Below, piece by piece: positions 1 through 64,000 of a DNA stretch of 64,000 nucleotides. Source of the stretch: an uncultured Rhodospirillales bacterium (GTDB taxonomy: Bacteria; Pseudomonadota; Alphaproteobacteria; CAAGCB01; CAG-977). The notes beneath the pieces are model-generated. The model was not told the origin of the DNA. It worked only from the letters and a program-made list of their open reading frames with translations, and searched no databases. The position numbers and the translations under genes were made by a program. The stretch spans positions 1 through 64,000 of the forward strand of contig CACYSU010000006.1 of the NCBI GenBank assembly GCA_902777205.1, written 5' to 3'. How positions within the stretch are numbered: position 1 is the stretch's first letter; each line of letters opens with the position of its first letter.

Positions 1-298
1 CGATCCCCGTCAGCGTGATCAACAAAGTGTCGTCCGATTCCATAAATCCGGATATCCGGCCGGCGCATCCCGTTTTATACAGCGGCGACACTTTCAAAGG
101 CAGGTTCTGTTCCGTCGGCTGAACCATGCCGATCAGGCGCGACGACGCCAGCGCGTTGAACACCAGACGGATGTAGCGCATTTCATAGATTCGCAGGTTC
201 AGCTTGGTTTCCGGAAACAGGAAAGATCCGGAAAAAGGCAAAACGGGCAGGGTGGCCGGCAATTCCACCATCGTGACATCGAAAATGCTGTTGTTCAT
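1..298 (-). CDS. LON N-terminal substrate-binding domain protein (partial)
   Basis: The gene starts at 298 and runs leftward off the window, leaving about 99 N-terminal residues. The opening MNNSIFDVTMVELPATLPVLPFSG then FLFPETKLNLRIYEMRY pattern is that of the small stand-alone LON-domain (PUA-like) proteins of Alphaproteobacteria, which carry the substrate-binding part of Lon protease without ATPase or protease domains. It lies 11 bases downstream of the thioredoxin/CnoX-like gene on the same strand, which is the usual neighbourhood of this family and suggests co-transcription and a proteostasis role. The function is not established. The missing C-terminus prevents a check of length. Confidence 0.8.
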   Translation of the reverse strand, partial: MNNSIFDVTMVELPATLPVLPFSGSFLFPETKLNLRIYEMRYIRLVFNALASSRLIGMVQPTEQNLPLKVSPLYKTGCAGRISGFMESDDTLLITLTGI

Positions 299-309
299 GG
301 CGGCCGCCC

Positions 310-1215
310 TTACGAAAACAGCAGCGAGGAAAGCTTGCGCCGTCCGGCGACCGTGACGGGATTCGTCTGTCCCAGCGCGGCGAAGATTTTAAACAGCTGC
401 TGGCGCGCGGCGTCGTTGTTCCATTCGCGTTCTCTGGCGATGATGCCGACCAGCTCGTCGATCGCCCGTTCCGCGTCGCCCGCGGCGAACAAAGCGCAGG
501 CGTAATCGTAGCGCGCCTGCAAATCGTCGGGGTTTTGCGCGACCTTTTGCGCCAAATCGTCGGGTTTCGGGGCGTTTTGCGCCTCCAACGCCATTTTCAG
601 CGCGACCTTGACCGATTCCAGTTCGGGGGATTTCACCGACGCGTCCAGTCCGTCGGCCAAATCTTTGGCGGCGTCCAGCTGTTTCAGGGCGATGAACGCG
701 CGGATCATGCCGGCGAAAGCGGCGGGGTTGGCTTCGTCCTTTTCCAAAACGGCGGCGTAAGCCTCCAACGCCGCCTGTGCCTGTCCGTCGTTCAGTTTTT
801 GCGCGGCGTCCTTCAGCATTTCATCCAAAGACAGCGCGGCTTTTCCGATCAAGGCCTGCATGACACTTTTCAGCTGCGATTCGGGGATTTCGCCGGCGAA
901 TCCGTCCACCAGCCCGCCTTTGGCGAAAATCATGGTCGTCGGGACGCTTTGAATCCCCAGCTGCATGGCCAGCTGCTGACATTCCATGATGTCGAATTTG
1001 ACCAGCGCGGCTTTGCCGTTCGCCAGCCGGACGTATTTTTCCAACAGCTGGGCGAACCGGTCGCAAGGCGGATTTTGCGCCGTCATGAAAAAAGCCAGAA
1101 CGACGCGGTTTTTGGAATCGTCCGCAACGTCGGATTTGAACGACTGCATCGTTCCCGTTTTGACAACGTCGGGCTGCGGTGCGGCGTTGGCGGCGTCTTG
1201 AAAAATCAAAGGCAT
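310..1215 (-). CDS. CnoX-like thioredoxin-domain/TPR co-chaperone
   Basis: 301 aa. The N-terminal part (about residues 20-125) is a thioredoxin fold, with a cis-proline region in SVPTTMIF. The rest is a helical TPR-like region (repeated A-rich helices from about 130). The CXXC position reads N-P-P-C (Asn48 to Cys51), so only the second cysteine remains and classical disulfide reductase activity is unlikely. That is the arrangement of CnoX/YbbN holdase-type proteins, which guard unfolded clients and hand them to chaperonins. The start is supported by a GGAGGGG Shine-Dalgarno 4-5 bases upstream. It is followed closely by a LON-domain gene, a standard alphaproteobacterial pair. Confidence 0.85.
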   Translation of the reverse strand: MPLIFQDAANAAPQPDVVKTGTMQSFKSDVADDSKNRVVLAFFMTAQNPPCDRFAQLLEKYVRLANGKAALVKFDIMECQQLAMQLGIQSVPTTMIFAKGGLVDGFAGEIPESQLKSVMQALIGKAALSLDEMLKDAAQKLNDGQAQAALEAYAAVLEKDEANPAAFAGMIRAFIALKQLDAAKDLADGLDASVKSPELESVKVALKMALEAQNAPKPDDLAQKVAQNPDDLQARYDYACALFAAGDAERAIDELVGIIAREREWNNDAARQQLFKIFAALGQTNPVTVAGRRKLSSLLFS

Positions 1216-1361
1216 ATTCCCCTCCGGAAATCAAAGAACAGAACGGGCGTCATCATATATGAAAACGGCCGCGAATAAAACGGAAAATCGTCGCGAAAAC
1301 GGCCGGACGCAAGGCCGCGGCGGGAAAAAATAAAAAAAATGAAAAAAAGTGAAAATTTTTC

Positions 1362-1389
1362 TTGCAAACTGAAAATCATCCGTTATAAT
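1362..1389 (+). promoter_or_regulatory. Promoter of tRNA-Gly
   Basis: TTGCAA at 1362-1367 and a perfect TATAAT at 1384-1389 with a 16-bp spacer. It ends 21 bases before the mature tRNA 5' end, fitting a short 5' leader. Confidence 0.75.
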
Positions 1390-1410
1390 CCAGCACTGTT
1401 GAAACGGAGC

Positions 1411-1485
1411 GCGGGTGTAGCTCAGGGGTAGAGCGCAACCTTGCCAAGGTTGATGTCGAGGGTTCAAATCCCTTCGCCCGCTCCA
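1411..1485 (+). tRNA. tRNA-Gly(GCC)
   Basis: 75 nt cloverleaf with GCGGGTG/CGCCCGC acceptor arms, D-arm GCTC...GAGC, anticodon loop TTGCCAA (anticodon GCC) and T-loop TTCAAAT. The CCA end is encoded. Its 3' end (1466-1488) is duplicated 184 bp downstream, and its T-arm sequence occurs in inverted form twice more before 1985, as in a tRNA used for integration. Confidence 0.97.
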
Positions 1486-1489
1486 ATAT

Positions 1490-1522
1490 AAAAAAAGGCG
1501 TCCTTTTTAGGACGCTTTTTTT
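1490..1522 (+). terminator. Intrinsic terminator of tRNA-Gly
   Basis: A-tract, stem GCGTCC/GGACGC with a short T-rich loop, then a run of T. It sits five bases after the tRNA. A near copy with the same stem is at 1892-1921. Confidence 0.85.
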
Positions 1523-1680
1523 ATATTTGCAACAAGTCGGATTTGAACCCTCGACGTTTTCAATCGGAATCGGGTTCGGCCGAAGCGTCAGCGCAGGCAA
1601 CGCGAGCGCCGCGAGCGGCCCGCAGGGAGAGGGGCGGCACGCCCCGAATAAATCCCTTCGCCCGCTCCAATAACAAAACT

Positions 1681-1708
1681 AAAAAACGCCCTCAAACGGG
1701 CGTTTTTG
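1681..1708 (+). terminator. Second terminator-like hairpin in the scar
   Basis: A-tract plus ACGCCC / GGGCGT stem (1686-1691 with 1698-1703) followed by TTTT. It follows the partial tRNA 3' end at 1650-1672, so it may have been the terminator of a lost second tRNA copy. In the repeat copy at 1807 the 5' arm is missing. Confidence 0.6.
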
Positions 1709-1985
1709 TTTTGTTATCAATGAGCCTTAACGAGGCAAGACGGCAGTCGCAGCCGAGTTTAGGCGGAATTGGGCAGGCCGTGCCGTTGGCAGGGGCGAGT
1801 TTTCGTCCTCAAACGGGCGTTTTTGTTTTGTTATCAATGAGCCTTAACGAGGCAAGACGGCAGTCGCGGCCGAGTTTAGGCGGAATTGCAGGAAAAAAGC
1901 GTCCTTTTGGACGCTTTTTTTATATTTGCAACAAGTCGGATTTGAACCCTCGACGTTTTTAACCGGAATCGGGTTCGGCCGGAGC

Positions 1986-3197
1986 TTACTTGTTCAGCAG
2001 CCAGTCGATCAAATTTACAATTTTAATGCCGTTTTCAGTGTAGCCGGAAAACAGCCGATCGGCGGTCAGAACGATTTTTTCAAAATTGTCTTTGATCGCC
2101 TGCAGGGACGATAGCTCTCTTTCCCGTGTATTTTCGCCGGCTAAGGTTTCCGTTACTTGAATATATACTGTTTTATCTTGTTTGATCGCCACAAAATCAA
2201 CATCTTTGTTGTCGATTTTCCCGATTCCGACTTTGTATCCGCGGCGCAGCAGTTCAAAATAGACGATGTTTTCGATAATTCGTCCGACATCGGTTATTTT
2301 CCCCAGCTTGTAATATCTGAACCCTGTGTCGCAGATATAGTATTTTTCCATACTGCGCAAATAATCTTTTCCTTTTATGTCATATCTTTTAATTGAATGA
2401 AAAATAAAAGCTTTTTCAAATGAAGTTATATAATCTGCAACAAAGGTGTTGTTTTTACTGGTTATGAGTTTTTCGTTGAACAGTGTGTTTGTGATGCTGT
2501 TTATACTGGTTATATTTCCGATATTGTCTGCCAGATAATCGCTGATTTTTTCCGCCGTTGTCGTGTTTTCGTTCGGGTTGTGCGTTAAAACGTCCTTGAT
2601 CACGACGGTGTTGTAAATCCCATCGAGCATATCAAGGCACAGACGTTCATCGAAATCGCATTCCATCAAAGATGGCATTCCGCCGAATTTCATATAAAGC
2701 TGGAATTTAGCGTCCACCGACATATCGTTCGGGAAGGTATGGAATAATAGAAATTCCGAAAATGACAGAGGCAACATTTTTATTTCAACATATCTTCCGG
2801 ATAAAAATGTCGCCAATTCCGAAGATAGCATATAGGCGTTCGATCCGGTTATATAAATATCCGCATTTTTTTTCAGTCTGATCGAAGCGACAACAGTTTC
2901 CCATTTTTCTATATTTTGAATTTCATCTAGAAAAATATAAGAATTGTTGCTTTCATTCTCTTCTATTTTTTGTTCAAGATATTTGTTTAATGTGTCCGCT
3001 GTAAATTTGTCATTTTTTTTGTCTTCAAAATTTATTTGAATGACGGCGTTTTCGGGAACGCCCGATTTTATCAGTTTTTCAGCATAGCATTCCAATAACT
3101 TGGATTTTCCGCAGCGCCGGATGCCGGTGATGACTTTTATGACATCTTTGTCTTTCCAACGGAACAATCTTTCCAAATACAGCGGTCGTTCAATCAT
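1986..3197 (-). CDS. AAA ATPase with DUF4143 C-terminal domain
   Basis: 403 aa. Walker A GIRRCGKS lies at about residues 26-33 and Walker B YIFLDEIQNI at about 91-100, in the AAA_14-type N-terminal ATPase. The C-terminal third has the DUF4143 nuclease-like character (VDFVAIKQDKTVYIQV). Family members are widespread, often mobile, and have no agreed function. The gene is visibly more AT-rich than its neighbours and uses codons such as ATA and AAA/TTT heavily. It sits between the tRNA-Gly scar and AT-rich palindromic repeats. Acquisition by horizontal transfer is therefore likely. It has no operon partners on its strand. Confidence 0.85.
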   Translation of the reverse strand: MIERPLYLERLFRWKDKDVIKVITGIRRCGKSKLLECYAEKLIKSGVPENAVIQINFEDKKNDKFTADTLNKYLEQKIEENESNNSYIFLDEIQNIEKWETVVASIRLKKNADIYITGSNAYMLSSELATFLSGRYVEIKMLPLSFSEFLLFHTFPNDMSVDAKFQLYMKFGGMPSLMECDFDERLCLDMLDGIYNTVVIKDVLTHNPNENTTTAEKISDYLADNIGNITSINSITNTLFNEKLITSKNNTFVADYITSFEKAFIFHSIKRYDIKGKDYLRSMEKYYICDTGFRYYKLGKITDVGRIIENIVYFELLRRGYKVGIGKIDNKDVDFVAIKQDKTVYIQVTETLAGENTRERELSSLQAIKDNFEKIVLTADRLFSGYTENGIKIVNLIDWLLNK

Positions 3198-3227
3198 GGC
3201 GTGTCTCCTTATAATTTTATAATATAA

Positions 3228-3302
3228 TTAAAAACTTTCCGAAATCAAAAAGTTTTTTAGAAAAATCTTAAAAACTTGTCGAAAATGAAAAGTTTTTTAG
3301 AA
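3228..3302. repeat. Two tandem 35-bp palindromic repeats upstream of the ATPase gene
   Basis: Copies at 3228-3262 and 3268-3302 match at about 30 of 35 positions. Each has an internal inverted repeat, AAAAACTT near one end and AAAGTTTTTT near the other. A third half-site (AAAAACTT) follows at about 3311. The first copy lies about 30 bp upstream of the ATPase start and overlaps its AT-rich promoter region. They may be operators or hairpins. With only two copies and a 5-bp gap they are not a CRISPR array. Confidence 0.7.
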
Positions 3303-3386
3303 TTTCATATAAAAACTTCGTCATCCGGCGCGGGGCGCCTCGGCCGTTTGAAAAAGGTTGAAAAGCCGGCGGCGGGCGCGCGGGCT

Positions 3387-3416
3387 TTGACCTTGCAAAA
3401 TGTTTTATGCTAAAAT
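3387..3416 (+). promoter_or_regulatory. Candidate promoter of the sugar-kinase operon
   Basis: TTGACC at 3387-3392 and TAAAAT at 3411-3416, 18-bp spacer, 33 bases before the kinase ATG. Confidence 0.55.
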
Positions 3417-3449
3417 GCCTGAAAACAACTTTCAGCCTGCGAGGACGCC

Positions 3450-4334
3450 ATGGAATCAAAAACGCACCGCCCCGTTATCATTGGCATCGGGGAATTGTTA
3501 TGGGATATGCTGCCCGCCGGAAAACGCGCGGGCGGCGCGCCGGTCAATTTCGTGTACCACGCGACGCAAATGGGGGCGGAAGGCTATGCGGTCAGCGCGG
3601 TCGGCCGCGACCCGCTGGGGGACGAGATTTTGGCCGAACTGGAAAAAAGCGGCATCAAATACTGCGTGGCGCGCAACGATTATCCGACCGGATTCGTGCG
3701 CGTCGTTTTGAACGACGGCATCCCCAGCTATGACATCGTCGAAGGGGTGGCGTGGGATTATCTGGACGTGTCGGACGAGGCCGTCGCATTGGTGGAACGG
3801 GCGGACGCCGTTTGTTTCGGCACGCTGGCGCTGCGGTCCGCACATTCGCGGCGCACGATCAAAACGCTGTTGTCGCACGCCCCCGAACGGGCGCTGCGCT
3901 TTTTCGATGTCAACCTGCGCGGGACGTATTATTCGCGCGAATTGATCGGCGAACTGCTGTCGCACGCCAACGTGTTCAAAGTGAACGACGAGGAAATCGT
4001 CGTGTTAAAGGATATGTTCGGCCTGTCGGGGGACGAGGAAACGGTTTGCCGCGCGTTTATCGAGCGTTACGATCTGCGCTATATGATCTTCACCGCCGGC
4101 GAAAAATACAGCGCGGTTTACACCGCCGACGAAAAATCCGTCCTGCCGACGCCCAAAGTGCGGGTGGCCGACACGGTCGGCGCGGGCGATTCCTTTTCGG
4201 GGGCGTTCGTCTATTCGATTTTGACCGGCAAAACGTTGGCGCAGGCGCATCAGGCCGCCGTCGAAACGGCCGCTTTCGTATCCACGCGGTCGGGGGCGTG
4301 GCCGGAATATGAAAAAGGGGGACGCCATGACTGA
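3450..4334 (+). CDS. PfkB-family sugar kinase (fructokinase-like)
   Basis: 294 aa, the normal length for the family. The N-terminal GGAPVNF (PfkB signature 1 region, sugar binding) and the C-terminal ADTVGAGDSFSGAF (signature 2, anion hole and catalytic Asp of GAGD) are both intact. The sequence is closest in style to bacterial fructokinases of the ribokinase superfamily. The next gene begins inside its last codons (8-nt overlap) and encodes a sugar permease, so uptake and phosphorylation of one sugar, perhaps fructose, is the likely job. The exact substrate is inferred only. Confidence 0.85.
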   Translation: MESKTHRPVIIGIGELLWDMLPAGKRAGGAPVNFVYHATQMGAEGYAVSAVGRDPLGDEILAELEKSGIKYCVARNDYPTGFVRVVLNDGIPSYDIVEGVAWDYLDVSDEAVALVERADAVCFGTLALRSAHSRRTIKTLLSHAPERALRFFDVNLRGTYYSRELIGELLSHANVFKVNDEEIVVLKDMFGLSGDEETVCRAFIERYDLRYMIFTAGEKYSAVYTADEKSVLPTPKVRVADTVGAGDSFSGAFVYSILTGKTLAQAHQAAVETAAFVSTRSGAWPEYEKGGRHD

Positions 4335-5502
4335 AACCAAAGCCGGAAACAACATTTTGTTTAAACTGCTGCCCGTGATGCTGGCCTTTTTCGCGATGGG
4401 CTTTGTCGATCTGGTCGGCATTGCGACGAACTATGTGAAAAAGGATTTCGGGCTGTCCGACACGACGGCGAACCTGTTCGCGTCCATGGTCTTTTTCTGG
4501 TTTTTGGTCGGGTCAGTGCCGACGGGAATGGTCATGGGGAAAATCGGCCGGCGCAAAACCGTCGTGGCCGGATTGGCCGTGACGCTGGCGGCGTTGGCGC
4601 TGCCGACGGTTGATTACGGGCTGACCGTCGTTCTGGCGTCGTTTTGCCTGCTGGGGATCGGCAACACGATTCTGCAGGTGTCGCTGAACCCGCTGATCGC
4701 CGGATTGATCCGGCCGGAAAAGCTGTCCAGCGCGCTGACGTTCGGGCAGTTCGTCAAAGCGATCGCGTCCTTTATCGCGCCGGTTCTGGCGGCGTGGGGG
4801 GCGGTGCGATACGGAAAATGGCAGCTGCTTTTTCCGATTTTCGCCGTTGAAGCGGCCGTCGCCCTGCTGTGGCTGGCCGTTCAGAAAATCCCCGAGGAGG
4901 AAACGTCCAAACGCGCGTCCACGTTCGCGCAATGCTTTTCTTTGCTGAAAGACCCGACGGTGCTGCTGTGTTTCATCGGCATCATGTGCCATGTCGGCGT
5001 GGATGTCGGAACGAACGTTTCCGCGCCCAAAGTGCTGATTGAAAAGGTCGGGCTGACGTTGGAACAGGCGGGGTACGCGACCAGCGTTTATTTCCTGTTC
5101 CGCACGGCCGGATGTTTGACGGGCGGTTTCCTGCTGGCCAAAGTCAGCAACAGGGCTTTTTTCCTGTTCAGCGTTTTTTTGATGGCGGCGGGGGCTTCGA
5201 TGCTGGCGTTTTGCGGGGACAAAACCGCGCTGACGGCGGCGGTCGCGATGATCGGGTTCGGCAACTCGAACGTTTTTTCGATCGTGCTGACGCGCGCGCT
5301 GCTGCATGAACCGGCCAAGAAAAACGAAGTGTCCGGATTGATGATCATGGGGCTGTTCGGCGGAACGGTCTTTCCGCTGCTGATGGGGTACGCCTCCGAC
5401 GCCGTCGGGACGCAGAACGGCGCGGTCGCCGTCATGGGCGTCGGCGTTGTTTATCTGATCTGTCTGGCGCTGCGCGGCGGCGACCGGAGTGCTGCCGGAT
5501 GA
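4327..5502 (+). CDS. MFS sugar transporter, FHS (FucP/GluP-like) family
   Basis: About 391 aa with some 12 hydrophobic segments and the MFS loop GKIGRRKT after the second helix. The N-terminal helix with FAMGFVDLVGIATNYVKKDFGL resembles the fucose/glucose-galactose:H+ symporter family. I chose ATG 4327 (MTETKAGNN), which follows a purine-rich AAAAAGGGGGA, over an in-frame ATG at 4309 inside the kinase. It overlaps the kinase by 8 nt and its stop overlaps the next ATG (ATGA), so the three genes should be translationally coupled. Confidence 0.85.
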   Translation: MTETKAGNNILFKLLPVMLAFFAMGFVDLVGIATNYVKKDFGLSDTTANLFASMVFFWFLVGSVPTGMVMGKIGRRKTVVAGLAVTLAALALPTVDYGLTVVLASFCLLGIGNTILQVSLNPLIAGLIRPEKLSSALTFGQFVKAIASFIAPVLAAWGAVRYGKWQLLFPIFAVEAAVALLWLAVQKIPEEETSKRASTFAQCFSLLKDPTVLLCFIGIMCHVGVDVGTNVSAPKVLIEKVGLTLEQAGYATSVYFLFRTAGCLTGGFLLAKVSNRAFFLFSVFLMAAGASMLAFCGDKTALTAAVAMIGFGNSNVFSIVLTRALLHEPAKKNEVSGLMIMGLFGGTVFPLLMGYASDAVGTQNGAVAVMGVGVVYLICLALRGGDRSAAG

Positions 5503-8081
5503 CGTTGAGCAGGCGCGTGCGGACGGCGGTTTTGTACGTCTTGGCTCTGGCGGCCGTTTTGGCGGCGTCCGTTCCGTTCTATGTCCGGTCAACCGTTCGG
5601 GTCGTCGTGGACGTGTCCATGCCGTCGCTGCTGCGGATGCCGGTGATGTACGCCGAGGATCAGCACGGGGGATTCAAGTTTTTCAGAACCTTTTCCGTCA
5701 AATATCCGCAGAAAATCGCGTTCAACCTGCCCGTGGAACAGCTGCACGCGGTGCATTTGCTGTTCAAAACCTATGGCCGGACGGACATTCAGGTCGGCAT
5801 TCTGCAGGTCGAGGGACAGACAAAGCGCGTGCTGGAACCCGCGGCCGGTCAAAGGCACATTCCGGTCGGCAAGACGTTCACCTATCGAAACATCGGCGTC
5901 AAAGGCGTCAAACGGTTCTATCCGACCTTTTTCCTGCTGGACGCGTTTCTGGCGTCCCTGTTATTTTGGGGGCTGGTGAAAAGCCGGACGGCGCGCGTCG
6001 CCGCGGCCGCGACATCCGGATACGTCGCCTTTTCCGTGTTCACGAAAACGAATCCGACGGAAACGGATATGTTCGCCGGAATGTGGATGTTCGCGCTGTT
6101 TTGCCTGTTTTTCGACCGCGCCTTTCGCAAAAAGGGGGCGGTCTTTTGGCCGGCGGCGGGCGGCGTGCTGACCGCGTGCGCGGTCGGGGCGCGGCTGTTG
6201 TTCATTCGCTCCGCCTTGCCCGAAGACGTGCATTACCTGCTGATCATCATGCTTTGCGCGGCCGGATGCGGCTGCGTTTTCGCCGGATTGGCGCGGGTGT
6301 TTCCGGCGGCGCTGCGAACCGGCGGCGGGATCAAGCCGGACGGGACGGCGTGGGCGGCTTTGGCCGCGGCGGTCGCCGGAACGGTTGCCTTTTCCTTTTA
6401 TTTCAACGCGAATATTTTGTTAAACAGCCTGTTTTTCACGGTCTTTGCCGCGTCGGGGCTGTTTTGCGTTTATCTGCCTTTGCTGCGCGCGCGTCCGCCC
6501 GTCAATCGCGCGGCTGCCGTGTTCAGTATTGTTTTCGCCGTTTTGCACCTGTGCCCGCCATTGTTTGACGGATCGGCCGACGGGCGGCCGACAACGGCGG
6601 CGATCGCCTGTATCGGAGAAGCGGCGATGGCGTATGTCGCCGTTCAGTTTTTGCTGTCCCGTTTCGACCGGTGGCGCGATGCGCCGCCCGAAAATCCGGC
6701 GGGACGGTTCGCCGCGTTTTACGACCGTCACACGTTTTGGGTTTCCGGCGCGCTGCTGCTGGTGCTGTGGACTGCGTTCGCGCGGTTTTTCGCGCTGGGG
6801 CGGGTGTCGTTGGATATGGTATCGCAGCTGGAGCTGACGCAGGGAACGGCGTTGGCTTCGCAGCACCACCCGTTCGTGTCAACGTTTTTGATGACCGTTT
6901 GTTTCGAGGCGGGAACCGCGCTGAAAGACAACAGAACCGGCCTGCTTTTGTACATTTTCCTGCAGGACGCCGTTTGCGCCGCCGCGTTCGCCGCGTGTCT
7001 GGAACGCATCCGGCGGTTCGGAATGCCGGCCGCGTACAGGGCGGGGGCGTTTTTGTTTTTCGCGTTCGTCCCGTTCGGGGTTTTCGCCGTCTGGGGGATC
7101 AAGGACGTGCTGTACAGCGGATTTTTCACGCTGTTCGTTTTGCAGACGATGACGCTTTTCATCAAAGGGGAACGTGAACCGAAGGCGGCGTGGTTCGCCG
7201 GATACGCCCTGACCGCTTTGGCCGTGTGCCTGACGCGCAACAACGGGATTCACGTCGTCGCGCCGACGCTGGCGGCCGCGGCCGTTTTCACGCGGCGGAA
7301 AGCTTCCCTCGCCGCCGTTTTGGCGTTCGCCGCCGGCGTGTATTTTTTCCTGACGCAAAGCGTGTTCGTCGATTTGGGGTATGTGGCGGGCAGCAAGCGG
7401 GAGGCTTTGTCCCTGCCGTTCCAGCAGACGGCGCTGTACGTCAAAAAACACGGGGACGAGGTCACGCCGGACGAATACCGCGCGATCAACCGCGTTTTGT
7501 CCGTGCGCGCCCTGCCCGAATTGTACGAGGAACGCAGCTCCGATCCGGTCAAAAGGACGTACAAGCCCGATTTCCGCCGCACGGAAACGCGCGATCTGAA
7601 AAACTATTTCGCGGCGTGGGCGCGGATGTTTTTCAAGCATCCGATGACGTACGTCCACGCGTTTTTCAACGCGTCCAGCCAATACCTCAGCTTTGTTCCG
7701 TATCAGGTTTCCCTGCCGTCGCGCATCAATTTCCGCACCGAATGGCTGGACACGGACGAATTGACGCGGATGTCGGCAGTTGAAAACGCCGCGGATATGC
7801 TGCTTTACACGTTTTTATGGGCGTTCCCGTATCTGGCGATGCTGTTCAGCTGCGCTTTTTACGTCAATCTGACGGTGCTGTGCGCGCTGTACGTCCGTTC
7901 GCGCAAACGGCCGGTGGATTTGACGCCGCTGCTGCCGTCGGCGATCAGTATTCTGGTCTGCGTCGCTTCGCCGGTCAACGGGCTGCTGCGCTACGCGATG
8001 CCGGTGATCGCCGTGATGCCGCTGGTCGCCGCCTATGTCGCGAGGGGCGGAAAGGAAAACGCTTTTTTGCTGGATAAATGA
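5499..8081 (+). CDS. Large polytopic membrane protein, GT-C/DUF6020-like
   Basis: 860 aa. An N-terminal transmembrane segment is followed by a soluble beta-rich stretch (about 30-135), several helices, and a second block with many membrane segments. The loop around SLDMVSQLELTQGTALASQH and HPFVST followed by helices resembles the acceptor loop of GT-C polytopic glycosyltransferases as seen in DUF6020 proteins. If so, it would move a sugar from a lipid carrier on the periplasmic face. The ATG overlaps the transporter stop (ATGA). Membership of the sugar kinase/permease operon is firm. The enzymatic role is inferred from architecture only. Confidence 0.65.
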   Translation: MTLSRRVRTAVLYVLALAAVLAASVPFYVRSTVRVVVDVSMPSLLRMPVMYAEDQHGGFKFFRTFSVKYPQKIAFNLPVEQLHAVHLLFKTYGRTDIQVGILQVEGQTKRVLEPAAGQRHIPVGKTFTYRNIGVKGVKRFYPTFFLLDAFLASLLFWGLVKSRTARVAAAATSGYVAFSVFTKTNPTETDMFAGMWMFALFCLFFDRAFRKKGAVFWPAAGGVLTACAVGARLLFIRSALPEDVHYLLIIMLCAAGCGCVFAGLARVFPAALRTGGGIKPDGTAWAALAAAVAGTVAFSFYFNANILLNSLFFTVFAASGLFCVYLPLLRARPPVNRAAAVFSIVFAVLHLCPPLFDGSADGRPTTAAIACIGEAAMAYVAVQFLLSRFDRWRDAPPENPAGRFAAFYDRHTFWVSGALLLVLWTAFARFFALGRVSLDMVSQLELTQGTALASQHHPFVSTFLMTVCFEAGTALKDNRTGLLLYIFLQDAVCAAAFAACLERIRRFGMPAAYRAGAFLFFAFVPFGVFAVWGIKDVLYSGFFTLFVLQTMTLFIKGEREPKAAWFAGYALTALAVCLTRNNGIHVVAPTLAAAAVFTRRKASLAAVLAFAAGVYFFLTQSVFVDLGYVAGSKREALSLPFQQTALYVKKHGDEVTPDEYRAINRVLSVRALPELYEERSSDPVKRTYKPDFRRTETRDLKNYFAAWARMFFKHPMTYVHAFFNASSQYLSFVPYQVSLPSRINFRTEWLDTDELTRMSAVENAADMLLYTFLWAFPYLAMLFSCAFYVNLTVLCALYVRSRKRPVDLTPLLPSAISILVCVASPVNGLLRYAMPVIAVMPLVAAYVARGGKENAFLLDK

Positions 8082-8132
8082 CGAAAATCCCTATACAACC
8101 TGTTTTAAAAACAGCAGGGAAAGGGAAACGTC

Positions 8133-9509
8133 ATGACACGCAGCGAACGGCCGGATCTGGGCAACGACCCCGTCGGACGGCTTTTGTGGAAATTCGCGCT
8201 GCCCGCGGTCGTCGGGCTGATGATCAACGCGTCGTACAATCTGGTTGACCGCGTGTTCATCGGCAACGGCGTCGGATCGGCCGGATTGGCGGGCGTGGCC
8301 GTGTCCTTTCCGACGGCGATTTTGCAAATGGCGTTCGGGTTGATGATCGGCATCGGCGGCAGCGTCAATTTCGCGATCAGTCTGGGGCAGGGAAAGGTGC
8401 CGCGCGCGGAACGGTTTTTCACCGGCGCGGTCGAAATCATCGCCGCGATCGCCGTCGTTTTCTGCGCCGCGCATATGGTTTTCCTGAAACCGCTGCTGCG
8501 GCTGTACGGGGCGACGCCGACGATCATGCCCTATGCCGAAACGTATTTGAAAATCACGCTGTGCGGTTCCGTGTTCATGATGACGAACATGACGCTGAAC
8601 AACTTCATCCGCGCCAGCGGTTTTCCGCACATCGCGATGTTCACCATGCTGATCGGCGCGGTCGCCAACACGATTTTGGACGCGCTGTTCATCTTTGTTT
8701 TCCATTGGGGGATCGCGGGCGCGGCCTACGCGACGCTGGCGGCGCAGGCGGCGTCGTTTTGCTGGGCACTGTCGTTTTTCCTGTCGTCCAAAGCCCCCTA
8801 CCGTTTCCGCGCGAAATACGCCAGGCTGTCCCTGAAAATGGTGTCGGCGATCTGTTTTGTCGGCACGGCGCCCTTTATGATCCAGCTGGCGAACGGATTG
8901 ATGCAAACGATCATCAACAATTCGCTGGCTTTGTACGGCGGCGACGCGGCCGTGTCGGCCATGGGGGCGACGATCGCGGTGACGGTTTTGCTGTTCATGC
9001 CCGTCATCGGCCTGTGCGAAGGATCGCAGCCGGTTGTCAGCTTTAATCTGGGGGCGCGGAATTACGGCCGCGTTTTAAAGGTGTACCGGACGAACATCGC
9101 GGTATCGACGCTGTTTTTCATTGTCAGCTGCGCGATTTTGCAGCTGTTCGCGCCGCAAATCATCCGCGTTTTCAACAAAGGCGACGCGGAATTGATCCGG
9201 ATCGGCACGCATTCGCTGAAAATTATCGGGGCGATGTATCCGCTGGTCGGGCTGTCCGTCGCGACGACGTTTTTCCTGCAGGCGGTCAGAAGCCCGCGCA
9301 TGGCGGCGTTTCTGGCGCTCAGCCGCCAGCTGCTGTTCGTCATTCCGGGGATCGTCCTGCTGGGGCGGCGCATCGGGTTGAACGGCGTGTTTTACGCGTT
9401 TCCGCTGGCCGACGCCTTGGGTTTTCTGGTCGCGATTCCCGTCGCCGTCCACCTGTTCCGGAAATTCGGCGCGATGCACCGTTCGCAACAACAGGAAATC
9501 AGTCGCTGA
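8133..9509 (+). CDS. MATE-family multidrug/Na+ antiporter
   Basis: 458 aa, typical MATE length, with about 12 helices in two homologous halves. The N-terminal GRLLWKFALPAVVGLMI and DRVFIGNGVG segments and the second-half GANSYNVG-like NLGARNYGRV are characteristic. It exports cationic drugs or metabolites in exchange for Na+ or H+. An AGGGAAAGGG Shine-Dalgarno precedes the ATG. Its 3' end overlaps the converging phosphatase-like gene by 11 nt. The substrate cannot be read from the sequence. Confidence 0.88.
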   Translation: MTRSERPDLGNDPVGRLLWKFALPAVVGLMINASYNLVDRVFIGNGVGSAGLAGVAVSFPTAILQMAFGLMIGIGGSVNFAISLGQGKVPRAERFFTGAVEIIAAIAVVFCAAHMVFLKPLLRLYGATPTIMPYAETYLKITLCGSVFMMTNMTLNNFIRASGFPHIAMFTMLIGAVANTILDALFIFVFHWGIAGAAYATLAAQAASFCWALSFFLSSKAPYRFRAKYARLSLKMVSAICFVGTAPFMIQLANGLMQTIINNSLALYGGDAAVSAMGATIAVTVLLFMPVIGLCEGSQPVVSFNLGARNYGRVLKVYRTNIAVSTLFFIVSCAILQLFAPQIIRVFNKGDAELIRIGTHSLKIIGAMYPLVGLSVATTFFLQAVRSPRMAAFLALSRQLLFVIPGIVLLGRRIGLNGVFYAFPLADALGFLVAIPVAVHLFRKFGAMHRSQQQEISR

Positions 9510-10959
9510 CGGGTCTTGTCCCGTCCGGCGGCAATCCGGCCGCGGCCAGAATTTTGACAAACACGTCCGTTTGAGGGTAAACGCCGGCGAACGCGTCCGA
9601 TTTGACGCCCGCCGCGGAAACGGGGGTCGGAACGGCCGTCCGTCCCTGCGCCGCGTAACCGGTGCGCGCGCGGTCGTCCAAAATGCGCAGGACGGTCGCC
9701 TGCAGCGGGTCGAGCTTGCCGTATTTGCGCAGCAAAGCGTCGGTCTTGGGCTTGTCCGCCATACTGTGGCGGAACGCTTCGCGCAGCAGGGCGGTTTCCG
9801 CGCCCGTCAGGTCGGTTTCCAGCGTTTGCGCCGCCGTTTCGTCGCCGTTTTTGGCGGCTTCGGCCAATTCTTTTTTCTGTTCCCGCGTCAACAGGCGCAG
9901 GCCGAAGTTTTCCGTGATTTTCGGCATGAAGTTTTCCAGCGTCGCGCCCTCCGGACGACGGCGGCGGAACCGGTTGATCGCGGATTTAAAGGTGTCGATC
10001 GACACTTTCTGCGTTTTGAAAACGGCGGGCGAAACCGCACCGTCCGTTCCTAAAACCAACCCGCCCGCTTCCGCCGTTGAAGCGACGACGATCAGCGTGT
10101 CCTGCGGGTGCGCCGCGTAAAAATCGAACGCCTTTTTCACCGCCAGATCGAACGCGGCCGTTTCCGCGATCAATGCGGCCGTGTCGCGGTTTTCGGCGGC
10201 CAGCCCGATCTTTTCGCCGACCGCGACGATCAGGAAATCCCCGCCCTGCAGCTTTTCAACCGCTTTTTCGACGAACAAGGCCAAGTTCGGGGATTCCGCC
10301 TTCGCGTCCAAAGCGAACGGAACGTTTTTAAGGGCGGCGATCACTTTGCCGGACGGCATCTTTTCCCCCGCCGACACGCGGGAAACCATCCGGCGGCCGC
10401 TTTTTTTCAAAACGACATCCAAATCCTCTTTTTGAAAAGCCTTGCGCCGTTTGAAATCCTGCCCGATCAGCAGGGACAGGGGGCTGTCCTTCAGCTGGGC
10501 GGCGATGTCGTAGTAATTCTGCCGTTTTTCGCTGTGCGCGTAAAACGACGCGGCCGCCGCCGCGTCCAGCCCCGCGTCCGTCACCAACCCGACGGCGTAA
10601 CCGTTTTGCGCCATGATCGACGTGATCAGGGGCAGGGCGGGTTCTTCGCCGGAAATCATGGAAATCATACCCGCGCCCGTCGCTTTTCCGGTGGCCAGCG
10701 CGCCCGCCGCAGCCGCGTCCGCGACCGCGGGAACGGCCGTCCCCTGAACGGGCAGCGTGTCAACGAACAGGCCGCTTTCCCCCGCCATGGCGGTCAATCT
10801 GCGCTGGGCGTAGGATGCGCCGTCCGCGACGAATAAAAAGATGTGTCTGGCGACGGGGGCGGTTTTTTCACAGCCGGACAACGTCGCGGCGACGGCGGCG
10901 ACAACACACGGAAACAGCAGGGATTTTGCCTTTTTGGCCAAGAAAAGGAAAAGAAACAT
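9499..10959 (-). CDS. Alkaline-phosphatase-fold lipoprotein, probably inactive
   Basis: 486 aa. The N-terminal signal ends in lipobox LSGC (Cys30), so the mature protein is lipid-anchored. The body follows alkaline phosphatase from IFLFVADGAS (metal Asp46 kept) to the C-terminal DAFAGVYPQTDVFVKI. The active site is dismantled. The nucleophile motif D-S-A-A-S reads D81-A82-A-A-A-G, so Ser is Ala. The H-A-T-P metal motif reads LDAAAAA. RIDHAGH is replaced by KIGLAAE, ADH by AST, and the C-terminal HT motif by PT or RT. Overall length and fold are retained with no frameshift, which argues for selection as a pseudoenzyme and not decay. Its role is unknown. It is divergently transcribed from the TolC gene. 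Confidence 0.75.
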   Translation of the reverse strand: MFLFLFLAKKAKSLLFPCVVAAVAATLSGCEKTAPVARHIFLFVADGASYAQRRLTAMAGESGLFVDTLPVQGTAVPAVADAAAAGALATGKATGAGMISMISGEEPALPLITSIMAQNGYAVGLVTDAGLDAAAAASFYAHSEKRQNYYDIAAQLKDSPLSLLIGQDFKRRKAFQKEDLDVVLKKSGRRMVSRVSAGEKMPSGKVIAALKNVPFALDAKAESPNLALFVEKAVEKLQGGDFLIVAVGEKIGLAAENRDTAALIAETAAFDLAVKKAFDFYAAHPQDTLIVVASTAEAGGLVLGTDGAVSPAVFKTQKVSIDTFKSAINRFRRRRPEGATLENFMPKITENFGLRLLTREQKKELAEAAKNGDETAAQTLETDLTGAETALLREAFRHSMADKPKTDALLRKYGKLDPLQATVLRILDDRARTGYAAQGRTAVPTPVSAAGVKSDAFAGVYPQTDVFVKILAAAGLPPDGTRPVSD

Positions 10960-10996
10960 CGTTGACTCTGTATAATGGAATAAGATAACGTTGAAA

Positions 10997-12424
10997 ATGA
11001 TGCGTATTAAAAAAAACAGCCTGTGTCAAACAAAAAGATCGGCCTTTCCCCTTTTGACAAAAACAGCGGGAACGGGCGTTTTGGCGTTGACGCTTTTTTG
11101 CGTTCCGTCCGCGGCGCGGGCGGGCGGCGATCCGCTGTCGGCCGAACGGGCGGTGACGGCGCCGGCGTGTCGGGAAACGGCGCAAAACACCCCGCTGCGG
11201 TTGGGTGACGCGGTCAATCTGGCGCTGTGCCGCAATCCGGAAACGCGGCGGCTGTACATGGGGGTGATGGCCGCGGCCGCCGAATACGGGCAGGCGAAGG
11301 CCGATTACTGGCCGACCGTCGATCTGTCGGCGGGGGTGGCGCATTCCGGCCGCCACATCCGCGGCGGGGGCGAAACGGACGCTGACACGGCGACGGCGCG
11401 GCTGTCCGCGCAATGGCTGCTGTACGATTTCGGCGGGCGCGAAGCCGCGGCGCAATCCGCGCGCCAAGCTTTGGCCGCCGCGCTGGCGACGCGGTCGGAC
11501 GCGCTGCAGGGAATGATTTTCGACGTGGCCGAGGCGTACTATCTGGTGTTCGCCGCGCAGGCCGAACAAAAAAATTCGCGCGCGACGCTGGACGCCGCGC
11601 AGTCGGCCTATGACGCCGCCGCCAAACGCTACGATCTGGGGCTGGCCGCCCTGTCGGACAGGCTGCAGGCCGAAACGTCGCGGTCCGAAGCGCAGCTGAC
11701 GGTCGCCAAGGCGGACAGGGCTTTGGCCATCGCAAAGGGGAATTTGGCCGTTTTGATGAACTATTCCCCCGATTACGATCCGGAATTGGCGTCGGAAGAG
11801 CTGCCCGCCGGTTTTTCGGATATGCCGGACGACATCGACGCTTTGTTCAAAACGGCGCTGAACCGCCGCGCGGACATCGCGGCGCAAAAGGCCGCCGTCG
11901 AACAGGCGCGTTCCGATATCGCCGTGCAGGAATCGAAAAACGCGCCGTCCCTTTCCCTGTCGGCCGGATTGGGCGCGGACAAGGAATTGACGCGCGACAA
12001 AACGCGCGCGCGTTCCGACAATATCGGGGTGTCGCTGACCGTTCCTTTGTTTACGGGGTTCAAAAACACCTACCGGATCAATCAGGCGCGCTATCGGCTG
12101 GAACAAAGCGAAGCGGCGCTGAAAAAGCTGGAAAGCAATGTGAAAAACGAGGTCTGGACAACCTACCAGAACTTTTTCACCGCGAAAAAAACGTACGAGA
12201 TTTCTCAAACCATGCTGGCGTCGGCCGACCAGAACGCGCAGGTCGCGCTGGGGGCGTACAAGGCGGGGCGCGGCAGCATCCTGAACGTTTTGGACGCGCA
12301 ATCGAAACTGGCGGACGCGCGGACGACGAACAGCCGGTCGCTTTACGAACTGCTGATCGCCAGAACAAACATCGTCAGAAAAATCGGGCTGATCGACCCG
12401 TTCAAAGCCGGAAAAGGATTTTAA
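10997..12424 (+). CDS. TolC-family outer-membrane efflux protein
   Basis: About 475 aa. The Sec signal peptide has a hydrophobic core GVLALTLFCVPSAARA ending near residue 40. Two outer-membrane efflux repeats follow (LRLGDAVNLALCRNPE at the start of the first) with long coiled-coil helices. It forms the outer-membrane duct for the adaptor and ABC proteins encoded directly downstream. The start is uncertain: ATG 10997 or 11000, or TTG 10991; none has a strong Shine-Dalgarno. A TATAAT at 10971-10976 serves as -10. MacA begins 3 bases after the stop. Confidence 0.88.
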   Translation: MMRIKKNSLCQTKRSAFPLLTKTAGTGVLALTLFCVPSAARAGGDPLSAERAVTAPACRETAQNTPLRLGDAVNLALCRNPETRRLYMGVMAAAAEYGQAKADYWPTVDLSAGVAHSGRHIRGGGETDADTATARLSAQWLLYDFGGREAAAQSARQALAAALATRSDALQGMIFDVAEAYYLVFAAQAEQKNSRATLDAAQSAYDAAAKRYDLGLAALSDRLQAETSRSEAQLTVAKADRALAIAKGNLAVLMNYSPDYDPELASEELPAGFSDMPDDIDALFKTALNRRADIAAQKAAVEQARSDIAVQESKNAPSLSLSAGLGADKELTRDKTRARSDNIGVSLTVPLFTGFKNTYRINQARYRLEQSEAALKKLESNVKNEVWTTYQNFFTAKKTYEISQTMLASADQNAQVALGAYKAGRGSILNVLDAQSKLADARTTNSRSLYELLIARTNIVRKIGLIDPFKAGKGF

Positions 12425-12427
12425 CCG

Positions 12428-13576
12428 ATGAAAAAGACTTTGATCATTTTAATCGTTTTGGCTCTGGCGGCCGGCGGGTTTCTGTATTACCGCCACGCGA
12501 CGAAACCGGCGGCGGCCGTTTACGACACGACGACCGTGACCAAGGGCGACATCCGCGTTGACGTTTCCGCGACCGGCACGATCCAGCCCGTCAACATTGT
12601 CAGCGTCGGCACGCAGGTGTCCGGCATCATCGAAAAGGTTTACGTCGATTACAACGACGCCGTCAAAAAGGGCGATTTGATCGCGCAGCTGGAAACCTTT
12701 ACGCTGGAAGAGGATTTGAAAGAGGCGCGCGCCGCCGTCACCGACGCCAAAGCGCGGCTGGATTACGCCCGATTGAACGCCAAACGCAACCGCGAACTGT
12801 TCAAACAGAATTTCATCGCCCGCTATGAATCCGAAGAGGCCGATCTGGCCGCCGTGAACGCGCAGTCCGCGTATGACAAGGCCGTCGCCCAGGAACGCAA
12901 GGCGAAACGCAATCTGGGCTATGCGAACATCGTTTCCCCCGTTGACGGCATCATCGTCACCCGCGTGGTCGAGGAAGGCCAGACCGTCGCGTCGTCGTTC
13001 CAAACGCCGGAGCTGTTCACGATCGCCGAGGATTTGACGAAAATGCAGATCGAAGCCCAGATTTCCGAAGCCGACATCGGCCAGATCAAACAGGGGCTGC
13101 CGGTCGATTTCACCGTTGACACGTTTCCGTCCGACACGTTCAAAGGCACGGTGTCCCAAGTTCGCCTGCAGCCGACGGAGGATTCCAAGGTCGTCATGTA
13201 CACGGTCGTCATTTCCATTTCCAACGACGATCTGCGCTTGCTGCCCGGCATGACGGCGTATGTCACGATCACGGTTCAGGAAAAGCGCGACACCTTGAAA
13301 TTGCAGAATATGGCGTTCCAATTCCGTCCCTCGGAAAAGGGCGTCAAAACCAAAAAGAAAGGCAACCGCCGGTCGAACGAGGAACGGCGCCGCATCATCC
13401 GCGAACGCAAATCCTTGAAACCCGATCAGGCGATCGTGTATGTGCTGGAAAACGGCGCGCCCGCCGCCCGCACCGTGACCAAAGGCATTTCCAACCTGCT
13501 GGACACGGAGATACTGGACGGGTTGAAAGAGGGCGACAAAGTCGTTTTAGAGGATTTGTCGGACAATCCGGCCTGA
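12428..13576 (+). CDS. macA: MacA-like periplasmic adaptor of an ABC exporter
   Basis: 382 aa. It has one N-terminal membrane anchor (about residues 4-22), a lipoyl/barrel-sandwich half (VSVGTQVSGIIEKVYVDYNDAVKKGD), a coiled-coil hairpin (about 95-170), the second lipoyl half (SPVDGIIVTRVVEEGQTV), a beta-barrel and a membrane-proximal domain. This is the MacA/HlyD order. A basic insert, VKTKKKGNRRSNEERRR, near residue 300 is unusual for MacA and interrupts the membrane-proximal region. It links the inner-membrane ABC complex to the TolC-like duct. Confidence 0.88.
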   Translation: MKKTLIILIVLALAAGGFLYYRHATKPAAAVYDTTTVTKGDIRVDVSATGTIQPVNIVSVGTQVSGIIEKVYVDYNDAVKKGDLIAQLETFTLEEDLKEARAAVTDAKARLDYARLNAKRNRELFKQNFIARYESEEADLAAVNAQSAYDKAVAQERKAKRNLGYANIVSPVDGIIVTRVVEEGQTVASSFQTPELFTIAEDLTKMQIEAQISEADIGQIKQGLPVDFTVDTFPSDTFKGTVSQVRLQPTEDSKVVMYTVVISISNDDLRLLPGMTAYVTITVQEKRDTLKLQNMAFQFRPSEKGVKTKKKGNRRSNEERRRIIRERKSLKPDQAIVYVLENGAPAARTVTKGISNLLDTEILDGLKEGDKVVLEDLSDNPA

Positions 13577-13592
13577 ACGGGGATCGCGCGCC

Positions 13593-14312
13593 ATGCCTGA
13601 AAAAGTCATTGAAATCAAAGACGTGTGCAAAACCTACTTTATGGCCGGCGGCATGAAGCAGGACGTGCTGAAACACGTCGATATGACGGTGGAACGCGGC
13701 GAATTCGTCGCGATCATGGGGCCGTCCGGCGCGGGCAAATCCACGTTTATGAACATTCTGGGGTGTCTCGACCGGCCGACAAGCGGGACTTACATCCTTG
13801 GCGGCAAAGAGGTTTCCGCCATGACCGACGCGGAGCTGGCGCGCATCCGCAACCGGATGATCGGGTTCGTTTTCCAAGGGTTCAACCTGTTGATGCGCCG
13901 CACGCTGACGGACAACGTCGCGCTGCCCCTGATTTACGCCGACGACACGGACAAGGCCGGACGGATCAAACGCGCCGTCGAAAAGCTGGAGCTGGTCGGG
14001 CTGCGCGGATTTACCGACCGCTATCCCAACCAGATATCCGGCGGAATGCAGCAGCGCGTCGCCATCGCGCGGGCGTTGATCAACGCGCCGGAAATGATTT
14101 TGGCCGACGAACCGACCGGCAATCTGGACAGCAAAACCAGCGACGAAATCATGCTGTTTTTGCAGCAGCTGAACCGTGACCGCGGCATTACGATCGTGCT
14201 GGTCACCCACGAACCCGACATCGCCGCCTATGCCAAGCGGCTGGTCAGAATCGTTGACGGCCGGATCGCTTACGACGGGGATGTCAAAGCTTATATGGAA
14301 CAGCAGAAATGA
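13593..14312 (+). CDS. MacB/LolD-type ABC transporter ATPase
   Basis: 239 aa. Walker A GPSGAGKS (about 41-48), the Q-loop in FVFQGFNLL, signature SGGMQQR, Walker B MILADEPTGNLD and the H-loop VTHE are all intact. It belongs to the MacB/LolD/FtsE group that powers mechanotransmission-type exporters. In this operon the ATPase and permease are separate genes (as in YknY/YknZ), whereas E. coli MacB is one fused chain. The stop overlaps the permease ATG (ATGA). Confidence 0.9.
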   Translation: MPEKVIEIKDVCKTYFMAGGMKQDVLKHVDMTVERGEFVAIMGPSGAGKSTFMNILGCLDRPTSGTYILGGKEVSAMTDAELARIRNRMIGFVFQGFNLLMRRTLTDNVALPLIYADDTDKAGRIKRAVEKLELVGLRGFTDRYPNQISGGMQQRVAIARALINAPEMILADEPTGNLDSKTSDEIMLFLQQLNRDRGITIVLVTHEPDIAAYAKRLVRIVDGRIAYDGDVKAYMEQQK

Positions 14313-15526
14313 TGATCGGATCCGTTTTTCACGAGGCCTGCCTGTCCATGACGGGAAACAAACTCCGGTCGTTTTTGACGACGTTGGGGATCATCATCGG
14401 CGTGTGCGCCGTCGTGATGATGGTCGCCGCCGGCCAAACGGTGCAGAACATCATTCAGGAACGGTTCGTCGCAATGGGGGCGAACCTGCTGATCATCCAT
14501 TCCCAACGCCCCAAAGCGGCCGTCCGAACGTCGGGGCCCATGACCTCAATCACTTTGGACGACGCGCTGGCCATGAAAAAACTGCGCGGCATGGATGTCG
14601 TCGCGCCCGTCCTGCAAACCAGCCGGCAAGCCATCAACGGCCCCAACAACTGGAGCGTTTCAATCATCGGCACGACGCCGGATTATTTGAAAACGGCCAA
14701 CTGGGAAATCGCCGCCGGCCGCGGATTGGACGATCAGGATATCAGACGCGGGACGACGAACGTCGTCATCGGCGCCGAAGTCGTTTCCGAACTCTATCCC
14801 TACGAAGACCCGCTGGGCAAAACGATCCGCATCGGCAACCAGCCGTTCAATATCGTCGGCGTTTTAAAGGAAAAAGGGTCGAATTCCGGCGGCGCGAATC
14901 AGGATTCGTCCGTGATGATGCCGCTTTTGACCGTCCAGCGCCGGTTCAACCGGTACGCCAAACTGAACGCCGTCAACCATATCGCCGTCAAATTTTCGGA
15001 AACGGAAAATCTGAACGTCGTCGAACGGCGCATTTCGCGCTTTTTGCGTGCCCGCCATAAAATCAAGGACGAAGACCCCGACGATTTCCGCATTTTCAAC
15101 ATCGCCGAATTTGTTGAAAACATCCGGCTGGTCGGCACGGTGCTGTCGGTTTTGCTGGCGGCGATCGCGTCCATTTCACTGGTCGTCGGGGCGATCGGCA
15201 TTGTGAACATGATGCTGGTTTCCGTGACCGAACGCACGCGCGAAATCGGCATCCGCAAAGCTTTGGGCGCGCCGAATGGGTGGATCATGCTGCAATTTTT
15301 GTTTGAAGCGGTTCTGATCTCCATGGTCGGCGGCACGATCGGGCTGGTTTTGGGGATCGGATTGTCGCAGCTGGGCGGGTATTGGTACGATGTCCGCGTT
15401 CCGTTCAGCCTGTGGCCGGTGGCGCTGTCGTTTACGGTCGCGCTGGTCGTCGGCGTCGTTTCCGGCGTCTTTCCGGCCTATAAGGCGATGAAGCTGGATC
15501 CGATCGAAGCCCTGCGGTATCAGTAA
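14309..15526 (+). CDS. MacB-type ABC transporter permease
   Basis: 405 aa. An N-terminal membrane helix (LRSFLTTLGIIIGVCAVVMM) is followed by a large periplasmic MacB_PCD domain (about 50-270) and three C-terminal FtsX-type helices with the conserved GIRKALGAP and the ending KAMKLDPIEALRYQ. With the ATPase, MacA and TolC genes it completes a tripartite exporter, probably for a peptide, lipid or drug. A strong bidirectional terminator follows 25 bases after the stop. Confidence 0.9.
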   Translation: MMIGSVFHEACLSMTGNKLRSFLTTLGIIIGVCAVVMMVAAGQTVQNIIQERFVAMGANLLIIHSQRPKAAVRTSGPMTSITLDDALAMKKLRGMDVVAPVLQTSRQAINGPNNWSVSIIGTTPDYLKTANWEIAAGRGLDDQDIRRGTTNVVIGAEVVSELYPYEDPLGKTIRIGNQPFNIVGVLKEKGSNSGGANQDSSVMMPLLTVQRRFNRYAKLNAVNHIAVKFSETENLNVVERRISRFLRARHKIKDEDPDDFRIFNIAEFVENIRLVGTVLSVLLAAIASISLVVGAIGIVNMMLVSVTERTREIGIRKALGAPNGWIMLQFLFEAVLISMVGGTIGLVLGIGLSQLGGYWYDVRVPFSLWPVALSFTVALVVGVVSGVFPAYKAMKLDPIEALRYQ

Positions 15527-15551
15527 TTTTCATTATGGCGCGTCGGGATAT

Positions 15552-15583
15552 AAAAAAGGGAGGTTTTCGCCTCCCTTTTTTCT
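15552..15583. terminator. Bidirectional intrinsic terminator
   Basis: Stem GGGAGG (15558-15563) / CCTCCC (15570-15575), loop TTTTCG, with A and T tracts on both sides. It serves the exporter operon on + and the HdeD-like gene on -. Confidence 0.9.
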
Positions 15584-16119
15584 TAACCGGCCGTCATCTT
15601 TTTCATGGCGGCGTATTCGGCGACGCTCAACCCGCCGTACAGGATCAGATAAATCCCCAGCATCAGCGAAATGGTGAACGCGCCGACCGCCGGATGCGCA
15701 AGGATCAGCATTCCGAACACCAATCCCGCAATGCCGGAAACCAGTGTCCACGTCCATGATTTCAAACCGGCCGATCGGGCATCCATCGCGAACGCGATCT
15801 GGATGACGCCGACGCAAACCACCCACAACGCCAGCAAAACGGTCAGCGACGCCGCCGTCACGCCCAGATTGGTGATCAAAACCAGTCCGACGATGATGTC
15901 CAACAGTCCCAAGGCCAGAAATCCGCCCGATTTGAGGGTTCTGAACACGGCCAGATAGCCGATGCCGCCCAACAAAAACGCGGCACCCAGATACAGCGCC
16001 GTCGCCAACAAAACGGCGTCCGGATTCAACGCGACCCAAACGCCCGCCAAAATCATCAGTATTCCGAAAAACAGCAAACCTTTGTTCGGTTTGAAGCCGG
16101 AGGATTCGACAATGATCAT
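15583..16119 (-). CDS. HdeD/DUF308-family membrane protein
   Basis: 178 aa when started at ATG 16119 (MIIVESSG), which has GGAG 6 bases upstream; an ATG at 16137 lacks one. It has six hydrophobic segments rich in Gly and Ala with the DUF308 pattern (LLFFGILMILAGVWVALNP, then repeated LLGIYLILYGG type units). E. coli HdeD is an acid-resistance membrane protein, but most family members are uncharacterised. It stands alone between a terminator and the yjhX promoter region. Confidence 0.75.
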   Translation of the reverse strand: MIIVESSGFKPNKGLLFFGILMILAGVWVALNPDAVLLATALYLGAAFLLGGIGYLAVFRTLKSGGFLALGLLDIIVGLVLITNLGVTAASLTVLLALWVVCVGVIQIAFAMDARSAGLKSWTWTLVSGIAGLVFGMLILAHPAVGAFTISLMLGIYLILYGGLSVAEYAAMKKMTAG

Positions 16120-16191
16120 TTCAAACTCCAGAAACATTAAGCCTATGGAAAAATATGGGGCTTGATCCGGCCGGTTTCAATATGTTCTTTG

Positions 16192-16220
16192 TTGGATAAA
16201 TTGATTTTCCGTGCTATAAT
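16192..16220 (+). promoter_or_regulatory. Promoter of the yjhX-yjhQ leader
   Basis: TTGGAT at 16192-16197 and perfect TATAAT at 16215-16220 with a 17-bp spacer. The predicted start site near 16227 leaves only about 10 nt before the leader ORF. Confidence 0.75.
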
Positions 16221-16237
16221 CCCTCTGTTTTAATCCT

Positions 16238-16315
16238 ATGCACAAGAGGGTGTATGTCGGGAATTGCAATCGGTCGGTAACAGGCTTTAACAGCCTTGGT
16301 TGCCGGAAAAAATGA
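16238..16315 (+). CDS. Leader peptide ORF (25 codons) of the yjhX operon
   Basis: ATG 16238 to TGA 16313-16315. The peptide begins MHKRVYVGNCNRSV and ends GCRKK. There is no clear Shine-Dalgarno, and the ATG is about 10 nt from the predicted transcript start. Codons 13-23 run through a stable hairpin (16274-16306), and the stop codon lies inside the 5' arm of an intrinsic terminator (16307-16357). E. coli topAI (yjhX) is, to my knowledge, likewise controlled by a leader ORF (toiL) that responds to ribosome-targeting antibiotics. No peptide similarity to that ORF is claimed. Confidence 0.5.
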   Translation: MHKRVYVGNCNRSVTGFNSLGCRKK

Positions 16316-16357
16316 ACGGCGCTGACGCTTTGTCCGCGCCAAGGTGTTTATTTTTTT
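16307..16357 (+). terminator. Intrinsic terminator within the yjhX leader
   Basis: GGCGC/GCGCC core with a flanking A-tract/T-tract stem and seven T residues, 18 nt upstream of the yjhX ATG. The leader ORF stop codon is embedded in its 5' arm. Confidence 0.6.
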
Positions 16358-16374
16358 GATTGCGGAATTCCGAT

Positions 16375-16632
16375 ATGAATATTTCCAAAGCAGAACAAAG
16401 GACGCTGCACGTCCTCGCACAGGGCGGGCGCATCGTCCACACGCGCGACGATCGGGGCAAAATCACGCAAATCGTTTGCTATAACCGCGACGGTTTCGTT
16501 TTGGCCGATTGCACAATGGCCGTTTTTATGAAATTGCGCGCGAAACGGCTGATTTCGTCGAAACAGGGCGCGCCGTACCGCGTCACGGCCAAAGGATTGG
16601 CCGCCGTGCGTCCCCAACCCGACAACAGATGA
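16375..16632 (+). CDS. yjhX: YjhX/TopAI-family toxin (topoisomerase I inhibitor)
   Basis: 85 aa starting at ATG 16375 ([10 protein letters not shown]). It follows E. coli YjhX along its full length by eye: EQRTLHVLA, the GGRI and CYxRxG stretches, LADCT(L/M)AVF, and the identical C-terminus QPDNR. In E. coli, YjhX binds and inhibits DNA topoisomerase I, and YjhQ is its antitoxin. The gene for a GNAT protein starts 16 bases downstream, matching that gene order. Expression should depend on the leader/attenuator just upstream. Toxicity here is inferred from the family. Confidence 0.88.
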
Positions 16633-16647
16633 AAGAAAGGATTTGAA

Positions 16648-17163
16648 ATGATCATCAGACAAAGAACACTCGCCGACGACGCGGAAATTTACGATGTCGT
16701 CAAACGCGCGTTCGCCGGAATGGAACAGGCGAGCGGCGACGAACAGAACCTTGTCGGCCGGTTGCGGAAAACCGGCGGCTATGTTCCCGAGCTGGATTTG
16801 GTCGCCGAGGACGGCGGCCGGATTGCCGGACACGTTATGCTGACAAAGGTTGAAATCGCCGAAACGCCGCAGCTGATTTTGGCGCCGCTGGCCGTCGCGC
16901 CGGAATGCCGAAACCGCGGGATCGGCGGCGCGCTGATCAAAGCCGGACACGGTGTTGCGAAAAAAGCGGGCTTCGGCTTTTCCGTGCTGGTCGGGCATCC
17001 GGCGTATTATCCGAAATTCGGATACCGTCCGGCCGCTTTGTTCGGGTTGCGGTGCGCGATGGAAATCCCGCCGGAATGTTTTATGGTTTGCGATTTGCAA
17101 AACAGCGGGGCGCGGCTGGACGCCGAGCTGGTCTTTCCGCCGGTCTTTTTCGGGCAAGACTGA
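16648..17163 (+). CDS. yjhQ: GNAT N-acetyltransferase, YjhQ-like antitoxin candidate
   Basis: 171 aa with a complete GNAT fold. The acetyl-CoA motif A is LAVAPECRNRGIGGALI (about 81-97, R-x-x-G-x-G), and a late HPAYYPKFGYRPA segment is typical of the YjhQ/YhbS-type subgroup. A good AAAGGA Shine-Dalgarno precedes the ATG. The position directly after yjhX points to the antitoxin of a YjhXQ pair. Whether acetylation is needed for antitoxicity is not something the sequence shows. Confidence 0.8.
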   Translation: MIIRQRTLADDAEIYDVVKRAFAGMEQASGDEQNLVGRLRKTGGYVPELDLVAEDGGRIAGHVMLTKVEIAETPQLILAPLAVAPECRNRGIGGALIKAGHGVAKKAGFGFSVLVGHPAYYPKFGYRPAALFGLRCAMEIPPECFMVCDLQNSGARLDAELVFPPVFFGQD

Positions 17164-17210
17164 GGCGCGTCAAAGGGCGGCCGAACGAATCCGACAAAAA
17201 TCCGGCGTCG

Positions 17211-18476
17211 TCATTTCACTTGCCTGCCGGCGCTGTAAACGGCGGTGATGTTGTGTTTGTCCATCAGATAGACCGCGCGTTCAAAACGTTCCGCGACGGA
17301 CAATTTTTTCGCCGGTTTGGGCAGGTCGGCGTCGTCAACGACGATCGCGTGCAGTTCGTCGCCCGCCGCGAATCCTTCGCCCGCGCCGAAAAACTTCGCG
17401 CCGCCCGTCGTGCCCAGATAAAACGCTTCGGCGACGGTCAGGAAATCGTCCGTCCAATTCGTTTCGATGCGTTTGACCTTTGACGCGCGGATCGCGGCCG
17501 TGACGACTTTGTTCATCGCCAGCAGCGCGCCGCCCGCGATGTCCGACCCCAGCGTGACGCGCACGCCCTCTTTGACCATTTGGCGCACGGGGGCGGTGCC
17601 GCTGATCAGGTTGACGTTGGAATCGGGGCAGTGCGCGACCCACACGCCGTTGTCCTTCATCGCTTTGCGTTCGCGGGCGTCGGAATGGACGCAGTGCGCC
17701 ATCACGGTGCGGTCGTTGAACAGCCCGTATTTGGCGTAGCTTTCCCAGTATTGGGCGCAATCGGGGTGCAGTTCCTTGACCCACGCGATTTCCGACGTGT
17801 TTTCGGACAGGTGCGATTGGACGGGCAGCTTTCTTTCCGCCGCCAGCTTGCCCAGAAAAGCCATCAGTTCGTTCGTGCAGGTCGGCGTGAACCGCGGGGT
17901 CAGGATCGGTTTGACGTGGTCGAACCTGTCCGACGCCTCGTCCAGCCAGAGCATCGTTTCGCGCATGGATTCTTCGGTCGTTTCGGTCAGCACGTCGCCG
18001 GAGTTCCTGTCCATGTTGACTTTGCCGACGTATCCCGTCAATCCGGCGTTTTCAAATTCCTCCATCAAAATCATGGTTGATTCGCGGTGCAGGGAGGAAA
18101 AGGCGCACACGCGGGTCGTGCCGTCGGCGATCATTTCGCGCGCCAAAGCCCGATACACTTCGCGGGCGTAGGCGGTGTCCTTGAACGCGGCTTCGGTATT
18201 GAACGTGTAGGTGTTCAGCCAGTCCAGCAAAGGCAGATCCATTCCCATGCCCAGCATCGCGTATTGCGGGGCGTGCATATGCGTGTCGGCAAACGACGGC
18301 ATGATGATCCGGTCGCCGTAATCAACCGTCAGCGCGTTTTTGTATTGTTCGGGAACGTCCTGAAAAACGCCGGCGATTTTGCCGTTATCCAGCACGATGC
18401 ACCCGTTTTCCAAAACATCCAGTTTTCCGAACGCGGGGGCGTGGACGATGTGGCCTTTGATAACCTGAACAGTCAT
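17211..18476 (-). CDS. guaD: Guanine deaminase
   Basis: 421 aa from ATG 18476 (MTVQVIKGH), which has AAAGGATC upstream; in-frame starts farther upstream fall in the riboswitch terminator. Amidohydrolase zinc ligands are present: FADTHMHAPQ (H-x-H), QSHLSEN, MAHCVH and the catalytic Asp of TLGSDIAGG. It converts guanine to xanthine in purine catabolism or salvage. It is transcribed alone from a strong promoter through a guanine-type riboswitch and terminator, which supports the substrate assignment independently. Adenosine kinase and adenosine deaminase genes elsewhere in the window add to purine salvage. Confidence 0.93.
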   Translation of the reverse strand: MTVQVIKGHIVHAPAFGKLDVLENGCIVLDNGKIAGVFQDVPEQYKNALTVDYGDRIIMPSFADTHMHAPQYAMLGMGMDLPLLDWLNTYTFNTEAAFKDTAYAREVYRALAREMIADGTTRVCAFSSLHRESTMILMEEFENAGLTGYVGKVNMDRNSGDVLTETTEESMRETMLWLDEASDRFDHVKPILTPRFTPTCTNELMAFLGKLAAERKLPVQSHLSENTSEIAWVKELHPDCAQYWESYAKYGLFNDRTVMAHCVHSDARERKAMKDNGVWVAHCPDSNVNLISGTAPVRQMVKEGVRVTLGSDIAGGALLAMNKVVTAAIRASKVKRIETNWTDDFLTVAEAFYLGTTGGAKFFGAGEGFAAGDELHAIVVDDADLPKPAKKLSVAERFERAVYLMDKHNITAVYSAGRQVK

Positions 18477-18499
18477 GATCCGATCCTTTGCAAAGCATA

Positions 18500-18538
18500 A
18501 AAAAATGTCCGCAAGCCGCTGAACGGGCTTTTCGGACA
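18500..18538 (-). terminator. Riboswitch expression platform (intrinsic terminator)
   Basis: On the minus-strand RNA, GUCCG (18537-18533) pairs with CGGAC (18511-18507), enclosing an AAGCC/GGCUU stem and followed by A and seven U. It starts one or two nucleotides after the aptamer P1 3' strand and could extend into it through G-U and A-U pairs with the U tract. Confidence 0.8.
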
Positions 18539-18600
18539 CTCATAGCAGAACACGGACTTAGTTCAGTAGAAACTTCCCCCGACGGGCGGAATTATATGAG
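18539..18600 (-). promoter_or_regulatory. Purine (guanine-type) riboswitch aptamer
   Basis: Read on the minus strand. P1 is CUCAU (18600-18596) with AUGAG (18543-18539). J1/2 is AUAAU. J2/3 contains the invariant GUUUCUAC. J3/1 ends CUAUG. The position equivalent to nucleotide 74 is C, which specifies guanine over adenine. P2 (UUCC...GGAA, about 18 nt) is shorter than in the xpt or add aptamers. P3 is GAAC/GUUC with loop UAAGUCCGU. G precedes C74 where A73 is usual. The core, the promoter, the terminator and the downstream guanine deaminase all agree. The shortened P2 and altered loops make it a divergent member. Confidence 0.85.
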
Positions 18601-18611
18601 CCTTCACCGTT

Positions 18612-18640
18612 TTTATAATCACCCGCCCGCCCGAAGTCAA
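18612..18640 (-). promoter_or_regulatory. Promoter of the riboswitch-guanine deaminase transcript
   Basis: Minus strand TTGACT (18640-18635), 17-bp spacer, TATAAA (18617-18612). The predicted start is about 4 nt before the aptamer P1. Confidence 0.85.
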
Positions 18641-18660
18641 GCGGTTAAGAACGGCGGGCT

Positions 18661-19272
18661 TCACGCGTCTTTGACGGCGATGGCGTCGATGAACGCGCAA
18701 TCGCCGAAATAATCCCCCGTCGTTTCCGAAACGGCGGCGTCGGCGAAACCGGACAGCACGTCCGCCATGTATCCGGCGGTGAAGAAATGACGGACGTATT
18801 CCGCGCGGTACATATTTTCGCCGACCCGTTCGCCGACGCCGAACATCGGGTCTTCGACCGATTTGCACCGCACGAAAAACAATCCGCCCGCGCGCAGGGA
18901 TGCGTGAACGCCGGCGACGATCCGCCGCGTCACGGCGTCGCCGAAATAGTGCAGGGAAAGGCAGGCGAAAACGGCGTCGTATTTTTCTTTGCCGAAATCC
19001 GCGGCCGTCATGTCGGCGCGCATCGTTTCGATTTTCGGATGACGGAAGCTTTCGACTGATTCAAGGGCGGTGTCCGAAACGTCGCAGGCCGTGACGTTCA
19101 TCCCGTTCGCGGCGAAAAACAAAGCGTTGCCGCCCGTGCCGCATCCCAGATCCAAAACGGCGTGAAAATCCTTTATTTTCATCAGCTGCAACGCTTTGAC
19201 GGCAAAGGGCGAGGGCGCGAAATCCCGCGACCATTTCGCCCAGTTGGCGTTCCAAAATTCCCGTCCGTCCAT
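18661..19272 (-). CDS. Class I SAM-dependent methyltransferase
   Basis: 203 aa. Motif I VLDLGCGTGGNALFFAA (about 39-55), the acidic motif II in VTACDVS, and a DAVFACLSLHYF motif IV-like segment show a Rossmann methyltransferase. It is of the general TehB/Methyltransf_25 kind. The substrate is not evident. AAAGGGG lies just before the ATG. It is divergent from the thioesterase gene (62-bp gap) and upstream of, but separately transcribed from, guanine deaminase, whose promoter lies in the gap. Confidence 0.8.
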   Translation of the reverse strand: MDGREFWNANWAKWSRDFAPSPFAVKALQLMKIKDFHAVLDLGCGTGGNALFFAANGMNVTACDVSDTALESVESFRHPKIETMRADMTAADFGKEKYDAVFACLSLHYFGDAVTRRIVAGVHASLRAGGLFFVRCKSVEDPMFGVGERVGENMYRAEYVRHFFTAGYMADVLSGFADAAVSETTGDYFGDCAFIDAIAVKDA

Positions 19273-19334
19273 AAAAGCCCCTTTGACAATGCCGATTTGC
19301 GCAACTATTCTAAACCGAAACGAAGGAGAATTCC

Positions 19335-20060
19335 ATGGAAACGCTGACCCGTCCGCACACCGTCAAAATTTACGAATGCGACCGCGCGAAACGCTTGCGG
19401 CTGCACTGCCTGTTCAATTTGTTTCAGGATGTCGCGGACGAACACGCCGACGCTTTGGGCGTCGGGTACGATTTCTGCCTGTCGCGCGGCATCGGGTGGG
19501 TCGGCGCGAACTATCATCTGAAAATCAACCGGCTGCCCGCGTGGCGGGAAAGCTTCGCGCTGTCAACGTGGGCGTCGGGCAAAACGGCGGTCAGCGGCAT
19601 CCGCGAATTCAAAGCCGAAACCGCGTCGGGCGAAACGCTGTTTTACGCGTCCAGCCAATGGGCGCTGATCGGTTTGGAAACGATGCGTCCCGTATCCGTG
19701 GCGAAAAACCTGACGGATTACGTTTTGCATGACGAACGCGTGATCGACACGACTTTTCCGGCCGTTCTCCTGCCGGAACGCGACGACGCGGCGGTCGAAT
19801 TTTCCGTGCGCTATGACGATATCGACATTAACGATCACGTCAACAACGCGGTTTACCCGCTGTGGGCGCTGGAGGGATTGGCGCGCGATTATGTCGGGGG
19901 ACACGATATCGCCGAAATGGAAATCGCGTTCAAACGGCCGGCGCGGATCGACGACAAAATCGCGGTGTTCACGCAAATCGACGGCCTGACGACGACGCAC
20001 CGGATCGCGGCGCCGGATAAATCAAAGGATTTCGCCCGCGTCCGGATCGGTTGGAAATGA
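19335..20060 (+). CDS. Acyl-ACP thioesterase (FatA/FatB-like)
   Basis: 241 aa, double hot-dog fold. The N-terminal half carries HCLFNLFQDVADEHADALGVG and GWVGANYHLKINRLP. The C-terminal half has VRYDDIDINDHVNNAVYPLWAL, whose D-x-N-x-H-x-N-N motif holds the catalytic Asn/His of plant- and bacterial-type acyl-ACP thioesterases. It releases fatty acids from acyl-ACP. The ATG has AAGGAG 7 bases upstream. The stop codon abuts the converging RNase D gene with no gap. Confidence 0.85.
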   Translation: METLTRPHTVKIYECDRAKRLRLHCLFNLFQDVADEHADALGVGYDFCLSRGIGWVGANYHLKINRLPAWRESFALSTWASGKTAVSGIREFKAETASGETLFYASSQWALIGLETMRPVSVAKNLTDYVLHDERVIDTTFPAVLLPERDDAAVEFSVRYDDIDINDHVNNAVYPLWALEGLARDYVGGHDIAEMEIAFKRPARIDDKIAVFTQIDGLTTTHRIAAPDKSKDFARVRIGWK

Positions 20061-21218
20061 TCAATCCTTGATAATGTCGATGCGGCGGCGGTCGGGATTG
20101 TATTTCATGGCGATTTTTCCCGCTTTCAATTCCAGCGCGTCGCGGCCGAACACCTCGAACCGCCACCCTTTCAAAACGGGCAGGTCGGGATTCTTTTCCC
20201 CCGCCAGCACGTCCAGTTCGTCGGGCGAAGCGATCAGCCGTTCCGCGACATCGCTTTCGGCCGCCTTGATCATCAAAAGCAGACGCAGCATTTTGGAAAC
20301 GGAGCGCGCCGATTTCGGCAGTTCGTAGGGTTTGGGCAAAACGGGATAGGTGGACGGATCGCGCGATTTGACTTCGGCGATGATTTTTAAAATGTCGCGT
20401 CCCATGCGGCCGTTGGCGAACCCTTGGGGCAGGCCGCGCATTTTCGCCATTTCGTCGGCGGTGTCGGGCGCGTCCGCGGCGATTTCCAACAGGATTTCGT
20501 CGCGCATGACATGGCGGCGCGGCCGGTCCATGCGCTTGGCCTCGTCTTCGCGATAGGCGGCCAAAGCCTGACACATCGCCAGATACAGCGGCTTGGTCGA
20601 ATTCAGTTTCAGCCGTTTCCACGCCAGCGCGGAATCGTTTTCATACGTTTTCGGGTTGACCAGAAACGCCGTGTCGTCGTCCACCCAGTGCGCGCGGCCG
20701 GTTTCGTTCAGGATGTCCAGCATTTTTTTGTAAATGTCGCGCAAGTGCGTCACGTCGTTCTGCGCGTACCGGATCTGCTTTTCGGTCAGGGGTCGGCGCG
20801 ACCAGTCGGTGAACCGCATGGATTTGTCCAGCTCGATCCCGACCAGCTTCTGCACCAGATTTTGATAGCTGACGGATTCCCCGAAACCGCAGACCATGGC
20901 GGCCAGCTGCGTGTCGAACAGGGGGGTGGGCGTCTTGCCGGTCAGGTTGTAAAAGATTTCAACGTCCTGTCGGGCGGCGTGGAACACTTTGACGACGTTT
21001 TGGTTTTGCATCAAATCGAACAGGGCGGACAGGTCGATTTCCGGCGCCAGCGGGTCGATGCAGGCGGCTTCGTCCACGGACGCGATCTGGATCAGGCACA
21101 GCTGCGGCCAATAGGTTTTTTCGCGGATGAATTCCGTGTCAACGGTGACGAACGGGTGTTCCGCCAGCCGCGCGCAAAGCCGGTTGAGTTCTTCGGTTGT
21201 TTGGATGAATGTGCACAT
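20061..21218 (-). CDS. rnd: Ribonuclease D
   Basis: 385 aa when started at ATG 21218 (MCTFIQTTEEL), the normal start relative to homologues; the frame stays open upstream but without family similarity. The DEDD exonuclease motifs are present: VDTEF (Asp27, Glu29), the ARQD region, and YAQNDVTHL with Tyr and Asp. The C-terminal HRDC region holds APDTADEMAKMRGLPQG. It trims tRNA 3' ends. A second, shorter RNase D-like gene is at 49806-50420. Confidence 0.92.
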   Translation of the reverse strand: MCTFIQTTEELNRLCARLAEHPFVTVDTEFIREKTYWPQLCLIQIASVDEAACIDPLAPEIDLSALFDLMQNQNVVKVFHAARQDVEIFYNLTGKTPTPLFDTQLAAMVCGFGESVSYQNLVQKLVGIELDKSMRFTDWSRRPLTEKQIRYAQNDVTHLRDIYKKMLDILNETGRAHWVDDDTAFLVNPKTYENDSALAWKRLKLNSTKPLYLAMCQALAAYREDEAKRMDRPRRHVMRDEILLEIAADAPDTADEMAKMRGLPQGFANGRMGRDILKIIAEVKSRDPSTYPVLPKPYELPKSARSVSKMLRLLLMIKAAESDVAERLIASPDELDVLAGEKNPDLPVLKGWRFEVFGRDALELKAGKIAMKYNPDRRRIDIIKD

Positions 21219-21368
21219 ATTTTTCCGCCGGACGTTAAAGTGTAAAGCTGTTTCCTGTTTTACATTTGAACGGCGGAAAAATAAAGTCCCAAAACGCCTT
21301 GTTTGTATATTTCGGGATAAAAAGCTTGTTTTCGGCATCAAAAGGCGTACACTTTTTTATTGAGATTT

Positions 21369-21489
21369 TATACTCCTCTGCTTTGGTGTCGGCCGAAAGG
21401 CGTGATCATAGTGAGTCGTTCCGTTTCGGGGCGAATATAAACTCTTCCGTTTTTACGACGGTTTCTTTTTTCTTTATAGGAGATCTCAA
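21369..21489 (+). promoter_or_regulatory. Promoter -10 and 5' leader of the cold-shock gene
   Basis: A TATACT at 21369-21374 could be a -10 (no good -35 seen), giving a leader of about 110 nt, comparable with the long leaders of cspA genes. AGGAG lies 8 bases before the ATG. The leader fold was not determined. Confidence 0.35.
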
Positions 21490-21693
21490 ATGCCTAACGG
21501 TAAAGTCAAATGGTTCAACAGAACAAAAGGTTACGGCTTCATCCAGCCCGAAGACGGTTCCAAAGACGTTTTCGTCCATATCAGCGCTGTTGAAAAAGCC
21601 GGCCTGACCACCCTGAAAGAAGATCAGGAAGTCAGCTATGAACTGGTTACCCGTAAAGACCGCACTTCCGCAGAAGAACTGAAGTTGATCTGA
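21490..21693 (+). CDS. CspA-family cold-shock protein
   Basis: 67 aa, a single cold-shock domain. It starts [20 protein letters not shown], carrying RNP1 (KGYGFI), and continues with RNP2 (VFVHIS). It binds single-stranded RNA/DNA as a chaperone. It is monocistronic and followed by a strong terminator. Confidence 0.96.
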
Positions 21694-21715
21694 TCCCGTT
21701 TTCCGACGGGAACAA

Positions 21716-21745
21716 GGGGGCTTTGGCGACAAAGCCCCTTTTGCT
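21716..21745 (+). terminator. Terminator of the cold-shock gene
   Basis: Perfect stem GGGGCTTTG (21717-21725) / CAAAGCCCC (21730-21738), GCGA loop, then TTTT. Confidence 0.9.
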
Positions 21746-21809
21746 TTGCGGTTTTTTCATCTATGATTAAGGCAAAGCGGTTTCATTGACGGCGCGAAAG
21801 GAATGAAAA

Positions 21810-22457
21810 ATGCGGATTCGGGCGCTTGTTTTGCTGTTGGCGCTGTTTTGTGCGGCGAGTGCTGACGCGAAAGTGGTCAAGCTGGGCGACATGGTCAACG
21901 CCGGACGGCAGGGGGCGAACGCGCGCGCGCTGGGCGGCGGGCAGATCAAACCGACGATTTCGTGTTTTGAAAACGGCGATTGCGCCGCGGATCAGGCGTG
22001 CCGTTCCCTGCAATGCGAAAACGTCTGCAAAAGCAATACCTGTCCGACGGGCAAGCATTGCGTTCCGGCGGGAAACGACGCGCCGCACGAATACCTGTGC
22101 GCCCAATGCGCCAACAACTATCATTGTCCGCAGGGCATGATTTGCGGCGCGGATCATTTCTGCACCGAACCCGAAGCCGTCGATCCCTGTTTGAACGCCG
22201 TTTGTCCGCCGGCCGCGCCCTATTGCACGCCGCAGCCGTACCAGTCCCTGCCATACACTTGCGTCCAATGCACGGAAAACAGCCATTGCCCGCCGGTCGC
22301 CGGATTAAGCCGCAGCTGCGTTGACGGTTTCTGCCTGTTCAATATCGACGGCAACATTCCGGCGCGGCAGCAGCCGGCCGCCGCTCCCGTTCCCGCGGCA
22401 ACCGCCGCCGACGGATACGGGGAGTACGACGAATACGAAGAGGACGAGGAGGAATAA
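21810..22457 (+). CDS. Secreted cysteine-rich repeat protein with acidic tail
   Basis: 215 aa. The signal peptide MRIRALVLLLALFCAASADA is clear. The mature part has 20 cysteines by my count. Two similar eight-cysteine modules follow each other (about residues 72-117 and 127-176), both with the spacing C-x4-C-P..C..C-x2-C-x5-C-P..C..C, after a leading Cys-rich stretch (about 51-70). A Pro/Ala linker leads to a tail of YGEYDEYEEDEEE. The even cysteine number and export suggest disulfide-bonded knots at the cell surface or in the periplasm. I do not recognise the family. It is monocistronic, with a terminator after it. Confidence 0.75.
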   Translation: MRIRALVLLLALFCAASADAKVVKLGDMVNAGRQGANARALGGGQIKPTISCFENGDCAADQACRSLQCENVCKSNTCPTGKHCVPAGNDAPHEYLCAQCANNYHCPQGMICGADHFCTEPEAVDPCLNAVCPPAAPYCTPQPYQSLPYTCVQCTENSHCPPVAGLSRSCVDGFCLFNIDGNIPARQQPAAAPVPAATAADGYGEYDEYEEDEEE

Positions 22458-22475
22458 AAAAATTCCGCAATGAAA

Positions 22476-22505
22476 AAGCCCCGCCGACGGCGGGGCTTCT
22501 TTTTT
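22476..22505 (+). terminator. Terminator after the Cys-rich gene
   Basis: Stem AAGCCCCGCC (22476-22485) / GGCGGGGCTT (22489-22498), loop GAC, then a T-rich tail. Probably bidirectional, also serving fba. Confidence 0.9.
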
Positions 22506-22519
22506 GCGCAATCCGTTGA

Positions 22520-23575
22520 TTACAGCATATGATCCAATTCGCCGGATTTGTAGCGTTTGGCCATTTCCGACATCGGGATCGCGTGGATTTTGGACGCCAT
22601 GCCCGCGGCGCCGAACTGTTCGTAACGGGCTTCGCAGACTTTCTGCATTTCTTCCATCGCGGGGCCCATGTATTTGCGAACGTCGAATTCGTCGGGTTTC
22701 GTCGCGAAGATTTTGCGGATCGCGCCCGTCATCGCCATGCGGCAGTCGGTATCGACGTTGACTTTGCGCACGCCGTACTTGATGCCTTCCTGAATTTCTT
22801 CGACGGGGACGCCGTAGGTCTGCGGAATCTTGCCGCCGAATTCGTTGATCATGTCCTGCAGTTCCTGCGGAACGGAGGAAGAGCCGTGCATGACCAGATG
22901 AACCGTCGGGATCTTGGCGTGGATTTTCTTGATCGTGTCGATCGACAGGATCGCGCCGTCCGGTTTGCGCGTGAATTTGTACGCGCCGTGGGACGTGCCG
23001 ATCGCGACCGCCAAAGCGTCGATGTTGGTCGCTTTGACGAAATCATAGGCTTCGTCGGGGTCGGTCAACAGCTGTTTTTTGTCGATCGCGCCGTCAAACC
23101 CGTGGCCGTCTTCCTTTTCGCCCTTGCCGGTTTCCAGCGAACCGATGCAGCCCAGTTCGGCTTCGACGGACGCGCCGATCATGTGCGCGAATTTCGCGAC
23201 CGTTCCGGACACTTCGGCGTTGTATTCGTGGGTGGCGGGCTTGCCGTCCTTCAGCGAACCGTCCATCATGACGGACGTGTAGCTGTTGGCCAAAGCCGTG
23301 ACGCACGTTTCAACGGACGACCCGTGATCCTGATGCAGGCAGACGGGGATGTCGGGGTACATTTCGCAGGCGGCTTCGACCATATGGCGGATCATCGGAT
23401 CGCCGGCGTAGCCGCGCGCGCCTTTGGATGTCTGGACGATGACGGGCGAATCGGTTTTTTTCGCCGCGGCCATGACGGCCAGAATCTGTTCCATGTTGTT
23501 GACGTTGAAAGCGGGCATCCCGTAACCGTATTCGGCGGCGTGATCCAGCAGCTGACGTAAAGTGATCATAGGCAT
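22520..23575 (-). CDS. fba: Class II fructose-bisphosphate aldolase
   Basis: 351 aa, the class II zinc-dependent aldolase length of the Calvin-cycle/glycolytic subtype. It has the N-terminal PAFNVNNMEQI, the catalytic and zinc motif VCLHQDHGSS, a second zinc ligand in HGAYKF and HLVMHGSSSVP, and the phosphate-binding KVNVDTD. It cleaves fructose-1,6-bisphosphate to DHAP and glyceraldehyde-3-phosphate. It lies 27 bases after tkt on the same strand, so the two form an operon for central carbon flow. ATG 23575 or 23569 could be the start. Confidence 0.94.
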   Translation of the reverse strand: MPMITLRQLLDHAAEYGYGMPAFNVNNMEQILAVMAAAKKTDSPVIVQTSKGARGYAGDPMIRHMVEAACEMYPDIPVCLHQDHGSSVETCVTALANSYTSVMMDGSLKDGKPATHEYNAEVSGTVAKFAHMIGASVEAELGCIGSLETGKGEKEDGHGFDGAIDKKQLLTDPDEAYDFVKATNIDALAVAIGTSHGAYKFTRKPDGAILSIDTIKKIHAKIPTVHLVMHGSSSVPQELQDMINEFGGKIPQTYGVPVEEIQEGIKYGVRKVNVDTDCRMAMTGAIRKIFATKPDEFDVRKYMGPAMEEMQKVCEARYEQFGAAGMASKIHAIPMSEMAKRYKSGELDHML

Positions 23576-23602
23576 GGTTTTATAAAACTCCTTTTCCCGA
23601 TG

Positions 23603-25576
23603 TTATTTTTTCAAGCAACCCATCGCGGCGGCGGCGACGGCATTCGGCGTGATGCCGAAATGTTCGTACAGCTGTTCCGCGGGGGCGGAGGCGCCGAACG
23701 AACGCATCGCGACGATCGCGCCGTCCAGTCCGGTGTATTTTTCCCAACCGAACGCGCCTTGGGATTCGACCGCGACGCGCGGGCAATCGCCCAAAACGGC
23801 TTTTTTATAGGCGGCGTCCTGTTTGTCGAACATTTCCCAGCTGGGCATGGAAACGACAACGGCCTTGACGCCTTTTTCCGCCAGCAAATCCTTGGCTTTG
23901 ACGGCGATTTCGACTTCGGAACCCGTCGCGATCAGGGTCACGTCGCGCGCGCCTTCGCAATCGCGGATGATGTACGCGCCTTTGGCGGACAGGTTTTCCT
24001 TGACGGATTCGCGCAGCGTCGGCAGGTTCTGGCGCGACAACGCCAAAACGGACGGCGTGTGTTCGGATTCGATCGCCAGTTCCCAACATTCCGCCGTTTC
24101 GATCACGTCGCAGGGACGGAACACGTTGACGTTCGGAATCGCGCGCATGCTGGCCAGATGTTCAATCGGCTGGTGCGTGGGGCCGTCTTCGCCGACGCCG
24201 ATCGAATCGTGCGTCAGAACGTAAATCGTGCGGATGCCCATCAGCGCGGCCAGACGCAGCGACGGTTTCAGGTAGTCCATGAACACCAGAAACGCGCCGG
24301 AATACGGAATGAACCCGCCGTGCAAAGCGATGCCGTTCATCGCGGCGGCCATCGCGTGTTCGCGGATGCCGTAGTGCATATAGTTGCCCGAAAAATCGTC
24401 GGGCGTGACGGACACGGACGCTTTGGCGTTCGTCAGGTTGGACGCGGTCAGGTCGGCCGAACCGCCCAGCAGTTCGGGGATCGCCGGAACCAGAACGTCC
24501 AAAGCCATCTGCGACGCTTTGCGCGTGGCGACCTTGGGTTTGTCGGCCAGCAGCTGTTCCTTGTACGCCTGCATCTTTTCCTTCCAATCCTTGGGCAGGA
24601 TGTGGTGCAGGACGGTGCGGTCGAATTCGGCCTTTTTGGCGGGATCCATGGCGGCGAAGCGGGATTCCCAGGCTTCGCGTTCGGCCTGCCCGCGTTTGCC
24701 GGCGGCGCGCCATTCGTTCAGAATGTCTTCGGGCACCTCGAACGGGGCGTATTCAAATCCCAAACGTTTGCGGGCGGCCAGCAGGTCTTCCGTTCCGATG
24801 GGGGATCCGTGAACCTTGCTGGTTCCTTCCTTGGCCGCGCCGTAACCGATGACGGAATGGCACGCGATCAGGGTCGGCTTGTCGGATTTTTTGGCGCGCG
24901 CGATGGCGGCTTCGATTTCGTCGGGGTTGTACGCGTCGCATTCGTCGGTGTTCCAGCCGTTGGCTTCAAAGCGTTTGCGCTGGTTCGTCGAAGTCGCGAC
25001 GGAGGTCGAACCGTCGATCGTGATTTTGTTGTCGTCCCACAGAACGATCATTTTGTTCAGGCGCAGATGGCCGGCCAGAGAAATCGCTTCTTCGGAAATG
25101 CCTTCCATCAGGCAGCCGTCGCCGCAGATGACGTAGGTGTAGTGATCGACGACATCCTTGCCGAAACGGGCGGCCAGCAGCTTTTCGGCCAAAGCCATGC
25201 CGACGGCCGTGGAAATGCCCTGTCCCAGCGGGCCGGTCGTGGTTTCAATGCCTTCCAAATGGCCGTATTCGGGGTGGCCGGCGCAGCGCGAACCCAGCTG
25301 GCGGAAGCTTTTCAGCTGATCCAGCGTCGCCTGTTCGTAACCCGTCAGGTACAGCAGGCTGTACAGCAGCATCGACCCGTGGCCGGCGGACAGGACGAAA
25401 CGGTCGCGATCCGCCCAATGCGGGGCTTTGGCGTCGAATTTCAGGAATTTCGTGAACAGAACCGTGGCGACATCCGCCATGCCCATCGGCATTCCGGGGT
25501 GGCCGGAATTGGCTTTCTGCACGCCCTCGGCGGCCAGAAAACGCACGGCGTTGGCTAAATCTTTATGGGAAACCAT
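23603..25576 (-). CDS. tkt: Transketolase
   Basis: 657 aa from ATG 25576 (MVSHKDLAN), which has a strong AAGGAGG 5 bases upstream. It has the N-terminal thiamine-diphosphate domain ([21 protein letters not shown] ending in the NK-type metal motif region), the pyrimidine domain with the catalytic Glu in [14 protein letters not shown], and a C-terminal domain with [12 protein letters not shown]. It transfers two-carbon ketol units in the non-oxidative pentose phosphate pathway. It is the first gene of the tkt-fba operon. Confidence 0.95.
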
Positions 25577-25750
25577 GAATCCTCCTTTAAGGACAGTTGA
25601 GAGATTGAAAACAAATTTTTTCCTTGTATAGCACATTTGAGGGCGACAAAAAAAGACTTCTTTAAAAAAATAACCGAAAAACCGCCGTCGGGCTTGAGAA
25701 AAGATCGAAAATGTGCCACAGTCGCAAGTGTTTTTTCAAAGGGGGACTTT

Positions 25751-26185
25751 ATGGGCAAGCTGGTTGATTTCACCTGTTCGCATTGCGGTTTCAAATTCGT
25801 CGGCAAATACGGAATCGGCAAAACCGATCTGGCGTTGGGGACGCAAAACTTCGCGTCCGAAGAGGAACGCGAGGTCGGCGTCAATTTTCAACAATACATC
25901 GTTGACAATCCGCACGAAGTCGATTTCATCCGGTCGCTGATCCGCAAAAACCGCCCCGTCATTTTGAAAACGTGGGAACATCAGCCCTATTACTGCCCGC
26001 ACTGCGCGCGGCTGTACAACCGGTTCACCTATCATTTCCTGTTCAAAAACGACGACTACGTTCCGCATTTCACCTGCTTGGATTGCGGGCGCGTTTTGGA
26101 AAAGCTGGAAATGAATCAGGCCGTCCTTTGCCCCGAATGTAAAAAGGGGCATATGCGCGCCGACGCCGTCACGGATTGGAAATAA
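25751..26185 (+). CDS. Zinc-ribbon protein of unknown function
   Basis: 144 aa from ATG 25751, preceded by AAAGGGGGAC. It has four C-x-x-C pairs (Cys9/12, Cys82/85, Cys109/112, Cys127/130), enough for two zinc ribbons, with a charged linker between the first and second pairs. No catalytic motif or signal peptide is seen. I do not recognise a named family. Its 3' end overlaps the converging Rsm22 gene by 17 nt. A nucleic-acid or protein-binding role is a guess. Confidence 0.75.
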   Translation: MGKLVDFTCSHCGFKFVGKYGIGKTDLALGTQNFASEEEREVGVNFQQYIVDNPHEVDFIRSLIRKNRPVILKTWEHQPYYCPHCARLYNRFTYHFLFKNDDYVPHFTCLDCGRVLEKLEMNQAVLCPECKKGHMRADAVTDWK

Positions 26186-27113
26186 AGGGATCGCCCCAAT
26201 CCGATTTGCGCGCGGCTTTGTAATCCGCCTCGTTTTTAAAAACCGTCCGTTCGCGTGCGCCGTCCGGTTCGCACAGCGTCAGAACGACTTTGTTCTTTTC
26301 GATTTTCGGCCGGCGCAATATCCGCGCGGGGGCGGCCGCGACCCGTTCGCGCGTCGCGATCAGATAAGTGAACTTTTCATCCTCGAACGGGGCGTCGCCG
26401 TTTTTCAAAACACGGTGCAGTTTCGACCGTTGGACGCGGCACGCGAAATGGCACCAGCTTTCCGGACACGCGTTTTGATGCGGGCAGGGGGCGGCGATGA
26501 ACGCGCCGTTTTCGATCAAAGTCGTCCGGAACGCTTTCATCCGGTCGAAACAGGCCGGCGTTGCCGGTTCGACGATAATCAAAGCCTTGCGCGCGGCCGC
26601 CCATAATTTCGACAACGCCGCGTCGCGCGTTCCGTCCGGCAGTTCGTTCAGCACATAACACGCCGTCACCAGATCCGCCGGTTCGATGGCGTCGGCGGTC
26701 AAATCGAATCCGCGCCATTCGGGCAAAGCCGTGAAAAAATCCGCTCCGGCCGTCGTCAGACTTTCCCCGACGCGGCGCATGGCCGGTTCGCGTTCCAGAC
26801 ACAGCGCGCCTTTCAAATCGAACAGGGATTGCGCCGCCCAAACGGCCGCCCCCGTTCCCGCGCCGATGTCCGTCAGCGTTTCGGGTTCAAGGCCGGTTTC
26901 CTTCAGCTGCCGCAAAACAAAAGCGATCGCGCCGAACGTCGCGGGCATTCTGGCGACGGCGTAGGCGGCGGCTTCGTCCGCGTCAACGATCGTGCGGTCG
27001 GGGGCGCGTTCGTCCCTGTACCGGCGGCTGATCGCCTGCGCGTTTTTTTTCGCGGCGGTTCCGGCGGAAACCAGACGTTCCGCCGCCTGTTTCAAAACGG
27101 GGGGCATTTCCAT
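26169..27113 (-). CDS. Rsm22-family ribosome-assembly methyltransferase-like protein
   Basis: 314 aa. SAM-fold motif I TDIGAGTGAAVWAA (about 82-95) is followed by a region with TACYVLNELPD. A cysteine motif CPHQNACPESWCHFAC (about 207-222) with SKLHR follows, the proposed Fe-S site of the Rsm22/METTL17 family. These proteins bind the small ribosomal subunit and are typical of Alphaproteobacteria and mitochondria. It is followed 3 bases upstream on the map by dacA on the same strand, so dacA-rsm22 may be co-transcribed. Confidence 0.88.
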   Translation of the reverse strand: MEMPPVLKQAAERLVSAGTAAKKNAQAISRRYRDERAPDRTIVDADEAAAYAVARMPATFGAIAFVLRQLKETGLEPETLTDIGAGTGAAVWAAQSLFDLKGALCLEREPAMRRVGESLTTAGADFFTALPEWRGFDLTADAIEPADLVTACYVLNELPDGTRDAALSKLWAAARKALIIVEPATPACFDRMKAFRTTLIENGAFIAAPCPHQNACPESWCHFACRVQRSKLHRVLKNGDAPFEDEKFTYLIATRERVAAAPARILRRPKIEKNKVVLTLCEPDGARERTVFKNEADYKAARKSDWGDPFISNP

Positions 27114-27116
27114 GGG

Positions 27117-28136
27117 CTACGGCCTTTTGCGTCCCCAGTCGATGATCGCGTTTTTCACGACGTTTCCGTCCTCTTTTGTTTGCAGGCTTTGTTCCAGCGA
27201 AGCGATCGCGTCCAGCGATTCGGACAGCTTGCGGGCTTGGATGCGGCGGTCGCGGTATTGCTTTTCGCTTTCGTCCGCCGTCTGTTCCCGCGCGGGGGCG
27301 AACAGGGGGGCGTCCTCCAGCGTGTTCACCGGCGCGGTTTTGTTTTTCAGCGCGGCGAACCCCGTGTCCAGCAGTTTGAAGATGTGGCGGTCGCGTTCGC
27401 GCACGGAATTGCGCCCCATGACGACGCCGATCAGCCTTTTGCCGTCGCGCACGGCCGACCCGACGACGTGGTATCCGGCGGCGTCAACGTATCCGGTTTT
27501 CAACCCGTCGCCGCCTTTGTAAAACCGCGCGACAAGGTTGTGGTTGCCGTAATACCGCCGGCCGTAGCGGAAACCGCGCACGGAAAACAGTTTGTAGTAT
27601 TTCGGGAAATGCCGGATCAGCGCCTTTGACAGGATCGCCATGTCCTGCGCGGTGGTGACCTGATCCCTGTTGTGCAGGCCGGACGCGTTTTTGAACCGCG
27701 TGTTTTTCATGCCCAATTCGCGCGCCGTGCGGGTCATTTTGTCGGCGAACTGCGCTTCGGAACCGGCCAGCCCTTCCGCCACGACGACGGCGGCGTCGTT
27801 GGCCGATCGGGAGATCATCGCGAAAATCAGGTTTTCAACCGAAATGGTCGAGTTTTCTTTCAACCCCATGCGGGAACGCGGCATCCCCGCGGCTTTTTTG
27901 GAAACGGTGAACAGCTGATCCATGCGGATCTCGCCCTTTTCCAGCGCGTCGAACACCAGATACAGCGTCATCATTTTCGTCAAAGAGGCCGGATACCGCT
28001 TTTCCGCCGCGTTTTCGGAAAACAGGACGCGGCCGGTTTCGGCTTCGACCAGCAGGGACGCGGTGCGCGTCTGCGCCAACGCCGGCGCGGCAAACGTCAA
28101 CAAAACGACGGTCAGAATTTTAGCGGCGGCGTTCAA
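27117..28136 (-). CDS. dacA: D-alanyl-D-alanine carboxypeptidase (PBP5/DacA type)
   Basis: 339 aa, starting at TTG 28136 after AAGGGGG. The signal peptide ends near AQTRTASLLV. The active-site triad motifs are all present: S51-L-T-K54, S-A-N in SRSANDAAV, and KTGY. It trims the terminal D-Ala of peptidoglycan pentapeptides in the periplasm. The C-terminal part is shorter than in E. coli PBP5 and is a charged, coiled region (about 270-339) with no obvious membrane-anchor helix. Confidence 0.9.
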   Translation of the reverse strand: MNAAAKILTVVLLTFAAPALAQTRTASLLVEAETGRVLFSENAAEKRYPASLTKMMTLYLVFDALEKGEIRMDQLFTVSKKAAGMPRSRMGLKENSTISVENLIFAMISRSANDAAVVVAEGLAGSEAQFADKMTRTARELGMKNTRFKNASGLHNRDQVTTAQDMAILSKALIRHFPKYYKLFSVRGFRYGRRYYGNHNLVARFYKGGDGLKTGYVDAAGYHVVGSAVRDGKRLIGVVMGRNSVRERDRHIFKLLDTGFAALKNKTAPVNTLEDAPLFAPAREQTADESEKQYRDRRIQARKLSESLDAIASLEQSLQTKEDGNVVKNAIIDWGRKRP

Positions 28137-28259
28137 ATTTCCCCCTTTTTGCCCAACGGACGGACTTTAAGACTTTTGCGTTAATTTATGCTTAATATAA
28201 ACAGGCGTAGCATACGCGGACGCGCAAGCGTATAACGTCTGTCACGGAAAGGGGCGATC

Positions 28260-28577
28260 ATGGCGAAAAAAACGGTGGAACAGGAACAGCCGCGGGACGG
28301 CATATTGACAAAGCCGAAAATCAAACGGCCGTCGATGTACAAAGTCGTCATGCTGAACGACGATTTCACGCCGATGGATTTCGTCGTTTCCCTGCTGCAG
28401 AGCATTTTCGGCCGCACGCTGCAGGAAGCGACCGAAATCATGCTGCAGGTGCACCAATCCGGCGTCGGCGTGTGCGGTGTTTACACGTTTGAAATCGCCG
28501 AAATGAAGGCCGCGCAGGTGGTCGAAGCTGCCCGCCGCAGCCAGCATCCCCTGCGTTGTGAAATAGAAAAGGCTTGA
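28260..28577 (+). CDS. clpS: ClpS adaptor for ClpAP
   Basis: 105 aa. The core [22 protein letters not shown] contains the N-end-rule substrate pocket and the conserved N-D-D. The later [18 protein letters not shown] is the usual ClpS second half. It delivers substrates with destabilising N-terminal residues to ClpA. The downstream clpA gene follows within 5 bases of the stop, or overlaps if an upstream TTG is used. AGGGGCG lies before the ATG. Confidence 0.95.
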
Positions 28578-28582
28578 CGGAA

Positions 28583-30850
28583 ATGCTTTCCCCGAATTTG
28601 GAAGAAACGTTGCAGCAGGCGTTGCTGCTGGCCGCCGAAAGGGGGCACGAGTTCGCGACTTTGGAACATTTGCTGCTGGCGGCGACGGACGATCCCGAAT
28701 CGCGGCCGCTGCTGAAACGGCACTGTTCGCCACTGTCCGGTCTGCGCAAGGAGCTGATCGCGTTCATCAACACCGAATTAAGCGCGCTGGTGCAAAAAAC
28801 GAATCCGCGCGATCCGCGGCCGACTCTGGCGTTTCAGCGCGTATTGCAGCGCGCCGCCGTGCAGGTGCAGTCCAGCGGGCGCGATGTCGTCACGGCCGCC
28901 CACGTCATCGCCGCCATGTTTTCCGAACAGGATTCCTTCGCCGTCTATCTGCTGGAAAAGTACGGCCTGACAAAAATGGATGTCGTGACCTACCTGACGC
29001 GCAGTTCGCCGATTTCCGGCATAGAGGAGGACGACGACGATTATTACGACGACGGCGGCGAAGGGCTGGAGGATTTCTGCCAGAATCTGAACGAAAAGGC
29101 CAAAGAGGGCAAAATCGACGCGCTGATCGGCCGCGCGGACGAATTGGCGCGCATGATCCGCGTTTTGTGCCGGCGCACGAAAAACAACCCGCTGCTGATC
29201 GGCGACCCCGGTGTCGGGAAAACCATGCTGGCCGAGGGGTTGGCCGCGCGCATCGTTGACGGCAAAGTCCCCGCTTTGCTGAAAAACGCCGTCGTCTATC
29301 GGCTGGACATGGGGGCTTTGCTGGCCGGCACGCGCTACCGCGGCGATTTTGAGGAACGGCTGAAAAACATTCTGGACGATTTGCAGGACGATCCGGACGC
29401 GATTTTGTTCATCGACGAAATCCACACGGTGATCGGCGCGGGCGCGACGGCCGGCGGGACGATGGACGCGTCGAATTTGCTGAAACCGGCGTTGACATCG
29501 GGGGAATTGCGGTGCATCGGTTCGACGACCTACAAGGAATTCCGGAATCATCTGGAAAAGGATCACGCCTTTTTGCGCCGGTTCCAGAAAATCGACATCA
29601 AGGAACCGACGGCGGACGAAACCGTCGCGATCCTGCGCGGAATCAAAGGCGCGTATGAAAAACACCACCGCGTCGTTTACACGGCCGAAGCGGTCAAGGC
29701 CGCGGTCGATCTGTCCGTGCGCTATCTGCACGACCGGAAATTGCCCGACAAGGCGATCGACGTTTTGGATGAAGCCGGCGCGGTCAGGGCTTTGCAGTCC
29801 GGTCGCCGGAAAAAGCAGATCACGGCGTCCGACATCGAACAGGTCGTCGCCGAAATGGCGCGCGTTCCCGTCAAAACGGTCGGCGCGGACGATGTCGAGG
29901 CTTTGCGGTCGCTGGAACGCGATTTGAAACTGACCGTTTTCGGGCAGAACAAGGCGATCGAAACGCTGGTTTCCGGCGTAAAGACGGCGCGCGCGGGGCT
30001 GCGCGATCCGGAAAAGCCGGTCGGATCGTACCTGTTTTCGGGGCCGACGGGTGTCGGGAAAACCGAAGTCGCCCGCCAGCTGGCCAAAACGCTGGGCGTC
30101 GAACTGCTGCGGTTCGATATGTCCGAATATATGGAAAAACATTCGGTGTCCCGATTGGTCGGCGCGCCGCCGGGGTACGTCGGGTTCGATCAGGGCGGGC
30201 TGCTGACCGACGCGGTTGACCGCAACCCTTACGCCGTGCTGCTGCTGGATGAAATCGAAAAAGCGCATCCCGACCTGTTCAACGTTTTGCTGCAGGTGAT
30301 GGATTACGGCAAACTGACGGATTCCAACGGCCGGAAAATCGACTTTTCCAACATCATCCTGATCATGACGACGAACGCCGGCGCGGCCGATATGGCCAAG
30401 CCCGCCATGGGGTTCGGGCGCGCGGAACGCACGGGCGAAGACAAAGAGGCGATCGAACGCCTCTTCACGCCCGAATTCCGCAACCGTTTGGACGCGATCG
30501 TGCCGTTTGAACGGCTGAACCGCGAAATCATGGGGCGGGTCGCCGACAAATTCGTTTCCCAGCTGGAATCGCGGCTGGCGGGGCGGAAAATCGAACTGGC
30601 GGTCAATTTTTCGGCGCGCGAATGGCTGATCGACAAAGGGTTCGACCCGAAAAACGGGGCGCGGCCGCTGGCGCGCGTGATACGGGAAAACGTCGAAAAA
30701 CCGCTGGCGGACGAAATCCTGTTCGGCAATCTGACCCGCGGGGGGACGGCGACGCTGACGGCCAAAAACGGCAAGCTGTCGCTGGTCTGCCGTCCCGCGC
30801 TGTCGCCGAAAGGAAAGGATGTCGCGGAAGAGGAGCTGACCCTGCTGTAA
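28583..30850 (+). CDS. clpA: ATP-dependent Clp protease ATP-binding subunit ClpA
   Basis: About 755 aa from ATG 28583 (MLSPNLEETLQQAL), which aligns with the usual ClpA start; a TTG at 28574 overlapping the clpS stop is possible. It has the N-domain (residues 1-145), an acidic linker, AAA module 1 with Walker A GDPGVGKT and Walker B ILFIDEIHT, and AAA module 2 with GPTGVGKT and VLLLDEIEKAHP. It unfolds substrates for ClpP, which is not in this window. Confidence 0.96.
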   Translation: MLSPNLEETLQQALLLAAERGHEFATLEHLLLAATDDPESRPLLKRHCSPLSGLRKELIAFINTELSALVQKTNPRDPRPTLAFQRVLQRAAVQVQSSGRDVVTAAHVIAAMFSEQDSFAVYLLEKYGLTKMDVVTYLTRSSPISGIEEDDDDYYDDGGEGLEDFCQNLNEKAKEGKIDALIGRADELARMIRVLCRRTKNNPLLIGDPGVGKTMLAEGLAARIVDGKVPALLKNAVVYRLDMGALLAGTRYRGDFEERLKNILDDLQDDPDAILFIDEIHTVIGAGATAGGTMDASNLLKPALTSGELRCIGSTTYKEFRNHLEKDHAFLRRFQKIDIKEPTADETVAILRGIKGAYEKHHRVVYTAEAVKAAVDLSVRYLHDRKLPDKAIDVLDEAGAVRALQSGRRKKQITASDIEQVVAEMARVPVKTVGADDVEALRSLERDLKLTVFGQNKAIETLVSGVKTARAGLRDPEKPVGSYLFSGPTGVGKTEVARQLAKTLGVELLRFDMSEYMEKHSVSRLVGAPPGYVGFDQGGLLTDAVDRNPYAVLLLDEIEKAHPDLFNVLLQVMDYGKLTDSNGRKIDFSNIILIMTTNAGAADMAKPAMGFGRAERTGEDKEAIERLFTPEFRNRLDAIVPFERLNREIMGRVADKFVSQLESRLAGRKIELAVNFSAREWLIDKGFDPKNGARPLARVIRENVEKPLADEILFGNLTRGGTATLTAKNGKLSLVCRPALSPKGKDVAEEELTLL

Positions 30851-30956
30851 GGGGACGGAAAAGCCGCGCGCTTTTTTGTGTATTTTTGACTCGCCTTTTA
30901 CCGTGCGTGCCGATATAACGGAATCCCGATAACGCGAATCAAAACGGAGTTTCCTT

Positions 30957-31979
30957 ATGAGCAATTTTGACGTGACCGCGATCGGAACCGCATTTGTCGA
31001 TGTTGTGGCGAATGTGACGGAAGATTTTCTGGAACATTATTCTTTAACCAAGGGACAGGGCAACGTTCTGCCCATTTCCGTTTTGCGCGAAATCCGCAAA
31101 AACCTGCTGGATTCCCGCGTCATCCCCGGCGGAACGGTGGCGAACGCCGTCGCGACGGTCGCGTCGCTGGGCGGCAGGGCGGCTTTCATCGGCAAGGCGT
31201 GCAACGACACGACGGGCGAGAATTTCAAGGCCGCTTTTGACAAGGACGGCGTCAAATCCTGCGTCCCGCTGGTGCAATTCGACCGCGACATCGACCGCGC
31301 GACGGCCAGATGTCTGGTGCTGGTGACGCCGGATCACGACCGCACGTTCGCGTTCAATTTCGGCGTGTGCGAGGAAATCGACGACGCCGACATCGACGTT
31401 GAAACGATCCGCGATTCGCGCATTTTGTTCATCGACGGGCAGATGCTGGTTTCCCGCCGCGCCCGTTCGGCCGTTTCACTGGCGTTGAAAACCGCGAAAG
31501 ACGCGGGCGTCAAGGTCGCTTTCAATATGCACGATTTGAATTTCCGCGCGGTGGCGGTGCAAGAGGTCATCGAAACCATCCGCACGCAGGCCGACATCCT
31601 GATCGGCAACGAACGCGAGATTCGCGGGTGTTTCGACATCGACCGCGAAACGACGGACATGGCCGCCTTTATGGACGTTCTGGCGGACAGGGGGCAGATT
31701 CTGGCCATGACCCGCGGGGCGAAAGGCGCGTGCATCTTTTCTAACGAAGGCGTGGCGACGATCCAATCCGAAAACCACCAGTCCATTGTTGACAGCACGG
31801 GCGCCGGCGACGCGTTCGCGGGCGGTTTCCTGTACGGTTTGGCGCAGGGGTTCAGCCTGCCCGCGGCCGGCAAGCTGGCGGCATTGTCCGCAGCGGAAAT
31901 CATCCGCATTTGGGGCGGGCGGCCGGAAAAATCGCTGGCGGCCGATTTGAAACCGTATCTGGACAGCGTCCGGCCGTAA
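30957..31979 (+). CDS. Adenosine kinase (PfkB family)
   Basis: 340 aa. The N-terminal GTAFVDVVANVTEDFLE and PGGTVANAVATVASLGG, and the C-terminal DSTGAGDAFAGGFLYGL (catalytic Asp in GAGD), match the alphaproteobacterial adenosine kinase group of the ribokinase superfamily. It phosphorylates adenosine to AMP in purine salvage. It is preceded by GGAG and transcribed alone. Substrate assignment within PfkB proteins is by overall resemblance. Confidence 0.85.
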   Translation: MSNFDVTAIGTAFVDVVANVTEDFLEHYSLTKGQGNVLPISVLREIRKNLLDSRVIPGGTVANAVATVASLGGRAAFIGKACNDTTGENFKAAFDKDGVKSCVPLVQFDRDIDRATARCLVLVTPDHDRTFAFNFGVCEEIDDADIDVETIRDSRILFIDGQMLVSRRARSAVSLALKTAKDAGVKVAFNMHDLNFRAVAVQEVIETIRTQADILIGNEREIRGCFDIDRETTDMAAFMDVLADRGQILAMTRGAKGACIFSNEGVATIQSENHQSIVDSTGAGDAFAGGFLYGLAQGFSLPAAGKLAALSAAEIIRIWGGRPEKSLAADLKPYLDSVRP

Positions 31980-32057
31980 GTTTTCACGTTTAAACCTCTT
32001 CATTTCCGTTTAAAATTCGGGTACACTACTGCTTGATTTGACAAGGAGTTGCGTACT

Positions 32058-33392
32058 ATGCACTGGTATGAAATGAAACTGCGCGGCCGCGGCCGCACAA
32101 ATTCGGCCGTTTCGCAGGTTTGCCGGCCGGATCGCGTCGCGGATGTTCCCAAATATTTGGAACAGGTCGGACACAACGGCGTCGTTATGCGCGGATCGGG
32201 CAGCAGCTACGCCGATCAGGCGGTCAACACCGACGGCGCCGTGATGATGTCGGGGCGGCTGGATTGCGTGCGGTCGTTCGATGAACAAACGGGCGAGCTG
32301 GTCTGCGAACCGGGGGTGACCCTGCAAACGATTACGGAGCTGTACGCGCCGCGCGGGTTTATGCTGGCCACGGCGACGGGGTCGGGACGCCACACGCTGG
32401 GCGGGGCGATCGCCGCCAACATCGTCGGCGTGAACGGGCATCAAAAAACGTCTTTGGCGAAATCGGTCAACTGGATTGATGTCGTGTTGGGCGACGGGTC
32501 GGTCAAACGCGCCAGCCTGACGGAAAACGCGGATCTGTTCCGCGCCGTCGTCGGCGGACAGGGGTTGGTCGGCGCGATCGTTCTGATTTCCATCACGCTG
32601 GCGAAACGGCCGCGGGAAAACGTTTTGGTCGAACGCCGCCGCGTCGCCGATTTGAACGAATTGATGGAATCGCTGAAATCCGTCCGTAAAAACGCCGATT
32701 TCTGTTCGGTGTGGATTGACACGGCCGCGCGGGCGGACGCCGTGGGGCGCGCCGTTCTGACATCGGCGTCGTTTACCGGCGAACCGGTTTCCGTGCCGTT
32801 GTTTTCGATGCCGAAATTCCGGCTGCCCCTGCCGCATTTCGCGCTGCATCTGGCGTCGATGCCGTTTGTGAAGAATTTGCGCTACCGTTTCGCGTCAAAG
32901 GACGGAACGCGCGTGGAAAAATACGAATCCTTCCTGTATCCGCTGGACAACATCCGCGTGTTTTCGCAAAAGGGCGTTTATCAGCTGCAGGCTTCGTTTT
33001 CCGAAGCCGAGGGGCCGCAGGCGATCCGCCGCATCCTGACCGAGCTGTCGCAGTCCCGAATCGGCGCGTGCCGCGCGGTTCTGGTGCTGACCAAAGAGGA
33101 CGACCTGTCGTATCTGGGGTCAACGCTGCGCGGATACACGATCAGCATGGATTTCATCCGCCGCAAAGGGTTGGAGGATTTCCTGAAACACCTGATCACG
33201 GTCGTCGGCGAACACAACGGCCGCGTGTCGGTGCAGGACGACGCGCTGATGGAACCGCGCAATCTGGTTTTGATGTACAAACAGCGGTTGGAAAAATTCG
33301 TCCAAGCGCGGGATTTGTACGATCCGCAGAAAAAATTTGATTCGGATTTCGGGCGCCGCCTGTTCGCGAAAGAGAGGAAAGATGAACAATAA
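32058..33392 (+). CDS. FAD-linked oxidoreductase, DprE1-like
   Basis: 444 aa from ATG 32058, 9 bases after AAGGAG. The FAD-binding PCMH domain holds VMRGSGSSYADQA and ATGSGRHTLGGAIAANIVGVNGH; the C-terminal part is the oxidoreductase cap ending in LYDPQKKFDSDFGRRL. It resembles DprE1, which oxidises decaprenyl-phosphoryl ribose to the 2-keto intermediate in mycobacteria. The following gene is DprE2-like and overlaps by 11 nt, reproducing the DprE1/DprE2 pair. A polyprenyl-phosphate sugar epimerase role in envelope glycan synthesis is inferred. Confidence 0.8.
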   Translation: MHWYEMKLRGRGRTNSAVSQVCRPDRVADVPKYLEQVGHNGVVMRGSGSSYADQAVNTDGAVMMSGRLDCVRSFDEQTGELVCEPGVTLQTITELYAPRGFMLATATGSGRHTLGGAIAANIVGVNGHQKTSLAKSVNWIDVVLGDGSVKRASLTENADLFRAVVGGQGLVGAIVLISITLAKRPRENVLVERRRVADLNELMESLKSVRKNADFCSVWIDTAARADAVGRAVLTSASFTGEPVSVPLFSMPKFRLPLPHFALHLASMPFVKNLRYRFASKDGTRVEKYESFLYPLDNIRVFSQKGVYQLQASFSEAEGPQAIRRILTELSQSRIGACRAVLVLTKEDDLSYLGSTLRGYTISMDFIRRKGLEDFLKHLITVVGEHNGRVSVQDDALMEPRNLVLMYKQRLEKFVQARDLYDPQKKFDSDFGRRLFAKERKDEQ

Positions 33393-34122
33393 ACGCACGT
33401 GGATTGTATTGGGGGCGTCGGGCGTGATCGGCCGCGCTTTCGCCCGCGAGGCGGCGAAGGACGGCAACGATGTCATCATGCTGGGGCGCGAGGGCGAGGA
33501 TCTGACTTTGGCCGCGCAGGATGTCCGCGCGCGCTATCCCGATGTGGATGTCGTGACGATCGCGCTGGACACAGCCAATCCGGATTCGTTTGCCAAAGTG
33601 GTGGAACAATGCGAATCCGCGGCGAAAAACATCATCAGCGTGTTTTCGTCGCTGGAAACGGCGTATTCGCAAAAAGAATGCGGAAAAGATTTGGGCAAGA
33701 TCAAAAATATGTTCCAAATCAACTATTTTTCCCAAGTCTATTTCCTGTCGGCGGTCGCGCCCGTTTTGCAAAAACAGGCGTGCGGCGAAATCATCGTCAT
33801 GGGTTCGACGGCGGGGGAATTCGGGATGCCCGACAACTACGCGTTCGGTTCGACAAAGGCCGCTTTGCACGTTTGGCTGCAGGGATTTCAGGCGCAGATG
33901 GCGCAAAGCCACGTCGCCGTGACGACGGTGAAAACGGACGATTGGGACACGGTCGGCGAACGCAAAAAATCGTTTTTCCAACGCCCGATCAATCCGCAGG
34001 CCTGCGCCGCCGCGTGCTATCAATACGCGGGCAAAGGGTTCAAGATCCGCTATTTCCCGTGGTACGCGGGCGTTACGGTGCTGTTCCGGCGGTTTCTGCC
34101 GACCCGTCCGGTTCGCAAATAA
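33382..34122 (+). CDS. SDR-family protein, DprE2-like, with Tyr-to-Phe at the active site
   Basis: 246 aa from ATG 33382 after GAGAGGAAAG. It has the NAD(P)-binding G-x-x-x-G-x-G-type VLGASGVIGRAFA, the IIVMGSTAGE strand with the catalytic Ser, and a C-terminal hydrophobic anchor-like region (about 225-240). In DprE2-type enzymes the Y-x-x-x-K motif is YGSTK; here it reads F155-G-S-T-K159, with a Tyr two residues earlier. Reductase activity may be lost or altered. It overlaps the DprE1-like gene by 11 nt and is 15 bases from the next gene. Confidence 0.78.
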   Translation: MNNKRTWIVLGASGVIGRAFAREAAKDGNDVIMLGREGEDLTLAAQDVRARYPDVDVVTIALDTANPDSFAKVVEQCESAAKNIISVFSSLETAYSQKECGKDLGKIKNMFQINYFSQVYFLSAVAPVLQKQACGEIIVMGSTAGEFGMPDNYAFGSTKAALHVWLQGFQAQMAQSHVAVTTVKTDDWDTVGERKKSFFQRPINPQACAAACYQYAGKGFKIRYFPWYAGVTVLFRRFLPTRPVRK

Positions 34123-34137
34123 ACGGCGGGGGCGGCG

Positions 34138-35973
34138 GTGCGTAAACCTGTTTTTCCGGATGCCTCTTTGCTGCGCGTGAACGACGGCGCGCCCGTCAAG
34201 GTCACGTTTGTCCAAACGCGGTCGAACGGCCATATGGTCGGGTTTTACACGTTGGACGCGGGTGCGTTTCACGACATCAGGATTCTGTTTCCGAATGTCG
34301 GCGACACGCTGATTCCGAATGTCAGTTCGGTGTTTCTGGGCAACAGGCTGACCGGAAAAACGCCCGTCTTTTTCGTTGTCGAAAACGGCAACACGCTGAA
34401 CAGGGACGCCGCGTGGTTCAACGACGCCGCGGCGGGGCGAAACGGGTTCTGGCTGTTTTTGAAACGGCCGGAGGAAACGGACGCCGCCCCCGTTTTGGAA
34501 CAGGGCGAAATCGTTTGGCAAAAAAACGGTGAAACGGTCGAACCGGCGGTCGCGGCCGATTCCGGAACGCCCGCGCCCGTGCTGGTCTGGCAATCCAACA
34601 GCGGCCGCATCCATATGCCGAAAGGCCGCGTTTTCCACAGTTTCGGATACGGCCTGCATCCTGAAATGAATCCGGACGCGGCGCACCGCTTTTTGCTGAC
34701 GCCGCAAGAGGAAAACGCTTCGGTCGCGCTGAATTTCCTATCGGACGCGGCGCATCCCGAAAAACCGGAAATCACGCTGAACCTGCAAATCGGGGAACGG
34801 AATTTTCAGGCGTTGACGCGCAACCGGATCGTGAACGCGGCTCTGCCCGTGCCGGATCAAACGATATCGTCCGCGACCGTCCGGATTCCGGACGAATTCG
34901 AGGACACGCTGTATCTGGACGGATTCGAGGGACAGCAGAGCCTGCCCGCCGCCGGAACAGTGTTTTCGATCGAAACGGCCGGAAACGTGCTGACCCTGAC
35001 GGGCGAGGGAACGCCCGCGGTGTACGAAGCACTGCTGTCCTGCGTGAAAATCAGGACGGAAGCCTCCGCGCCGGCCAAAAGCCCCGTTTCCGTGACGTAT
35101 CAAACGGCGTCGGGCGAAATCGTCCGATCCGGCGAATCGGACATCCTGTCCGACAGCGTTTTGCCGTCGCCGCTGCTGACGGGGCTGCCGCCGGTCAAAC
35201 AGCCCGCCGCGGTCAAACCGTTGCCGGAGGGGGTGTTCACTCCCGCCGAACCGCAGGACGAGCTGCCGTCGTTTTTGACGCGTCCCGTCGCCGCGGTCGA
35301 ACCCGTCGAACCGAAACCGCAGCCCAAAAGCGGGGCGAAAACCGCGCTGGTCACGGGCGGCGCGCGCAAAATCGGGGCGGAAATCGCCCGCGCGCTGGCG
35401 GCGAAAGGGTGCAACGTGATCGTGCATTGCCACACCGCCGCGGCCGAAGCCGCGCGGCTGGTCGAAGAATTGCGCCGGACGTATCAGGTCAAGGCGGCCT
35501 ATTTCCGCGCGGATTTTTCATCCTATGACGAAACGGCCGATCTGGTCGAATCCGTGACGAAAACGTATGGCGCGCCGGATATTCTGGTCAGCTGCGCGAC
35601 CGTCGCGGCCGCCGGCGAAAATCCGCAGGGGTGGGACGAATGTTCGGCCGTCAACGCGCGCGCGCCGTTCATTTTGCTGCGTTCGTTCGCCCGCGCTTTG
35701 CCGAAAGGGAAAAGCGGCTGTTTTCTGGCGGTGTTTCCGCGTCCGGCCGACGAATTGTCCGTCAACGCGTTCAGTTTGTCGGGAATCGGCGGGCTGGTCG
35801 AAATGGCGGCGCGGACGCTGCGGGACAACGTGCGCGTCAACGGCGTCGATTTTCCGGAAAAGGGCGGGGACGCCGACACCGTCCGCCGCGTGGCCGACGC
35901 CGTCTGTTTTATGGCGCAAACGCCGGTCGTGTCGGGGCAGGTGCTGCATTTGGACGCCGAAAAAAGGAAGTGA
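34138..35973 (+). CDS. Fusion: DUF4114/cadherin-like region plus degenerate SDR domain
   Basis: 611 aa, GTG start after GGGGGCGG. No signal peptide is seen. Residues 1-390 look like beta-sandwich, adhesin-type sequence: VGFYTLDAGAFHDIRILFPN and TPVFFVVENGN resemble DUF4114, followed by a second beta-rich segment and a Pro-rich linker (about 350-395). Residues 401-611 are an SDR domain with an intact cofactor motif TALVTGGARKIGAEIARAL, but the catalytic Tyr/Lys positions are Phe545 and Gly549 and the usual Ser strand reads FLAVFPRP. It is co-directional with, and 15 bases after, the DprE2-like gene. The domain pairing is unfamiliar and the function unknown. Confidence 0.7.
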   Translation: MRKPVFPDASLLRVNDGAPVKVTFVQTRSNGHMVGFYTLDAGAFHDIRILFPNVGDTLIPNVSSVFLGNRLTGKTPVFFVVENGNTLNRDAAWFNDAAAGRNGFWLFLKRPEETDAAPVLEQGEIVWQKNGETVEPAVAADSGTPAPVLVWQSNSGRIHMPKGRVFHSFGYGLHPEMNPDAAHRFLLTPQEENASVALNFLSDAAHPEKPEITLNLQIGERNFQALTRNRIVNAALPVPDQTISSATVRIPDEFEDTLYLDGFEGQQSLPAAGTVFSIETAGNVLTLTGEGTPAVYEALLSCVKIRTEASAPAKSPVSVTYQTASGEIVRSGESDILSDSVLPSPLLTGLPPVKQPAAVKPLPEGVFTPAEPQDELPSFLTRPVAAVEPVEPKPQPKSGAKTALVTGGARKIGAEIARALAAKGCNVIVHCHTAAAEAARLVEELRRTYQVKAAYFRADFSSYDETADLVESVTKTYGAPDILVSCATVAAAGENPQGWDECSAVNARAPFILLRSFARALPKGKSGCFLAVFPRPADELSVNAFSLSGIGGLVEMAARTLRDNVRVNGVDFPEKGGDADTVRRVADAVCFMAQTPVVSGQVLHLDAEKRK

Positions 35974-36312
35974 AAAGCCGAGTCTGTTTCCCTCTTTTTT
36001 CCCGCAGCCCTTGCCAGTCAACGAGTCATCCGTTTTACGCACAACTTATCCACAGGAGGACGCGGCTATTCCAACCGGAAAAATAAATCAAGAAAAAGTT
36101 ATGAAAAAAAATTAAAAATAATGCTTGATTATAAAAAATTACAAATTATCAATATGTTACGCGTTTTGCCTATAAAATGGGCAATATGATGAAAAGCTAA
36201 GGAAACCCTTTGGTCAAGGGGGATAAAATCAGACTTTGCACAGAGTTATCCACAGGTTTGGGGAAAACTTCATAATTTGTTTAGGATTTGTGAAAAAGGG
36301 TTATAATTCAAT
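35974..36312. other. AT-rich intergenic region with DnaA boxes (oriC-like)
   Basis: 339 bp without a gene. Perfect DnaA boxes TTATCCACA lie at 36046-36054 and 36246-36254, both on the + strand and exactly 200 bp apart. Between them lies a strongly AT-rich stretch (about 36090-36180) and a perfect match to the IHF consensus WATCAANNNNTTR at 36147-36159. This is the composition expected of a small replication origin. Against it, the flanking genes do not diverge from this point. It could instead be DnaA-dependent regulation of uvrC. Confidence 0.45.
36302..36307 (+). promoter_or_regulatory. -10 element before uvrC
   Basis: TATAAT ends 5 bases before the uvrC ATG, so a transcript from it would be leaderless. 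No convincing -35 is seen (TTGTTT at 36277-36282 has a 19-bp spacer). Confidence 0.4.
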
Positions 36313-38184
36313 ATGATAGATGAAAAATCCGCCGTTTTTCAGGCCGACGAATCAAGCGAATCCGCGCAAAAGCTGACAGGGGCGGCGTATGTCGCGGCGC
36401 ATTTGCGGTTTTTTCCGGAACGGCCGGGGGTTTACCGGATGCTGGACGCGGCCGGAAAAGTCCTGTACGTCGGCAAGGCCAAAGTCCTGCGCCGGCGTTT
36501 GGAAAACTACGCGCATCCCGAACGGACGTGTATGCGCATCCAGCGGATGATTTCCCAGATCGACCGGATCGAAATCATCGAAACGACGACCGAGGCCGAA
36601 GCTTTCCTGTTGGAAAACGATCTGATCAAGCGGCTGAAGCCCTATTACAACATCCTGCTGAAGGACGACAAAACGTTTCCCCACATTCTGATCACGACGC
36701 GGGACGAATGGCCGCAGGTGATGAAACACCGCGGCGCGCGGACGAAAAAGGGCGAATATTTCGGGCCGTTCGCGTCGGTTTTGGCGGTGAACGAAACGCT
36801 GGCCGTTTTGCAAAAGGCGTTTTTGCTGCGTTCCTGCACTGACAACGTTTTTTACCACCGCACGCGCCCGTGCCTGCTGCACCAGATCAAACGGTGCTGC
36901 GCGCCTTGCGCCGGCATGATCGCGCGCGAGGATTATATGCGGCTGGTGGACGAGGCGTGCGCCTTTATGCGCAACAAAAGCACCAAGGTGCAGGAACGGC
37001 TGGCCGTTCAAATGGAGCAGGCCAGCGCGGAAATGCGTTACGAACAGGCGGCCGTTCTGCGCGACCGCATCCGCGCCCTGAACCAGATTCAAATGCAAAG
37101 CAGCGATTTGGACGGCATCGCCGATTGCGATGTCGCGGCGATTTACACGGACAGGGAACAAAGCTGCGTGCAGGTGTTTTTTTACCGCGGCGGGCGCAGC
37201 TGCGGCAACTTCGCGGCGTTTCCGGCGCAAACGTCGGGGCGGACGGACGGCGAGGTTTTGCAGGCTTTCCTTGGCCAGTTTTATATGACGCACACGCCGC
37301 CGCGCGAAATCCTGCTGTCAACGGTGCTGCCCGACGCCGATGTCGTCGCGCAGGCGTTCGGCGAAAAATCGGGATCGGCCGTCAAGCTGACGGACAACGC
37401 GCGCGGCAACCGCAAACGTTTGGTCAATCGTGCTTTGATGAACGCGAAAGAGGCGTTGATCCGCCGCCGGTGCGAAGGGGCGGCGCGCGCCGAATTGCTG
37501 GAGGAGCTGCGCGAACTGCTGCATATCGACCGCCCGATTGAACGCGTCGAAACCTATGATAACAGCCATATTCAGGGGACAAGCGCGGTCGGCGCGATGG
37601 TGGTCGCGACGCCTGACGGGTTTGACAAGAAATCGTACCGCAAATTCAACATTTCGTGGGACACGTTCACCCCCGGCGACGATTTCGGCATGATGCGCGA
37701 AGTGCTGACCCGCCGGTTCAAACGCGGGCTGGCGGAACACAACCTGCCGGATGTCGTGTTCATCGACGGCGGCGAAATACAGCTGCGCGTGGCGTTGGAG
37801 GTGTTAAAAGAACTGAACGTCCCCGACGTTGTTGCCGTCGGCGTGGCCAAAGGCGTTGACCGCAATGCGGGCAAGGAAACGCTGCATTTCGCCGACCGGC
37901 CGCCGCTGCATCTGGAATTCGACAATCCGCTGCTGCACTATATCCAGCGTCTGCGCGACGAAGCGCATCGTTTCGCGATCGGCACGCACCGGATCAAACG
38001 GCGCAACGACACGCTGGTGTCGGCTTTGGACGGCATCGCGGGGATCGGGGCGAAGCGTAAAAAGGCGTTGCTGCAGCATTTCGGATCCGTGCGCGCGATC
38101 AAAGCCGTCAGCGCCGACGAAATCGCCAAAGTCGATGGGATCAGCCCGACGCTGGCCAAGCAAATCTTTGACGCTTTGAAATAA
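36313..38184 (+). CDS. uvrC: Excinuclease ABC subunit C
   Basis: 623 aa. It has the GIY-YIG nuclease domain (PGVYRMLDAAGKVLYVGKAK, about 35-55), the UvrB-binding UVR motif (about 225-260), the RNase H-like C-terminal nuclease with ETYDNSHIQGTSAVGAMV and VFIDGG, and terminal helix-hairpin-helix repeats (LDGIAGIGAKRKKALLQHFG). It makes both incisions in nucleotide excision repair. Transcribed alone, possibly leaderless, from next to the DnaA boxes. Confidence 0.96.
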   Translation: MIDEKSAVFQADESSESAQKLTGAAYVAAHLRFFPERPGVYRMLDAAGKVLYVGKAKVLRRRLENYAHPERTCMRIQRMISQIDRIEIIETTTEAEAFLLENDLIKRLKPYYNILLKDDKTFPHILITTRDEWPQVMKHRGARTKKGEYFGPFASVLAVNETLAVLQKAFLLRSCTDNVFYHRTRPCLLHQIKRCCAPCAGMIAREDYMRLVDEACAFMRNKSTKVQERLAVQMEQASAEMRYEQAAVLRDRIRALNQIQMQSSDLDGIADCDVAAIYTDREQSCVQVFFYRGGRSCGNFAAFPAQTSGRTDGEVLQAFLGQFYMTHTPPREILLSTVLPDADVVAQAFGEKSGSAVKLTDNARGNRKRLVNRALMNAKEALIRRRCEGAARAELLEELRELLHIDRPIERVETYDNSHIQGTSAVGAMVVATPDGFDKKSYRKFNISWDTFTPGDDFGMMREVLTRRFKRGLAEHNLPDVVFIDGGEIQLRVALEVLKELNVPDVVAVGVAKGVDRNAGKETLHFADRPPLHLEFDNPLLHYIQRLRDEAHRFAIGTHRIKRRNDTLVSALDGIAGIGAKRKKALLQHFGSVRAIKAVSADEIAKVDGISPTLAKQIFDALK

Positions 38185-38228
38185 AAAAACAGCCGCCGAA
38201 CCCGTCAAAGGCGCAGCGGCCGTGTTTT
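38183..38228. terminator. Terminator between uvrC and secA
   Basis: GCCGC (38192-38196) pairs with GCGGC (38216-38220), with an A tract on the left, which is a T tract for the minus strand, and GTGTTTT on the right. It probably ends both converging transcripts, more convincingly secA. Confidence 0.5.
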
Positions 38229-38243
38229 ACCCATACCGGAATG

Positions 38244-40985
38244 TCAGGCGATCGCGCCGTGACAATGTTTGTATTTCTTTCCCGAACCGCACGGGCAGGG
38301 CGCGTTGCGCGACACTTTGCCCCATGTGGACGGGTCGTTCGGGTCGATTTCGTCGGATTGCGTGTATTTGAACGGGCTTCGTTCCAATTCGCGGTCGATT
38401 TCGCGCTGCGACGCCGACGGGTTGCCGAACGCGTCGGTTTCCAATTCGTCGTGGTGCGCGGTCATTTCCTGCTGACGGCGGCGGTTTTCCTCGATCGCTT
38501 CAACGGTTTCGGGCGCCAGTTCGACGTGCGTCAGGAACTGCGTCACCTGTTCGCGCATATTGCCGATCATGCCGCTGAACAGGTAGAAAGCCTCTTTCTT
38601 GTATTCGTTCAAGGGGTCTTTCTGGCCGTAGGCGCGCAAAACGATCGTGTGGCGCATATATTCCAGCACCTGCAGGTGTTCTTTCCAAACCTGATCCAAA
38701 ATCTGCAAAGTGATGTTCTTTTCGATCATGTTCATCAGGTCGTCGCCGAACAGACGGCGTTTGGCGGCCATTTTTTCATCGGCGGCCTGCTGCAGGCGTT
38801 CCGTCAGCTCTTGCGTTCCGATGCCTTCGCCGATCCATGAATCAATCGGCAAAGTCAGCCCCAGCAGACGTTCGACATCCTCTTTCAGCGCGGGGATGTT
38901 CCAATCGTCGGCCGCGGCGTCTTCGGGCGTGTAGGTTTCGGTCATCGCCGCGATGATTTCGTCGCGCATATCCTTGATCGTGTCGGTGATCGAATCCGCC
39001 ATCATCAATTCCTTGCGCTGGTCGTAAATGACTTTGCGCTGGTCGTTCATCACGTTGTCGTATTTCAGCAGGTTTTTGCGGATGTCAAAGTTGCGGGCTT
39101 CGACCTTTTCCTGCGATTTTTGCAGCGTTCTGGAAATCCACGGGCTGGAAATGACATCCGTGTCGTCCATGCCGCCCAGCGGTTTCAGGAATTTTTCGAT
39201 CCTGTCCGCGCCGAAAATGCGCAACAGGTCGTCTTGCAGGCACAGGAAGAATTTCGACGCGCCGGGGTCGCCCTGACGTCCGGAACGGCCGCGCAGCTGG
39301 TTGTCGATGCGGCGGCTTTCGTGGCGTTCCGTGCCGATGACGTACAGGCCGCCCGCTTTCATGGCAATTTCGCGGCCCTCGTCGATTTCCTTTTTGATTT
39401 CGGCGACGCGGCGTTCGCGTTCGGCGGGATCGGTCACGTCCGCCAATTCCTGTTCGACGCGCATTTCCAGATTGCCGCCCAGCTGGATGTCCGTGCCGCG
39501 GCCGGCCATGTTCGTGGCGATCGTGATCGCGCCGGGCATCCCCGCCTGCGCGATGATGTACGCTTCCTGTTCGTGATGGCGCGCGTTCAACACGTTGAAT
39601 TTCAGCTTCGTTTCCCGACGCAGGCGGTCGGCCAGCTGTTCCGATTTTTCAATCGAGGTCGTGCCGACCAGAACGGGCTGTTTGCGCGCGGCGCATTCTT
39701 TGATCAGTTCGATGACGGCCTTTAATTTCTGGTCTTCCTTCCAATAGATTTCGTCCTGATGGTCGATGCGGATGCACGGTTTGTTCGTGGGGATGTCGAT
39801 GACCTCCAATCCGTAGATTTCGGCGAATTCGGGGGCTTCGGTCATCGCGGTGCCCGTCATGCCGGCCAGTTTCGGGTACAGGCGGAAATAGTTTTGGAAC
39901 GTGATCGACGCCAGCGTCTGGTTTTCCGGCTGGATCTTGACGCGTTCCTTGGCTTCCAAAGCCTGATGCAGGCCGTCGGAATAGCGGCGTCCCTCCATCA
40001 TGCGGCCGGTGAATTCGTCGATGATGACGACCTGACCGTTGCGCACGATGTAATCGACGTCGCGCTGGAACATTTTGTGCGCTTTCAACGCCTGATCGAC
40101 ATAGTGGATGACGGGCGCGTTCACGGCGTCGTACATGGCGCCGGTGATCAATCCGGCCTGCTGCAGCAATTCCTCCATATACAGGGTGCCGCTTTCGGTC
40201 AGGGAAACGGTGCGCTGCTTTTCATCCTTTTCGTAATGTTCGGGTTTCAGCTTGGGGATCAGCGCGTCCACCTGAATGTATTTGTCCGACGAATCCTCGG
40301 CCTGACCGGAAATGATCAAAGGCGTTCTGGCTTCGTCGATCAGGATGGAGTCCACTTCGTCAACGATGGCGAAGTTGAACGGCCGCTGCACCATGTCGTC
40401 AATCGAAAATTTCATGTTGTCGCGCAGATAGTCGAACCCGAATTCGTTGTTCGTCCCGTAAGTGATGTCGCAGGCGTAGGCGGCGCGGCGTTCCGCGTCC
40501 GACATATCGTGCAGGATCGACCCGACCGTCATGCCCAGAAAACGGTAGATGCGCCCCATCCATTCCGTGTCGCGTTTGGCCAGATAGTCGTTGACCGTGA
40601 CGACGTGGACGCCCTTGCCCGTCAGCGCGTTCAAATAAACGGCCAGCGTCGCGACCAGCGTTTTGCCTTCGCCCGTGCGCATTTCGGCGATCTGGCCGCG
40701 GTGCAAAACCATGCCGCCGATCAGCTGGACGTCGAAATGGCGCAGCCCGATGGTGCGTTTGGACGCTTCGCGCACGACGGCGAACGCTTCGGGCAGGATG
40801 TCGTCCAGCGTTTCCCCGTCGGCCAGCCGTTGTTTCAGCGCGGGGGTCTTGTTTTTCAGCTCTTCGTCGGACAACGCCGCGATTTCGGGTTCCATCGCGT
40901 TGATTTTCGCGACGGTTTTATACAATCCCTTGACATACCTGTCGTTCGCGCTGCCGAAAATTTTGCGCATCAAAGAACCGATCAT
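38244..40985 (-). CDS. secA: Protein translocase motor SecA
   Basis: 913 aa, full length. Walker A MRTGEGKT and Walker B-type [14 protein letters not shown] are present, as are the second helicase-like domain with [14 protein letters not shown], and a C-terminal zinc-binding SecB-interacting tail with [18 protein letters not shown]. It drives post-translational export through SecYEG. A good promoter lies 13-41 bases upstream of the start. It faces away from ppiC, a common alphaproteobacterial neighbour. Confidence 0.98.
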
Positions 40986-40997
40986 GACAAAACCTCT

Positions 40998-41026
40998 TTA
41001 TAATAAAATAAAAACACACAAGTTAA
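40998..41026 (-). promoter_or_regulatory. Promoter of secA
   Basis: Minus strand TTAACT (41026-41021), 17-bp spacer, TTATAA (41003-40998). Confidence 0.65.
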
Positions 41027-41182
41027 GCCCACAAAACCGCGCGTGTCAATCGTTCAGTTGAACATCCCCGCCGAAAAAACATATTTTTCGGGCGTCCGGC
41101 GGAATTTTAAATCTTTACCCGTTTTTGAAAGGTGGTATGATAACCGTCAGTCAACATCAACATTGCAAGAAAGGTTGAAACA

Positions 41183-42031
41183 ATGTCCAAAAAAGTTATC
41201 ACCGGCGCTTTGGTCGCCCTGTGCATCGCCATGCCGGCGCAGGCCGCCAAGTCGAAGGCGAAAGCCGTCGCGGCGGATATGGTCGTCGCCACGGTTGACG
41301 GCAACAAAATCACGCTGTCCGAAATCGAAACCGCGCGGTCGTCGAACCCGCAGCTGGGCGCCATGCCGTTGGAAACCGTTTACGAACCTTTGCTGGACAA
41401 CATCATTGATTTGAACGTTGTCGCCGCCGCGGCCAAGGCCGAAAAGGTGCAGGAAACGCCCGAATACAAAAAGATGCTGAAGGATTTTGAAAAATCCCTG
41501 CTGGCGCGTTACTATCTGGAACAGCGCGCGAAAAAGGAACAGACCAAGGAAAAGCTGGAAGCGTTGTACGAACAGTTCAAAAAGGACAATCCCCCGCAGG
41601 AGGAAATGTCCGCCGCCCACATCCTGCTGAAAACGGAAAAGGAAGCGCGCGACGTGATCAAACAGCTGGAAAAGGGCGCCGATTTCGCGGAATTGGCGAA
41701 CAAGCTGTCCGAAAACAAAGGGCTGAAAGACGGCGATCTGGGATATTTTTCGCGTGAACTGATGGTTCCCGAATTTTCCGAAGCGGCTTTCGCCATGAAA
41801 GAGGGCGAAATTTCCAAACAGCCCGTCAAAACGAAATTCGGATATCACGTGATCAAAGCCGGCCCCCGCCGTTTGGCCGAACCCCCGAAATTCGAGGAAG
41901 TCGAACGCGAATTGATGCAGATGCAGGCCGCCAAAACCGTCGAAGACACGATGGCCAAATTGCGCAAAAAGGCCAAAATCGTCAAAACGCCGGTCAAATT
42001 CGGCGCCGACGGCAAAGTCACCGCGAAATAA
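41183..42031 (+). CDS. Parvulin-type peptidyl-prolyl isomerase (PpiC/SurA-like)
   Basis: 282 aa. The signal peptide (MSKKVITGALVALCIAMPAQA) directs it to the periplasm. An N-terminal helical chaperone part (about 30-125) is followed by one parvulin domain starting at AAHILLKTEKEA, with LGYFSRELMVPEFSEAAFAM and KTKFGYHVIKA. It assists folding of exported proteins. A terminator follows the gene. Its place beside secA fits a role in export. Confidence 0.9.
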   Translation: MSKKVITGALVALCIAMPAQAAKSKAKAVAADMVVATVDGNKITLSEIETARSSNPQLGAMPLETVYEPLLDNIIDLNVVAAAAKAEKVQETPEYKKMLKDFEKSLLARYYLEQRAKKEQTKEKLEALYEQFKKDNPPQEEMSAAHILLKTEKEARDVIKQLEKGADFAELANKLSENKGLKDGDLGYFSRELMVPEFSEAAFAMKEGEISKQPVKTKFGYHVIKAGPRRLAEPPKFEEVERELMQMQAAKTVEDTMAKLRKKAKIVKTPVKFGADGKVTAK

Positions 42032-42049
42032 TCGCGTCGTGTTTTAAGG

Positions 42050-42078
42050 AAAAGCCCTCCCGTCCGGAGGGCTTTTTC
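42050..42078 (+). terminator. Terminator of ppiC
   Basis: Stem AAAGCCCTCC / GGAGGGCTTT with loop CGTCC and a T tract. Confidence 0.88.
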
Positions 42079-42164
42079 GTATGCCGGAAACGCGGAGCGG
42101 CCGACGCAAGGAACAAGCGGTGTTTCATCAAAACGGCGGCGATAAAAAACGGCGTCCGAAAGCG

Positions 42165-42198
42165 GCAACAAAAAACCCCGCGCGGCGGCGGGGTTTTT
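42165..42198 (-). terminator. Terminator of infC
   Basis: Stem AAAAACCCCG (42171-42180) / CGGGGTTTTT (42189-42198). On the minus strand it is followed by a U-rich tail. Confidence 0.85.
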
Positions 42199-42213
42199 CA
42201 AAACGCGGCGGCG

Positions 42214-42750
42214 TTATTTCGGCGCGATCACCATGGTGATCTGTTTGCCTTCCAATTTCGCCGGATGTTCGACTTTGGCGTATAAATCCGAATCTTCGAC
42301 AACGCGGGCCATGATTTCTTCGCCCTGTTCCTGATACGCCATTTCACGGCCGCGGAAACGCAGGGTGAATTTGACTTTGTTGCCTTCGGAAATAAAGCGC
42401 TGCGCGTTACGCAGTTTGACTTCGTAATCGTGCGTGTCGATATTCGGACTCAGCTTGATTTCCTTGATTTCGACAACTTTCTGGTTCTTGCGGGCTTCCG
42501 CTTTTTTCTTTTGCAGTTCATAGCGATATTTGCCCAGATCCAGAATTTTGCAAACGGGCGGGTTGGCGTTCGGCGAAATTTCGATCAGATCCAATCCCGC
42601 TTCTTCGGCCATGCGCAACGCTTCGCGCACGGAAACAACCCCGACGTTTTCGCCGTCGGCGCCGATCAGGCGGACTTCTCTCGCCGTAATGTCTTTGTTG
42701 GCACGCGGCCCCTCACGGGTGGGCGATGCCTGTGTCGTATCGGTAGATAT
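42214..42750 (-). CDS. infC: Translation initiation factor IF-3, starting at AUA
   Basis: 178 aa. The internal [23 protein letters not shown] and the C-terminal domain with [22 protein letters not shown] are standard IF-3. Homologues begin about nine residues before EGPR, so an ATG at 42630 would delete the N-domain. In the correct frame, a TGA lies 12 codons before Thr-Arg-Glu-Gly and no ATG, GTG or TTG occurs between. The only well-placed codon is ATA at 42750-42748, 6 bases after GGAGG. E. coli infC uses AUU, and rare start codons let IF-3 repress its own translation. It is 22 bases downstream of thrS; rpmI-rplT do not follow. Confidence 0.9.
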
Positions 42751-42772
42751 AAAAAGCCTCCATCAGTTAAGG

Positions 42773-44692
42773 TTAATCTTCAATATGCGGCCACGCCGCT
42801 TCGGCGGTCAGTTTAGCAACTACGTCGCCAAGTGCAAGCGTTTCTTGCTTTTCCTGTCCCAAACGTCTGATCGTGACGGTTCTGTCGGCGGCCTCTTTTT
42901 TGCCGATGACCAGCACGACGGGAACCTTTTTCATCGAATGTTCGCGGATCTTGTAGCTGATCTTTTCGTTGCGCAGGTCGATTTCGGCGCGGATGCCGGC
43001 CTTTTTCAACGCTTTGACCACTTCGGCCGCGTATTCGTCGCCGTCGTCGGTGATCGTCGCGACGACCGCCTGAACGGGCGCCAGCCAGAACGGGAATTTG
43101 CCCGCGTAATGTTCGATCATGATGCCCGTAAAGCGTTCCAGCGAACCGAACAAAGCGCGGTGCAGCATGATCGGACGGTGTTTTTCGCCGTCTTCGCCGA
43201 TATAGGAAACGTCGAAACGTTCCGGCAGGTTCATGTCAACCTGCAGCGTGCCCAGCTGCCATTCGCGGCCGATCGCGTCTTTGACCTTGAAGTCCAGTTT
43301 CGGGCCGTAGAACGCGCCGTCGCCGGGGTTCAGCGTGTATTTATAGCCCATATCGGTCAACGCCTGCGCCAACGCGGTTTCCGTTTTATCCCACAATTCG
43401 TCGGCGCCGATGCGTTCGGCGGGGCGGGTGGACAGTTTGATGCTGACATCTTTCAATCCGAACGCGTCGTAGATGTCCAGCATCAGGCGGACAACCTTCT
43501 GACATTCGTCCTCCAGCTGTTCGGGCGTGCAGAAAATGTGCGCGTCGTCCTGCGTGAACGCGCGGACGCGGAACAATCCGTGCAGCGCGCCGGACGCTTC
43601 ATAGCGGTGGACGCGGCCGAATTCGGCGATGTACTGCGGCAGGTCGCGGTAGGATTTGATGCCCTGTTTGAACACCAGAATACCGCCGGGGCAGTTCATC
43701 GGCTTGACGCAGAAAACGCGGTCTTCGATCGTGGTCGTGAACATATTTTCGCGGTACCAGTCCCAATGCCCCGACGTTTCCCACAAAACGCGGTCCATGA
43801 TCTGCGGCGTGTTGATTTCGACATAGCCGACATCGTTTTGCCGTTTGCGCAGATAGTTGATCAGCGTCTGGAACAGCGTCCAGCCGTGCGGATGCCAGAA
43901 AATGTCGCCGGGGGCGACATCCTCGAAATGGAACAGATCCATTTCGCGTCCCAGCTTGCGGTGGTCGCGTTTTTCGGCCTCTTCCAGCTGAACCAGATAG
44001 GCGTCCAGAGCTTTTTTGTCCGCCCACGCCGTGCCGTAAATGCGCTGCAGCTGTTCGCGCGAAGAATCGCCGCGCCAATACGCGCCCGCGACCTTCATCA
44101 ATTTGAACGCCTTGCCGACCTTTCCCGTGGACGGCAGATGCGGGCCGCGGCACAGGTCGATGAAGCCGCCCTGACGGTAAAAGCTGATTACCGCGTCGGC
44201 GGGCAGGTCTTCGATCAATTCGACCTTGTATTTTTCGCCTTTGTTTTTGAAAAAGGCGATGGCGTCTTCGCGGGATTTTTCCTCGCGCACAATGGGTTCG
44301 TCGCGATCGACGATTTCCGCCATGCGTTTTTCAATGGCTTCCAAATCGGCCAAAGTGAACGGTTTTTCCCGCGCGAAATCGTAATAGAAGCCGTTTTCGA
44401 TCGCCGGTCCGATCGTCACCTGCGTTTCGGGGTACAGTTCCTGCACCGCCTGCGCCATGACGTGCGAACAGGTGTGGCGGATGATGTCCAGCCCTTCGGG
44501 CGATTTCGCGGTGATGATGTCGATGTCGGCGTCGGACGCGATCGGCGTCGCCAGATCCTGCAATTTGCCGTTGACTTTGATCGCCAAAGCCGCTTTGGCC
44601 AGTCCCGCGCCGATTTTTGCGGCGATTTGCGCCCCGTCGGTCGCCCCGTCGAATGACAGCACTGAGCTGTCGGGAAGTTTAATCGAAACCAT
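42773..44692 (-). CDS. thrS: Threonyl-tRNA synthetase
   Basis: 639 aa. It has the N-terminal TGS domain (1-60), an editing domain with the zinc-type motifs HTCSHVMAQAV and the later second His/Cys pair, the class II catalytic core (FWHPHGWTLFQTL, RVHRYEASGALHGLFRVRAFTQDDAH, MNCPGG) and an anticodon-binding domain. It charges tRNA-Thr. Co-transcribed with infC, as in most bacteria. The promoter overlaps the end of the neighbouring GT-C gene. Confidence 0.97.
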   Translation of the reverse strand: MVSIKLPDSSVLSFDGATDGAQIAAKIGAGLAKAALAIKVNGKLQDLATPIASDADIDIITAKSPEGLDIIRHTCSHVMAQAVQELYPETQVTIGPAIENGFYYDFAREKPFTLADLEAIEKRMAEIVDRDEPIVREEKSREDAIAFFKNKGEKYKVELIEDLPADAVISFYRQGGFIDLCRGPHLPSTGKVGKAFKLMKVAGAYWRGDSSREQLQRIYGTAWADKKALDAYLVQLEEAEKRDHRKLGREMDLFHFEDVAPGDIFWHPHGWTLFQTLINYLRKRQNDVGYVEINTPQIMDRVLWETSGHWDWYRENMFTTTIEDRVFCVKPMNCPGGILVFKQGIKSYRDLPQYIAEFGRVHRYEASGALHGLFRVRAFTQDDAHIFCTPEQLEDECQKVVRLMLDIYDAFGLKDVSIKLSTRPAERIGADELWDKTETALAQALTDMGYKYTLNPGDGAFYGPKLDFKVKDAIGREWQLGTLQVDMNLPERFDVSYIGEDGEKHRPIMLHRALFGSLERFTGIMIEHYAGKFPFWLAPVQAVVATITDDGDEYAAEVVKALKKAGIRAEIDLRNEKISYKIREHSMKKVPVVLVIGKKEAADRTVTIRRLGQEKQETLALGDVVAKLTAEAAWPHIED

Positions 44693-44732
44693 GAAAACAG
44701 TCTTCTTTCATATTAAAGTTTTAGATGCGCGC

Positions 44733-44761
44733 ATTGTAATTCCGCTTTGTCCGGTATTCAA
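44733..44761 (-). promoter_or_regulatory. Promoter of thrS-infC
   Basis: Minus strand TTGAAT (44761-44756), 17-bp spacer, TACAAT (44738-44733). Confidence 0.7.
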
Positions 44762-44764
44762 GAC

Positions 44765-46411
44765 CTAATCCGCTTTTTTTCCGTCGATAATGCCCATGTA
44801 CAGGTTGGGAAACGTTTTCAGCAGACTTTGTTCGTCGCCGACGCAGGCGAAGTAAAACAGCGGCTTTTCCCCCGAAACGACGGAAAGCGCGTTCAGCGGC
44901 CGGCAAACGTCGTTCAAAAAAGGAAAGGCCGTGTGGCCGATCGCGACAAACGCGCCGTCGTGGCCGTTGATGACCGCCGCGGTTTTTTCCTTGAATTTGC
45001 CGTATCCCGTGATGCCGTGGGGGGCGATCGCCCAGGTCGAATCCATTTGCGTCGAAAAGCTCATCGCCCGCGATTGCGGATGCCGTTTCAGCCAATCGAC
45101 GACCAGATGCGTGGACGGTTCGTTTAAAATGAAAATCAGCGAATTGTCCGGAATGTCAAACCCGTTCGGCAACGCGATGACGCTTTTGCGGCCGCGCAGG
45201 TGGCTGGTTTCCGACGAAAACGGCGTGACCAGCATCGCGGCGCAGACGAAAACGCACAAGGGAACGTAGGCGCGGCGGAACAGTTTTTTCGATTTCGGCG
45301 CGACGGAAAGCAGGGCGGTTCCGAACAGCACCGGCAGCACGGTTTCAAACGGGATGACGTACCGGATGATGGAAAAGAAAAACAGCCAGACCAGAAACGA
45401 CACTCCCGCGAACGTCATCAAAAACAACGTTTGCGGCCGCGGCTTCGGCGCGTTTTGAAACGTGCGCGAACACAGGAAAACCGCGCCGAACAGGTACATG
45501 AAGTAAAACCGGACATCCGTGAACCGGTAAAACCCGACCAGCTCTTTTTTCTTTGTGTGGTTGATCAGTTCCAGCGGGACGGACAGGGCGCGTCCGACGG
45601 AACGGGCGGCGACGTGGATTTGGTCGCGCGTGTTGATTTCCGGAAACCACGGGGATTTGAAAACCGTGTTGAACAGCGGGAAAAACGGGCTGTTGTAGTT
45701 TTGCCACATCAGATACATCCAGTATCCGTTGAACGCCAGAAATCCGGCCAGTCCGCCCGCGATGAACAAAAGCAGCGTCTTGACGGGGGCGGACGAAATC
45801 CTTTTGCAAAACAGGATGAAAGCGATCCCCGATGTCAGGCAGTAAATCGCCGACGTGTATTTCAGCCCCGCGGCCGATCCCAGCAGAACGCCCGCGATGA
45901 AAACGGTTTTCAGGTTCGCCGCCGCCGGACGGGCGATCAGCTTCAACAGCAGGTAAACGCCGGTCAGGACAAGGATCGAAACGGGGATTTCATTGGTCGA
46001 ACTGCCGATTTGAAACCATGTCGCGAACCCCGTCGCACCGGCGCACAGCGATAACGCCGCCGCGATCCGCCCCCGACGCGTCGATGTGTCGAAAAACAGG
46101 CGGTTGATCAGGAACAGAACGTACATCAGTCCGCCGAAAAACAGCCCCGTAAAGAAACTGTACAGCGGGACGCAGTTGTTGAACGCGCGGATCAGCAGAT
46201 AGACGACACCGTCCGCCAGCGGGTTGAAAAACGACATGATGAACGCCGGCGCCAGATCGAACCCGACGCGGCCGTTCAGCAGGGCGAACCCGTTGTAATA
46301 GTGGTAATTGTACAAATCCCACGTGTTTTCATGGCGCAGGACGGCGGAAACCAGCCCGCCCGCGATCAAAAACAGGAAAAAAACGAAAATCCCCTTCCGC
46401 TTCGCCGTCAT
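44765..46411 (-). CDS. Polytopic GT-C-type glycosyltransferase-like membrane protein
   Basis: 548 aa, with about 11-12 membrane helices and a C-terminal soluble portion (about 430-548). The first loop, ENTWDLYNYHYYNGFALL, carries an acidic residue after helix 1, as in GT39/GT83-like GT-C enzymes that use lipid-linked sugars. The start overlaps the stop of the GT4 gene by 4 nt (ATGA), so the two are translationally coupled. A role in glycan transfer in the envelope is inferred from fold and context. Donor and acceptor are unknown. Confidence 0.65.
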   Translation of the reverse strand: MTAKRKGIFVFFLFLIAGGLVSAVLRHENTWDLYNYHYYNGFALLNGRVGFDLAPAFIMSFFNPLADGVVYLLIRAFNNCVPLYSFFTGLFFGGLMYVLFLINRLFFDTSTRRGRIAAALSLCAGATGFATWFQIGSSTNEIPVSILVLTGVYLLLKLIARPAAANLKTVFIAGVLLGSAAGLKYTSAIYCLTSGIAFILFCKRISSAPVKTLLLFIAGGLAGFLAFNGYWMYLMWQNYNSPFFPLFNTVFKSPWFPEINTRDQIHVAARSVGRALSVPLELINHTKKKELVGFYRFTDVRFYFMYLFGAVFLCSRTFQNAPKPRPQTLFLMTFAGVSFLVWLFFFSIIRYVIPFETVLPVLFGTALLSVAPKSKKLFRRAYVPLCVFVCAAMLVTPFSSETSHLRGRKSVIALPNGFDIPDNSLIFILNEPSTHLVVDWLKRHPQSRAMSFSTQMDSTWAIAPHGITGYGKFKEKTAAVINGHDGAFVAIGHTAFPFLNDVCRPLNALSVVSGEKPLFYFACVGDEQSLLKTFPNLYMGIIDGKKAD

Positions 46412-47574
46412 TTGTCCGCGTTTGCCTTTTCGATGATTTCACGGTAAAGGGCGATCGTTTTTTCGCACATTTTCGTTTTGGAAAAATCGTCGCGCACGCT
46501 TTTGACGGCGGCTTCGGTCATTTTCTTTTTCTGCTCCGCGGTCATGTCCAGAACGGCGTCCAGCTTTTGCGCCAAATCGGCGGCGTCGCCGTGTTTGAAC
46601 AAAAATCCCGTTTCGCCGTCGCGGATCGTTTCCGTCGCGCCGCCGTGGTCGGGGCCGACGACCAGCCGCCCCATGGCCTGCGCTTCGGGGACGACGCGGC
46701 CGAACGCCTCGGGATCGGTGGAGGCGGACACGACGATGTCGGACAGCATATAGGCCACGTCCATTTCGCTGCAATGGTCAACCATTTGCACAACGCCCGT
46801 CAGCCCCAGCTTTTTAATCTTCCGTTCCAGTTCGCGGCGGTATCCCGTCCGCCCCTGATCCGAACCGACGAACAGGCAGCGCACGTTTTTGTGTTTCATT
46901 TGCGCCAAAGCGTCCAGCATGACGATCTGGCCTTTCCAGCGGGTCAGACGGCCGGGCAGCATGATGACGGGCAAATCTTCGGGCAGACGCCATTTCTGCG
47001 ACAGGGCGATCATGCGTTCCTGCGACACCTGCGCCGTGTTGAACCGGTCGATGTCGGCGCCGCGGTGGATGACGCGGATCGTTTCAGGATCCTTTTCGGG
47101 ATAGTGTTCCAGAATGTAGTTTTTGATAAAGTTCGACACGGCGATCGTCATCACGCCGTCGATCATAACCTTGTTGTATCCCCTTTTAATATTGAACGGT
47201 CCCATGTTGTACGCGCCGTGGAACGTCGTCAAGAAAGGGACGCCCGTCATTTCGCACGCCCATTTGGCGCACCACGCCGGCGCGCGGGATCGGGCGTGAA
47301 CGATGTCAACGTTCTTTTCCTTGATGATTTTCGCCAGTTTCGCGGCGTTGCGGCGCATGGTGAACCAGTTTTTGGAATAAACGGGCAAAGCGATGTGTTC
47401 CGTTCCCCCGCGTTCCAGATCGTGCACCAACCGCCCGCCGCCGGAAACGACAACGGATGTCCAGCCGGCGTCTTTGATCGCGGCGGCGATTTCGGTCGTG
47501 CCGCGTTCGACGCCGCCGGTTTCCAATCGCGGCAAAATTTGCAGGATGACGGGATTCTTTTTCTGATCAGTCAT
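46408..47574 (-). CDS. GT4-family glycosyltransferase
   Basis: 388 aa GT-B enzyme. The N-terminal ILPRLETGGVERGTTEIA is the acceptor-side glycine-rich region. The C-terminal donor-binding part contains LPGRLTRWKGQ and the E-x7-E motif within DPEAFGRVVPEAQAMG. It is a retaining GT4 transferase of the type used for lipopolysaccharide core or O-chain. It lies in a four-gene minus-strand run: fzlA-like, lipoprotein, this gene, GT-C. Confidence 0.88.
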   Translation of the reverse strand: MTDQKKNPVILQILPRLETGGVERGTTEIAAAIKDAGWTSVVVSGGGRLVHDLERGGTEHIALPVYSKNWFTMRRNAAKLAKIIKEKNVDIVHARSRAPAWCAKWACEMTGVPFLTTFHGAYNMGPFNIKRGYNKVMIDGVMTIAVSNFIKNYILEHYPEKDPETIRVIHRGADIDRFNTAQVSQERMIALSQKWRLPEDLPVIMLPGRLTRWKGQIVMLDALAQMKHKNVRCLFVGSDQGRTGYRRELERKIKKLGLTGVVQMVDHCSEMDVAYMLSDIVVSASTDPEAFGRVVPEAQAMGRLVVGPDHGGATETIRDGETGFLFKHGDAADLAQKLDAVLDMTAEQKKKMTEAAVKSVRDDFSKTKMCEKTIALYREIIEKANADK

Positions 47575-47598
47575 GATTTTTTCCGATTCGTTTCAAAG

Positions 47599-47973
47599 TT
47601 AAAGCGGGCCGCCGTAGGGACGGCGTTCACGGTATCCGGCTTTGCGCATACAGCGCGCGTAACGCCAGTAAATGACGGTTTTCGACGGGGTGGCCGTGTT
47701 GACGAAAACGGGCATCGCGCCGGGGTAGGGGGAATAGTTCGCCCAGATGCCGCCGTCTTTCAAATTCAGCCGCAGATCCAGCGTTTCGGGACCCATCGGG
47801 TCGAACCCGATGCGACGCCACGGCCAGAAATCGGCTTGGCGCAGGCATTTGTTGTGATCGCTGACGAACCTGTCCGCGCCGGTGTTGTCTTTCGCCCAAT
47901 AATAAACGCGCGTCGGCGAAGAGCAGGCGGTCAGCAGCAGGATAAGGGCGAACAGTCGGCAAATGCGTTTCAT
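47599..47973 (-). CDS. Small lipoprotein of unknown function
   Basis: 124 aa. The lipobox LLTAC gives a predicted lipid-anchored mature N-terminus at Cys17. The mature protein is basic, with Trp- and Tyr-rich segments (RVYYWAKDN, FWPWRRIGF) and two further cysteines (NKCLRQ and RCMRKAGY). It lies 10 bases after the fzlA-like gene and 24 before GT4, in one transcription unit. No family is recognised. Confidence 0.7.
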   Translation of the reverse strand: MKRICRLFALILLLTACSSPTRVYYWAKDNTGADRFVSDHNKCLRQADFWPWRRIGFDPMGPETLDLRLNLKDGGIWANYSPYPGAMPVFVNTATPSKTVIYWRYARCMRKAGYRERRPYGGPL

Positions 47974-47983
47974 GGCGGTATCC

Positions 47984-48667
47984 TTAAAAATCCAAATCCC
48001 CGTAATGCGGCGCGGCGATGACCCCCGTGATCCGGTCGGCCAGAACGGGACGGAACGACGGTCGGGATTTGACGCGCGCGTACCAGTTTTTCGTTTCCTC
48101 GAACGCGGGCAGCCCGTTTTCCGTTTTGTCCCAAGGCACTTCGCCGAGGTAGTCCAGCACGGAAAACTGCGCCGCCGCCGCGAAATCGGCCATGGAAAAC
48201 GCTTCGCCGGCCAGCCAGTTGCGCTGTTTCAACAGCCATTCCATATAATTCATATGTCCGGCCAGATTCGTTTTCCCCGCGCGGATCGCGTCGGAATCCG
48301 GCACGCCGCCCGTCAGGCGTTTCATAATCTTTTCGCCGGCCAGATAATAGGTGACTTCGTGGAAAAACTTGTCGTCGAACCAATCGCACAGGCGGCGGAC
48401 TTCGGCTTTGTCGCGGGCGTACGCGCCGAACAGGGGGCGCGACGTGATTTCGTCGATGTATTCGCAAATCGGGTGGTGGCCGCACAGGATGTGGCCGTCG
48501 GGTTCCTCCAGCACGGGGACTTCGCCCGCCGGATTCATGGCCAGAAACTCCGGCCGGTATTTCCACGGTTCTTCGGTTTTTGTCGTGAATTCCAGCCCCT
48601 TTTCCGCCAGCACAAGACGCACCTTGCGGGAAAAGGGGTCGGCCGGATGATGGTAAAGCGTGTACAT
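47984..48667 (-). CDS. fzlA: GST-fold protein, FzlA-like
   Basis: 227 aa. The N-terminal thioredoxin-like half (MYTLYHHPADPFSRKVRLVL, then NPAGEVPVL) and the C-terminal all-helical half are of GST type. The C-terminus RPSFRPVLADRITG...PHYGDLDF closely resembles FzlA, the FtsZ-binding protein of Caulobacter needed for constriction. It is assigned on that basis and not on glutathione chemistry. The following envelope genes are in the same direction. Confidence 0.75.
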   Translation of the reverse strand: MYTLYHHPADPFSRKVRLVLAEKGLEFTTKTEEPWKYRPEFLAMNPAGEVPVLEEPDGHILCGHHPICEYIDEITSRPLFGAYARDKAEVRRLCDWFDDKFFHEVTYYLAGEKIMKRLTGGVPDSDAIRAGKTNLAGHMNYMEWLLKQRNWLAGEAFSMADFAAAAQFSVLDYLGEVPWDKTENGLPAFEETKNWYARVKSRPSFRPVLADRITGVIAAPHYGDLDF

Positions 48668-48795
48668 GGCGGATTTCCTGAAAATAACGACAGTCCTTTT
48701 TATTTTTTATCGAAAAATGGTTTATAGCTTGTAAATTTTGAAAAAAAACTTCACAGTGTCCGCGTCATTATTCAACGTGATGAAAGGATACGCCC

Positions 48796-49590
48796 ATGCT
48801 GCAAACGGTTGTTCTGGCTTTGGTGCAAAGCGTCACCGAATTTCTGCCGGTCAGTTCGTCGGCGCACCTGATTTTGGCGCCGCGGCTGTTCGGGTGGCCG
48901 GATCAGGGGATGGCCGCGGATATCGCGCTGCACGTCGGAACGCTGTTTTCCGTCGCGCTTTATTTCCGGCGGGATGTCGCCGCCGCGGTCGCGGGCGGAT
49001 TCGATTTGCTGAAAAGGGCGTTTTCGACGCCGCGGGCGCGCTTGGCGTTGAATTTGGGCGCCGCGTGCGTTCCCGTGTTTCTGATCGGATTCTTTTGCAA
49101 CGATTATATCGAGGAAAACTTCCGCAGCCCGCGGGTGATCGCCGTCACCGCGATCGTTTTCGGCGTTTTGCTGTATCTGGCGGACAGAACCGGAAAAACG
49201 GACGGCGCCGTCGCGGATATGACGGTCAAGCAGGCGCTGCTGATCGGCGCGGCGCAGGTGCTGGCGCTGATTCCGGGGGTCAGCCGGTCGGGCGTGACGA
49301 TGACGGCGGCGCGGGCGTTGGGAATCGGCCGCGCGGAATCGGCGCGTTTTTCGATGCTGCTGTCCGTTCCGACGATCGGCGCGGCGGGCGCGCTGGGCGT
49401 TTTGAAGATTTTGACGGCCGCCGAATCGCAAACGCTGTCCGTTCCGGAGATCGGAACGGGCGTTCTGCTGTCGTTCGCGGGCGGCGTTCTGGCAATCGGA
49501 TTTTTGATGAAATGGCTGAAAAACTCTTCGTTTGCGGTGTTCGCGGCGTACCGGATCGCATTGGGAATTTATCTTTTTTGCATTTTTTGA
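48796..49590 (+). CDS. uppP: Undecaprenyl-diphosphatase
   Basis: 264 aa BacA-type membrane phosphatase with about eight helices. The two conserved motifs are present: SVTEFLPVSSSAHLIL near the start and GVSRSGVTMTAARALG at about 158-173. It recycles the undecaprenyl carrier lipid for peptidoglycan and LPS. GAAAGGA precedes the ATG. It ends just before the tRNA-Leu promoter. Confidence 0.95.
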   Translation: MLQTVVLALVQSVTEFLPVSSSAHLILAPRLFGWPDQGMAADIALHVGTLFSVALYFRRDVAAAVAGGFDLLKRAFSTPRARLALNLGAACVPVFLIGFFCNDYIEENFRSPRVIAVTAIVFGVLLYLADRTGKTDGAVADMTVKQALLIGAAQVLALIPGVSRSGVTMTAARALGIGRAESARFSMLLSVPTIGAAGALGVLKILTAAESQTLSVPEIGTGVLLSFAGGVLAIGFLMKWLKNSSFAVFAAYRIALGIYLFCIF

Positions 49591-49599
49591 TTTTTTTTG

Positions 49600-49628
49600 T
49601 TGACGAACGGTTCGCTTCGTAATAAAAG
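49600..49628 (+). promoter_or_regulatory. Promoter of tRNA-Leu
   Basis: TTGACG at 49600-49605 and TAAAAG at 49623-49628 with a 17-bp spacer; an alternative -10, TAATAA, lies at 49620-49625. Confidence 0.55.
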
Positions 49629-49647
49629 AACGGCTGTAGCTTGTTTT

Positions 49648-49734
49648 GCCCAAATGGCGGAATTGGTAGACGCGCTAGCTTCAGGTGCTAGTACTCGCAA
49701 GGGTGTGTAGGTTCGAGTCCTATTTTGGGCACCA
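49648..49734 (+). tRNA. tRNA-Leu(CAG)
   Basis: 87 nt. Acceptor GCCCAAA/TTTGGGC with encoded CCA, a long variable arm typical of class II tRNAs, and anticodon CAG in the loop CTTCAGG. Confidence 0.96.
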
Positions 49735-49752
49735 AGACAAGCTTCTAAAGGC

Positions 49753-49783
49753 AAGGGGCGGTTTTTCAGCCCCTTTCTTTTTT
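49753..49783 (+). terminator. Terminator of tRNA-Leu
   Basis: Stem AAGGGGC / GCCCCTT, 9-nt loop, then TTT-C-TTTTTT. Confidence 0.8.
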
Positions 49784-49805
49784 GGACGAAAGGGGAATGG
49801 AGTCA

Positions 49806-50420
49806 ATGACGCAAATTTACTTTCACGAAGGGGATTTGCCCGCGTCTGTTCATTTTTCGGGCGCCGTGGCCGTCGATACCGAAACGATGGGGTTGGAATT
49901 GCACCGCGACCGGCTGTGTCTGGTTCAGCTGGGGGACGGCAAGGGAAACGCCCATATCGCCCGTTTCAAAAAAGGATGCTATGACGCGCCGAATCTGAAA
50001 GCGCTGTTGCAGGACGCGTCCGTTTTAAAGATTTTCCAATACGCCCGATTCGATGTCGCGGCGCTGTATTTGTATCTGGGGGTCGTGTGCGCGCCGGTCT
50101 ATTGCACCAAGGTCGCGTCCAAAATCGCCCGCACGAACGCCCCGTCGCACAGCCTGAAATCGCTGTGTTCGTCCCTGCTGGGCGTCGAACTGGAAAAGGA
50201 ACAGCAGTGTTCCGACTGGGGGGCGGACGAATTGAGCGAAGAACAGCTGAAATACGCCGCGAACGACGTTTTGTACCTGCACGCTTTAAAGGAAAAGTTG
50301 GACGCTTTGCTGGAACGCGAAGGACGCGCGGCCTATGCGCGGGCGTGTTTCGATTTTCTGCCGCACGTCGGCATGATGGACATCGCGGGGTTTGATTGCT
50401 GCGATGTTTTGGTTCACTGA
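49806..50420 (+). CDS. RNase D-like 3'-5' exonuclease without HRDC domain
   Basis: 204 aa from ATG 49806 (MTQIYFHEGD), with GGAG and AGGGGA upstream; ATG 49797 is possible. DEDD motifs are present: VAVDTETMG (Asp, Glu), the QYARFDVAAL region and YAANDVLYLHAL. It lacks the C-terminal HRDC domain of the other RNase D (20061-21218), so it is the short form common in Alphaproteobacteria. It precedes kdsD by 21 bases and so may share its transcript. Confidence 0.88.
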   Translation: MTQIYFHEGDLPASVHFSGAVAVDTETMGLELHRDRLCLVQLGDGKGNAHIARFKKGCYDAPNLKALLQDASVLKIFQYARFDVAALYLYLGVVCAPVYCTKVASKIARTNAPSHSLKSLCSSLLGVELEKEQQCSDWGADELSEEQLKYAANDVLYLHALKEKLDALLEREGRAAYARACFDFLPHVGMMDIAGFDCCDVLVH

Positions 50421-50441
50421 TTTTTCAACGGGGATTTTTCG

Positions 50442-51413
50442 ATGCTGACACCCGCCGATCTTTTGCAAACCGCCCATTATGTTCTGGATTTGGAAAGCGA
50501 ATCCCTGAAACTGCTGTCCGACAGTCTGGATGATTCATTCGTTCAGGCGGTTAATACGATCAACGCGGCCAAAGGACGCGTCGTCATCACCGGCATGGGC
50601 AAAAGCGGGCACGTCGGCCGCAAAATCGCCGCGTCGCTGTCGTCGTTGGGAACAACGGCGTACTTCGTCCACCCCGGCGAAGCCAGTCACGGTGATTTGG
50701 GCATGATCGAACCCGATGACATCGTGATCGCGCTGTCCAATTCCGGCGAAGCCCCCGAATTGGGCGACATCATCGCGTTCTGCCGCCGTTTCGGCATCAA
50801 GATCATCGGCATGACCGGCAAACGCGACAGCACGCTGGGGCGTCAGTCCGACGTTGTGCTGTGCCTGCCCCCGATCAAGGAAGCCTGCCCGTTCGGCATG
50901 GCGCCGACGACTTCGACGACGCTGATGATGGCGTTGGGCGACGCTTTGGCGATCGCTTTGCTGAAAATGCACAATTTTTCCAAGGACGAATACAAACTGC
51001 GCCACCCCGGCGGAAAGCTGGGCAAAATGATGCTGACGGTCGCCGATTTGATGCATACGGGCGACGAAATGCCGCTGGTCAAACCGGATCTGAACATGGC
51101 GGATGCTTTGGTCGAAATGAGCGACAAGGGATTCGGATGCTTGGGCGTGGTTGACGGCGACGGCAAATTCTGCGGCGTGTTCACCGACGGCGATTTGCGC
51201 CGCGCCATGGCGCCCGACCTGCTGACGAAAACGGTCGGCGACGTGATGACGCGCACGCCGAAAACGACGACGACGCAGACGCTGGCGATCGACGCGCTGC
51301 GCATCATGAACACGACGGGCAAGGGGATCACCAGCCTGTTCGTCATCGGCGCGGACAACCGTCCGGTCGGATTGCTGCATATGCACGACTGCCTGCGCGC
51401 CGGAGTCGCCTGA
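50442..51413 (+). CDS. kdsD: Arabinose-5-phosphate isomerase, KdsD/KpsF
   Basis: 323 aa. The N-terminal SIS sugar-phosphate domain has TGMGKSGHVGRKIAASLSSLG and HPGEASHGDLGM. Two CBS domains follow (about 205-260 and 275-323). It makes D-arabinose 5-phosphate, the first step to Kdo for LPS. The lptC start overlaps its stop by one base (TGATG), placing Kdo synthesis and LPS transport in one operon. Confidence 0.95.
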   Translation: MLTPADLLQTAHYVLDLESESLKLLSDSLDDSFVQAVNTINAAKGRVVITGMGKSGHVGRKIAASLSSLGTTAYFVHPGEASHGDLGMIEPDDIVIALSNSGEAPELGDIIAFCRRFGIKIIGMTGKRDSTLGRQSDVVLCLPPIKEACPFGMAPTTSTTLMMALGDALAIALLKMHNFSKDEYKLRHPGGKLGKMMLTVADLMHTGDEMPLVKPDLNMADALVEMSDKGFGCLGVVDGDGKFCGVFTDGDLRRAMAPDLLTKTVGDVMTRTPKTTTTQTLAIDALRIMNTTGKGITSLFVIGADNRPVGLLHMHDCLRAGVA

Positions 51414-52105
51414 TGGCCGGAAAGGTGGTCGATATCAGCGATGTCAAGTGGGGCAAAACCCGCACGGCGGGCGCGGCCGATTGGCAGCGCCGTCAGACAA
51501 AGCGGATGAACCGCCACAGCCGTTTGGTCGTTTCCCTGAAAGTCCTGTTCCCCAGTTTGGCGGCCGTTTTGGTCGGGCTGGTGATTTTGTGGCCGCAAAT
51601 GATGGCGCAGCAGGAGGAAAACATTTCCCTGATCGCCGAAGAGGTGGACAAGCTGAAACTGCCCGACGATCAGGCGATGGTCAATCCGCGCTTTTTCGTC
51701 GTGGACGCAGCCGGCGAACCGTTCAACCTGACGGCGCAGACCGCTTACGAGCTGGAGGGCGACACCCGCCGCGTCCAGCTGGACGGGATCAAGGCCGATT
51801 TATTGCGCAAGGACGACCGCTGGTACGCTTTGGACGCCGAAACGGGCATCTATTCGCAGGCGGACGACACGATGGAATTGCTGAAACAGGTCAGCCTTTA
51901 TACCGAAACCGGCGATGAAATCGAAACGACGCAGGCGTTGGTCGATATGAAAAACCGCAGCGTTCGGGGCGACAGGGACGTGTTCGTCCGCACGCCGTCC
52001 GGATTCGCCCGCGCCGAAGGATTCTCAATCACGCAGAACGGAACGGTCGTCCGCCTGACGGGCAGGACGAAAGCCGTTTTTTATCCCGATAACGAGGAAG
52101 AATGA
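51413..52105 (+). CDS. lptC: LPS export protein LptC
   Basis: 230 aa bitopic protein. A basic cytoplasmic N-terminus is followed by a single membrane helix (about 41-58: VLFPSLAAVLVGLVIL) and a periplasmic beta-jellyroll. The NPRFFVVDAAGEPFNLTAQ region is typical of alphaproteobacterial LptC. It receives LPS from LptBFG and passes it to LptA. It overlaps kdsD and is one base from lptA. Confidence 0.88.
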   Translation: MAGKVVDISDVKWGKTRTAGAADWQRRQTKRMNRHSRLVVSLKVLFPSLAAVLVGLVILWPQMMAQQEENISLIAEEVDKLKLPDDQAMVNPRFFVVDAAGEPFNLTAQTAYELEGDTRRVQLDGIKADLLRKDDRWYALDAETGIYSQADDTMELLKQVSLYTETGDEIETTQALVDMKNRSVRGDRDVFVRTPSGFARAEGFSITQNGTVVRLTGRTKAVFYPDNEEE

Positions 52106-52106
52106 A

Positions 52107-53021
52107 ATGCGCCGCAGTCAACAGATATTTTTCACCGCTTTTCTGGCCGTTTTGATGACGGCCGGCGCCGCGTCCGCCAAAAAGGCGGCGGAAAAACCGC
52201 AGCAGGTCGAATTGACATCGGAAGGCGGGCTGGAATGGGACGCCAACAAAAAAACGCTGACGGCGGAAAAAAAGGCGCTGGTCGTGCGCGGCGACACGGC
52301 CATGGGGGCGGACAAAATCACCGCGTATTACAAGGACGGCGAAAACGGCCGCGACGGCGAGGTTTATCAGGTCAGGGCGTTCGGCAACATCGTCATCACG
52401 ACGCCGAAACAATCCGTTTGGGCGGATTCCGCGGTGTATGAAATTGAAAAATCGGTAATCATTCTTAAAGGAAATCCGGTTAAGCTGGTCGCCGGTCGTG
52501 AACAGTTGACCGCCAGAGTGTTGGAGCTGTGGCAAAACGAGGATATGGCCGTCGCGCGCCGCAGCGTCATGGCGCAAAAGGATGCGCGCCGGTTGGAAGC
52601 CGATGTCGTCAAAGCTTATTTCGTCAAGCGTGACGGCAAGTCGCAGGTCGAACGGTTTGAAGCCGAAAACAACGTCGTCATCACCAATGACAAGGAAAAG
52701 GTGCAGGGCGATTCCGGCGTCTATCTGGTGGATCGGGAAACGGCCACGCTGCAGGGAAACGTCAAAATTTCCCAGGGCAACAACTTTATCGTCGGCGAAG
52801 TCGCCGATATAAATATGAAAACGGGCGTCAGCCGCTTGCAAATGCAGACGGAAAAGGGTAAATCTAAAAAGCAGGTGCGCGGCGTTTTCGTTCCCGACGG
52901 CAAACAAAAGCCGGTCAAGGCCGAAAAACGGCGGGCGCCGGACGCTTTAAAGGACAACAATGGTGACGGACGCAAAGAAAACAAAAAAATCCCCGACCCC
53001 GCAGCCGCAGGGGAACAATAA
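52107..53021 (+). CDS. lptA: LPS transport periplasmic bridge protein LptA
   Basis: 304 aa. The signal peptide ends near ASA at about 28. An OstA-type repeated beta structure covers about 35-245 ([28 protein letters not shown] opens it), with a basic C-terminal extension rich in Lys. It polymerises into the periplasmic LPS bridge. The last 62 nt are also the start of lptB in another frame. Confidence 0.88.
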
Positions 53022-53775
53022 CACCACGCCGCCGCGTCTGGCCGCTTCGACCGAAATGGGGCTGCGCGCCACCTGTCTGTCAAAGGCGTATAAAAAACGT
53101 CCCGTCCTGCGCAACGTGTCGTTCAAGGTTGACCGCGGCGAGGCTGTCGGTCTGCTGGGGCCCAACGGCGCGGGGAAAACGACCTCCTTTTACTGCATCA
53201 CCGGTTTGATTACGCCCGATTCCGGCACCGTGACCGTGGACGGCGTCGATGTCACCGCTTTGCCGATGTACCGCCGCGCCCGTTTGGGAATCGGCTATCT
53301 GCCGCAAGAGGCGTCCATTTTCCGCAGCCTGAACGTCGAAAACAACATCCGCGCGATTTTAGAGGTTGTCGAACCCCGTTGGGACCGGCGCGAAGAAATG
53401 CTGGAAGAGCTGCTGAACGAATTTTCCATCGCCCATTTACGCCGCGCGCCGGCTTTGGCGTTGTCGGGGGGCGAACGCCGCCGCGTCGAAATCGCGCGCG
53501 CTCTGGCGTCGTCGCCGTCGTTCATTTTGCTGGACGAACCGCTGGCGGGGATCGACCCCATATCCGTGGGCGAAATCAGGGATCTGGTGTCCCATTTGAA
53601 ACACCGCGGAATCGGCGTTTTGATCACCGACCACAACGTGCGCGAAACGCTGGACATCATCGACCGCGCCTATATTTTGCATGACGGCGTCGTTTTGATG
53701 GAAGGCAACCCGCAGGATGTCATTCACCACGAAGATGTCCGCCGCGTCTATCTGGGCGAAAAATTCGCGCTTTAA
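52960..53775 (+). CDS. lptB: LPS transport ATPase LptB
   Basis: 271 aa from ATG 52960, 4 bases after AAAGGA. About 32 extra N-terminal residues rich in Lys, Pro and Asn precede the ABC domain and are encoded within lptA; the next in-frame ATG has no Shine-Dalgarno. Walker [10 protein letters not shown], signature LSGGERRR, Walker [14 protein letters not shown] and the H-loop ITDHN are intact. It is the motor of the Lpt machine with LptF/LptG, which are not in this window. rpoN follows 21 bases later. Confidence 0.95.
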
Positions 53776-53796
53776 TCCGGCGCAAGGGGATGAACG

Positions 53797-55296
53797 ATGG
53801 CCATAACCCCCCGTTTGGATCTGCGGCAATCCCAAAATCTGGCGATGACGCCGCGGCTGCAGCAGGCGATCCGGCTGCTGCAGATGTCCGCACTGGAATT
53901 GGAAACGGCCGTCACCGAGGAATTGGAGCAAAACCCTTTTTTGGAACGCGAGGGGAAAACGGACGGCGGCGATGATGTTGCCGCCGCGCCGGACGATGAT
54001 TCCGGATACGGCGAGCTTCCGGCTTTGATGGATTCGACGGGGCAGGAAGAGGCGCCGCCCGACACGAACGACGTTCCGACCGAGGACAGTTTTTACGAAC
54101 AGGCGGACGCGCCGGCGGAAACGCCGGACGAACCGTTCGATTTTTCAATGGACGGATGGACGGGGGCGGGCGCCGCCGGTTATGACGGCGAAGTTTCGGC
54201 CGTCGATTTGTGCGCCGCTCCGCGGATGTCCCTGCACGATTGGCTGGCGTCGCAGATCAATATGGCTTTCCGCGATGAAAACGACCGGCGGGCGGCTTTT
54301 GTTTTGCTGGAACGGCTGGACGCGAACGGGTGGTTGGCCGACACGGCGCCGGACATCCTGCCGCCGGAAACGGCCGCGCGGATTCTGCCCGTGCTGCAGG
54401 GATTTTCCCCGACGGGGGTTTTCGCCCGCAATCTGGCCGAATGTCTGGCGATCCAGCTGCGGGAAAACGACCGGCTCGACCCCGCCATGGCGGCGATGCT
54501 GGAGCATTTGGATCTGGTCGCCGCCCGCGAATACAAAAAGCTGTCGAAACTGTGCGGCGTGGACGGGGACGACATCGCGGACATGGTCGCGGAGATCCGG
54601 CGGCTGAACCCGAAACCGGCCGGCGCGTACGACGCGGCAACGCCCGCCGCCGTGATTCCCGACGTGCTGGTGCGCCGCGGAAAGACGGGGGATTTCATCG
54701 TCGAACTGAACCAATCCGTTTTGCCGCGCGTGCTGATCAACCGCACTTACGCGGCGGAGGTGGCGCGGGCGGCCGGAAAGGACAAGGCGGCCAAAAAATT
54801 CCTGTCGCAGCATTTGTCCGCCGCGAACTGGCTGGTCAAAGCGTTGAATCAGCGCGCGGAAACGGTGTTGAAGGTCGCGTCCGAAATCGTCGAACGCCAG
54901 CGGGAGTTTTTTTTGAACGGCGAACGGGCGTTGAAACCCATGGTGCTGCGCGACGTGGCCGAGGCCGCCGGTCTGCACGAAAGCACGGTCAGCCGCGTGA
55001 CGGCGCAAAAGTATCTGGCGTGCGCGCGCGGCGTGTTTGAACTGAAATACTTTTTTTCGCAGGGGCTGGAAACGCGCGGCGGCGACGATCAGGTGTCGGC
55101 GCAGGCCGTCCGCGGCCGGATCAGAGAGCTGATCGACGCGGAAACGCCGCAAAACGTCCTGTCCGACGAAGATGTCGTCGCGCTGCTGAAACGCGAAAAC
55201 ATCGAAATCGCGCGGCGCACCGTCGCCAAATACCGCGAAGCCATGGGCATCCCGACATCCGCGCGGCGCAAACGCGACAAACGGCTGAAAGCTTGA
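53797..55296 (+). CDS. rpoN: RNA polymerase sigma-54 factor
   Basis: 499 aa. Region I is Gln/Leu-rich (LDLRQSQNLAMTPRLQQAIRLLQM), followed by an acidic region II (about 50-125), the core-binding domain, an HTH (DVAEAAGLHESTVSRVTAQKYL) and the RpoN box ARRTVAKYRE near 478. It directs transcription from -24/-12 promoters with enhancer-binding proteins. Its place between lptB and hpf/ptsN is the common proteobacterial order. Confidence 0.97.
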   Translation: MAITPRLDLRQSQNLAMTPRLQQAIRLLQMSALELETAVTEELEQNPFLEREGKTDGGDDVAAAPDDDSGYGELPALMDSTGQEEAPPDTNDVPTEDSFYEQADAPAETPDEPFDFSMDGWTGAGAAGYDGEVSAVDLCAAPRMSLHDWLASQINMAFRDENDRRAAFVLLERLDANGWLADTAPDILPPETAARILPVLQGFSPTGVFARNLAECLAIQLRENDRLDPAMAAMLEHLDLVAAREYKKLSKLCGVDGDDIADMVAEIRRLNPKPAGAYDAATPAAVIPDVLVRRGKTGDFIVELNQSVLPRVLINRTYAAEVARAAGKDKAAKKFLSQHLSAANWLVKALNQRAETVLKVASEIVERQREFFLNGERALKPMVLRDVAEAAGLHESTVSRVTAQKYLACARGVFELKYFFSQGLETRGGDDQVSAQAVRGRIRELIDAETPQNVLSDEDVVALLKRENIEIARRTVAKYREAMGIPTSARRKRDKRLKA

Positions 55297-55323
55297 ATTT
55301 TCCCGCCGGAGTGTAACATTTTC

Positions 55324-55352
55324 TTGACTTACGGCGCATAGGGTCGTACCTT
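55324..55352 (+). promoter_or_regulatory. Promoter of hpf
   Basis: TTGACT at 55324-55329 and TACCTT at 55347-55352 with a 17-bp spacer; a weak -10. A 115-bp gap separates rpoN from hpf, supporting a separate start here. Confidence 0.5.
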
Positions 55353-55411
55353 TTCGTTTCAGGCGGAAAATCCGCTAAGGTTTTTAACTTTTAACAAACG
55401 AGAACGGCACT

Positions 55412-55972
55412 ATGAAAATTGCTATTACAGGGAAACAGATCGACATCGGTACCAGTCTGCGCTCTTATGTCGAAGAACGCATCGAAAATACCGTCAAAAA
55501 GTATTTTGACACGCCTTTGAACGCTTCCGTCGCTTTTTCAAAAGAAGGCAACCTCATCAAAGCGGACATCTCCGCCCACCCGATGAGCAGCGTTTTGATT
55601 CAGGGTTCCTCCTCGAACGCCGACGCCTACGCCGCCTTTGACGCCGCCAACGACCGCATCGCCAAACAGCTGCAGCGTTACAAAAAACGCCTGACCGACC
55701 ACAAGGCGACCGCCGAAACGGTCAACTTCGCCGTGATCGAACCGGAAAAGGAAGCGGACGAAGATTCCCTGCCGCAGGATGAATCCGCGCCCGTCGTCGT
55801 CGCCGAAATGCAGTCCGAACTGCCGCTGTGCACGGTCAGCGGCGCCGTCATGCGCATGGATTTGGCCGATCTGCCCGCTTTGATGTTCAGAAACATCGCC
55901 CACGGCGGTTTGAACATGGTTTACCGCCGCGCCGACGGCAACATCGGTTGGGTCGATCCGCAGGCGAACTGA
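55412..55972 (+). CDS. hpf: Ribosome hibernation promoting factor, long form
   Basis: 186 aa. The N-terminal S30AE/HPF domain (about 1-100) starts with IAITGKQIDIGTSLRSYVEERI. A C-terminal dimerisation domain (about 130-186) includes LADLPALMFRNIAHGGLNMVYRRADG. Long HPF dimerises 70S ribosomes into inactive 100S particles. It precedes ptsN by 7 bases. Confidence 0.94.
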   Translation: MKIAITGKQIDIGTSLRSYVEERIENTVKKYFDTPLNASVAFSKEGNLIKADISAHPMSSVLIQGSSSNADAYAAFDAANDRIAKQLQRYKKRLTDHKATAETVNFAVIEPEKEADEDSLPQDESAPVVVAEMQSELPLCTVSGAVMRMDLADLPALMFRNIAHGGLNMVYRRADGNIGWVDPQAN

Positions 55973-55979
55973 GGCTGAC

Positions 55980-56435
55980 GTGCTGATTTCGGATTTGTTG
56001 ACGCCGCAGACGATCATTCCCGATCTGAAAGCGACAAGCAAAAAGCAGGCGTTGCAGGAAATGGCGTCTTTCGCGGCTGAACAGCTGGGGTTGGAAGACC
56101 GCGTCATTCTGGACGTTTTGCTGGAACGCGAACGTTTGGGATCGACGGGCGTCGGCCACGGCGTCGCCATTCCGCACGGCAAAATGACGGATTTGGACAA
56201 GCTGTATGTCCAATTCGCCCGCCTGTCGTCGCCGGTCGATTTTGATTCGCCGGACGGACGCCCCGTGGATTTGATGCTTTTGCTGCTGACGCCGGAAAAC
56301 GCGGGCGGGGATCATTTGACCGCCTTGGCCAAGGCGTCGCGGTTGTTGCGCGATGAAAAGGTTTGCACCATGCTGCGCGGCAGCGATAACGCCGAAGCGA
56401 TCTATTCCGCGATCATGGAAAGCGAACAGGTCTGA
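55980..56435 (+). CDS. ptsN: Nitrogen-regulatory PTS EIIA protein
   Basis: 151 aa, GTG start at 55980 (GTG CTG ATT). An EIIA(Ntr) domain with the phosphorylated His in the STGVGHGVAIPHGK region. It works with PtsP/PtsO to link nitrogen and potassium status to metabolism. Its position downstream of rpoN and hpf is conserved in proteobacteria. A terminator follows. Confidence 0.93.
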   Translation: MLISDLLTPQTIIPDLKATSKKQALQEMASFAAEQLGLEDRVILDVLLERERLGSTGVGHGVAIPHGKMTDLDKLYVQFARLSSPVDFDSPDGRPVDLMLLLLTPENAGGDHLTALAKASRLLRDEKVCTMLRGSDNAEAIYSAIMESEQV

Positions 56436-56457
56436 AAACGTTTTTTATTTCAAGGGC

Positions 56458-56496
56458 AAAACCGATGGCGTTTTTCGCTGTCGGTTTTGTTTTTTT
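56458..56496 (+). terminator. Terminator of hpf-ptsN
   Basis: Stem AAAACCGA (56458-56465) / TCGGTTTT (56481-56488) with an inner pairing, then GTTTTTTT. Confidence 0.8.
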
Positions 56497-56548
56497 ATGC
56501 CCGTTTTCCGCAATCGGACGGATTTTGAAAAAAATGCAAAATAAAGTG

Positions 56549-56577
56549 TTGACATTTGCGCCGGATTGGGGAATATT
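56549..56577 (+). promoter_or_regulatory. Promoter of tRNA-Ala
   Basis: Perfect -35 TTGACA at 56549-56554, 17-bp spacer, AATATT at 56572-56577. Confidence 0.75.
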
Positions 56578-56589
56578 ACAAACCGTCGT

Positions 56590-56665
56590 GGGGGTGTAGC
56601 TCAGCTGGGAGAGCGACGCGTTCGCAATGCGTAGGTCAGGAGTTCGATCCTCCTCATCTCCACCA
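56590..56665 (+). tRNA. tRNA-Ala(CGC)
   Basis: 76 nt. Acceptor GGGGGTG/CATCTCC (with G-T pairs), anticodon loop TTCGCAA (anticodon CGC, reads GCG) and encoded CCA. GCG is a frequent codon here, so a dedicated isoacceptor is sensible. Confidence 0.95.
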
Positions 56666-56666
56666 T

Positions 56667-56702
56667 AAGAAAGCCGCAGGTGAAAATCTGCGGCTTTCTT
56701 AT
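56667..56702 (+). terminator. Terminator of tRNA-Ala
   Basis: 13-bp perfect stem AAGAAAGCCGCAG (56667-56679) / CTGCGGCTTTCTT (56688-56700) directly after the CCA end. Confidence 0.85.
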
Positions 56703-56715
56703 ATGCGGGGAAACA

Positions 56716-57600
56716 ATGCACGATATTTGGAATCCGTGGCACGGCTGCGTGAAAAAAAGCGAAGGCTGCGCCCACTGCTATATGTATTTTCTGGATGCCA
56801 AGCGCGGAATGGACGGATCGCGCGTGTTCAAAGTGCAAAACAATTTCGACTATCCGCTGGCCAAGGACAGATCCGGAAACTATAAAATCAAAAGCGGCGA
56901 ACATATCCGCGTGTGCATGACCTCCGATTTCTTTTTGCCGCAGGCGGACGAATGGCGCGCCGACGCGTGGCGCGTCATCAAACAACGGCCGGATGTCGTG
57001 TTCTTTTTGCTGACCAAGCGTCCCGAACGCGCGGCGGATTGTCTGCCGCCGGATTGGGGTGACGGCTGGGAAAACGTGTTTTTCAACGTGACGTGCGAAA
57101 ATCAGGCGCGCGCGGACGAACGGATACCGGTTTTGTTCGACTTGCCGTTCAAGCACAAGGGGATTATGGCCGCGCCGTTCATCGGGGCGGTTTCGATCGC
57201 GCGGTATCTGCCCGCGGGACAGATCGAACAAGTGCTGGCGGGCGGTGAAAATTACGACGGGGCGCGGCCGCTGCGCTATGAATGGGTGAAAAGCCTGCGC
57301 GACGAATGCGCGGCGGCGAACGTGACGTTCTGCTTTGTCGAAACGGGGACGAACTTTGTCAAGGACGGCAAGACCTACCATATGCCGGACAAGGCGTTGC
57401 AAAGCCGGATGGCGTTCAAATCCGGATTGGGGTTCAAGGGCAAACCGATTGATTTCAAACTGATGTTTCCGCAGCCGTCGCTGTTCGCGGCGGCGGAGCG
57501 TTACAAACCGTTTTTCGGAAAACAGTGCGCGGAATGCGGGCGGCGGATATGCTGCAACGGGTGTTCGCGGTGCGGCGCGTGCGGCGGCGAAAAGGCTTAA
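56716..57600 (+). CDS. DUF5131 (phage Gp37/Gp68-like), radical-SAM-like protein
   Basis: 294 aa from ATG 56716. The opening MHDIWNPWHGCVKKSEGCAHCYM holds three Cys in the Fe-S arrangement of this family, related to radical SAM enzymes, and FVETGTNF appears late. Unusually, the C-terminus (about 274-291) adds a cysteine-dense tail, CAECGRRICCNGC followed by SRCGACGG, which could bind further metal. Family members occur in phages and mobile elements, but the substrate is unknown. It starts 14 bases after the tRNA-Ala terminator. Its stop overlaps the flaF stop. Confidence 0.8.
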   Translation: MHDIWNPWHGCVKKSEGCAHCYMYFLDAKRGMDGSRVFKVQNNFDYPLAKDRSGNYKIKSGEHIRVCMTSDFFLPQADEWRADAWRVIKQRPDVVFFLLTKRPERAADCLPPDWGDGWENVFFNVTCENQARADERIPVLFDLPFKHKGIMAAPFIGAVSIARYLPAGQIEQVLAGGENYDGARPLRYEWVKSLRDECAAANVTFCFVETGTNFVKDGKTYHMPDKALQSRMAFKSGLGFKGKPIDFKLMFPQPSLFAAAERYKPFFGKQCAECGRRICCNGCSRCGACGGEKA

Positions 57601-58001
57601 CCCTGCGCGGGGGCGGCGGATTCGGCCTGTTGGGCGCGGCGCAGGCTCTGTTCGTTCAAACCGCGGGCGATGTTCATGTTGATGTTGATCAGGATGTCCA
57701 GCGATTTGGCTTCGGGTTTGGCCATGACGGCAAACGTGTGTTTGAAAATGAAATGCGCCAGATTAAAGATGTTCTGCTTGATTTCAACGGGCAGGGGGTT
57801 GGATTCCTCGGTCGCGCCGGTCACCAAAATCGTCCACAGCTTCCGGTTCAAATCCAATGCTTCGTTCAATTCGGCGACGGGGACGGGCCAGCGTTCCTTG
57901 ATGCCGTTCAGGCGCGACGCCGTGCGGATCAGCGCGCGGGCTTCCAATTCGTTTTGCGGCATGGCGGAGGATTCGGTGGTCATATACGGGTTGGTGTTCA
58001 T
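57597..58001 (-). CDS. flaF: Flagellin biosynthesis regulator FlaF
   Basis: 134 aa. The segments ALIRTASRLNGI, LNEALDLNRKLWTIL and LPVEIKQNIFNLAHFIFKHTF, and the C-terminal LININMNIARGL, are diagnostic of FlaF, an alphaproteobacterial protein needed for flagellin translation or secretion. Its usual partners (flagellins, flbT) are not adjacent here, so it is an orphan in this window. GGAG lies about 9 bases before the ATG. Confidence 0.88.
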   Translation of the reverse strand: MNTNPYMTTESSAMPQNELEARALIRTASRLNGIKERWPVPVAELNEALDLNRKLWTILVTGATEESNPLPVEIKQNIFNLAHFIFKHTFAVMAKPEAKSLDILININMNIARGLNEQSLRRAQQAESAAPAQG

Positions 58002-58143
58002 GGGGCGCTCCTTGGGAAAAAACAGAATCAGGATAACCTAAAGTGTGTTAAAAATCAAAAAACTTTGCTAGATTATAGAAATGAAAAGATTAAGGATGCG
58101 TTGAACCCGACGACGCGTTTTTCATAAAACAAGGATGAAGCAC

Positions 58144-59091
58144 ATGAAAAAAACACGGATTTTTCTGACGATTCTGGCCGCCGCCCTTTTCGCCGCGCAA
58201 ACCGCCGCCGCCGCGCCCGCCGCCAAAAAGCGCAGCCCGTATCCGGTTGACGATTGCGGCGCCAGCAACAACGGGCAGGATTTCCGCATCGCCGGTTTCA
58301 AGGATTACCCGCCGTTTTCGTGGGCGGAGCTGGATCAAACCTTTTTGCGGGACACCGGCGGCGAACGCTACGCCTATCACGGATTCGTCCTCGACCCGCT
58401 GAAACAGGCGCTGAAAGACATCAATGTCATTCATGTCAAGGAATTGGCGTTCGACACGTTCAACGACGCGCAGCGCAGCGTTTTGCACGGCAAGGTCGAT
58501 CTGTTGTTTTCCAGTTATTACGTGGACGAAGGCAAATCGGGGCAGGATTACATCTATCCCGCCTATTTCGGCAACCCGTTCATCGCCGTTTCCAGAAAAA
58601 CGAAACCGGTTGACGTTCAGGACATTTCCGAATTGAAAGGGCTGAAAGGCGTCGTCCGGCGCGAAGAGGAGGTCGAACCGCTGATTCGCGGATTGCTGCC
58701 GACGGATACGAAACTGGTCGTCGTGGACGGGCCGCAGGACGCGTTTAAAATGCTGTTGTCCGGCGACGCCGATTTCATGATCACCAGCCCTTACGCCGCC
58801 GACGCGGAGGCAAAGCGTTTTCAGGTCAAGGACAAACTGCATTTCGGCAAAAAGGTGTTGCGCCACATCAAATACTTTATGGCGTTTTCCAAAATGTCGC
58901 CGTGCCGTCCGTACAAAGGCGTGTTCGCGCAAAAATTCAACGAACGCTTTAAAAACAAAGAGGAAGTGGAAAAGCTGATCCACAAATACATCGACATCTG
59001 GGTGGAACGCCACGCCGGCGAACCGCCGTTGGAATACACGCCGGCCGCGGACGGGCAAGCGGGCGGACAAGGACAGACGGGCGGGCAATAA
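58144..59091 (+). CDS. Periplasmic solute-binding protein, family 3
   Basis: 315 aa from ATG 58144 after AAGGATG; ATG 58135 is possible. The signal peptide is cleaved near AAAAPA. The fold of amino-acid-type SBP_bac_3 proteins is visible in FRIAGFKDYPPFSW, LHGKVDLLFSSYYV and LLSGDADFMITSPYAA. Two cysteines are present in the mature part (Cys38 region and SPCRPY). The end is a Gly/Gln-rich tail. No ABC permease or ATPase genes are nearby, so it is either an orphan binding protein or a sensor. Ligand unknown. Confidence 0.8.
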   Translation: MKKTRIFLTILAAALFAAQTAAAAPAAKKRSPYPVDDCGASNNGQDFRIAGFKDYPPFSWAELDQTFLRDTGGERYAYHGFVLDPLKQALKDINVIHVKELAFDTFNDAQRSVLHGKVDLLFSSYYVDEGKSGQDYIYPAYFGNPFIAVSRKTKPVDVQDISELKGLKGVVRREEEVEPLIRGLLPTDTKLVVVDGPQDAFKMLLSGDADFMITSPYAADAEAKRFQVKDKLHFGKKVLRHIKYFMAFSKMSPCRPYKGVFAQKFNERFKNKEEVEKLIHKYIDIWVERHAGEPPLEYTPAADGQAGGQGQTGGQ

Positions 59092-59106
59092 AACGCGCCG
59101 CGTGAC

Positions 59107-59150
59107 AAAAAAAAGCCCCTTGGCCGGCGACGGTCAAGGGGTTGTCTTTT
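59107..59150. terminator. Bidirectional terminator between the SBP and add genes
   Basis: CCCCTTG / CAAGGGG stem with inner GCC/GGT pairing. It is flanked by an A tract on the left (T tract for the minus strand) and GTTGTCTTTT on the right. Confidence 0.75.
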
Positions 59151-59162
59151 GCGTTCAACGAA

Positions 59163-60434
59163 TCAGCGGTTGTGCGCCTGTTTGGCAAACAGAGCCATAC
59201 GGGACGCGCGCATCGCGTTCATCGTTTTGGCGCGCCGCTGCTGGATTTCCATTTTCTTGGCGACCTTTTCGCCTTCGGCGACGCGGGTTTCCAAACGCTG
59301 TTTCAGGTACGGATTTTTCGCGTTGTCGGCCAGCTCTTTCATTTCCTTGCGGTCGTCGGCCGTCATGGTTTTATAGACGTTTTCCTTGATCTGCTTGCGC
59401 GTTTTCACGTCGGCGAACGAATTTTCAACCGCGCACAGCGTGATATCCAGCATTTCGGCCTTGGAAAATCCGAATTCCTTCGCGCTGATGCGGTGTTCCT
59501 TGCCCGTGCGGGTGCCGAAAATGCCGCCGTCGTCGGGGTTGATGGAAATGCGCACGCCCGCGTCGTACAGCTTGCGCGCCGGATGGTTCGCCAGATCGCC
59601 TTTCAAATCCGTGACCAGAATGCGGTTGGATGTCGGGCAGACCTCAACCATGATGTTCTTTTCCGCCAATTCCTTGACCAAAGCGGGGTCTTGCGGCGCG
59701 GAAACGCCGTGGCCGATGCGGGACGCGCCCAGATTGACGGCGTCGCGGATGCTTTCGGGGCCGCGGATCTCGCCGGCGTGGACGGCCAGTTTCAATCCGG
59801 CGGATTTGGCGATCGACAAAGCTTCGGCGAAATCCTTGAATTCACCGGCGCGTTCGTTGCCCGCGATGCCGAATCCCGTCACCAGCGGATGCGGATTGTC
59901 GCGCACGAATTTGGCAACCTCCGTTACGTTTTCGGCGCCCAGATTGCGCACGCCCGTCGCGACGAAACGGGTTTCCAGTCCGGTTTCCTCTTTGACCTCG
60001 TCAACGGCGCGGGTCATCGCGTCCAGCATGGCGTGATAGCGCGGGGCGGACAGCTCGGCCTTGCCCGTTTCGGGGTTGACTTCGGTCGCCATGTGCATGG
60101 GGGAAACGATCAGTTCCGCGTAAACGCCGCCCTCGGCCGCGTTTTTGGACAGGTAATCCTTTGTCACGTCGTAATAATCCTGCGGCGTGCGCATCAAATC
60201 GGCGACGGTGTCGTAAGTGTTGATGAAAGCCCAGAAATCGCTTTCGTCATAAGCGTACCGCCCGTTCGGGAAATCGCTTTTGTTGTATTCGCCGTCCTTC
60301 ATCACGAAATTTTCGGGCAGCTTGACATGATGGCGCTGCGCCAGTTTTTCCGCCATTTCCGGCGTGACGGTTCCTTCGATATGTTCGTGCAGGGTCGCCT
60401 TGGGCAGATCCGCCGTATTGAATTCCTGTGTCAT
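59163..60434 (-). CDS. add: Adenosine deaminase family protein
   Basis: 423 aa. Zinc ligands and catalytic residues are in LHEHIEGT, KLAVHAGE, SRIGHG and SINPDDGG. It deaminates adenosine (or adenine) to inosine (hypoxanthine). A charged helical extension of about 50 residues (about 370-423) goes beyond the usual 330-350 aa core. An AT-rich upstream region has a TATAAT-like -10 on the minus strand near 60470. It joins guanine deaminase and adenosine kinase in purine salvage. Confidence 0.9.
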   Translation of the reverse strand: MTQEFNTADLPKATLHEHIEGTVTPEMAEKLAQRHHVKLPENFVMKDGEYNKSDFPNGRYAYDESDFWAFINTYDTVADLMRTPQDYYDVTKDYLSKNAAEGGVYAELIVSPMHMATEVNPETGKAELSAPRYHAMLDAMTRAVDEVKEETGLETRFVATGVRNLGAENVTEVAKFVRDNPHPLVTGFGIAGNERAGEFKDFAEALSIAKSAGLKLAVHAGEIRGPESIRDAVNLGASRIGHGVSAPQDPALVKELAEKNIMVEVCPTSNRILVTDLKGDLANHPARKLYDAGVRISINPDDGGIFGTRTGKEHRISAKEFGFSKAEMLDITLCAVENSFADVKTRKQIKENVYKTMTADDRKEMKELADNAKNPYLKQRLETRVAEGEKVAKKMEIQQRRAKTMNAMRASRMALFAKQAHNR

Positions 60435-60700
60435 TTTCCACCTTCCGGAGCCTTTAACGACTCTCTAATTATAGTTACACTTATAATCTTCTTAATCCGG
60501 TAGAATACCCTGTTCCTTTGCGGTTGTCAACAATTTGTCCAGTTTGTCCACAACTTTTTTTTCAAAGGCTTTGTCCGCGCCGGATTTTGCGAAAACGCCG
60601 CGCGGTTTTTTCTGAAAAACTGTTTTCCAAAGTCTGCTTGCGATTTCAAACGCGCCCCTGTAATATAAAGCCGTTGTTTTTTTTATGCGGAGTGGGGGAT
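60435..60700. other. Intergenic region between add and the lipoprotein gene
   Basis: 266 bp. On the minus side it contains the AT-rich add promoter (about 60460-60500). On the plus side it has a possible TTGCGA/TAATAT pair around 60638-60667. A short direct repeat TTTGTCCA occurs at about 60534 and 60543. Nothing else is recognised. Confidence 0.5.
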
Positions 60701-61627
60701 ATGGCGGTTTCTTCGACGTTTTCCAAAACGGTTTTCGGGCTTTGCCTTTTGACGCTGGGCGCGTGTTCGTCCGCGAACGACGCGGAACTTTTCGGCTATG
60801 ACGACAATTTCGCCGCGCCGGAACCGGACATGGTTCCCGTGACGCCCGACGACAGGCCGGGGCGGACGGTGGATGAAATGCTGGACGTGAACGTTTCCGC
60901 CGCGACGGTGAACAAAGGCGATTATCGGGCGGCGGCCGAAACGGACAAAATGTACGAACACGCCGGACGTTTCGGATCGAAAGAGAAAATCGCCCTGCGC
61001 AAAGGGCTGAACGCGCCGGATTCCGGAATCGTGTACGGCGGGGCGAAACGCCGCGCGGCCGATGTCGTGCGTCCGCTGGAATTGAAAGAGCGGGAAAAGG
61101 ACGGTTTGGCCGCCATGTCCGATGACGAGATGCTGGCCGAAATCATCGCGCCCAAACCCGCGCAGGTCGAAATGGTCGAGGTCGTCGCGGCGGAAAAGCG
61201 CGAGGATCGGGCGGAACGGCCGCAAACGGCGCAAACGCCGATGCCGGAAATCGTGCCGCTGACGCCGGCAAAGCCCGAACCCGCGGTTGTTCCCGAACTC
61301 GCCGCCGAACCCGAACCCGCGGCAGAGCCTGAACCCGCGCCGGAAAACGAAGCGGCCGCCGTGCCCGTCACGCTGCCGATGCCGCAGCCGTCGCGCCCCG
61401 TCGTGATTAACGAACCGCTGGTCGAACCCGCGCCCGCGCCGATGCTGAGGTGGCCGGAACCCGCGTCCGAACCCGAACCGGAAACGTTCGTTCTGACGCC
61501 GCCGGAAACGGAGGCCGCGCCCGTTTTGACGCCGCCGTCGCAGCGGGAAAATGAAAGCGGCTTTGTTCTGATTCCGCCCGCGGCGGAGGAATCCGAATCT
61601 TCGGTTGATGTGTTTATTGTGGAATAG
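60701..61627 (+). CDS. Pro/Glu-rich lipoprotein
   Basis: 308 aa from ATG 60701, with GGGGGA just before it. The lipobox LTLGAC gives a lipid-anchored Cys at about residue 22. The first half (about 30-150) is charged and partly ordered. The second half (about 175-300) is a low-complexity stretch of Glu-Pro-Ala repeats (AEPEPAAEPEPAPE) that should be extended and could span periplasm or peptidoglycan. No enzymatic motif is seen. The homoserine dehydrogenase gene starts 7 bases after the stop, an unexpected operon partner. Confidence 0.75.
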   Translation: MAVSSTFSKTVFGLCLLTLGACSSANDAELFGYDDNFAAPEPDMVPVTPDDRPGRTVDEMLDVNVSAATVNKGDYRAAAETDKMYEHAGRFGSKEKIALRKGLNAPDSGIVYGGAKRRAADVVRPLELKEREKDGLAAMSDDEMLAEIIAPKPAQVEMVEVVAAEKREDRAERPQTAQTPMPEIVPLTPAKPEPAVVPELAAEPEPAAEPEPAPENEAAAVPVTLPMPQPSRPVVINEPLVEPAPAPMLRWPEPASEPEPETFVLTPPETEAAPVLTPPSQRENESGFVLIPPAAEESESSVDVFIVE

Positions 61628-61634
61628 GTGGAAT

Positions 61635-62930
61635 ATGTCGGATGCGTTCAAGGTCGCTTTGGCCGGATTGGGAACCGTCGGCGGCGGTGTTGTCAAGCTG
61701 CTGCTGGAACAAAAGGATGTTTTGAAAAAAAGGTGCGGCTGGCCGATCGAACTGGCCGCGGTGGCCGATTTGAATCCGGATCGCGCGCGGGCTTTGGGCG
61801 TGCCGGAAACGACCGCCTTTTACACGGACGCGCGGGAAATGGTCGAAAAAACGGACGCCGACGTGGTGATCGAACTGATCGGCGGGGCGGACGGGATCGC
61901 GTACGATCTGTGCCGGTCGGCGCTGGGGCGCGGCAAAAGCTTCGTCACGGCGAACAAGGCGATGATCGCGCACCACGGCAACGAATTGGCGCGTCTGGCG
62001 GAGGAACGCGGCGTCTTTTTCGGGTACGAGGCGGCGGTCGCCGGCGGCATTCCGATCATCAAATCGCTGCGCGAAGGGTTGGTCGGCAACCGGATCTCCG
62101 AAATTTACGGCATTTTGAACGGGACGTGCAACTACATCCTGACGGTGATGCGCGAAACGGGGCGGCCGTTCGGCGACGTTCTGGCGGACGCGCAGAAACT
62201 GGGCTATGCCGAGGCGGATCCGAGTTTTGACATCGACGGGATCGACACGGCGCACAAAACGTGCATCTTGGGGGCTTTGGCGTTCGGAATGCCGGTCGAT
62301 CTGGCGGCGTTGAGCGTCGAAGGCATCCGTTCCGTCGCCGACACGGACATCGATTTCGCCGAGGAATTGGGTTTCAGGATCAAGCTGCTGGGCGTCGGGC
62401 GGCGGTGCGACGGCGGCGTTTCGCTGAACGTCTATCCGTGCATGATCCCGCAGACGGCGGAAATCGCCCATGTGGACGGCGTGTTCAACGCCGTCGTCGT
62501 CGAAGGCGATTTCATCGGTCACACGATGTTCGTCGGGCGCGGCGCGGGCGAACGCCCCACGGCGTCGGCGGTGGTGGCCGACATCGCGGACGCGGCGATG
62601 CACCGCGGCTTGCCTTTGCTGAACGTCGCGAACAAAGAAGTGCGGCCGGTTGCCATTGTCCCCCTGTCGGAACGCGTCGGCGAATACTATGTCCGGTTCG
62701 AGGTGGACGACCGTCCGGGGGTGGTGGCCGACATCGCCCGTGTTTTGGGGGTTAACGGCGTGTCGATCGCGTCGATGATCCAGCGCGGACGCCGTCCGGA
62801 CGGGACGGTTCCGCTGATCATGACGTTCCACCGGTCGAAAGAAAGCGCGGTGACGGCGGCTTTGTCGGAAATCGAACGGCTGCCGTGCGTTTCGGGCAAA
62901 CCGTGCATGATCAGAATCGAACGGTTGTGA
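61635..62930 (+). CDS. hom: Homoserine dehydrogenase
   Basis: 431 aa from ATG 61635 after AGGTGGA. NAD(P) motif GLGTVGGGVV (about 9-18), the catalytic core with VTANKAMIAHHG, AAVAGGIPIIKSLREGL and NGTCNYIL, the substrate region YAEADPSFDIDGID, and a C-terminal ACT domain (about 350-431, YYVRFEVDDRPGVVADIA) for feedback by threonine. It reduces aspartate semialdehyde to homoserine. recJ follows 1 base after the stop. Confidence 0.95.
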   Translation: MSDAFKVALAGLGTVGGGVVKLLLEQKDVLKKRCGWPIELAAVADLNPDRARALGVPETTAFYTDAREMVEKTDADVVIELIGGADGIAYDLCRSALGRGKSFVTANKAMIAHHGNELARLAEERGVFFGYEAAVAGGIPIIKSLREGLVGNRISEIYGILNGTCNYILTVMRETGRPFGDVLADAQKLGYAEADPSFDIDGIDTAHKTCILGALAFGMPVDLAALSVEGIRSVADTDIDFAEELGFRIKLLGVGRRCDGGVSLNVYPCMIPQTAEIAHVDGVFNAVVVEGDFIGHTMFVGRGAGERPTASAVVADIADAAMHRGLPLLNVANKEVRPVAIVPLSERVGEYYVRFEVDDRPGVVADIARVLGVNGVSIASMIQRGRRPDGTVPLIMTFHRSKESAVTAALSEIERLPCVSGKPCMIRIERL

Positions 62931-62931
62931 C

Positions 62932-64000
62932 ATGGCGGAGCGGACGGCGGTTTTAGGGGTTGAAAGTTCGCTGACCTCCCAATTCTGGGCGGCGGGCGAA
63001 GTGTCGCAGGACGCGGTCGAATCCGTCGCCCGCGCGGCGGCCGTGCCGGAAATCGTGGCGCGGCTGCTGGCCGAACGTCACGTCGCGCCTGAAAACGTTT
63101 CGTTTTTCCTGTCGCCGTCCTTTCGCAATCATCTGCCCGACCCGTACATCCTGCGCGATATGGAAAAGGCGGCCGAACGCATAGCCAAAGCCGTTATGAA
63201 CGGTGAAAAGATCGGCGTTTTCGGCGATTACGATGTGGACGGGGCGACATCCGGCGCGCTGATGACCCGATTTTTGAAAAAAGTCGGCGCCGATGTCACG
63301 ACCAGAATCCCCGAACGCGAAGAGGGGTACGGCCCCGGTGAAAAGGCGATGCGCGAATTCGTCGATGCGGGGGTGAAGCTGGCCGTCACGGTCGATTGCG
63401 GCACGACGGCGTTCGATCCGCTGGCGTTTTTGACGCGGCAGGGCGTGGATGTGATCGTGATCGACCACCACGAACCCGACGTGGTTCTGCCGGACGTTAC
63501 GGCCGTCGTCAACCCGAAACGGCTGGACGAACCCGTTGACAACCCGTGCCGTCAAATGGCGGCCGTCGGCGTCGTTTTCATGACGCTGGTCGCGGTCAAC
63601 CGGCTGTTGCGGGAAAAGGGGTTTTACACCCCCGACAGGCCGGAGCCGAATTTGATGAACGCGCTGGATCTGGTCGCGCTGGGGACGGTTTGCGACGTGG
63701 TCGCCTTGCGCGGGCTGAACCGCCTGTTCGTCAAATCGGGACTGGCCGCCATGGCGCAGCGGCGCAACAAAGGGCTGTGCGTTTTGATCGACGCGGCGAA
63801 TATCAAGGAAAAGCCGACGGCCTATCATCTGGGATTCGTTTTGGGGCCGCGGCTGAACGCGGGCGGGCGGATCGGCTGCGCGTCGCTGGGGATGCGGCTG
63901 CTTTGCGCCGCGGACGAGGCGGAGGCCGCCGACATCGCGCAAAAGCTGGAAGAGCTGAACACCGTTCGCCGGCAGATGTGCGAAAACATCTATAAACAGG
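62932..64000 (+). CDS. recJ: Single-stranded-DNA exonuclease RecJ (partial)
   Basis: About 356 codons from ATG 62932 to the window end, open to the edge. DHH-family motifs are in place: GDYDVDGATSGAL (motif I, Asp99 to Asp103), TVDCGTTAF (motif II), IDHHEPD (motif III, about 178-184) and the later GPRLNAGGRIG. It degrades ssDNA 5'-3' in recombination and mismatch repair. It begins one base after hom, a common alphaproteobacterial arrangement. The C-terminal OB-fold is beyond the window. Confidence 0.93.
   Translation, partial: MAERTAVLGVESSLTSQFWAAGEVSQDAVESVARAAAVPEIVARLLAERHVAPENVSFFLSPSFRNHLPDPYILRDMEKAAERIAKAVMNGEKIGVFGDYDVDGATSGALMTRFLKKVGADVTTRIPEREEGYGPGEKAMREFVDAGVKLAVTVDCGTTAFDPLAFLTRQGVDVIVIDHHEPDVVLPDVTAVVNPKRLDEPVDNPCRQMAAVGVVFMTLVAVNRLLREKGFYTPDRPEPNLMNALDLVALGTVCDVVALRGLNRLFVKSGLAAMAQRRNKGLCVLIDAANIKEKPTAYHLGFVLGPRLNAGGRIGCASLGMRLLCAADEAEAADIAQKLEELNTVRRQMCENIYKQ

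Follow-up and report, generated by a model that had tools for sequence, protein, structure and literature searches.

Few metalloenzymes are as well studied as alkaline phosphatase (AP), which has been mutated residue by residue in the laboratory. The window analysed here, a stretch of 64,000 nucleotides from an uncultured Rhodospirillales bacterium (assembly GCA_902777205.1, contig CACYSU010000006.1), raises the question of what has become of an AP whose active site is gone almost altogether: is the gene decaying, does it still encode an enzyme of another kind, or has the protein been kept for work that needs no catalysis? A first-pass annotation, made from the letters alone, had favoured the last of these.

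The reading frame had been described as intact and of AP type from end to end, and this holds. It begins with ATG, runs over 486 residues with no internal stop, and has PF00245 as its sole Pfam match (1.2e-18; 67.7 bits against a cut-off of 24.4). In the assembly (1.94 Mb in 34 contigs), a whole-genome search finds this one PF00245 locus, matched in two pieces (profile positions 57–158 and 225–421). The signal peptide carries the lipobox cysteine that marks a bacterial lipoprotein, recognised by eye, and this Cys30 is invariant in 5/5 orthologues. The protein had been placed at the cell surface; attachment to the outer membrane on its periplasmic side is an equally likely location. Between 9300 and 11200, a promoter scan gave no sigma-70-type match, and terminator-like sites were no more frequent than in shuffled sequence. 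Elsewhere in the window, a tandem repeat (3215–3318; 40 bases, 2.6 copies) is A+T-rich within a G+C-rich genome.

Features of the AP-type gene and its surroundings (window positions unless another locus is named; residue equivalences in E. coli PhoA numbering)
Feature	Position	Strand	Basis or remark
CDS, pseudo-alkaline phosphatase lipoprotein, 486 aa	9499..10959	-	ORF, Pfam, GC3
Signal peptide and lipobox L-S-G-C (residues 27–30, Cys30)	10870..10959	-	by eye
Asp46, equivalent to D51, sole metal ligand retained	10822..10824	-	alignment
Asp81-Ala82, nucleophile position	10714..10719	-	alignment, ambiguous by one residue
Residues 133–135 (A-A-A), replacing the D-A-T motif (D153, T155)	10555..10563	-	alignment
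Arg146, equivalent to R166, which grips phosphate; the other three pseudoenzymes have Lys	10522..10524	-	alignment
Residues 247–256 (V247, G252, E256), replacing E322, D327, H331	10192..10221	-	alignment
Thr295-Ala296, replacing D369-H370	10072..10077	-	alignment
Helical insert, residues 306–432	9664..10044	-	common to the active-type orthologue
Arg440, replacing H412; Gln in the other three	9640..9642	-	alignment
Convergent MATE transporter, overlapping the AP stop by 11 bases	8133..9509	+	synteny anchor
TolC-MacA-MacB genes, divergent	10991..15526	+	synteny anchor
AP/MATE overlaps	window 9499-9509; L072 9014-9042; L071 7846-7913; L073 7030-7157

The catalytic and metal-binding residues were read from the columns of an eight-sequence MAFFT alignment, to which the E. 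coli PhoA numbering was applied; the ligands are D51, D327, H331, D369, H370 and H412 for Zn1/Zn2, and D51, D153, T155 and E322 for Mg. In the window protein, D153, T155, E322, D327, H331, D369, H370 and H412 are replaced by A133, A135, V247, G252, E256, T295, A296 and R440, respectively, which leaves a single one of the nine ligand residues, D51 (D46), together with R166 (R146). The alignment bears out the earlier description of nearly every metal-binding motif as replaced. The accompanying claim that the nucleophile has become Ala82 stands in part: no Ser or Thr occupies this position, and the residue found there is Asp81 or Ala82. Compared with its relatives, the protein lacks one residue in the interval from Asp81 to the conserved G-A-L-A-T-G, and this shortfall leaves the D101/S102 pair ambiguous; an ungapped phmmer match to 3a52 puts Asp81 in the nucleophile column, MAFFT a gap, and neither gives Ser or Thr. 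In sum, descent places the window protein in PF00245, as the profile match and the fold described below both indicate, but its residues are not those of a catalytic AP. Judged from these residues, it would have neither phosphatase activity nor bound Zn.

A search for orthologues with the same substitutions had been proposed, and it proved informative. Of 61 genomes searched at the protein level, 7 gave a match, full-length in the window genome, in three relatives of the same genus (G002, G003 and G004; 54–55 percent identity to the window protein) and in one genome of a sister genus in the same family (G008; 43–45 percent). In the three in-genus orthologues, the same centre is destroyed at the same genomic place. 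They retain D51 and D101, and one of the three retains D153, while T, T and N are found at the nucleophile position; at the remaining sites the replacements are T155V, R166K, E322I/V, D327N, H331G/E/Q, D369T, H370V and H412Q. Six of these replacements (T155V, R166K, D327N, D369T, H370V and H412Q) are the same in all three species. The four pseudoenzymes are mutually 53–68 percent identical, and 4/4 remain positively charged at R166. An alternative intact metal site, which would have spoken against the pseudoenzyme reading, is rejected: one His, H142, is invariant among the four, and it corresponds to Arg in the active-type orthologue. More broadly, no combination of His, Asp and Glu common to all four could rebuild such a site.

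In contrast, the orthologue of G008 (L025/L007) is canonical at 12/12 catalytic and metal sites, including a Ser nucleophile, and shares with the window protein its neighbourhood, the lipobox Cys and the helical insert; it likely represents the ancestral state. Compared with PhoA-type APs (PF00245; Shewanella 3a52, TAB5 2iuc/2w5v, Vibrio 3e2d), the fold and domain order of the window protein are the same, the nucleophile and the eight ligands listed above are replaced, and the lipobox and the insert of about 120 residues are additions. The insert is also partly present in L027, and within its segment 321–360, 20/40 positions are invariant across the four pseudoenzymes. The AP-type proteins of G002 and G004 end in Pro/Thr/Ser-rich C-terminal tails.

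The loss of the centre is unusual among AP homologues. We surveyed 385 genomes of the class (25 with a match; those matches having a locus were evaluated) and 398 of the phylum (91 with a match; 50 loci evaluated, 20 of them hand-picked to include the weakest). In a table of class-survey loci and a distant set, from which seven duplicate sequences were removed, 28/28 homologues from outside the clade retain every covered ligand among E322, D327, H331, D369, H370 and H412, and 27/27 covering the nucleophile retain its Ser, the remaining sequence being partial. Similarly, 51/60 pieces of the phylum survey have all eight sites examined. Another eight are gapped only, being truncated by the locus end or having an unaligned C-terminus, and one (L136) is a different enzyme, similar in appearance to a phosphoglycerate mutase. 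The class-level and phylum sets overlap and sample the homologues without amounting to a census. The evaluated loci of the two surveys thus hold no second pseudo-AP, and we recognised no natural inactive AP homologue in the open-licence literature, which is weak evidence of absence. At D101, two Bacteroidetes APs (L026 2345–3559 and L028 5932–7146) carry Cys, with the nucleophile Ser and metal ligands intact, and one viral AP homologue carries Glu.

The gene sits in a fixed place. The order MATE-AP-TolC-MacA-MacB is found in 5/5 carriers, and MATE adjoins TolC with no AP gene between them in G001, G005 and G006 of the genus, and in G007 and G011 of the family; G009 and G010 are uninformative in this comparison, and the pump genes of G006 were followed up to the contig end. 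The gene is thus missing from 3/7 genus members. The MATE–TolC gaps of the five non-carriers measure 302, 112, 150, 117 and 36 bases, and a permissive tblastn over these loci revealed no reading-frame remnants in them, the hits being weak throughout (best 0.009, outside the gap). The tree built from five neighbour proteins places G001 with G002/G004 (100) and G005/G006 with G003 (100), the placement of the window genome being weakly supported (64); if inheritance was vertical, this grouping requires at least two losses within the genus. A stretch upstream of the AP-type gene aligns between the non-carrier G005 and its close carrier G003 with a score of 78, against a shuffle maximum of 38; other pairs are weaker, and 3/12 are no better than shuffles. 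This stretch could equally persist in G005 as a promoter region of TolC.

In the 5' region (window 10960–11040), we note a stretch that all four genomes with the pseudoenzyme have conserved, with TTTGACA ... AATACG and a box directly preceding the start codon; its spacer is shorter in the window, and part of it persists in G005. The tail-to-tail overlap of the AP-type and MATE genes also varies by species (11, 29, 68 and 128 bases), and G008 has none. A chance frame or an assembly error is rejected, as other MAGs, each assembled separately, carry the orthologues intact, and a recent foreign origin is not supported, since GC3 (0.77) is like that of the neighbour genes (0.76–0.82) and the position is common to two genera.

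A dN/dS estimate had likewise been recommended. Pairwise omega among G002, G003 and G004 is 0.09, 0.10 and 0.11, with lnL gains of 120–132 over omega=1; dS is saturated in these codon models, which makes the absolute omega unreliable and the rejection of neutrality the usable result. The remaining pairs are more saturated, and comparisons with the outgroup yield meaningless dS. A segment-wise comparison rejects omega=1 for the mature protein in these pairs (gains of 16–50) and does not reject it for the signal peptide, as expected of an internal control. In neutral simulations, the frame stayed open in 1/300 runs at 0.1 changes per site and in 0/300 at each of 0.3, 0.5, 1 and 2. Given that simulated frames close while those of the pseudoenzymes are 4/4 open, neutral drift would not leave such copies. 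Frameshifted orthologues, named earlier as the sign of plain decay, are not seen among the carriers; a single TAG in G003 falls where the profile match overruns the end of the ORF. These comparisons strongly suggest that purifying selection on the mature protein is strong. Two marks of a functional pseudoenzyme, an intact frame and purifying selection across species, are found here, with an omega of about 0.1 at saturated dS, and the pattern proposed earlier, in which chemistry is lost but fold, frame and lipobox stay, extends to four species. The AP-type protein nonetheless evolves faster than its neighbours: the tree distance between G002 and G004 is 0.60, compared with 0.16 for the five concatenated neighbours.

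Structure prediction agrees with the suggested superposition on PhoA-type enzymes, more convincingly for an orthologue than for the window protein itself. The window model has a pLDDT of 60.8, is poor at residues 78–110 and 129–224, and gives against AP chains a best Z of 27.8 (3a52, 313 residues), a weak model on which to judge. The G003 orthologue, which also lacks the centre, is modelled at a pLDDT of 83.8 and a pTM of 0.86, and superposes on TAB5 AP 2w5v with Z 44.5 and an rmsd of 2.2 over 330 residues; its helix 86–95 begins at T86, the nucleophile position. Scans of viral contigs for deeper folding alignments added one distant relative. The models thus predict a retained AP fold with confidence for the orthologue and less firmly for the window protein.

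We consider it probable that these are true pseudoenzymes, metal-free lipoproteins of the cell envelope in which the AP fold is kept for binding or scaffolding. The absence of the gene from three genus members and the fast pace of the protein count against this, and both would fit a slow decay, in which a phosphatase useless in a phosphate-rich gut erodes under relaxed selection and is deleted in several sisters. The deletions are clean, extending to G007 and G011, and Pho-type genes over the cut-off are found in 0/12 family genomes, as decay would also have it. However, eroding copies are hard to reconcile with frames that remain open in 4/4 survivors at such divergence, with the low omega, with six identical replacement residues in three species and with a lipobox Cys retained in all, and we regard decay as unlikely.

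The genomic setting suggests a link to the adjacent pump. Since the AP-type gene lies head to head with tolC-macAB in 5/5 carriers, its product could be an accessory of the divergent TolC-MacAB system, for example a periplasmic scaffold on the outer-membrane part, which would be a special case of the pseudoenzyme reading. Yet the pump genes are present in five genomes that have no AP gene, so the AP-type protein cannot be required for the pump, and the active-type orthologue has the same neighbour; we think a pump accessory improbable. Less probable still, and very unlikely, is an enzyme that uses a changed mechanism (a Thr nucleophile, or a site that is metal-free or has migrated) on a different substrate. 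Two orthologues with Thr as the residue in the nucleophile column, and the retained D51 and positive charge at R166, would suit it, but the nucleophile position varies within the clade (T, T, N, and D or A), the invariant residues could not rebuild a bimetal site, and the substitutions in the pocket are largely hydrophobic or neutral. In fact, E322V/I, H370V/A, T155V/A, D369T and D327N/G answer to the needs of a stable fold without metals.

Under the favoured pseudoenzyme reading, the ancestor would have been a PhoA-type AP lipoprotein, whose full set of catalytic residues persists in the sister genus. The catalytic residues and the Zn/Mg centre would have been lost before the sampled carriers of the genus diverged, and the protein would since have been maintained as a metal-free AP fold, lipid-anchored in the cell envelope. 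Its selected role may then be non-catalytic, namely to bind some periplasmic ligand or partner. Because none of the four has lost its positive charge at R166, the ligand could be anionic.

Phosphatase folds without catalytic residues are likewise described for STYX, MK-STYX and MTMR13, which differ in being eukaryotic; according to excerpts of a review (PMC10211241), the majority of human pseudophosphatases belong to the Cys-based class, and the term "alkaline phosphatase" is absent from that review. Closer parallels are found among laboratory mutants of E. coli AP, since PDB titles list S102T, T155V, H331Q, H412Q and D153G, the same substitutions as in the clade, and T155V (3bdf) is metal-free according to its title. 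The mutants carry one or few changes made by hand, whereas the clade stacks them in natural proteins. It is thus a natural counterpart of the AP mutants, one gene in one fixed place with the centre whole in one genus and missing from its sister, and it allows us to ask what use the AP fold has without metals and in which order a bimetal site is dismantled. It also allows us to ask whether such enzymes become available for other tasks once phosphate scavenging is lost in a phosphate-rich gut.

Of the four named relatives with the gene, all of them Alphaproteobacteria MAGs, one comes from roe deer rumen, and a ruminant-gut origin may hold for the whole genus. Rumen phosphate comes from saliva. 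Over the cut-off, the 12 family genomes (G000–G011) contain neither PhoX nor PhoD (0/12 each), and no PstS-type protein (0/12, with one weak match in G011; 13/14 control genomes were positive). This is consistent with phosphate scavenging being unimportant in the family, and raises the question of its phosphate uptake route; together with the rumen-derived relative, it would make a loss of scavenging chemistry plausible. Tentatively, the replacement of the bimetal centre in the carriers of the genus could then mark a change of function, from an enzyme that scavenges phosphate to a metal-free binding protein of the envelope whose ligands might be phosphorylated or otherwise anionic, in gut bacteria with no detected PhoX, PhoD or PstS-type protein; we regard this as possible rather than probable. 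We also observe that G003 has a second, short AP with canonical residues (L010 1042–1899, 285 aa), and that similar proteins are encoded in other Alphaproteobacteria (L076 and L078).

What the first reader, a model, noticed from the sequence alone, without database searches (positions are those of the whole stretch)
16192..16374. Attenuator with leader peptide controlling a yjhX (topAI)-yjhQ module
A strong promoter is followed within 10 nt by a 25-codon ORF. The ORF overlaps a stable hairpin (16274-16306), and its stop codon is inside an intrinsic terminator (16307-16357). A five-base antiterminator (16301-16305 with 16317-16321) excludes both. Ribosome stalling early in the ORF should expose the antiterminator and allow toxin-gene expression. 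E. coli topAI is known to me to be regulated by a different leader ORF that senses ribosome-targeting antibiotics, so the same logic may recur with another mechanism (intrinsic termination).
Basis: partly seen in the sequence, partly recalled or inferred. Interest (0 to 1): 0.74.

Follow-up and report, generated by a model that had tools for sequence, protein, structure and literature searches.

The report
ToiL-type stalling leader before topAI
The stretch before this toxin gene is an alphaproteobacterial version of the E. coli toiL leader, a tiny eight-codon gene whose RNA is predicted to fold over and hide the toxin gene's start until a stalled ribosome pulls it open, and here it may also carry a built-in transcription stop signal.

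Summary
The conserved one is not the 25-codon ORF at 16238. It is an eight-codon ORF, MSGIAIGR*, at 16254-16280, with a Shine-Dalgarno sequence just upstream: the homologue of E. coli toiL (MLENVIIR*, similar position, same length). A ToiL-like ORF lies upstream of 88 of 104 yjhX genes from Alpha-, Beta- and Gammaproteobacteria, against 1.25% of shuffled upstreams. The toiL sequence forms a long helix (P1) with the yjhX ribosome-binding site, supported by compensatory changes across ten leaders and by own-versus-foreign arm tests. The main mechanism is most likely the one shown for E. coli: toiL RNA hides the toxin start, and a stalled ribosome frees it. Folding suggests a ribosome at the toiL stop could block it through a 12-bp antiterminator, but the one close relative lacks that switch. 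Termination and antitermination remain unproven additions.

The parts
16193..16220 (+). candidate sigma-70 promoter, TGGATA - 16 nt - TATAAT with extended -10 (TGC)
   Evidence: 10/12; TATAAT at the matching place in relative L017; start site not mapped
16245..16250 (+). Shine-Dalgarno sequence of toiL (AGAGGG)
   Evidence: sequence; AGAGGGTG kept in L017; SD-like 4-mer before 83/88 toiL-like ORFs vs 67/358 other ATGs in the same regions
16254..16280 (+). toiL leader ORF, MSGIAIGR*
   Evidence: ToiL-like ORF in 88/104 yjhX upstreams vs 1.25% of shuffles; E. coli MLENVIIR* at -139; only match in the window's genome to a toiL pattern
16256..16271 (+). P1 left arm, inside toiL
   Evidence: MFE fold; covariation in the family
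16275..16305 (+). P2 hairpin; its 5' arm begins in the last toiL codon and stop
16306..16357 (+). P3 hairpin with A-tract and U-tract (16351-16357): candidate intrinsic terminator
   Evidence: not tested experimentally
16293..16345 (+). possible antiterminator: 16293-16300/16338-16345 and 16302-16305/16317-16320
   Evidence: complementarity reached by 32/1000 shuffles; absent from L017
16358..16374 (+). P1 right arm, containing the yjhX Shine-Dalgarno-like sequence (GCGGAA, 16362-16367)
16375..16632 (+). yjhX (topAI) toxin gene
   Evidence: Pfam YjhX_toxin 2.4e-42; 55% identical to E. coli TopAI
16648..17163 (+). yjhQ-like GNAT acetyltransferase, presumed antitoxin
   Evidence: Pfam GNAT; 34% identical to E. 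coli YjhQ over 126 aa

Best explanation
This is a toiL leader, the translation-stress switch of topAI-yjhQ. Transcription starts near 16227. The eight-codon toiL (MSGIAIGR*) is translated. In unstressed cells the toiL RNA pairs with the yjhX ribosome-binding site (P1), so the toxin is not made. When a ribosome stalls in toiL, for example under ribosome-targeting antibiotics, it holds the left arm of P1, frees the yjhX start, and the toxin operon is translated. Shown here: homology of the uORF, its Shine-Dalgarno sequence and position, and covariation of P1 in the family. Carried over from E. coli: occlusion, stalling, drug response. P3 plus its U-tract may add intrinsic termination where E. 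coli uses Rho; this step is inferred only.
For: Strict ToiL-like ORF in 88 of 104 yjhX upstreams vs 1.25% of dinucleotide shuffles; consensus M-[SL]-E-[INL]-[VA]-x-x-R-stop, with synonymous variation at codons 2, 5 and Arg. E. coli K-12 itself gives MLENVIIR* at -139, matching the published uORF (8 codons, 139 nt upstream, CTG second, AAT fourth, Val5; PMC12121999). 83/88 have an SD-like 4-mer vs 67/358 other ATGs. toiL pairs with the RBS zone in 14.6 bases on average vs 3.4 in shuffles, mean fold z -3.6. Own-arm duplex -22.9 vs -18.2 +/- 0.44 kcal/mol with foreign arms, best of 2000 permutations -19.7. P1 on ten leaders including the window: 88.7% of cells paired vs 35-56% when slid; covariation score 0.388 vs 0.275 shuffled, 0 of 500 reach it. 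The toxin and the GNAT partner are homologues of TopAI and YjhQ.
Against: No expression, ribosome-profiling or structure-probing data for this organism. The window's own P1 is not stronger than shuffles of its right arm (z -0.5), so the case for P1 rests on the family. In one clade (Sphingorhabdus-like loci, e.g. L042, L065) the minimum-free-energy fold shows little or no toiL:RBS pairing. In the Sphingopyxis alignment the consensus fold does not include P1 in this form. Only three of 12 genomes of the window's family have yjhX, and one of those leaders is cut by a contig end, so close comparison rests on one relative.
Confidence: 0.85

Rival explanations
1. [quoted passage not shown]
For: P3 + U-tract scores best of 88 leaders and 8th of 42 candidates in the window. 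With RNA free or a ribosome at the toiL start, the P3 core has probability 0.63-1.0 while RNA ends lie at 16344-16354; with a ribosome at the toiL stop it drops to 0.21-0.34 and the antiterminator reaches 0.9. In E. coli, erythromycin stalls ribosomes at the toiL stop.
Against: The stem has a 5-nt bulge and its GC core lies well before the U-run, unlike the clean terminators elsewhere in this window (e.g. 15558-15575). The complementarity is reached by 32/1000 shuffles. L017 does not show the switch. E. coli has no such terminator.
Confidence: 0.2
2. ToiL leader by RBS occlusion only; P3 is a structural spacer and premature termination, if any, is by Rho inside yjhX as in E. coli.
For: Most homologous leaders, E. 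coli included, lack a strong U-tract, yet keep toiL and P1. E. coli uses Rho (PMC12121999).
Against: The T7 run directly after P3 in a GC-rich genome is unusual; 0 of 60 shuffles reached the score.
Confidence: 0.6
3. One reading: the 25-codon ORF 16238-16315 is the leader peptide of a classical terminator/antiterminator attenuator.
For: The ORF exists and its stop lies in P3.
Against: No Shine-Dalgarno sequence, about 10 nt from the expected start site, start codon absent in L017; a different frame (toiL) is conserved across three classes.
Confidence: 0.02
4. The conservation reflects RNA structure alone and toiL is not translated.
For: Codons 3 and 4 are almost fixed at nucleotide level (GAG 78/88, third base of codon 4 T in 87/88).
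Against: Start, reading length (mostly 7-8 codons), Arg-stop, Shine-Dalgarno sequence and synonymous change at codons 2 and 5 are kept; translation shown in E. coli.
Confidence: 0.03

Closest known systems
toiL leader of topAI-yjhQP, Escherichia coli K-12 (Baniulyte and Wade 2025, PMC12121999)
   Same: Eight-codon uORF at about the same distance (-121 vs -139), same peptide pattern ending in Arg-stop, own Shine-Dalgarno sequence, toiL:topAI RBS helix, same downstream toxin and GNAT gene
   Different: Peptide MSGIAIGR with Ser and Ala instead of MLENVIIR; no yjhP directly downstream; a hairpin with a U-tract (possible intrinsic terminator) between toiL and yjhX; E. coli uses Rho
erm-type (ermC/ermB) macrolide leaders
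   Same: Ribosome stalling in a short uORF frees the RBS of the downstream gene (comparison made in PMC12121999)
   Different: Unrelated peptide and structure; regulate rRNA methyltransferases
Amino-acid-operon attenuators (trp, his type; from general knowledge)
   Same: Leader peptide followed by mutually exclusive hairpins and a possible terminator
   Different: No run of a regulatory amino-acid codon; the conserved element is RBS occlusion

Membership tests
toiL leader | Short (8-codon) uORF with ToiL-like peptide upstream of topAI/yjhX | tested here: met
   MSGIAIGR* at 16254-16280; E. coli MLENVIIR*
toiL leader | Shine-Dalgarno sequence for the uORF | tested here: met
   AGAGGG 16245-16250; 83/88 homologues have an SD-like 4-mer
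[quoted passage not shown]
   P1 in the fold and covariation across ten leaders; weak on the window alone
toiL leader | Controls a topAI (yjhX)-yjhQ module | tested here: met
   Position directly upstream of homologues of both genes; control itself not tested
toiL leader | Induced by ribosome-targeting antibiotics through stalling in the uORF | not testable with these tools
   needs reporters or ribosome profiling
toiL leader | Rho-dependent termination in topAI when untranslated | not testable with these tools
   needs expression data
intrinsic-terminator attenuator | GC-rich hairpin directly followed by a U-tract | tested here: inconclusive
   U7 present, but bulged stem with GC core set back
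intrinsic-terminator attenuator | Conserved mutually exclusive antiterminator | tested here: not met
   present in the window by computation, absent from L017

The most novel reading that the evidence does not exclude
In this alphaproteobacterial lineage one eight-codon uORF controls the toxin at two levels: stalling anywhere in toiL frees the yjhX RBS, and stalling at its stop codon also switches an intrinsic terminator off through P2/P3 re-pairing, replacing the Rho step of E. coli; different antibiotics, stalling at different codons, would then give graded outputs.
Probability: 0.18. Interest if true: 0.65.

Novelty: new member of a known kind. Interest (0 to 1): 0.45.

Why it matters
It shows that toiL, described in E. 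coli and its relatives, is an old and widespread leader that travels with the topAI toxin across Alpha-, Beta- and Gammaproteobacteria. The peptide pattern M-[SL]-E-[INL]-[VA]-x-x-R gives natural variants for testing which residues set drug response. In particular, 80 of 88 variants contain Ala, Ser or Thr, which E. coli ToiL lacks and whose absence was proposed to explain why chloramphenicol does not induce topAI.

Tried and rejected
Rfam: no match. Leader DNA search in plasmids and in family genomes: only chance short matches. Whole-set MAFFT/RNAalifold on 57 leaders gave no consensus because P2 and P3 differ in length, so P1 was tested by anchored duplex permutation and on a ten-leader alignment instead. 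The Sphingopyxis-only alignment was too conserved to show P1 covariation and folded differently. Viral contigs hold no yjhX relative. A strict toiL pattern across 372 class genomes found one match of unknown meaning, not examined further (the pattern was too tight, missing known members); a looser form matches only here in the window's own genome. The idea that P1-P3 is a mobile inverted-repeat element was dropped: the leader occurs once in the genome.

Full report
Observation. The window carries yjhX (16375-16632, Pfam YjhX_toxin 2.4e-42) followed by a GNAT gene; they are 55% and 34% identical to E. coli TopAI and YjhQ. Upstream lies a candidate extended -10 promoter and a leader whose fold is much more stable than shuffles (-57.6 kcal/mol, z -4.4). 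The fold has three parts: P1, pairing 16256-16271 with 16358-16374; P2 at 16275-16305; P3 at 16306-16357 ending in a U-tract.

The leader ORF. An eight-codon ORF in another frame, MSGIAIGR* at 16254-16280 behind AGAGGG, is conserved. I collected 104 yjhX upstream regions and looked for ORFs of 5-10 codons fitting a ToiL-like start: 88 have one, against 1.25% of dinucleotide shuffles. The pattern was chosen after seeing the sequences, but the gap is far too large for that to matter, and several of the 16 misses are visible variants (for example MLNVSAHR*, MFTIAGNR*). 83 of 88 have an SD-like 4-mer, against 67 of 358 other ATGs in the same regions. E. coli K-12 read the same way gives MLENVIIR* at -139, which is the published toiL: eight codons, 139 nt upstream, second codon CTG, fourth AAT (PMC12121999).

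The helix. In E. [quoted passage not shown] Here the same helix is predicted in most leaders: on average 14.6 toiL bases pair with the RBS zone against 3.4 in shuffles. Each left arm pairs on average better with its own right arm than with arms of other species (-22.9 vs -18.2 +/- 0.44 kcal/mol over 2000 permutations). Against dinucleotide shuffles of the own right arm the mean z is -1.8 over 57 leaders, though the window alone gives -0.5. On a ten-leader alignment with the window, L017, E. coli, Salmonella, Acinetobacter, Serratia and Pseudothauera, P1 shows changes on both sides in 7 of 17 pairs; no shuffle reaches its covariation score and sliding the partners destroys the pairing. Related sequences can inflate the shuffle test; the slide control keeps relatedness, but favours a structure derived from the same alignment. 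The permutation test does not depend on that alignment.

The terminator. P3 with U7 has the best terminator score of 88 leaders, 0 of 60 shuffles reaching it; in the 64-kb window it ranks 8th of 42 candidates, many of which do not follow a gene. Its stem has a bulge and a GC core set back from the U-run, unlike the clean terminator at 15558-15575. E. coli has none and uses Rho. Folding of growing transcripts shows that free RNA, or RNA with a ribosome at the toiL start, keeps P3, whereas a ribosome at the toiL stop covers the 5' arm of P2 and shifts the RNA to a 12-pair antiterminator while RNA polymerase crosses the U-tract. The ribosome footprint used is an assumption. That is a neat switch, but the complementarity is reached by 3.2% of shuffles and L017 does not have it. 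I treat it as an unproven extra.

Conclusion. The element is a toiL leader. The mechanism is inferred from the E. coli work and from the conserved anatomy: translation attenuation by RBS occlusion, released by ribosome stalling. What is added to knowledge is the breadth of toiL (Alpha-, Beta- and Gammaproteobacteria), a consensus peptide, and a candidate intrinsic terminator in this lineage. The 2025 paper says the first seven residues are conserved among bacteria with topAI-yjhQP; its figure supplement could not be read here, so how far its authors looked is not known, and its main text does not mention Alphaproteobacteria or Serratia.

Noticed in passing
1410-1985: A tRNA-like gene (about 1413-1487) is followed by repeated pieces: an 85-nt direct repeat (1687, 1804), an 81-nt repeat (1506, 1905) and copies of the tRNA 3' end in both orientations, each with a terminator-like hairpin; looks like duplicated, decaying tRNA-adjacent DNA.
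   Followed up: partly
L042, L065, L031 and related loci: In Sphingorhabdus-like loci toiL starts with TTG, and the sequence before it (ACTCGGAG) is complementary to the yjhX RBS region (CTCCGAGT), suggesting that the toiL Shine-Dalgarno sequence itself is the pairing partner there.
   Followed up: no
L108 (Salmonella plasmid pATCC10717): yjhX with an intact toiL (MLENVIIR*) sits on a plasmid next to two methyltransferase genes and without a yjhQ-type GNAT gene directly downstream in the annotation.
   Followed up: no
16263-16265 (toiL codon 4) and homologues: Codon 4 of toiL varies (ATT, AAT, CTT, ACT, AGT) but its third base is T in 87 of 88, a nucleotide-level constraint not explained by the peptide.
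   Followed up: no

Follow-up and report, generated by a model that had tools for sequence, protein, structure and literature searches.

A probable guanine riboswitch upstream of the guanine deaminase gene in a genus of Alphaproteobacteria

Purine riboswitches are widespread in Firmicutes and have been found in one or two lineages of Proteobacteria, which probably acquired them by transfer (PMC3766115, PMC2258182). The pocket of the guanine-I class is marked by U22, U51, and C74, and purine-riboswitch variants with other ligands have been described, among which guanine-II and xanthine-II have insertions in J2-3 and J3-1, with xanthine-II also carrying the change U51G (PMC9295807). These two classes, 2'-dG-III (PMC9295807), and the 8-oxoguanine riboswitches have the same scaffold as the element described here, and some of them are ON switches at purine-degrading genes. 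Our search of the open-access literature yielded neither a purine riboswitch in Alphaproteobacteria nor a guanine riboswitch associated with guaD, an absence that is weak evidence. We describe a candidate of this kind in the window (the whole 64,000-nt stretch of alphaproteobacterial DNA that we analyzed) and in the other genomes of its genus, the records of which are mostly rumen and gut metagenome assemblies.

On the minus strand, to which all coordinates of this locus refer, the sequence runs from the end (18661) of a class I methyltransferase gene (open reading frame, 18661..19272) through a promoter, an aptamer, a terminator, and the ribosome site AAAGGA (18489-18484) to guaD (17211..18476, start at 18476), which encodes a predicted guanine deaminase of 421 aa. 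The initial annotation had placed a promoter, a purine-aptamer core, and a terminator upstream of this gene; all three are present, and its letters and coordinates proved correct. The sigma-70-type promoter (18612..18640) consists of TTGACT at -35 (18640-18635), a 17-nt spacer, and TATAAA at -10 (18617-18612), and it escaped our consensus promoter scan because the rule used there requires the -10 hexamer to end in T. The promoter TTGAC[A/T]-17-TATA[A/G]A recurs in all seven congeners, ending 10-12 nt 5' of CUCAU. Judging from the promoter, transcription in the window should begin near 18605, a few bases 5' of P1. Elsewhere in the window, on the plus strand (10991-15526), the list of open reading frames contains apparent TolC-like, HlyD/MacA-like, ABC ATPase, and MacB-like genes in a row, which we read as an export system.

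The aptamer (18537..18602) is located by the Rfam Purine model RF00167, by a model of clostridial leaders (R2, see below), and by its recurrence in all seven congeners, and it lies 60 nt 5' of guaD. As in the xpt-type guanine-I aptamers of RF00167, P1, P2, and P3 are arranged as a three-way junction with three joining regions, and a terminator follows. The P1 5' strand CUCAUA (18595..18600; sequence, fold, and alignment) faces the 3' strand UAUGAG (18539..18544), with a possible extra wobble pair G18601-U18538, and in the predicted folds the GAG of the 3' strand can instead pair with the U run and so form the terminator foot. Alignment to RF00167 and to A1, our alignment of 54 guaD leaders, gives U22, A23, and A24 (UAA) as J1-2 (18592..18594), and the alignments place GUUUCUAC in J2-3 (18566..18573), with U47 at 18572, U51 at 18568, and A52 at 18567; both joining regions agree with the xpt type, as does C74 (18545), the ligand-pairing position at which C means guanine. 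The window aptamer differs from that type in its score of 26.9 bits, its alphaproteobacterial host, its gene (guaD), and its likely ON direction. It differs further in P2/L2 (18574..18591; fold and alignments), which is built of UUCC/GGAA, a G-G mismatch, two C-G pairs, and the 4-nt loop CGUC, in P3/L3 (18547..18565; alignments), which has a basal U-U closing the GAAC/GUUC helix and the loop AAGUCCG, and in G73 (18546), which with C74 makes up J3-1 (18545..18546; alignments). The intrinsic terminator (18499..18541; folds) has the arms UGUCCG/CGGACA (18538-18533 with 18511-18506), an inner stem, and then seven U (18505-18499).

The enzyme itself matches TIGR02967 better by far than any other family (E 5e-103, 345 bits), with the cut-off of 375 unreached, and phmmer aligns it along its whole length (367 bits) with PDB 2i9u, a clostridial cytosine/guanine-deaminase-related protein. 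By family and by similarity to 2i9u, it is likely that guanine is the substrate. The window genome has a xanthine/uracil-type permease, and in a search with one family the xanthine dehydrogenase domain PF02738 was not found there, so that GuaD may serve salvage or overflow and not full catabolism, the xanthine probably being salvaged or released instead of oxidised.

The covariance search with the Rfam Purine model that the initial annotation had proposed gives a divided answer. RF00167 matches the window over its full length at 26.9 bits against a gathering score of 37 (E 0.05 genome-wide, with no other match up to E 10 in the genome of 1.94 Mb), and its scores for the three matched congeners are 30.3-35.7 bits. 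The only Rfam matches in the window that reach the gathering threshold are tRNAs; low-score matches to snoRNA and microRNA families were rejected as chance. The alignment suggests that the RF00167 score is lost mainly in the loops. A gathering score is set by curators and does not describe structure; L022, a guaD leader from Clostridia whose loops are canonical, also stays below 37 at 36.2 bits, and some clostridial guaD leaders exceed the threshold. We collected relatives of guaD at 80 loci, most of which belong to gut Clostridia (Oscillospiraceae and relatives), and extracted 48 distinct clostridial aptamers, mostly directly 5' of guaD. The R2 model was made from 46 clostridial guaD leaders and contains no alphaproteobacterium; the L078 aptamer, which precedes an upstream hydantoinase-like gene, was excluded from the models, and no evidence for the window is drawn from its score with the R1 model, in which it is included. 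With R2, the held-out window scores 41.5 bits (genome E 2.2e-7, the E-values being rough), again as the sole match in its genome, and the seven congeners score 41-50 bits. We take this match, which is an independent test and lies well beyond chance, to be decisive for homology. A missing significant Purine-model hit, which the initial annotation named as grounds for refutation, is thus seen with the stock Rfam model alone and not with R2. Chance resemblance to the purine core, which the score under the Rfam gathering threshold might suggest, is refuted by the R2 search and by the presence of the element at the same place in all seven congeners, and its probability is negligible. One other RF00167 match, L005 in G010 (E 0.38), was rejected; its core is not intact, it does not lie 5' of guaD, and it is absent from the R1 and R2 matches.

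Covariation in P1-P3 among relatives, which the initial annotation named as a check, is found across the guaD leaders as a whole, although it is missing within the genus. In A1, 11 of the 18 pairs show two-sided changes, with 104 two-sided cells against 25 in shuffles, and 95.5% of cells are paired compared with 38-58% when the partners are slid. The seven alphaproteobacterial leaders, taken by themselves, have helices too alike to covary and show no two-sided change, so the covariation signal comes from the Clostridia.

The proposal that an alphaproteobacterium has a purine aptamer of the guanine type 5' of guaD is supported. Its pocket letters U22, U47, U51, A52, and C74 are those of guanine-I and are invariant in the seven congeners, and U48C in G004 is an exception in the core that falls outside the pocket letters. 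P1 and the joining regions are likewise of the guanine-I type. C74 is present in all aligned guaD leaders, and U74, the mark of an adenine aptamer, is therefore absent. An aptamer with a shifted ligand preference (for example for hypoxanthine, xanthine, 8-oxoguanine, or a nucleoside) might be suspected from the remodelled L2/L3, the U-U at the base of P3, and G73, given that variant classes are known on the same scaffold (PMC9295807). Every ligand-contacting position is nevertheless that of guanine-I. J2-3 has 8 nt including U51, J3-1 has 2 nt, and neither has insertions like those of guanine-II and xanthine-II; more generally, the window aptamer lacks the insertions or pocket changes of guanine-II, xanthine-II, and 2'-dG-III (PMC9295807), and in the Rfam search the 2'-dG model has no match to the window. 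Position 73 is G in 32, A in 8, and U in 8 of the 48 distinct clostridial guaD leaders, and since G is thus the commonest letter there, G73 is no mark of a new class. We consider a shifted preference quite unlikely, and the suggestion of the initial annotation that this may be a variant class is not supported. The sequence is most likely that of a true guanine-I riboswitch, which would make guanine the ligand, and it does not demonstrate a new class.

The loops depart further from the canonical type. P2 was said to be about three nucleotides shorter than usual and the kissing loops to be altered, and both statements agree with our alignments: P2 and L2 together span 18 nt, as against 21 in xpt, and the canonical L2-L3 contact is missing in the window genome. 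Read by eye, the alignments show the canonical letters in the clostridial guaD leaders, where L2 ends in GG and L3 contains CC. In three congeners (G003, G005, and G006) the letters are reversed, L2 ending in CC and L3 beginning with GG, a swap that would keep the L2-L3 contact. In the window genome (G000) and the remaining three congeners (G001, G002, and G004), L3 reads [A/G]AGUCCG and L2 has loops of 4-7 bases around CGU, with no canonical GG/CC contact visible by eye. An alternative pairing of the terminator loop GUUCAG with the P3 5' strand, and of GUCCG in L3 with a terminator arm, was rejected, as it is not kept in the congeners.

The distribution of the leader is narrow. In each of the seven congeners guaD is present and is preceded by the leader, whereas the R1 and R2 searches find the aptamer in none of five genomes from sister genera, even though three of the five have the same GuaD at 69-73% identity. 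In one sister-genus genome (G007, locus L109) the same kind of methyltransferase gene end lies upstream of guaD, and a promoter recognized by eye (TTGATT-17-TATAAA) is followed by a short plain leader, 80 nt 5' of guaD, that has no aptamer; G007 and the window's genus therefore form a natural pair with and without the leader. Under strict filters, which weak cases may escape, no aptamer was found beyond the window's genus among 385 alphaproteobacteria sampled across the class, and the 398 Pseudomonadota scanned gave matches, outside the window's genus, in a single genus of Gammaproteobacteria. The gammaproteobacterial matches include an aptamer with U74 located 5' of adenosine deaminase (L127 and L131), a good positive control; we take this genus to be Vibrio, and these two loci to be the Vibrio add riboswitch. 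The add switch is an ON switch that acts on translation. It resembles the window element as a purine aptamer of Pseudomonadota 5' of a purine deaminase gene, and differs from it in U74, in its ligand (adenine), and in the unrelated enzyme. In one gammaproteobacterial genome a purine aptamer match (L126, near 1500) lies 5' of a purine-permease-like gene, unlike its relatives L127 and L131.

Riboswitch control of a catabolic deaminase, which had been thought new for this class, is accordingly less novel than proposed, given the adenine-type aptamer 5' of adenosine deaminase in the gammaproteobacterial genus and the common association with guaD in gut Clostridia. What is new is a known kind of guanine-sensing switch in an unexpected lineage, with short, remodelled L2/L3 loops that amount to an unusual loop-loop contact.

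Relatives of GuaD at 58-69% identity are nearly all clostridial, and matches in other alphaproteobacteria are only 32-37% identical. In the GuaD tree, the proteins of the window's family form one clade (100/97) among clostridial ones. The simple reading is that guaD was transferred from outside the class into the ancestor of the family, gut Clostridia being the nearest relatives and a likely source of the donor. The leaderless sister-genus proteins do not form one clade, so that either one gain of the leader in the genus or two losses would account for the tree. The aptamer-terminator junction UAUGAGUG[U/C]Y is common to clostridial and alphaproteobacterial leaders, which speaks for descent of the entire leader from a source shared with the clostridial guaD; the leader probably came with guaD and was lost in the sister genus, and its later gain in the window's genus is possible. 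Because the orthologous locus of the sister genus has a promoter and no aptamer, one may also imagine that the switch crossed between phyla and came to lie 5' of guaD independently of the coding sequence, and that the window subclade has given up the canonical L2-L3 contact for a new loop pairing or none, possibly with altered ligand selectivity, a combination that is speculative and, in our judgment, unlikely.

The initial annotation left open whether the terminator makes an ON or an OFF switch, and the clostridial relatives point to ON. These leaders share with the window the gene family, the aptamer, the terminator junction, and the place of the element (about 60-290 nt 5' of guaD), and differ in keeping the GG/CC kissing contact and a strong overlap between P1 and the terminator. 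In each of the 49 folded clostridial leaders at least 2 nt of the P1 3' strand belong to the terminator, closing P1 costs the terminator 6.5 kcal/mol on average in these folding calculations, and such an overlap is, as modelled, an ON-switch arrangement. The corresponding overlap in the window is GAG:UUU, made of weak G-U and A-U pairs, with a computed cost of 3.2-3.7 kcal/mol. Forcing P1 abolishes this foot, and for the A directly 5' of the U run the computed pairing drops from 0.99 with P1 open to 0.16, while the core and inner stem of the terminator survive in the fold. The predicted overlap is also weak in G002 and G004, and there is none in the predicted folds of G003, G005, and G006. From the strong reuse of the P1 3' strand by the terminator in Clostridia and its weak reuse in the window, together with the physiology, we predict an ON switch with moderate confidence.

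The opposite arrangement is an OFF switch of the xpt type, in which guanine-bound P1 would free the downstream hairpin and, without ligand, another pairing would block the terminator. It would accord with the minimum-energy folds of the window and G005, which hold P1 and terminator together, with the lack of overlap in G003, G005, and G006, and with the guanine riboswitches of C. difficile, which are OFF switches (PMC11477304). No conserved antiterminator is visible by eye in the window or its congeners, however, and almost no transcribed sequence lies 5' of P1 from which one could form; moreover, all 49 folded clostridial guaD leaders have the P1-terminator overlap, and to stop removing guanine when guanine is high would make little physiological sense. 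We regard an OFF switch as rather unlikely.

It is also conceivable that the aptamer is a decaying relic, inherited with guaD and no longer switching here, so that the leader would act as a constitutive attenuator. The short L2, the weak terminator overlap, and the absence from the sister genus could be read in this way, as could the lack of a U-run terminator in G001, the other six congeners having kept theirs. The core argues otherwise: 23 of its 25 columns are invariant across the genus, compared with 12 of 120 fourfold-degenerate columns of guaD (49% identity at such sites), which suggests strong constraint on the aptamer. The spacing between promoter and aptamer is nearly fixed, and the L2/L3 swap to CC/GG is kept in three congeners. 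A relic thus seems improbable. In G001 (L092) the aptamer is intact without the U-run terminator, and this copy may act on translation or be decaying.

The observations for a riboswitch are the homology of the purine aptamer, the conserved pocket, the fixed place 5' of guaD, the promoter, and the terminator; counting against it, or against the ON direction, are the weak overlap, the G001 terminator, the missing covariation in the alphaproteobacteria, the loops, and the unreached Rfam and TIGR02967 cut-offs. On balance we think it probable that the element is a cis-acting guanine riboswitch of the ON type through which guanine turns on the enzyme for its own breakdown, guaD and probably its leader having come from outside the class. 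RNA polymerase would start a few bases 5' of P1 and make the aptamer first. Bound guanine would hold P1 closed and keep UAUGAG from the terminator foot; with the foot blocked, transcription would continue into guaD, and the deaminase would remove guanine. Without guanine the complete terminator would form, and guaD expression would be low.

The guaD leaders of gut Clostridia and of the window's genus make up a set in which the evolution of an expression platform from strong to weak overlap, the swap (GG/CC to CC/GG) or loss of the kissing contact, and the possible joint transfer of a riboswitch and its gene between phyla can be studied. They also indicate that the Rfam threshold for the purine family misses real members with altered loops. 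Two further loci came to light among the relatives. The purine aptamer L078 (473-540, in a Bacillota genome), with a strong held-out score of 73.7 bits, heads an apparent operon in which a hydantoinase-like amidohydrolase gene is followed by guaD. To our knowledge, 8-oxoguanine riboswitches are known only from Paenibacillaceae. Two Oscillibacter genomes (G392 and G399; loci L113, 1509-1580, and L116) have a second purine aptamer, with C74, located 5' of a gene for 8-oxoguanine deaminase (NF006055, 576 bits, cut-off 532); its core looks guanine-like, and its terminator takes in the whole P1 3' strand.
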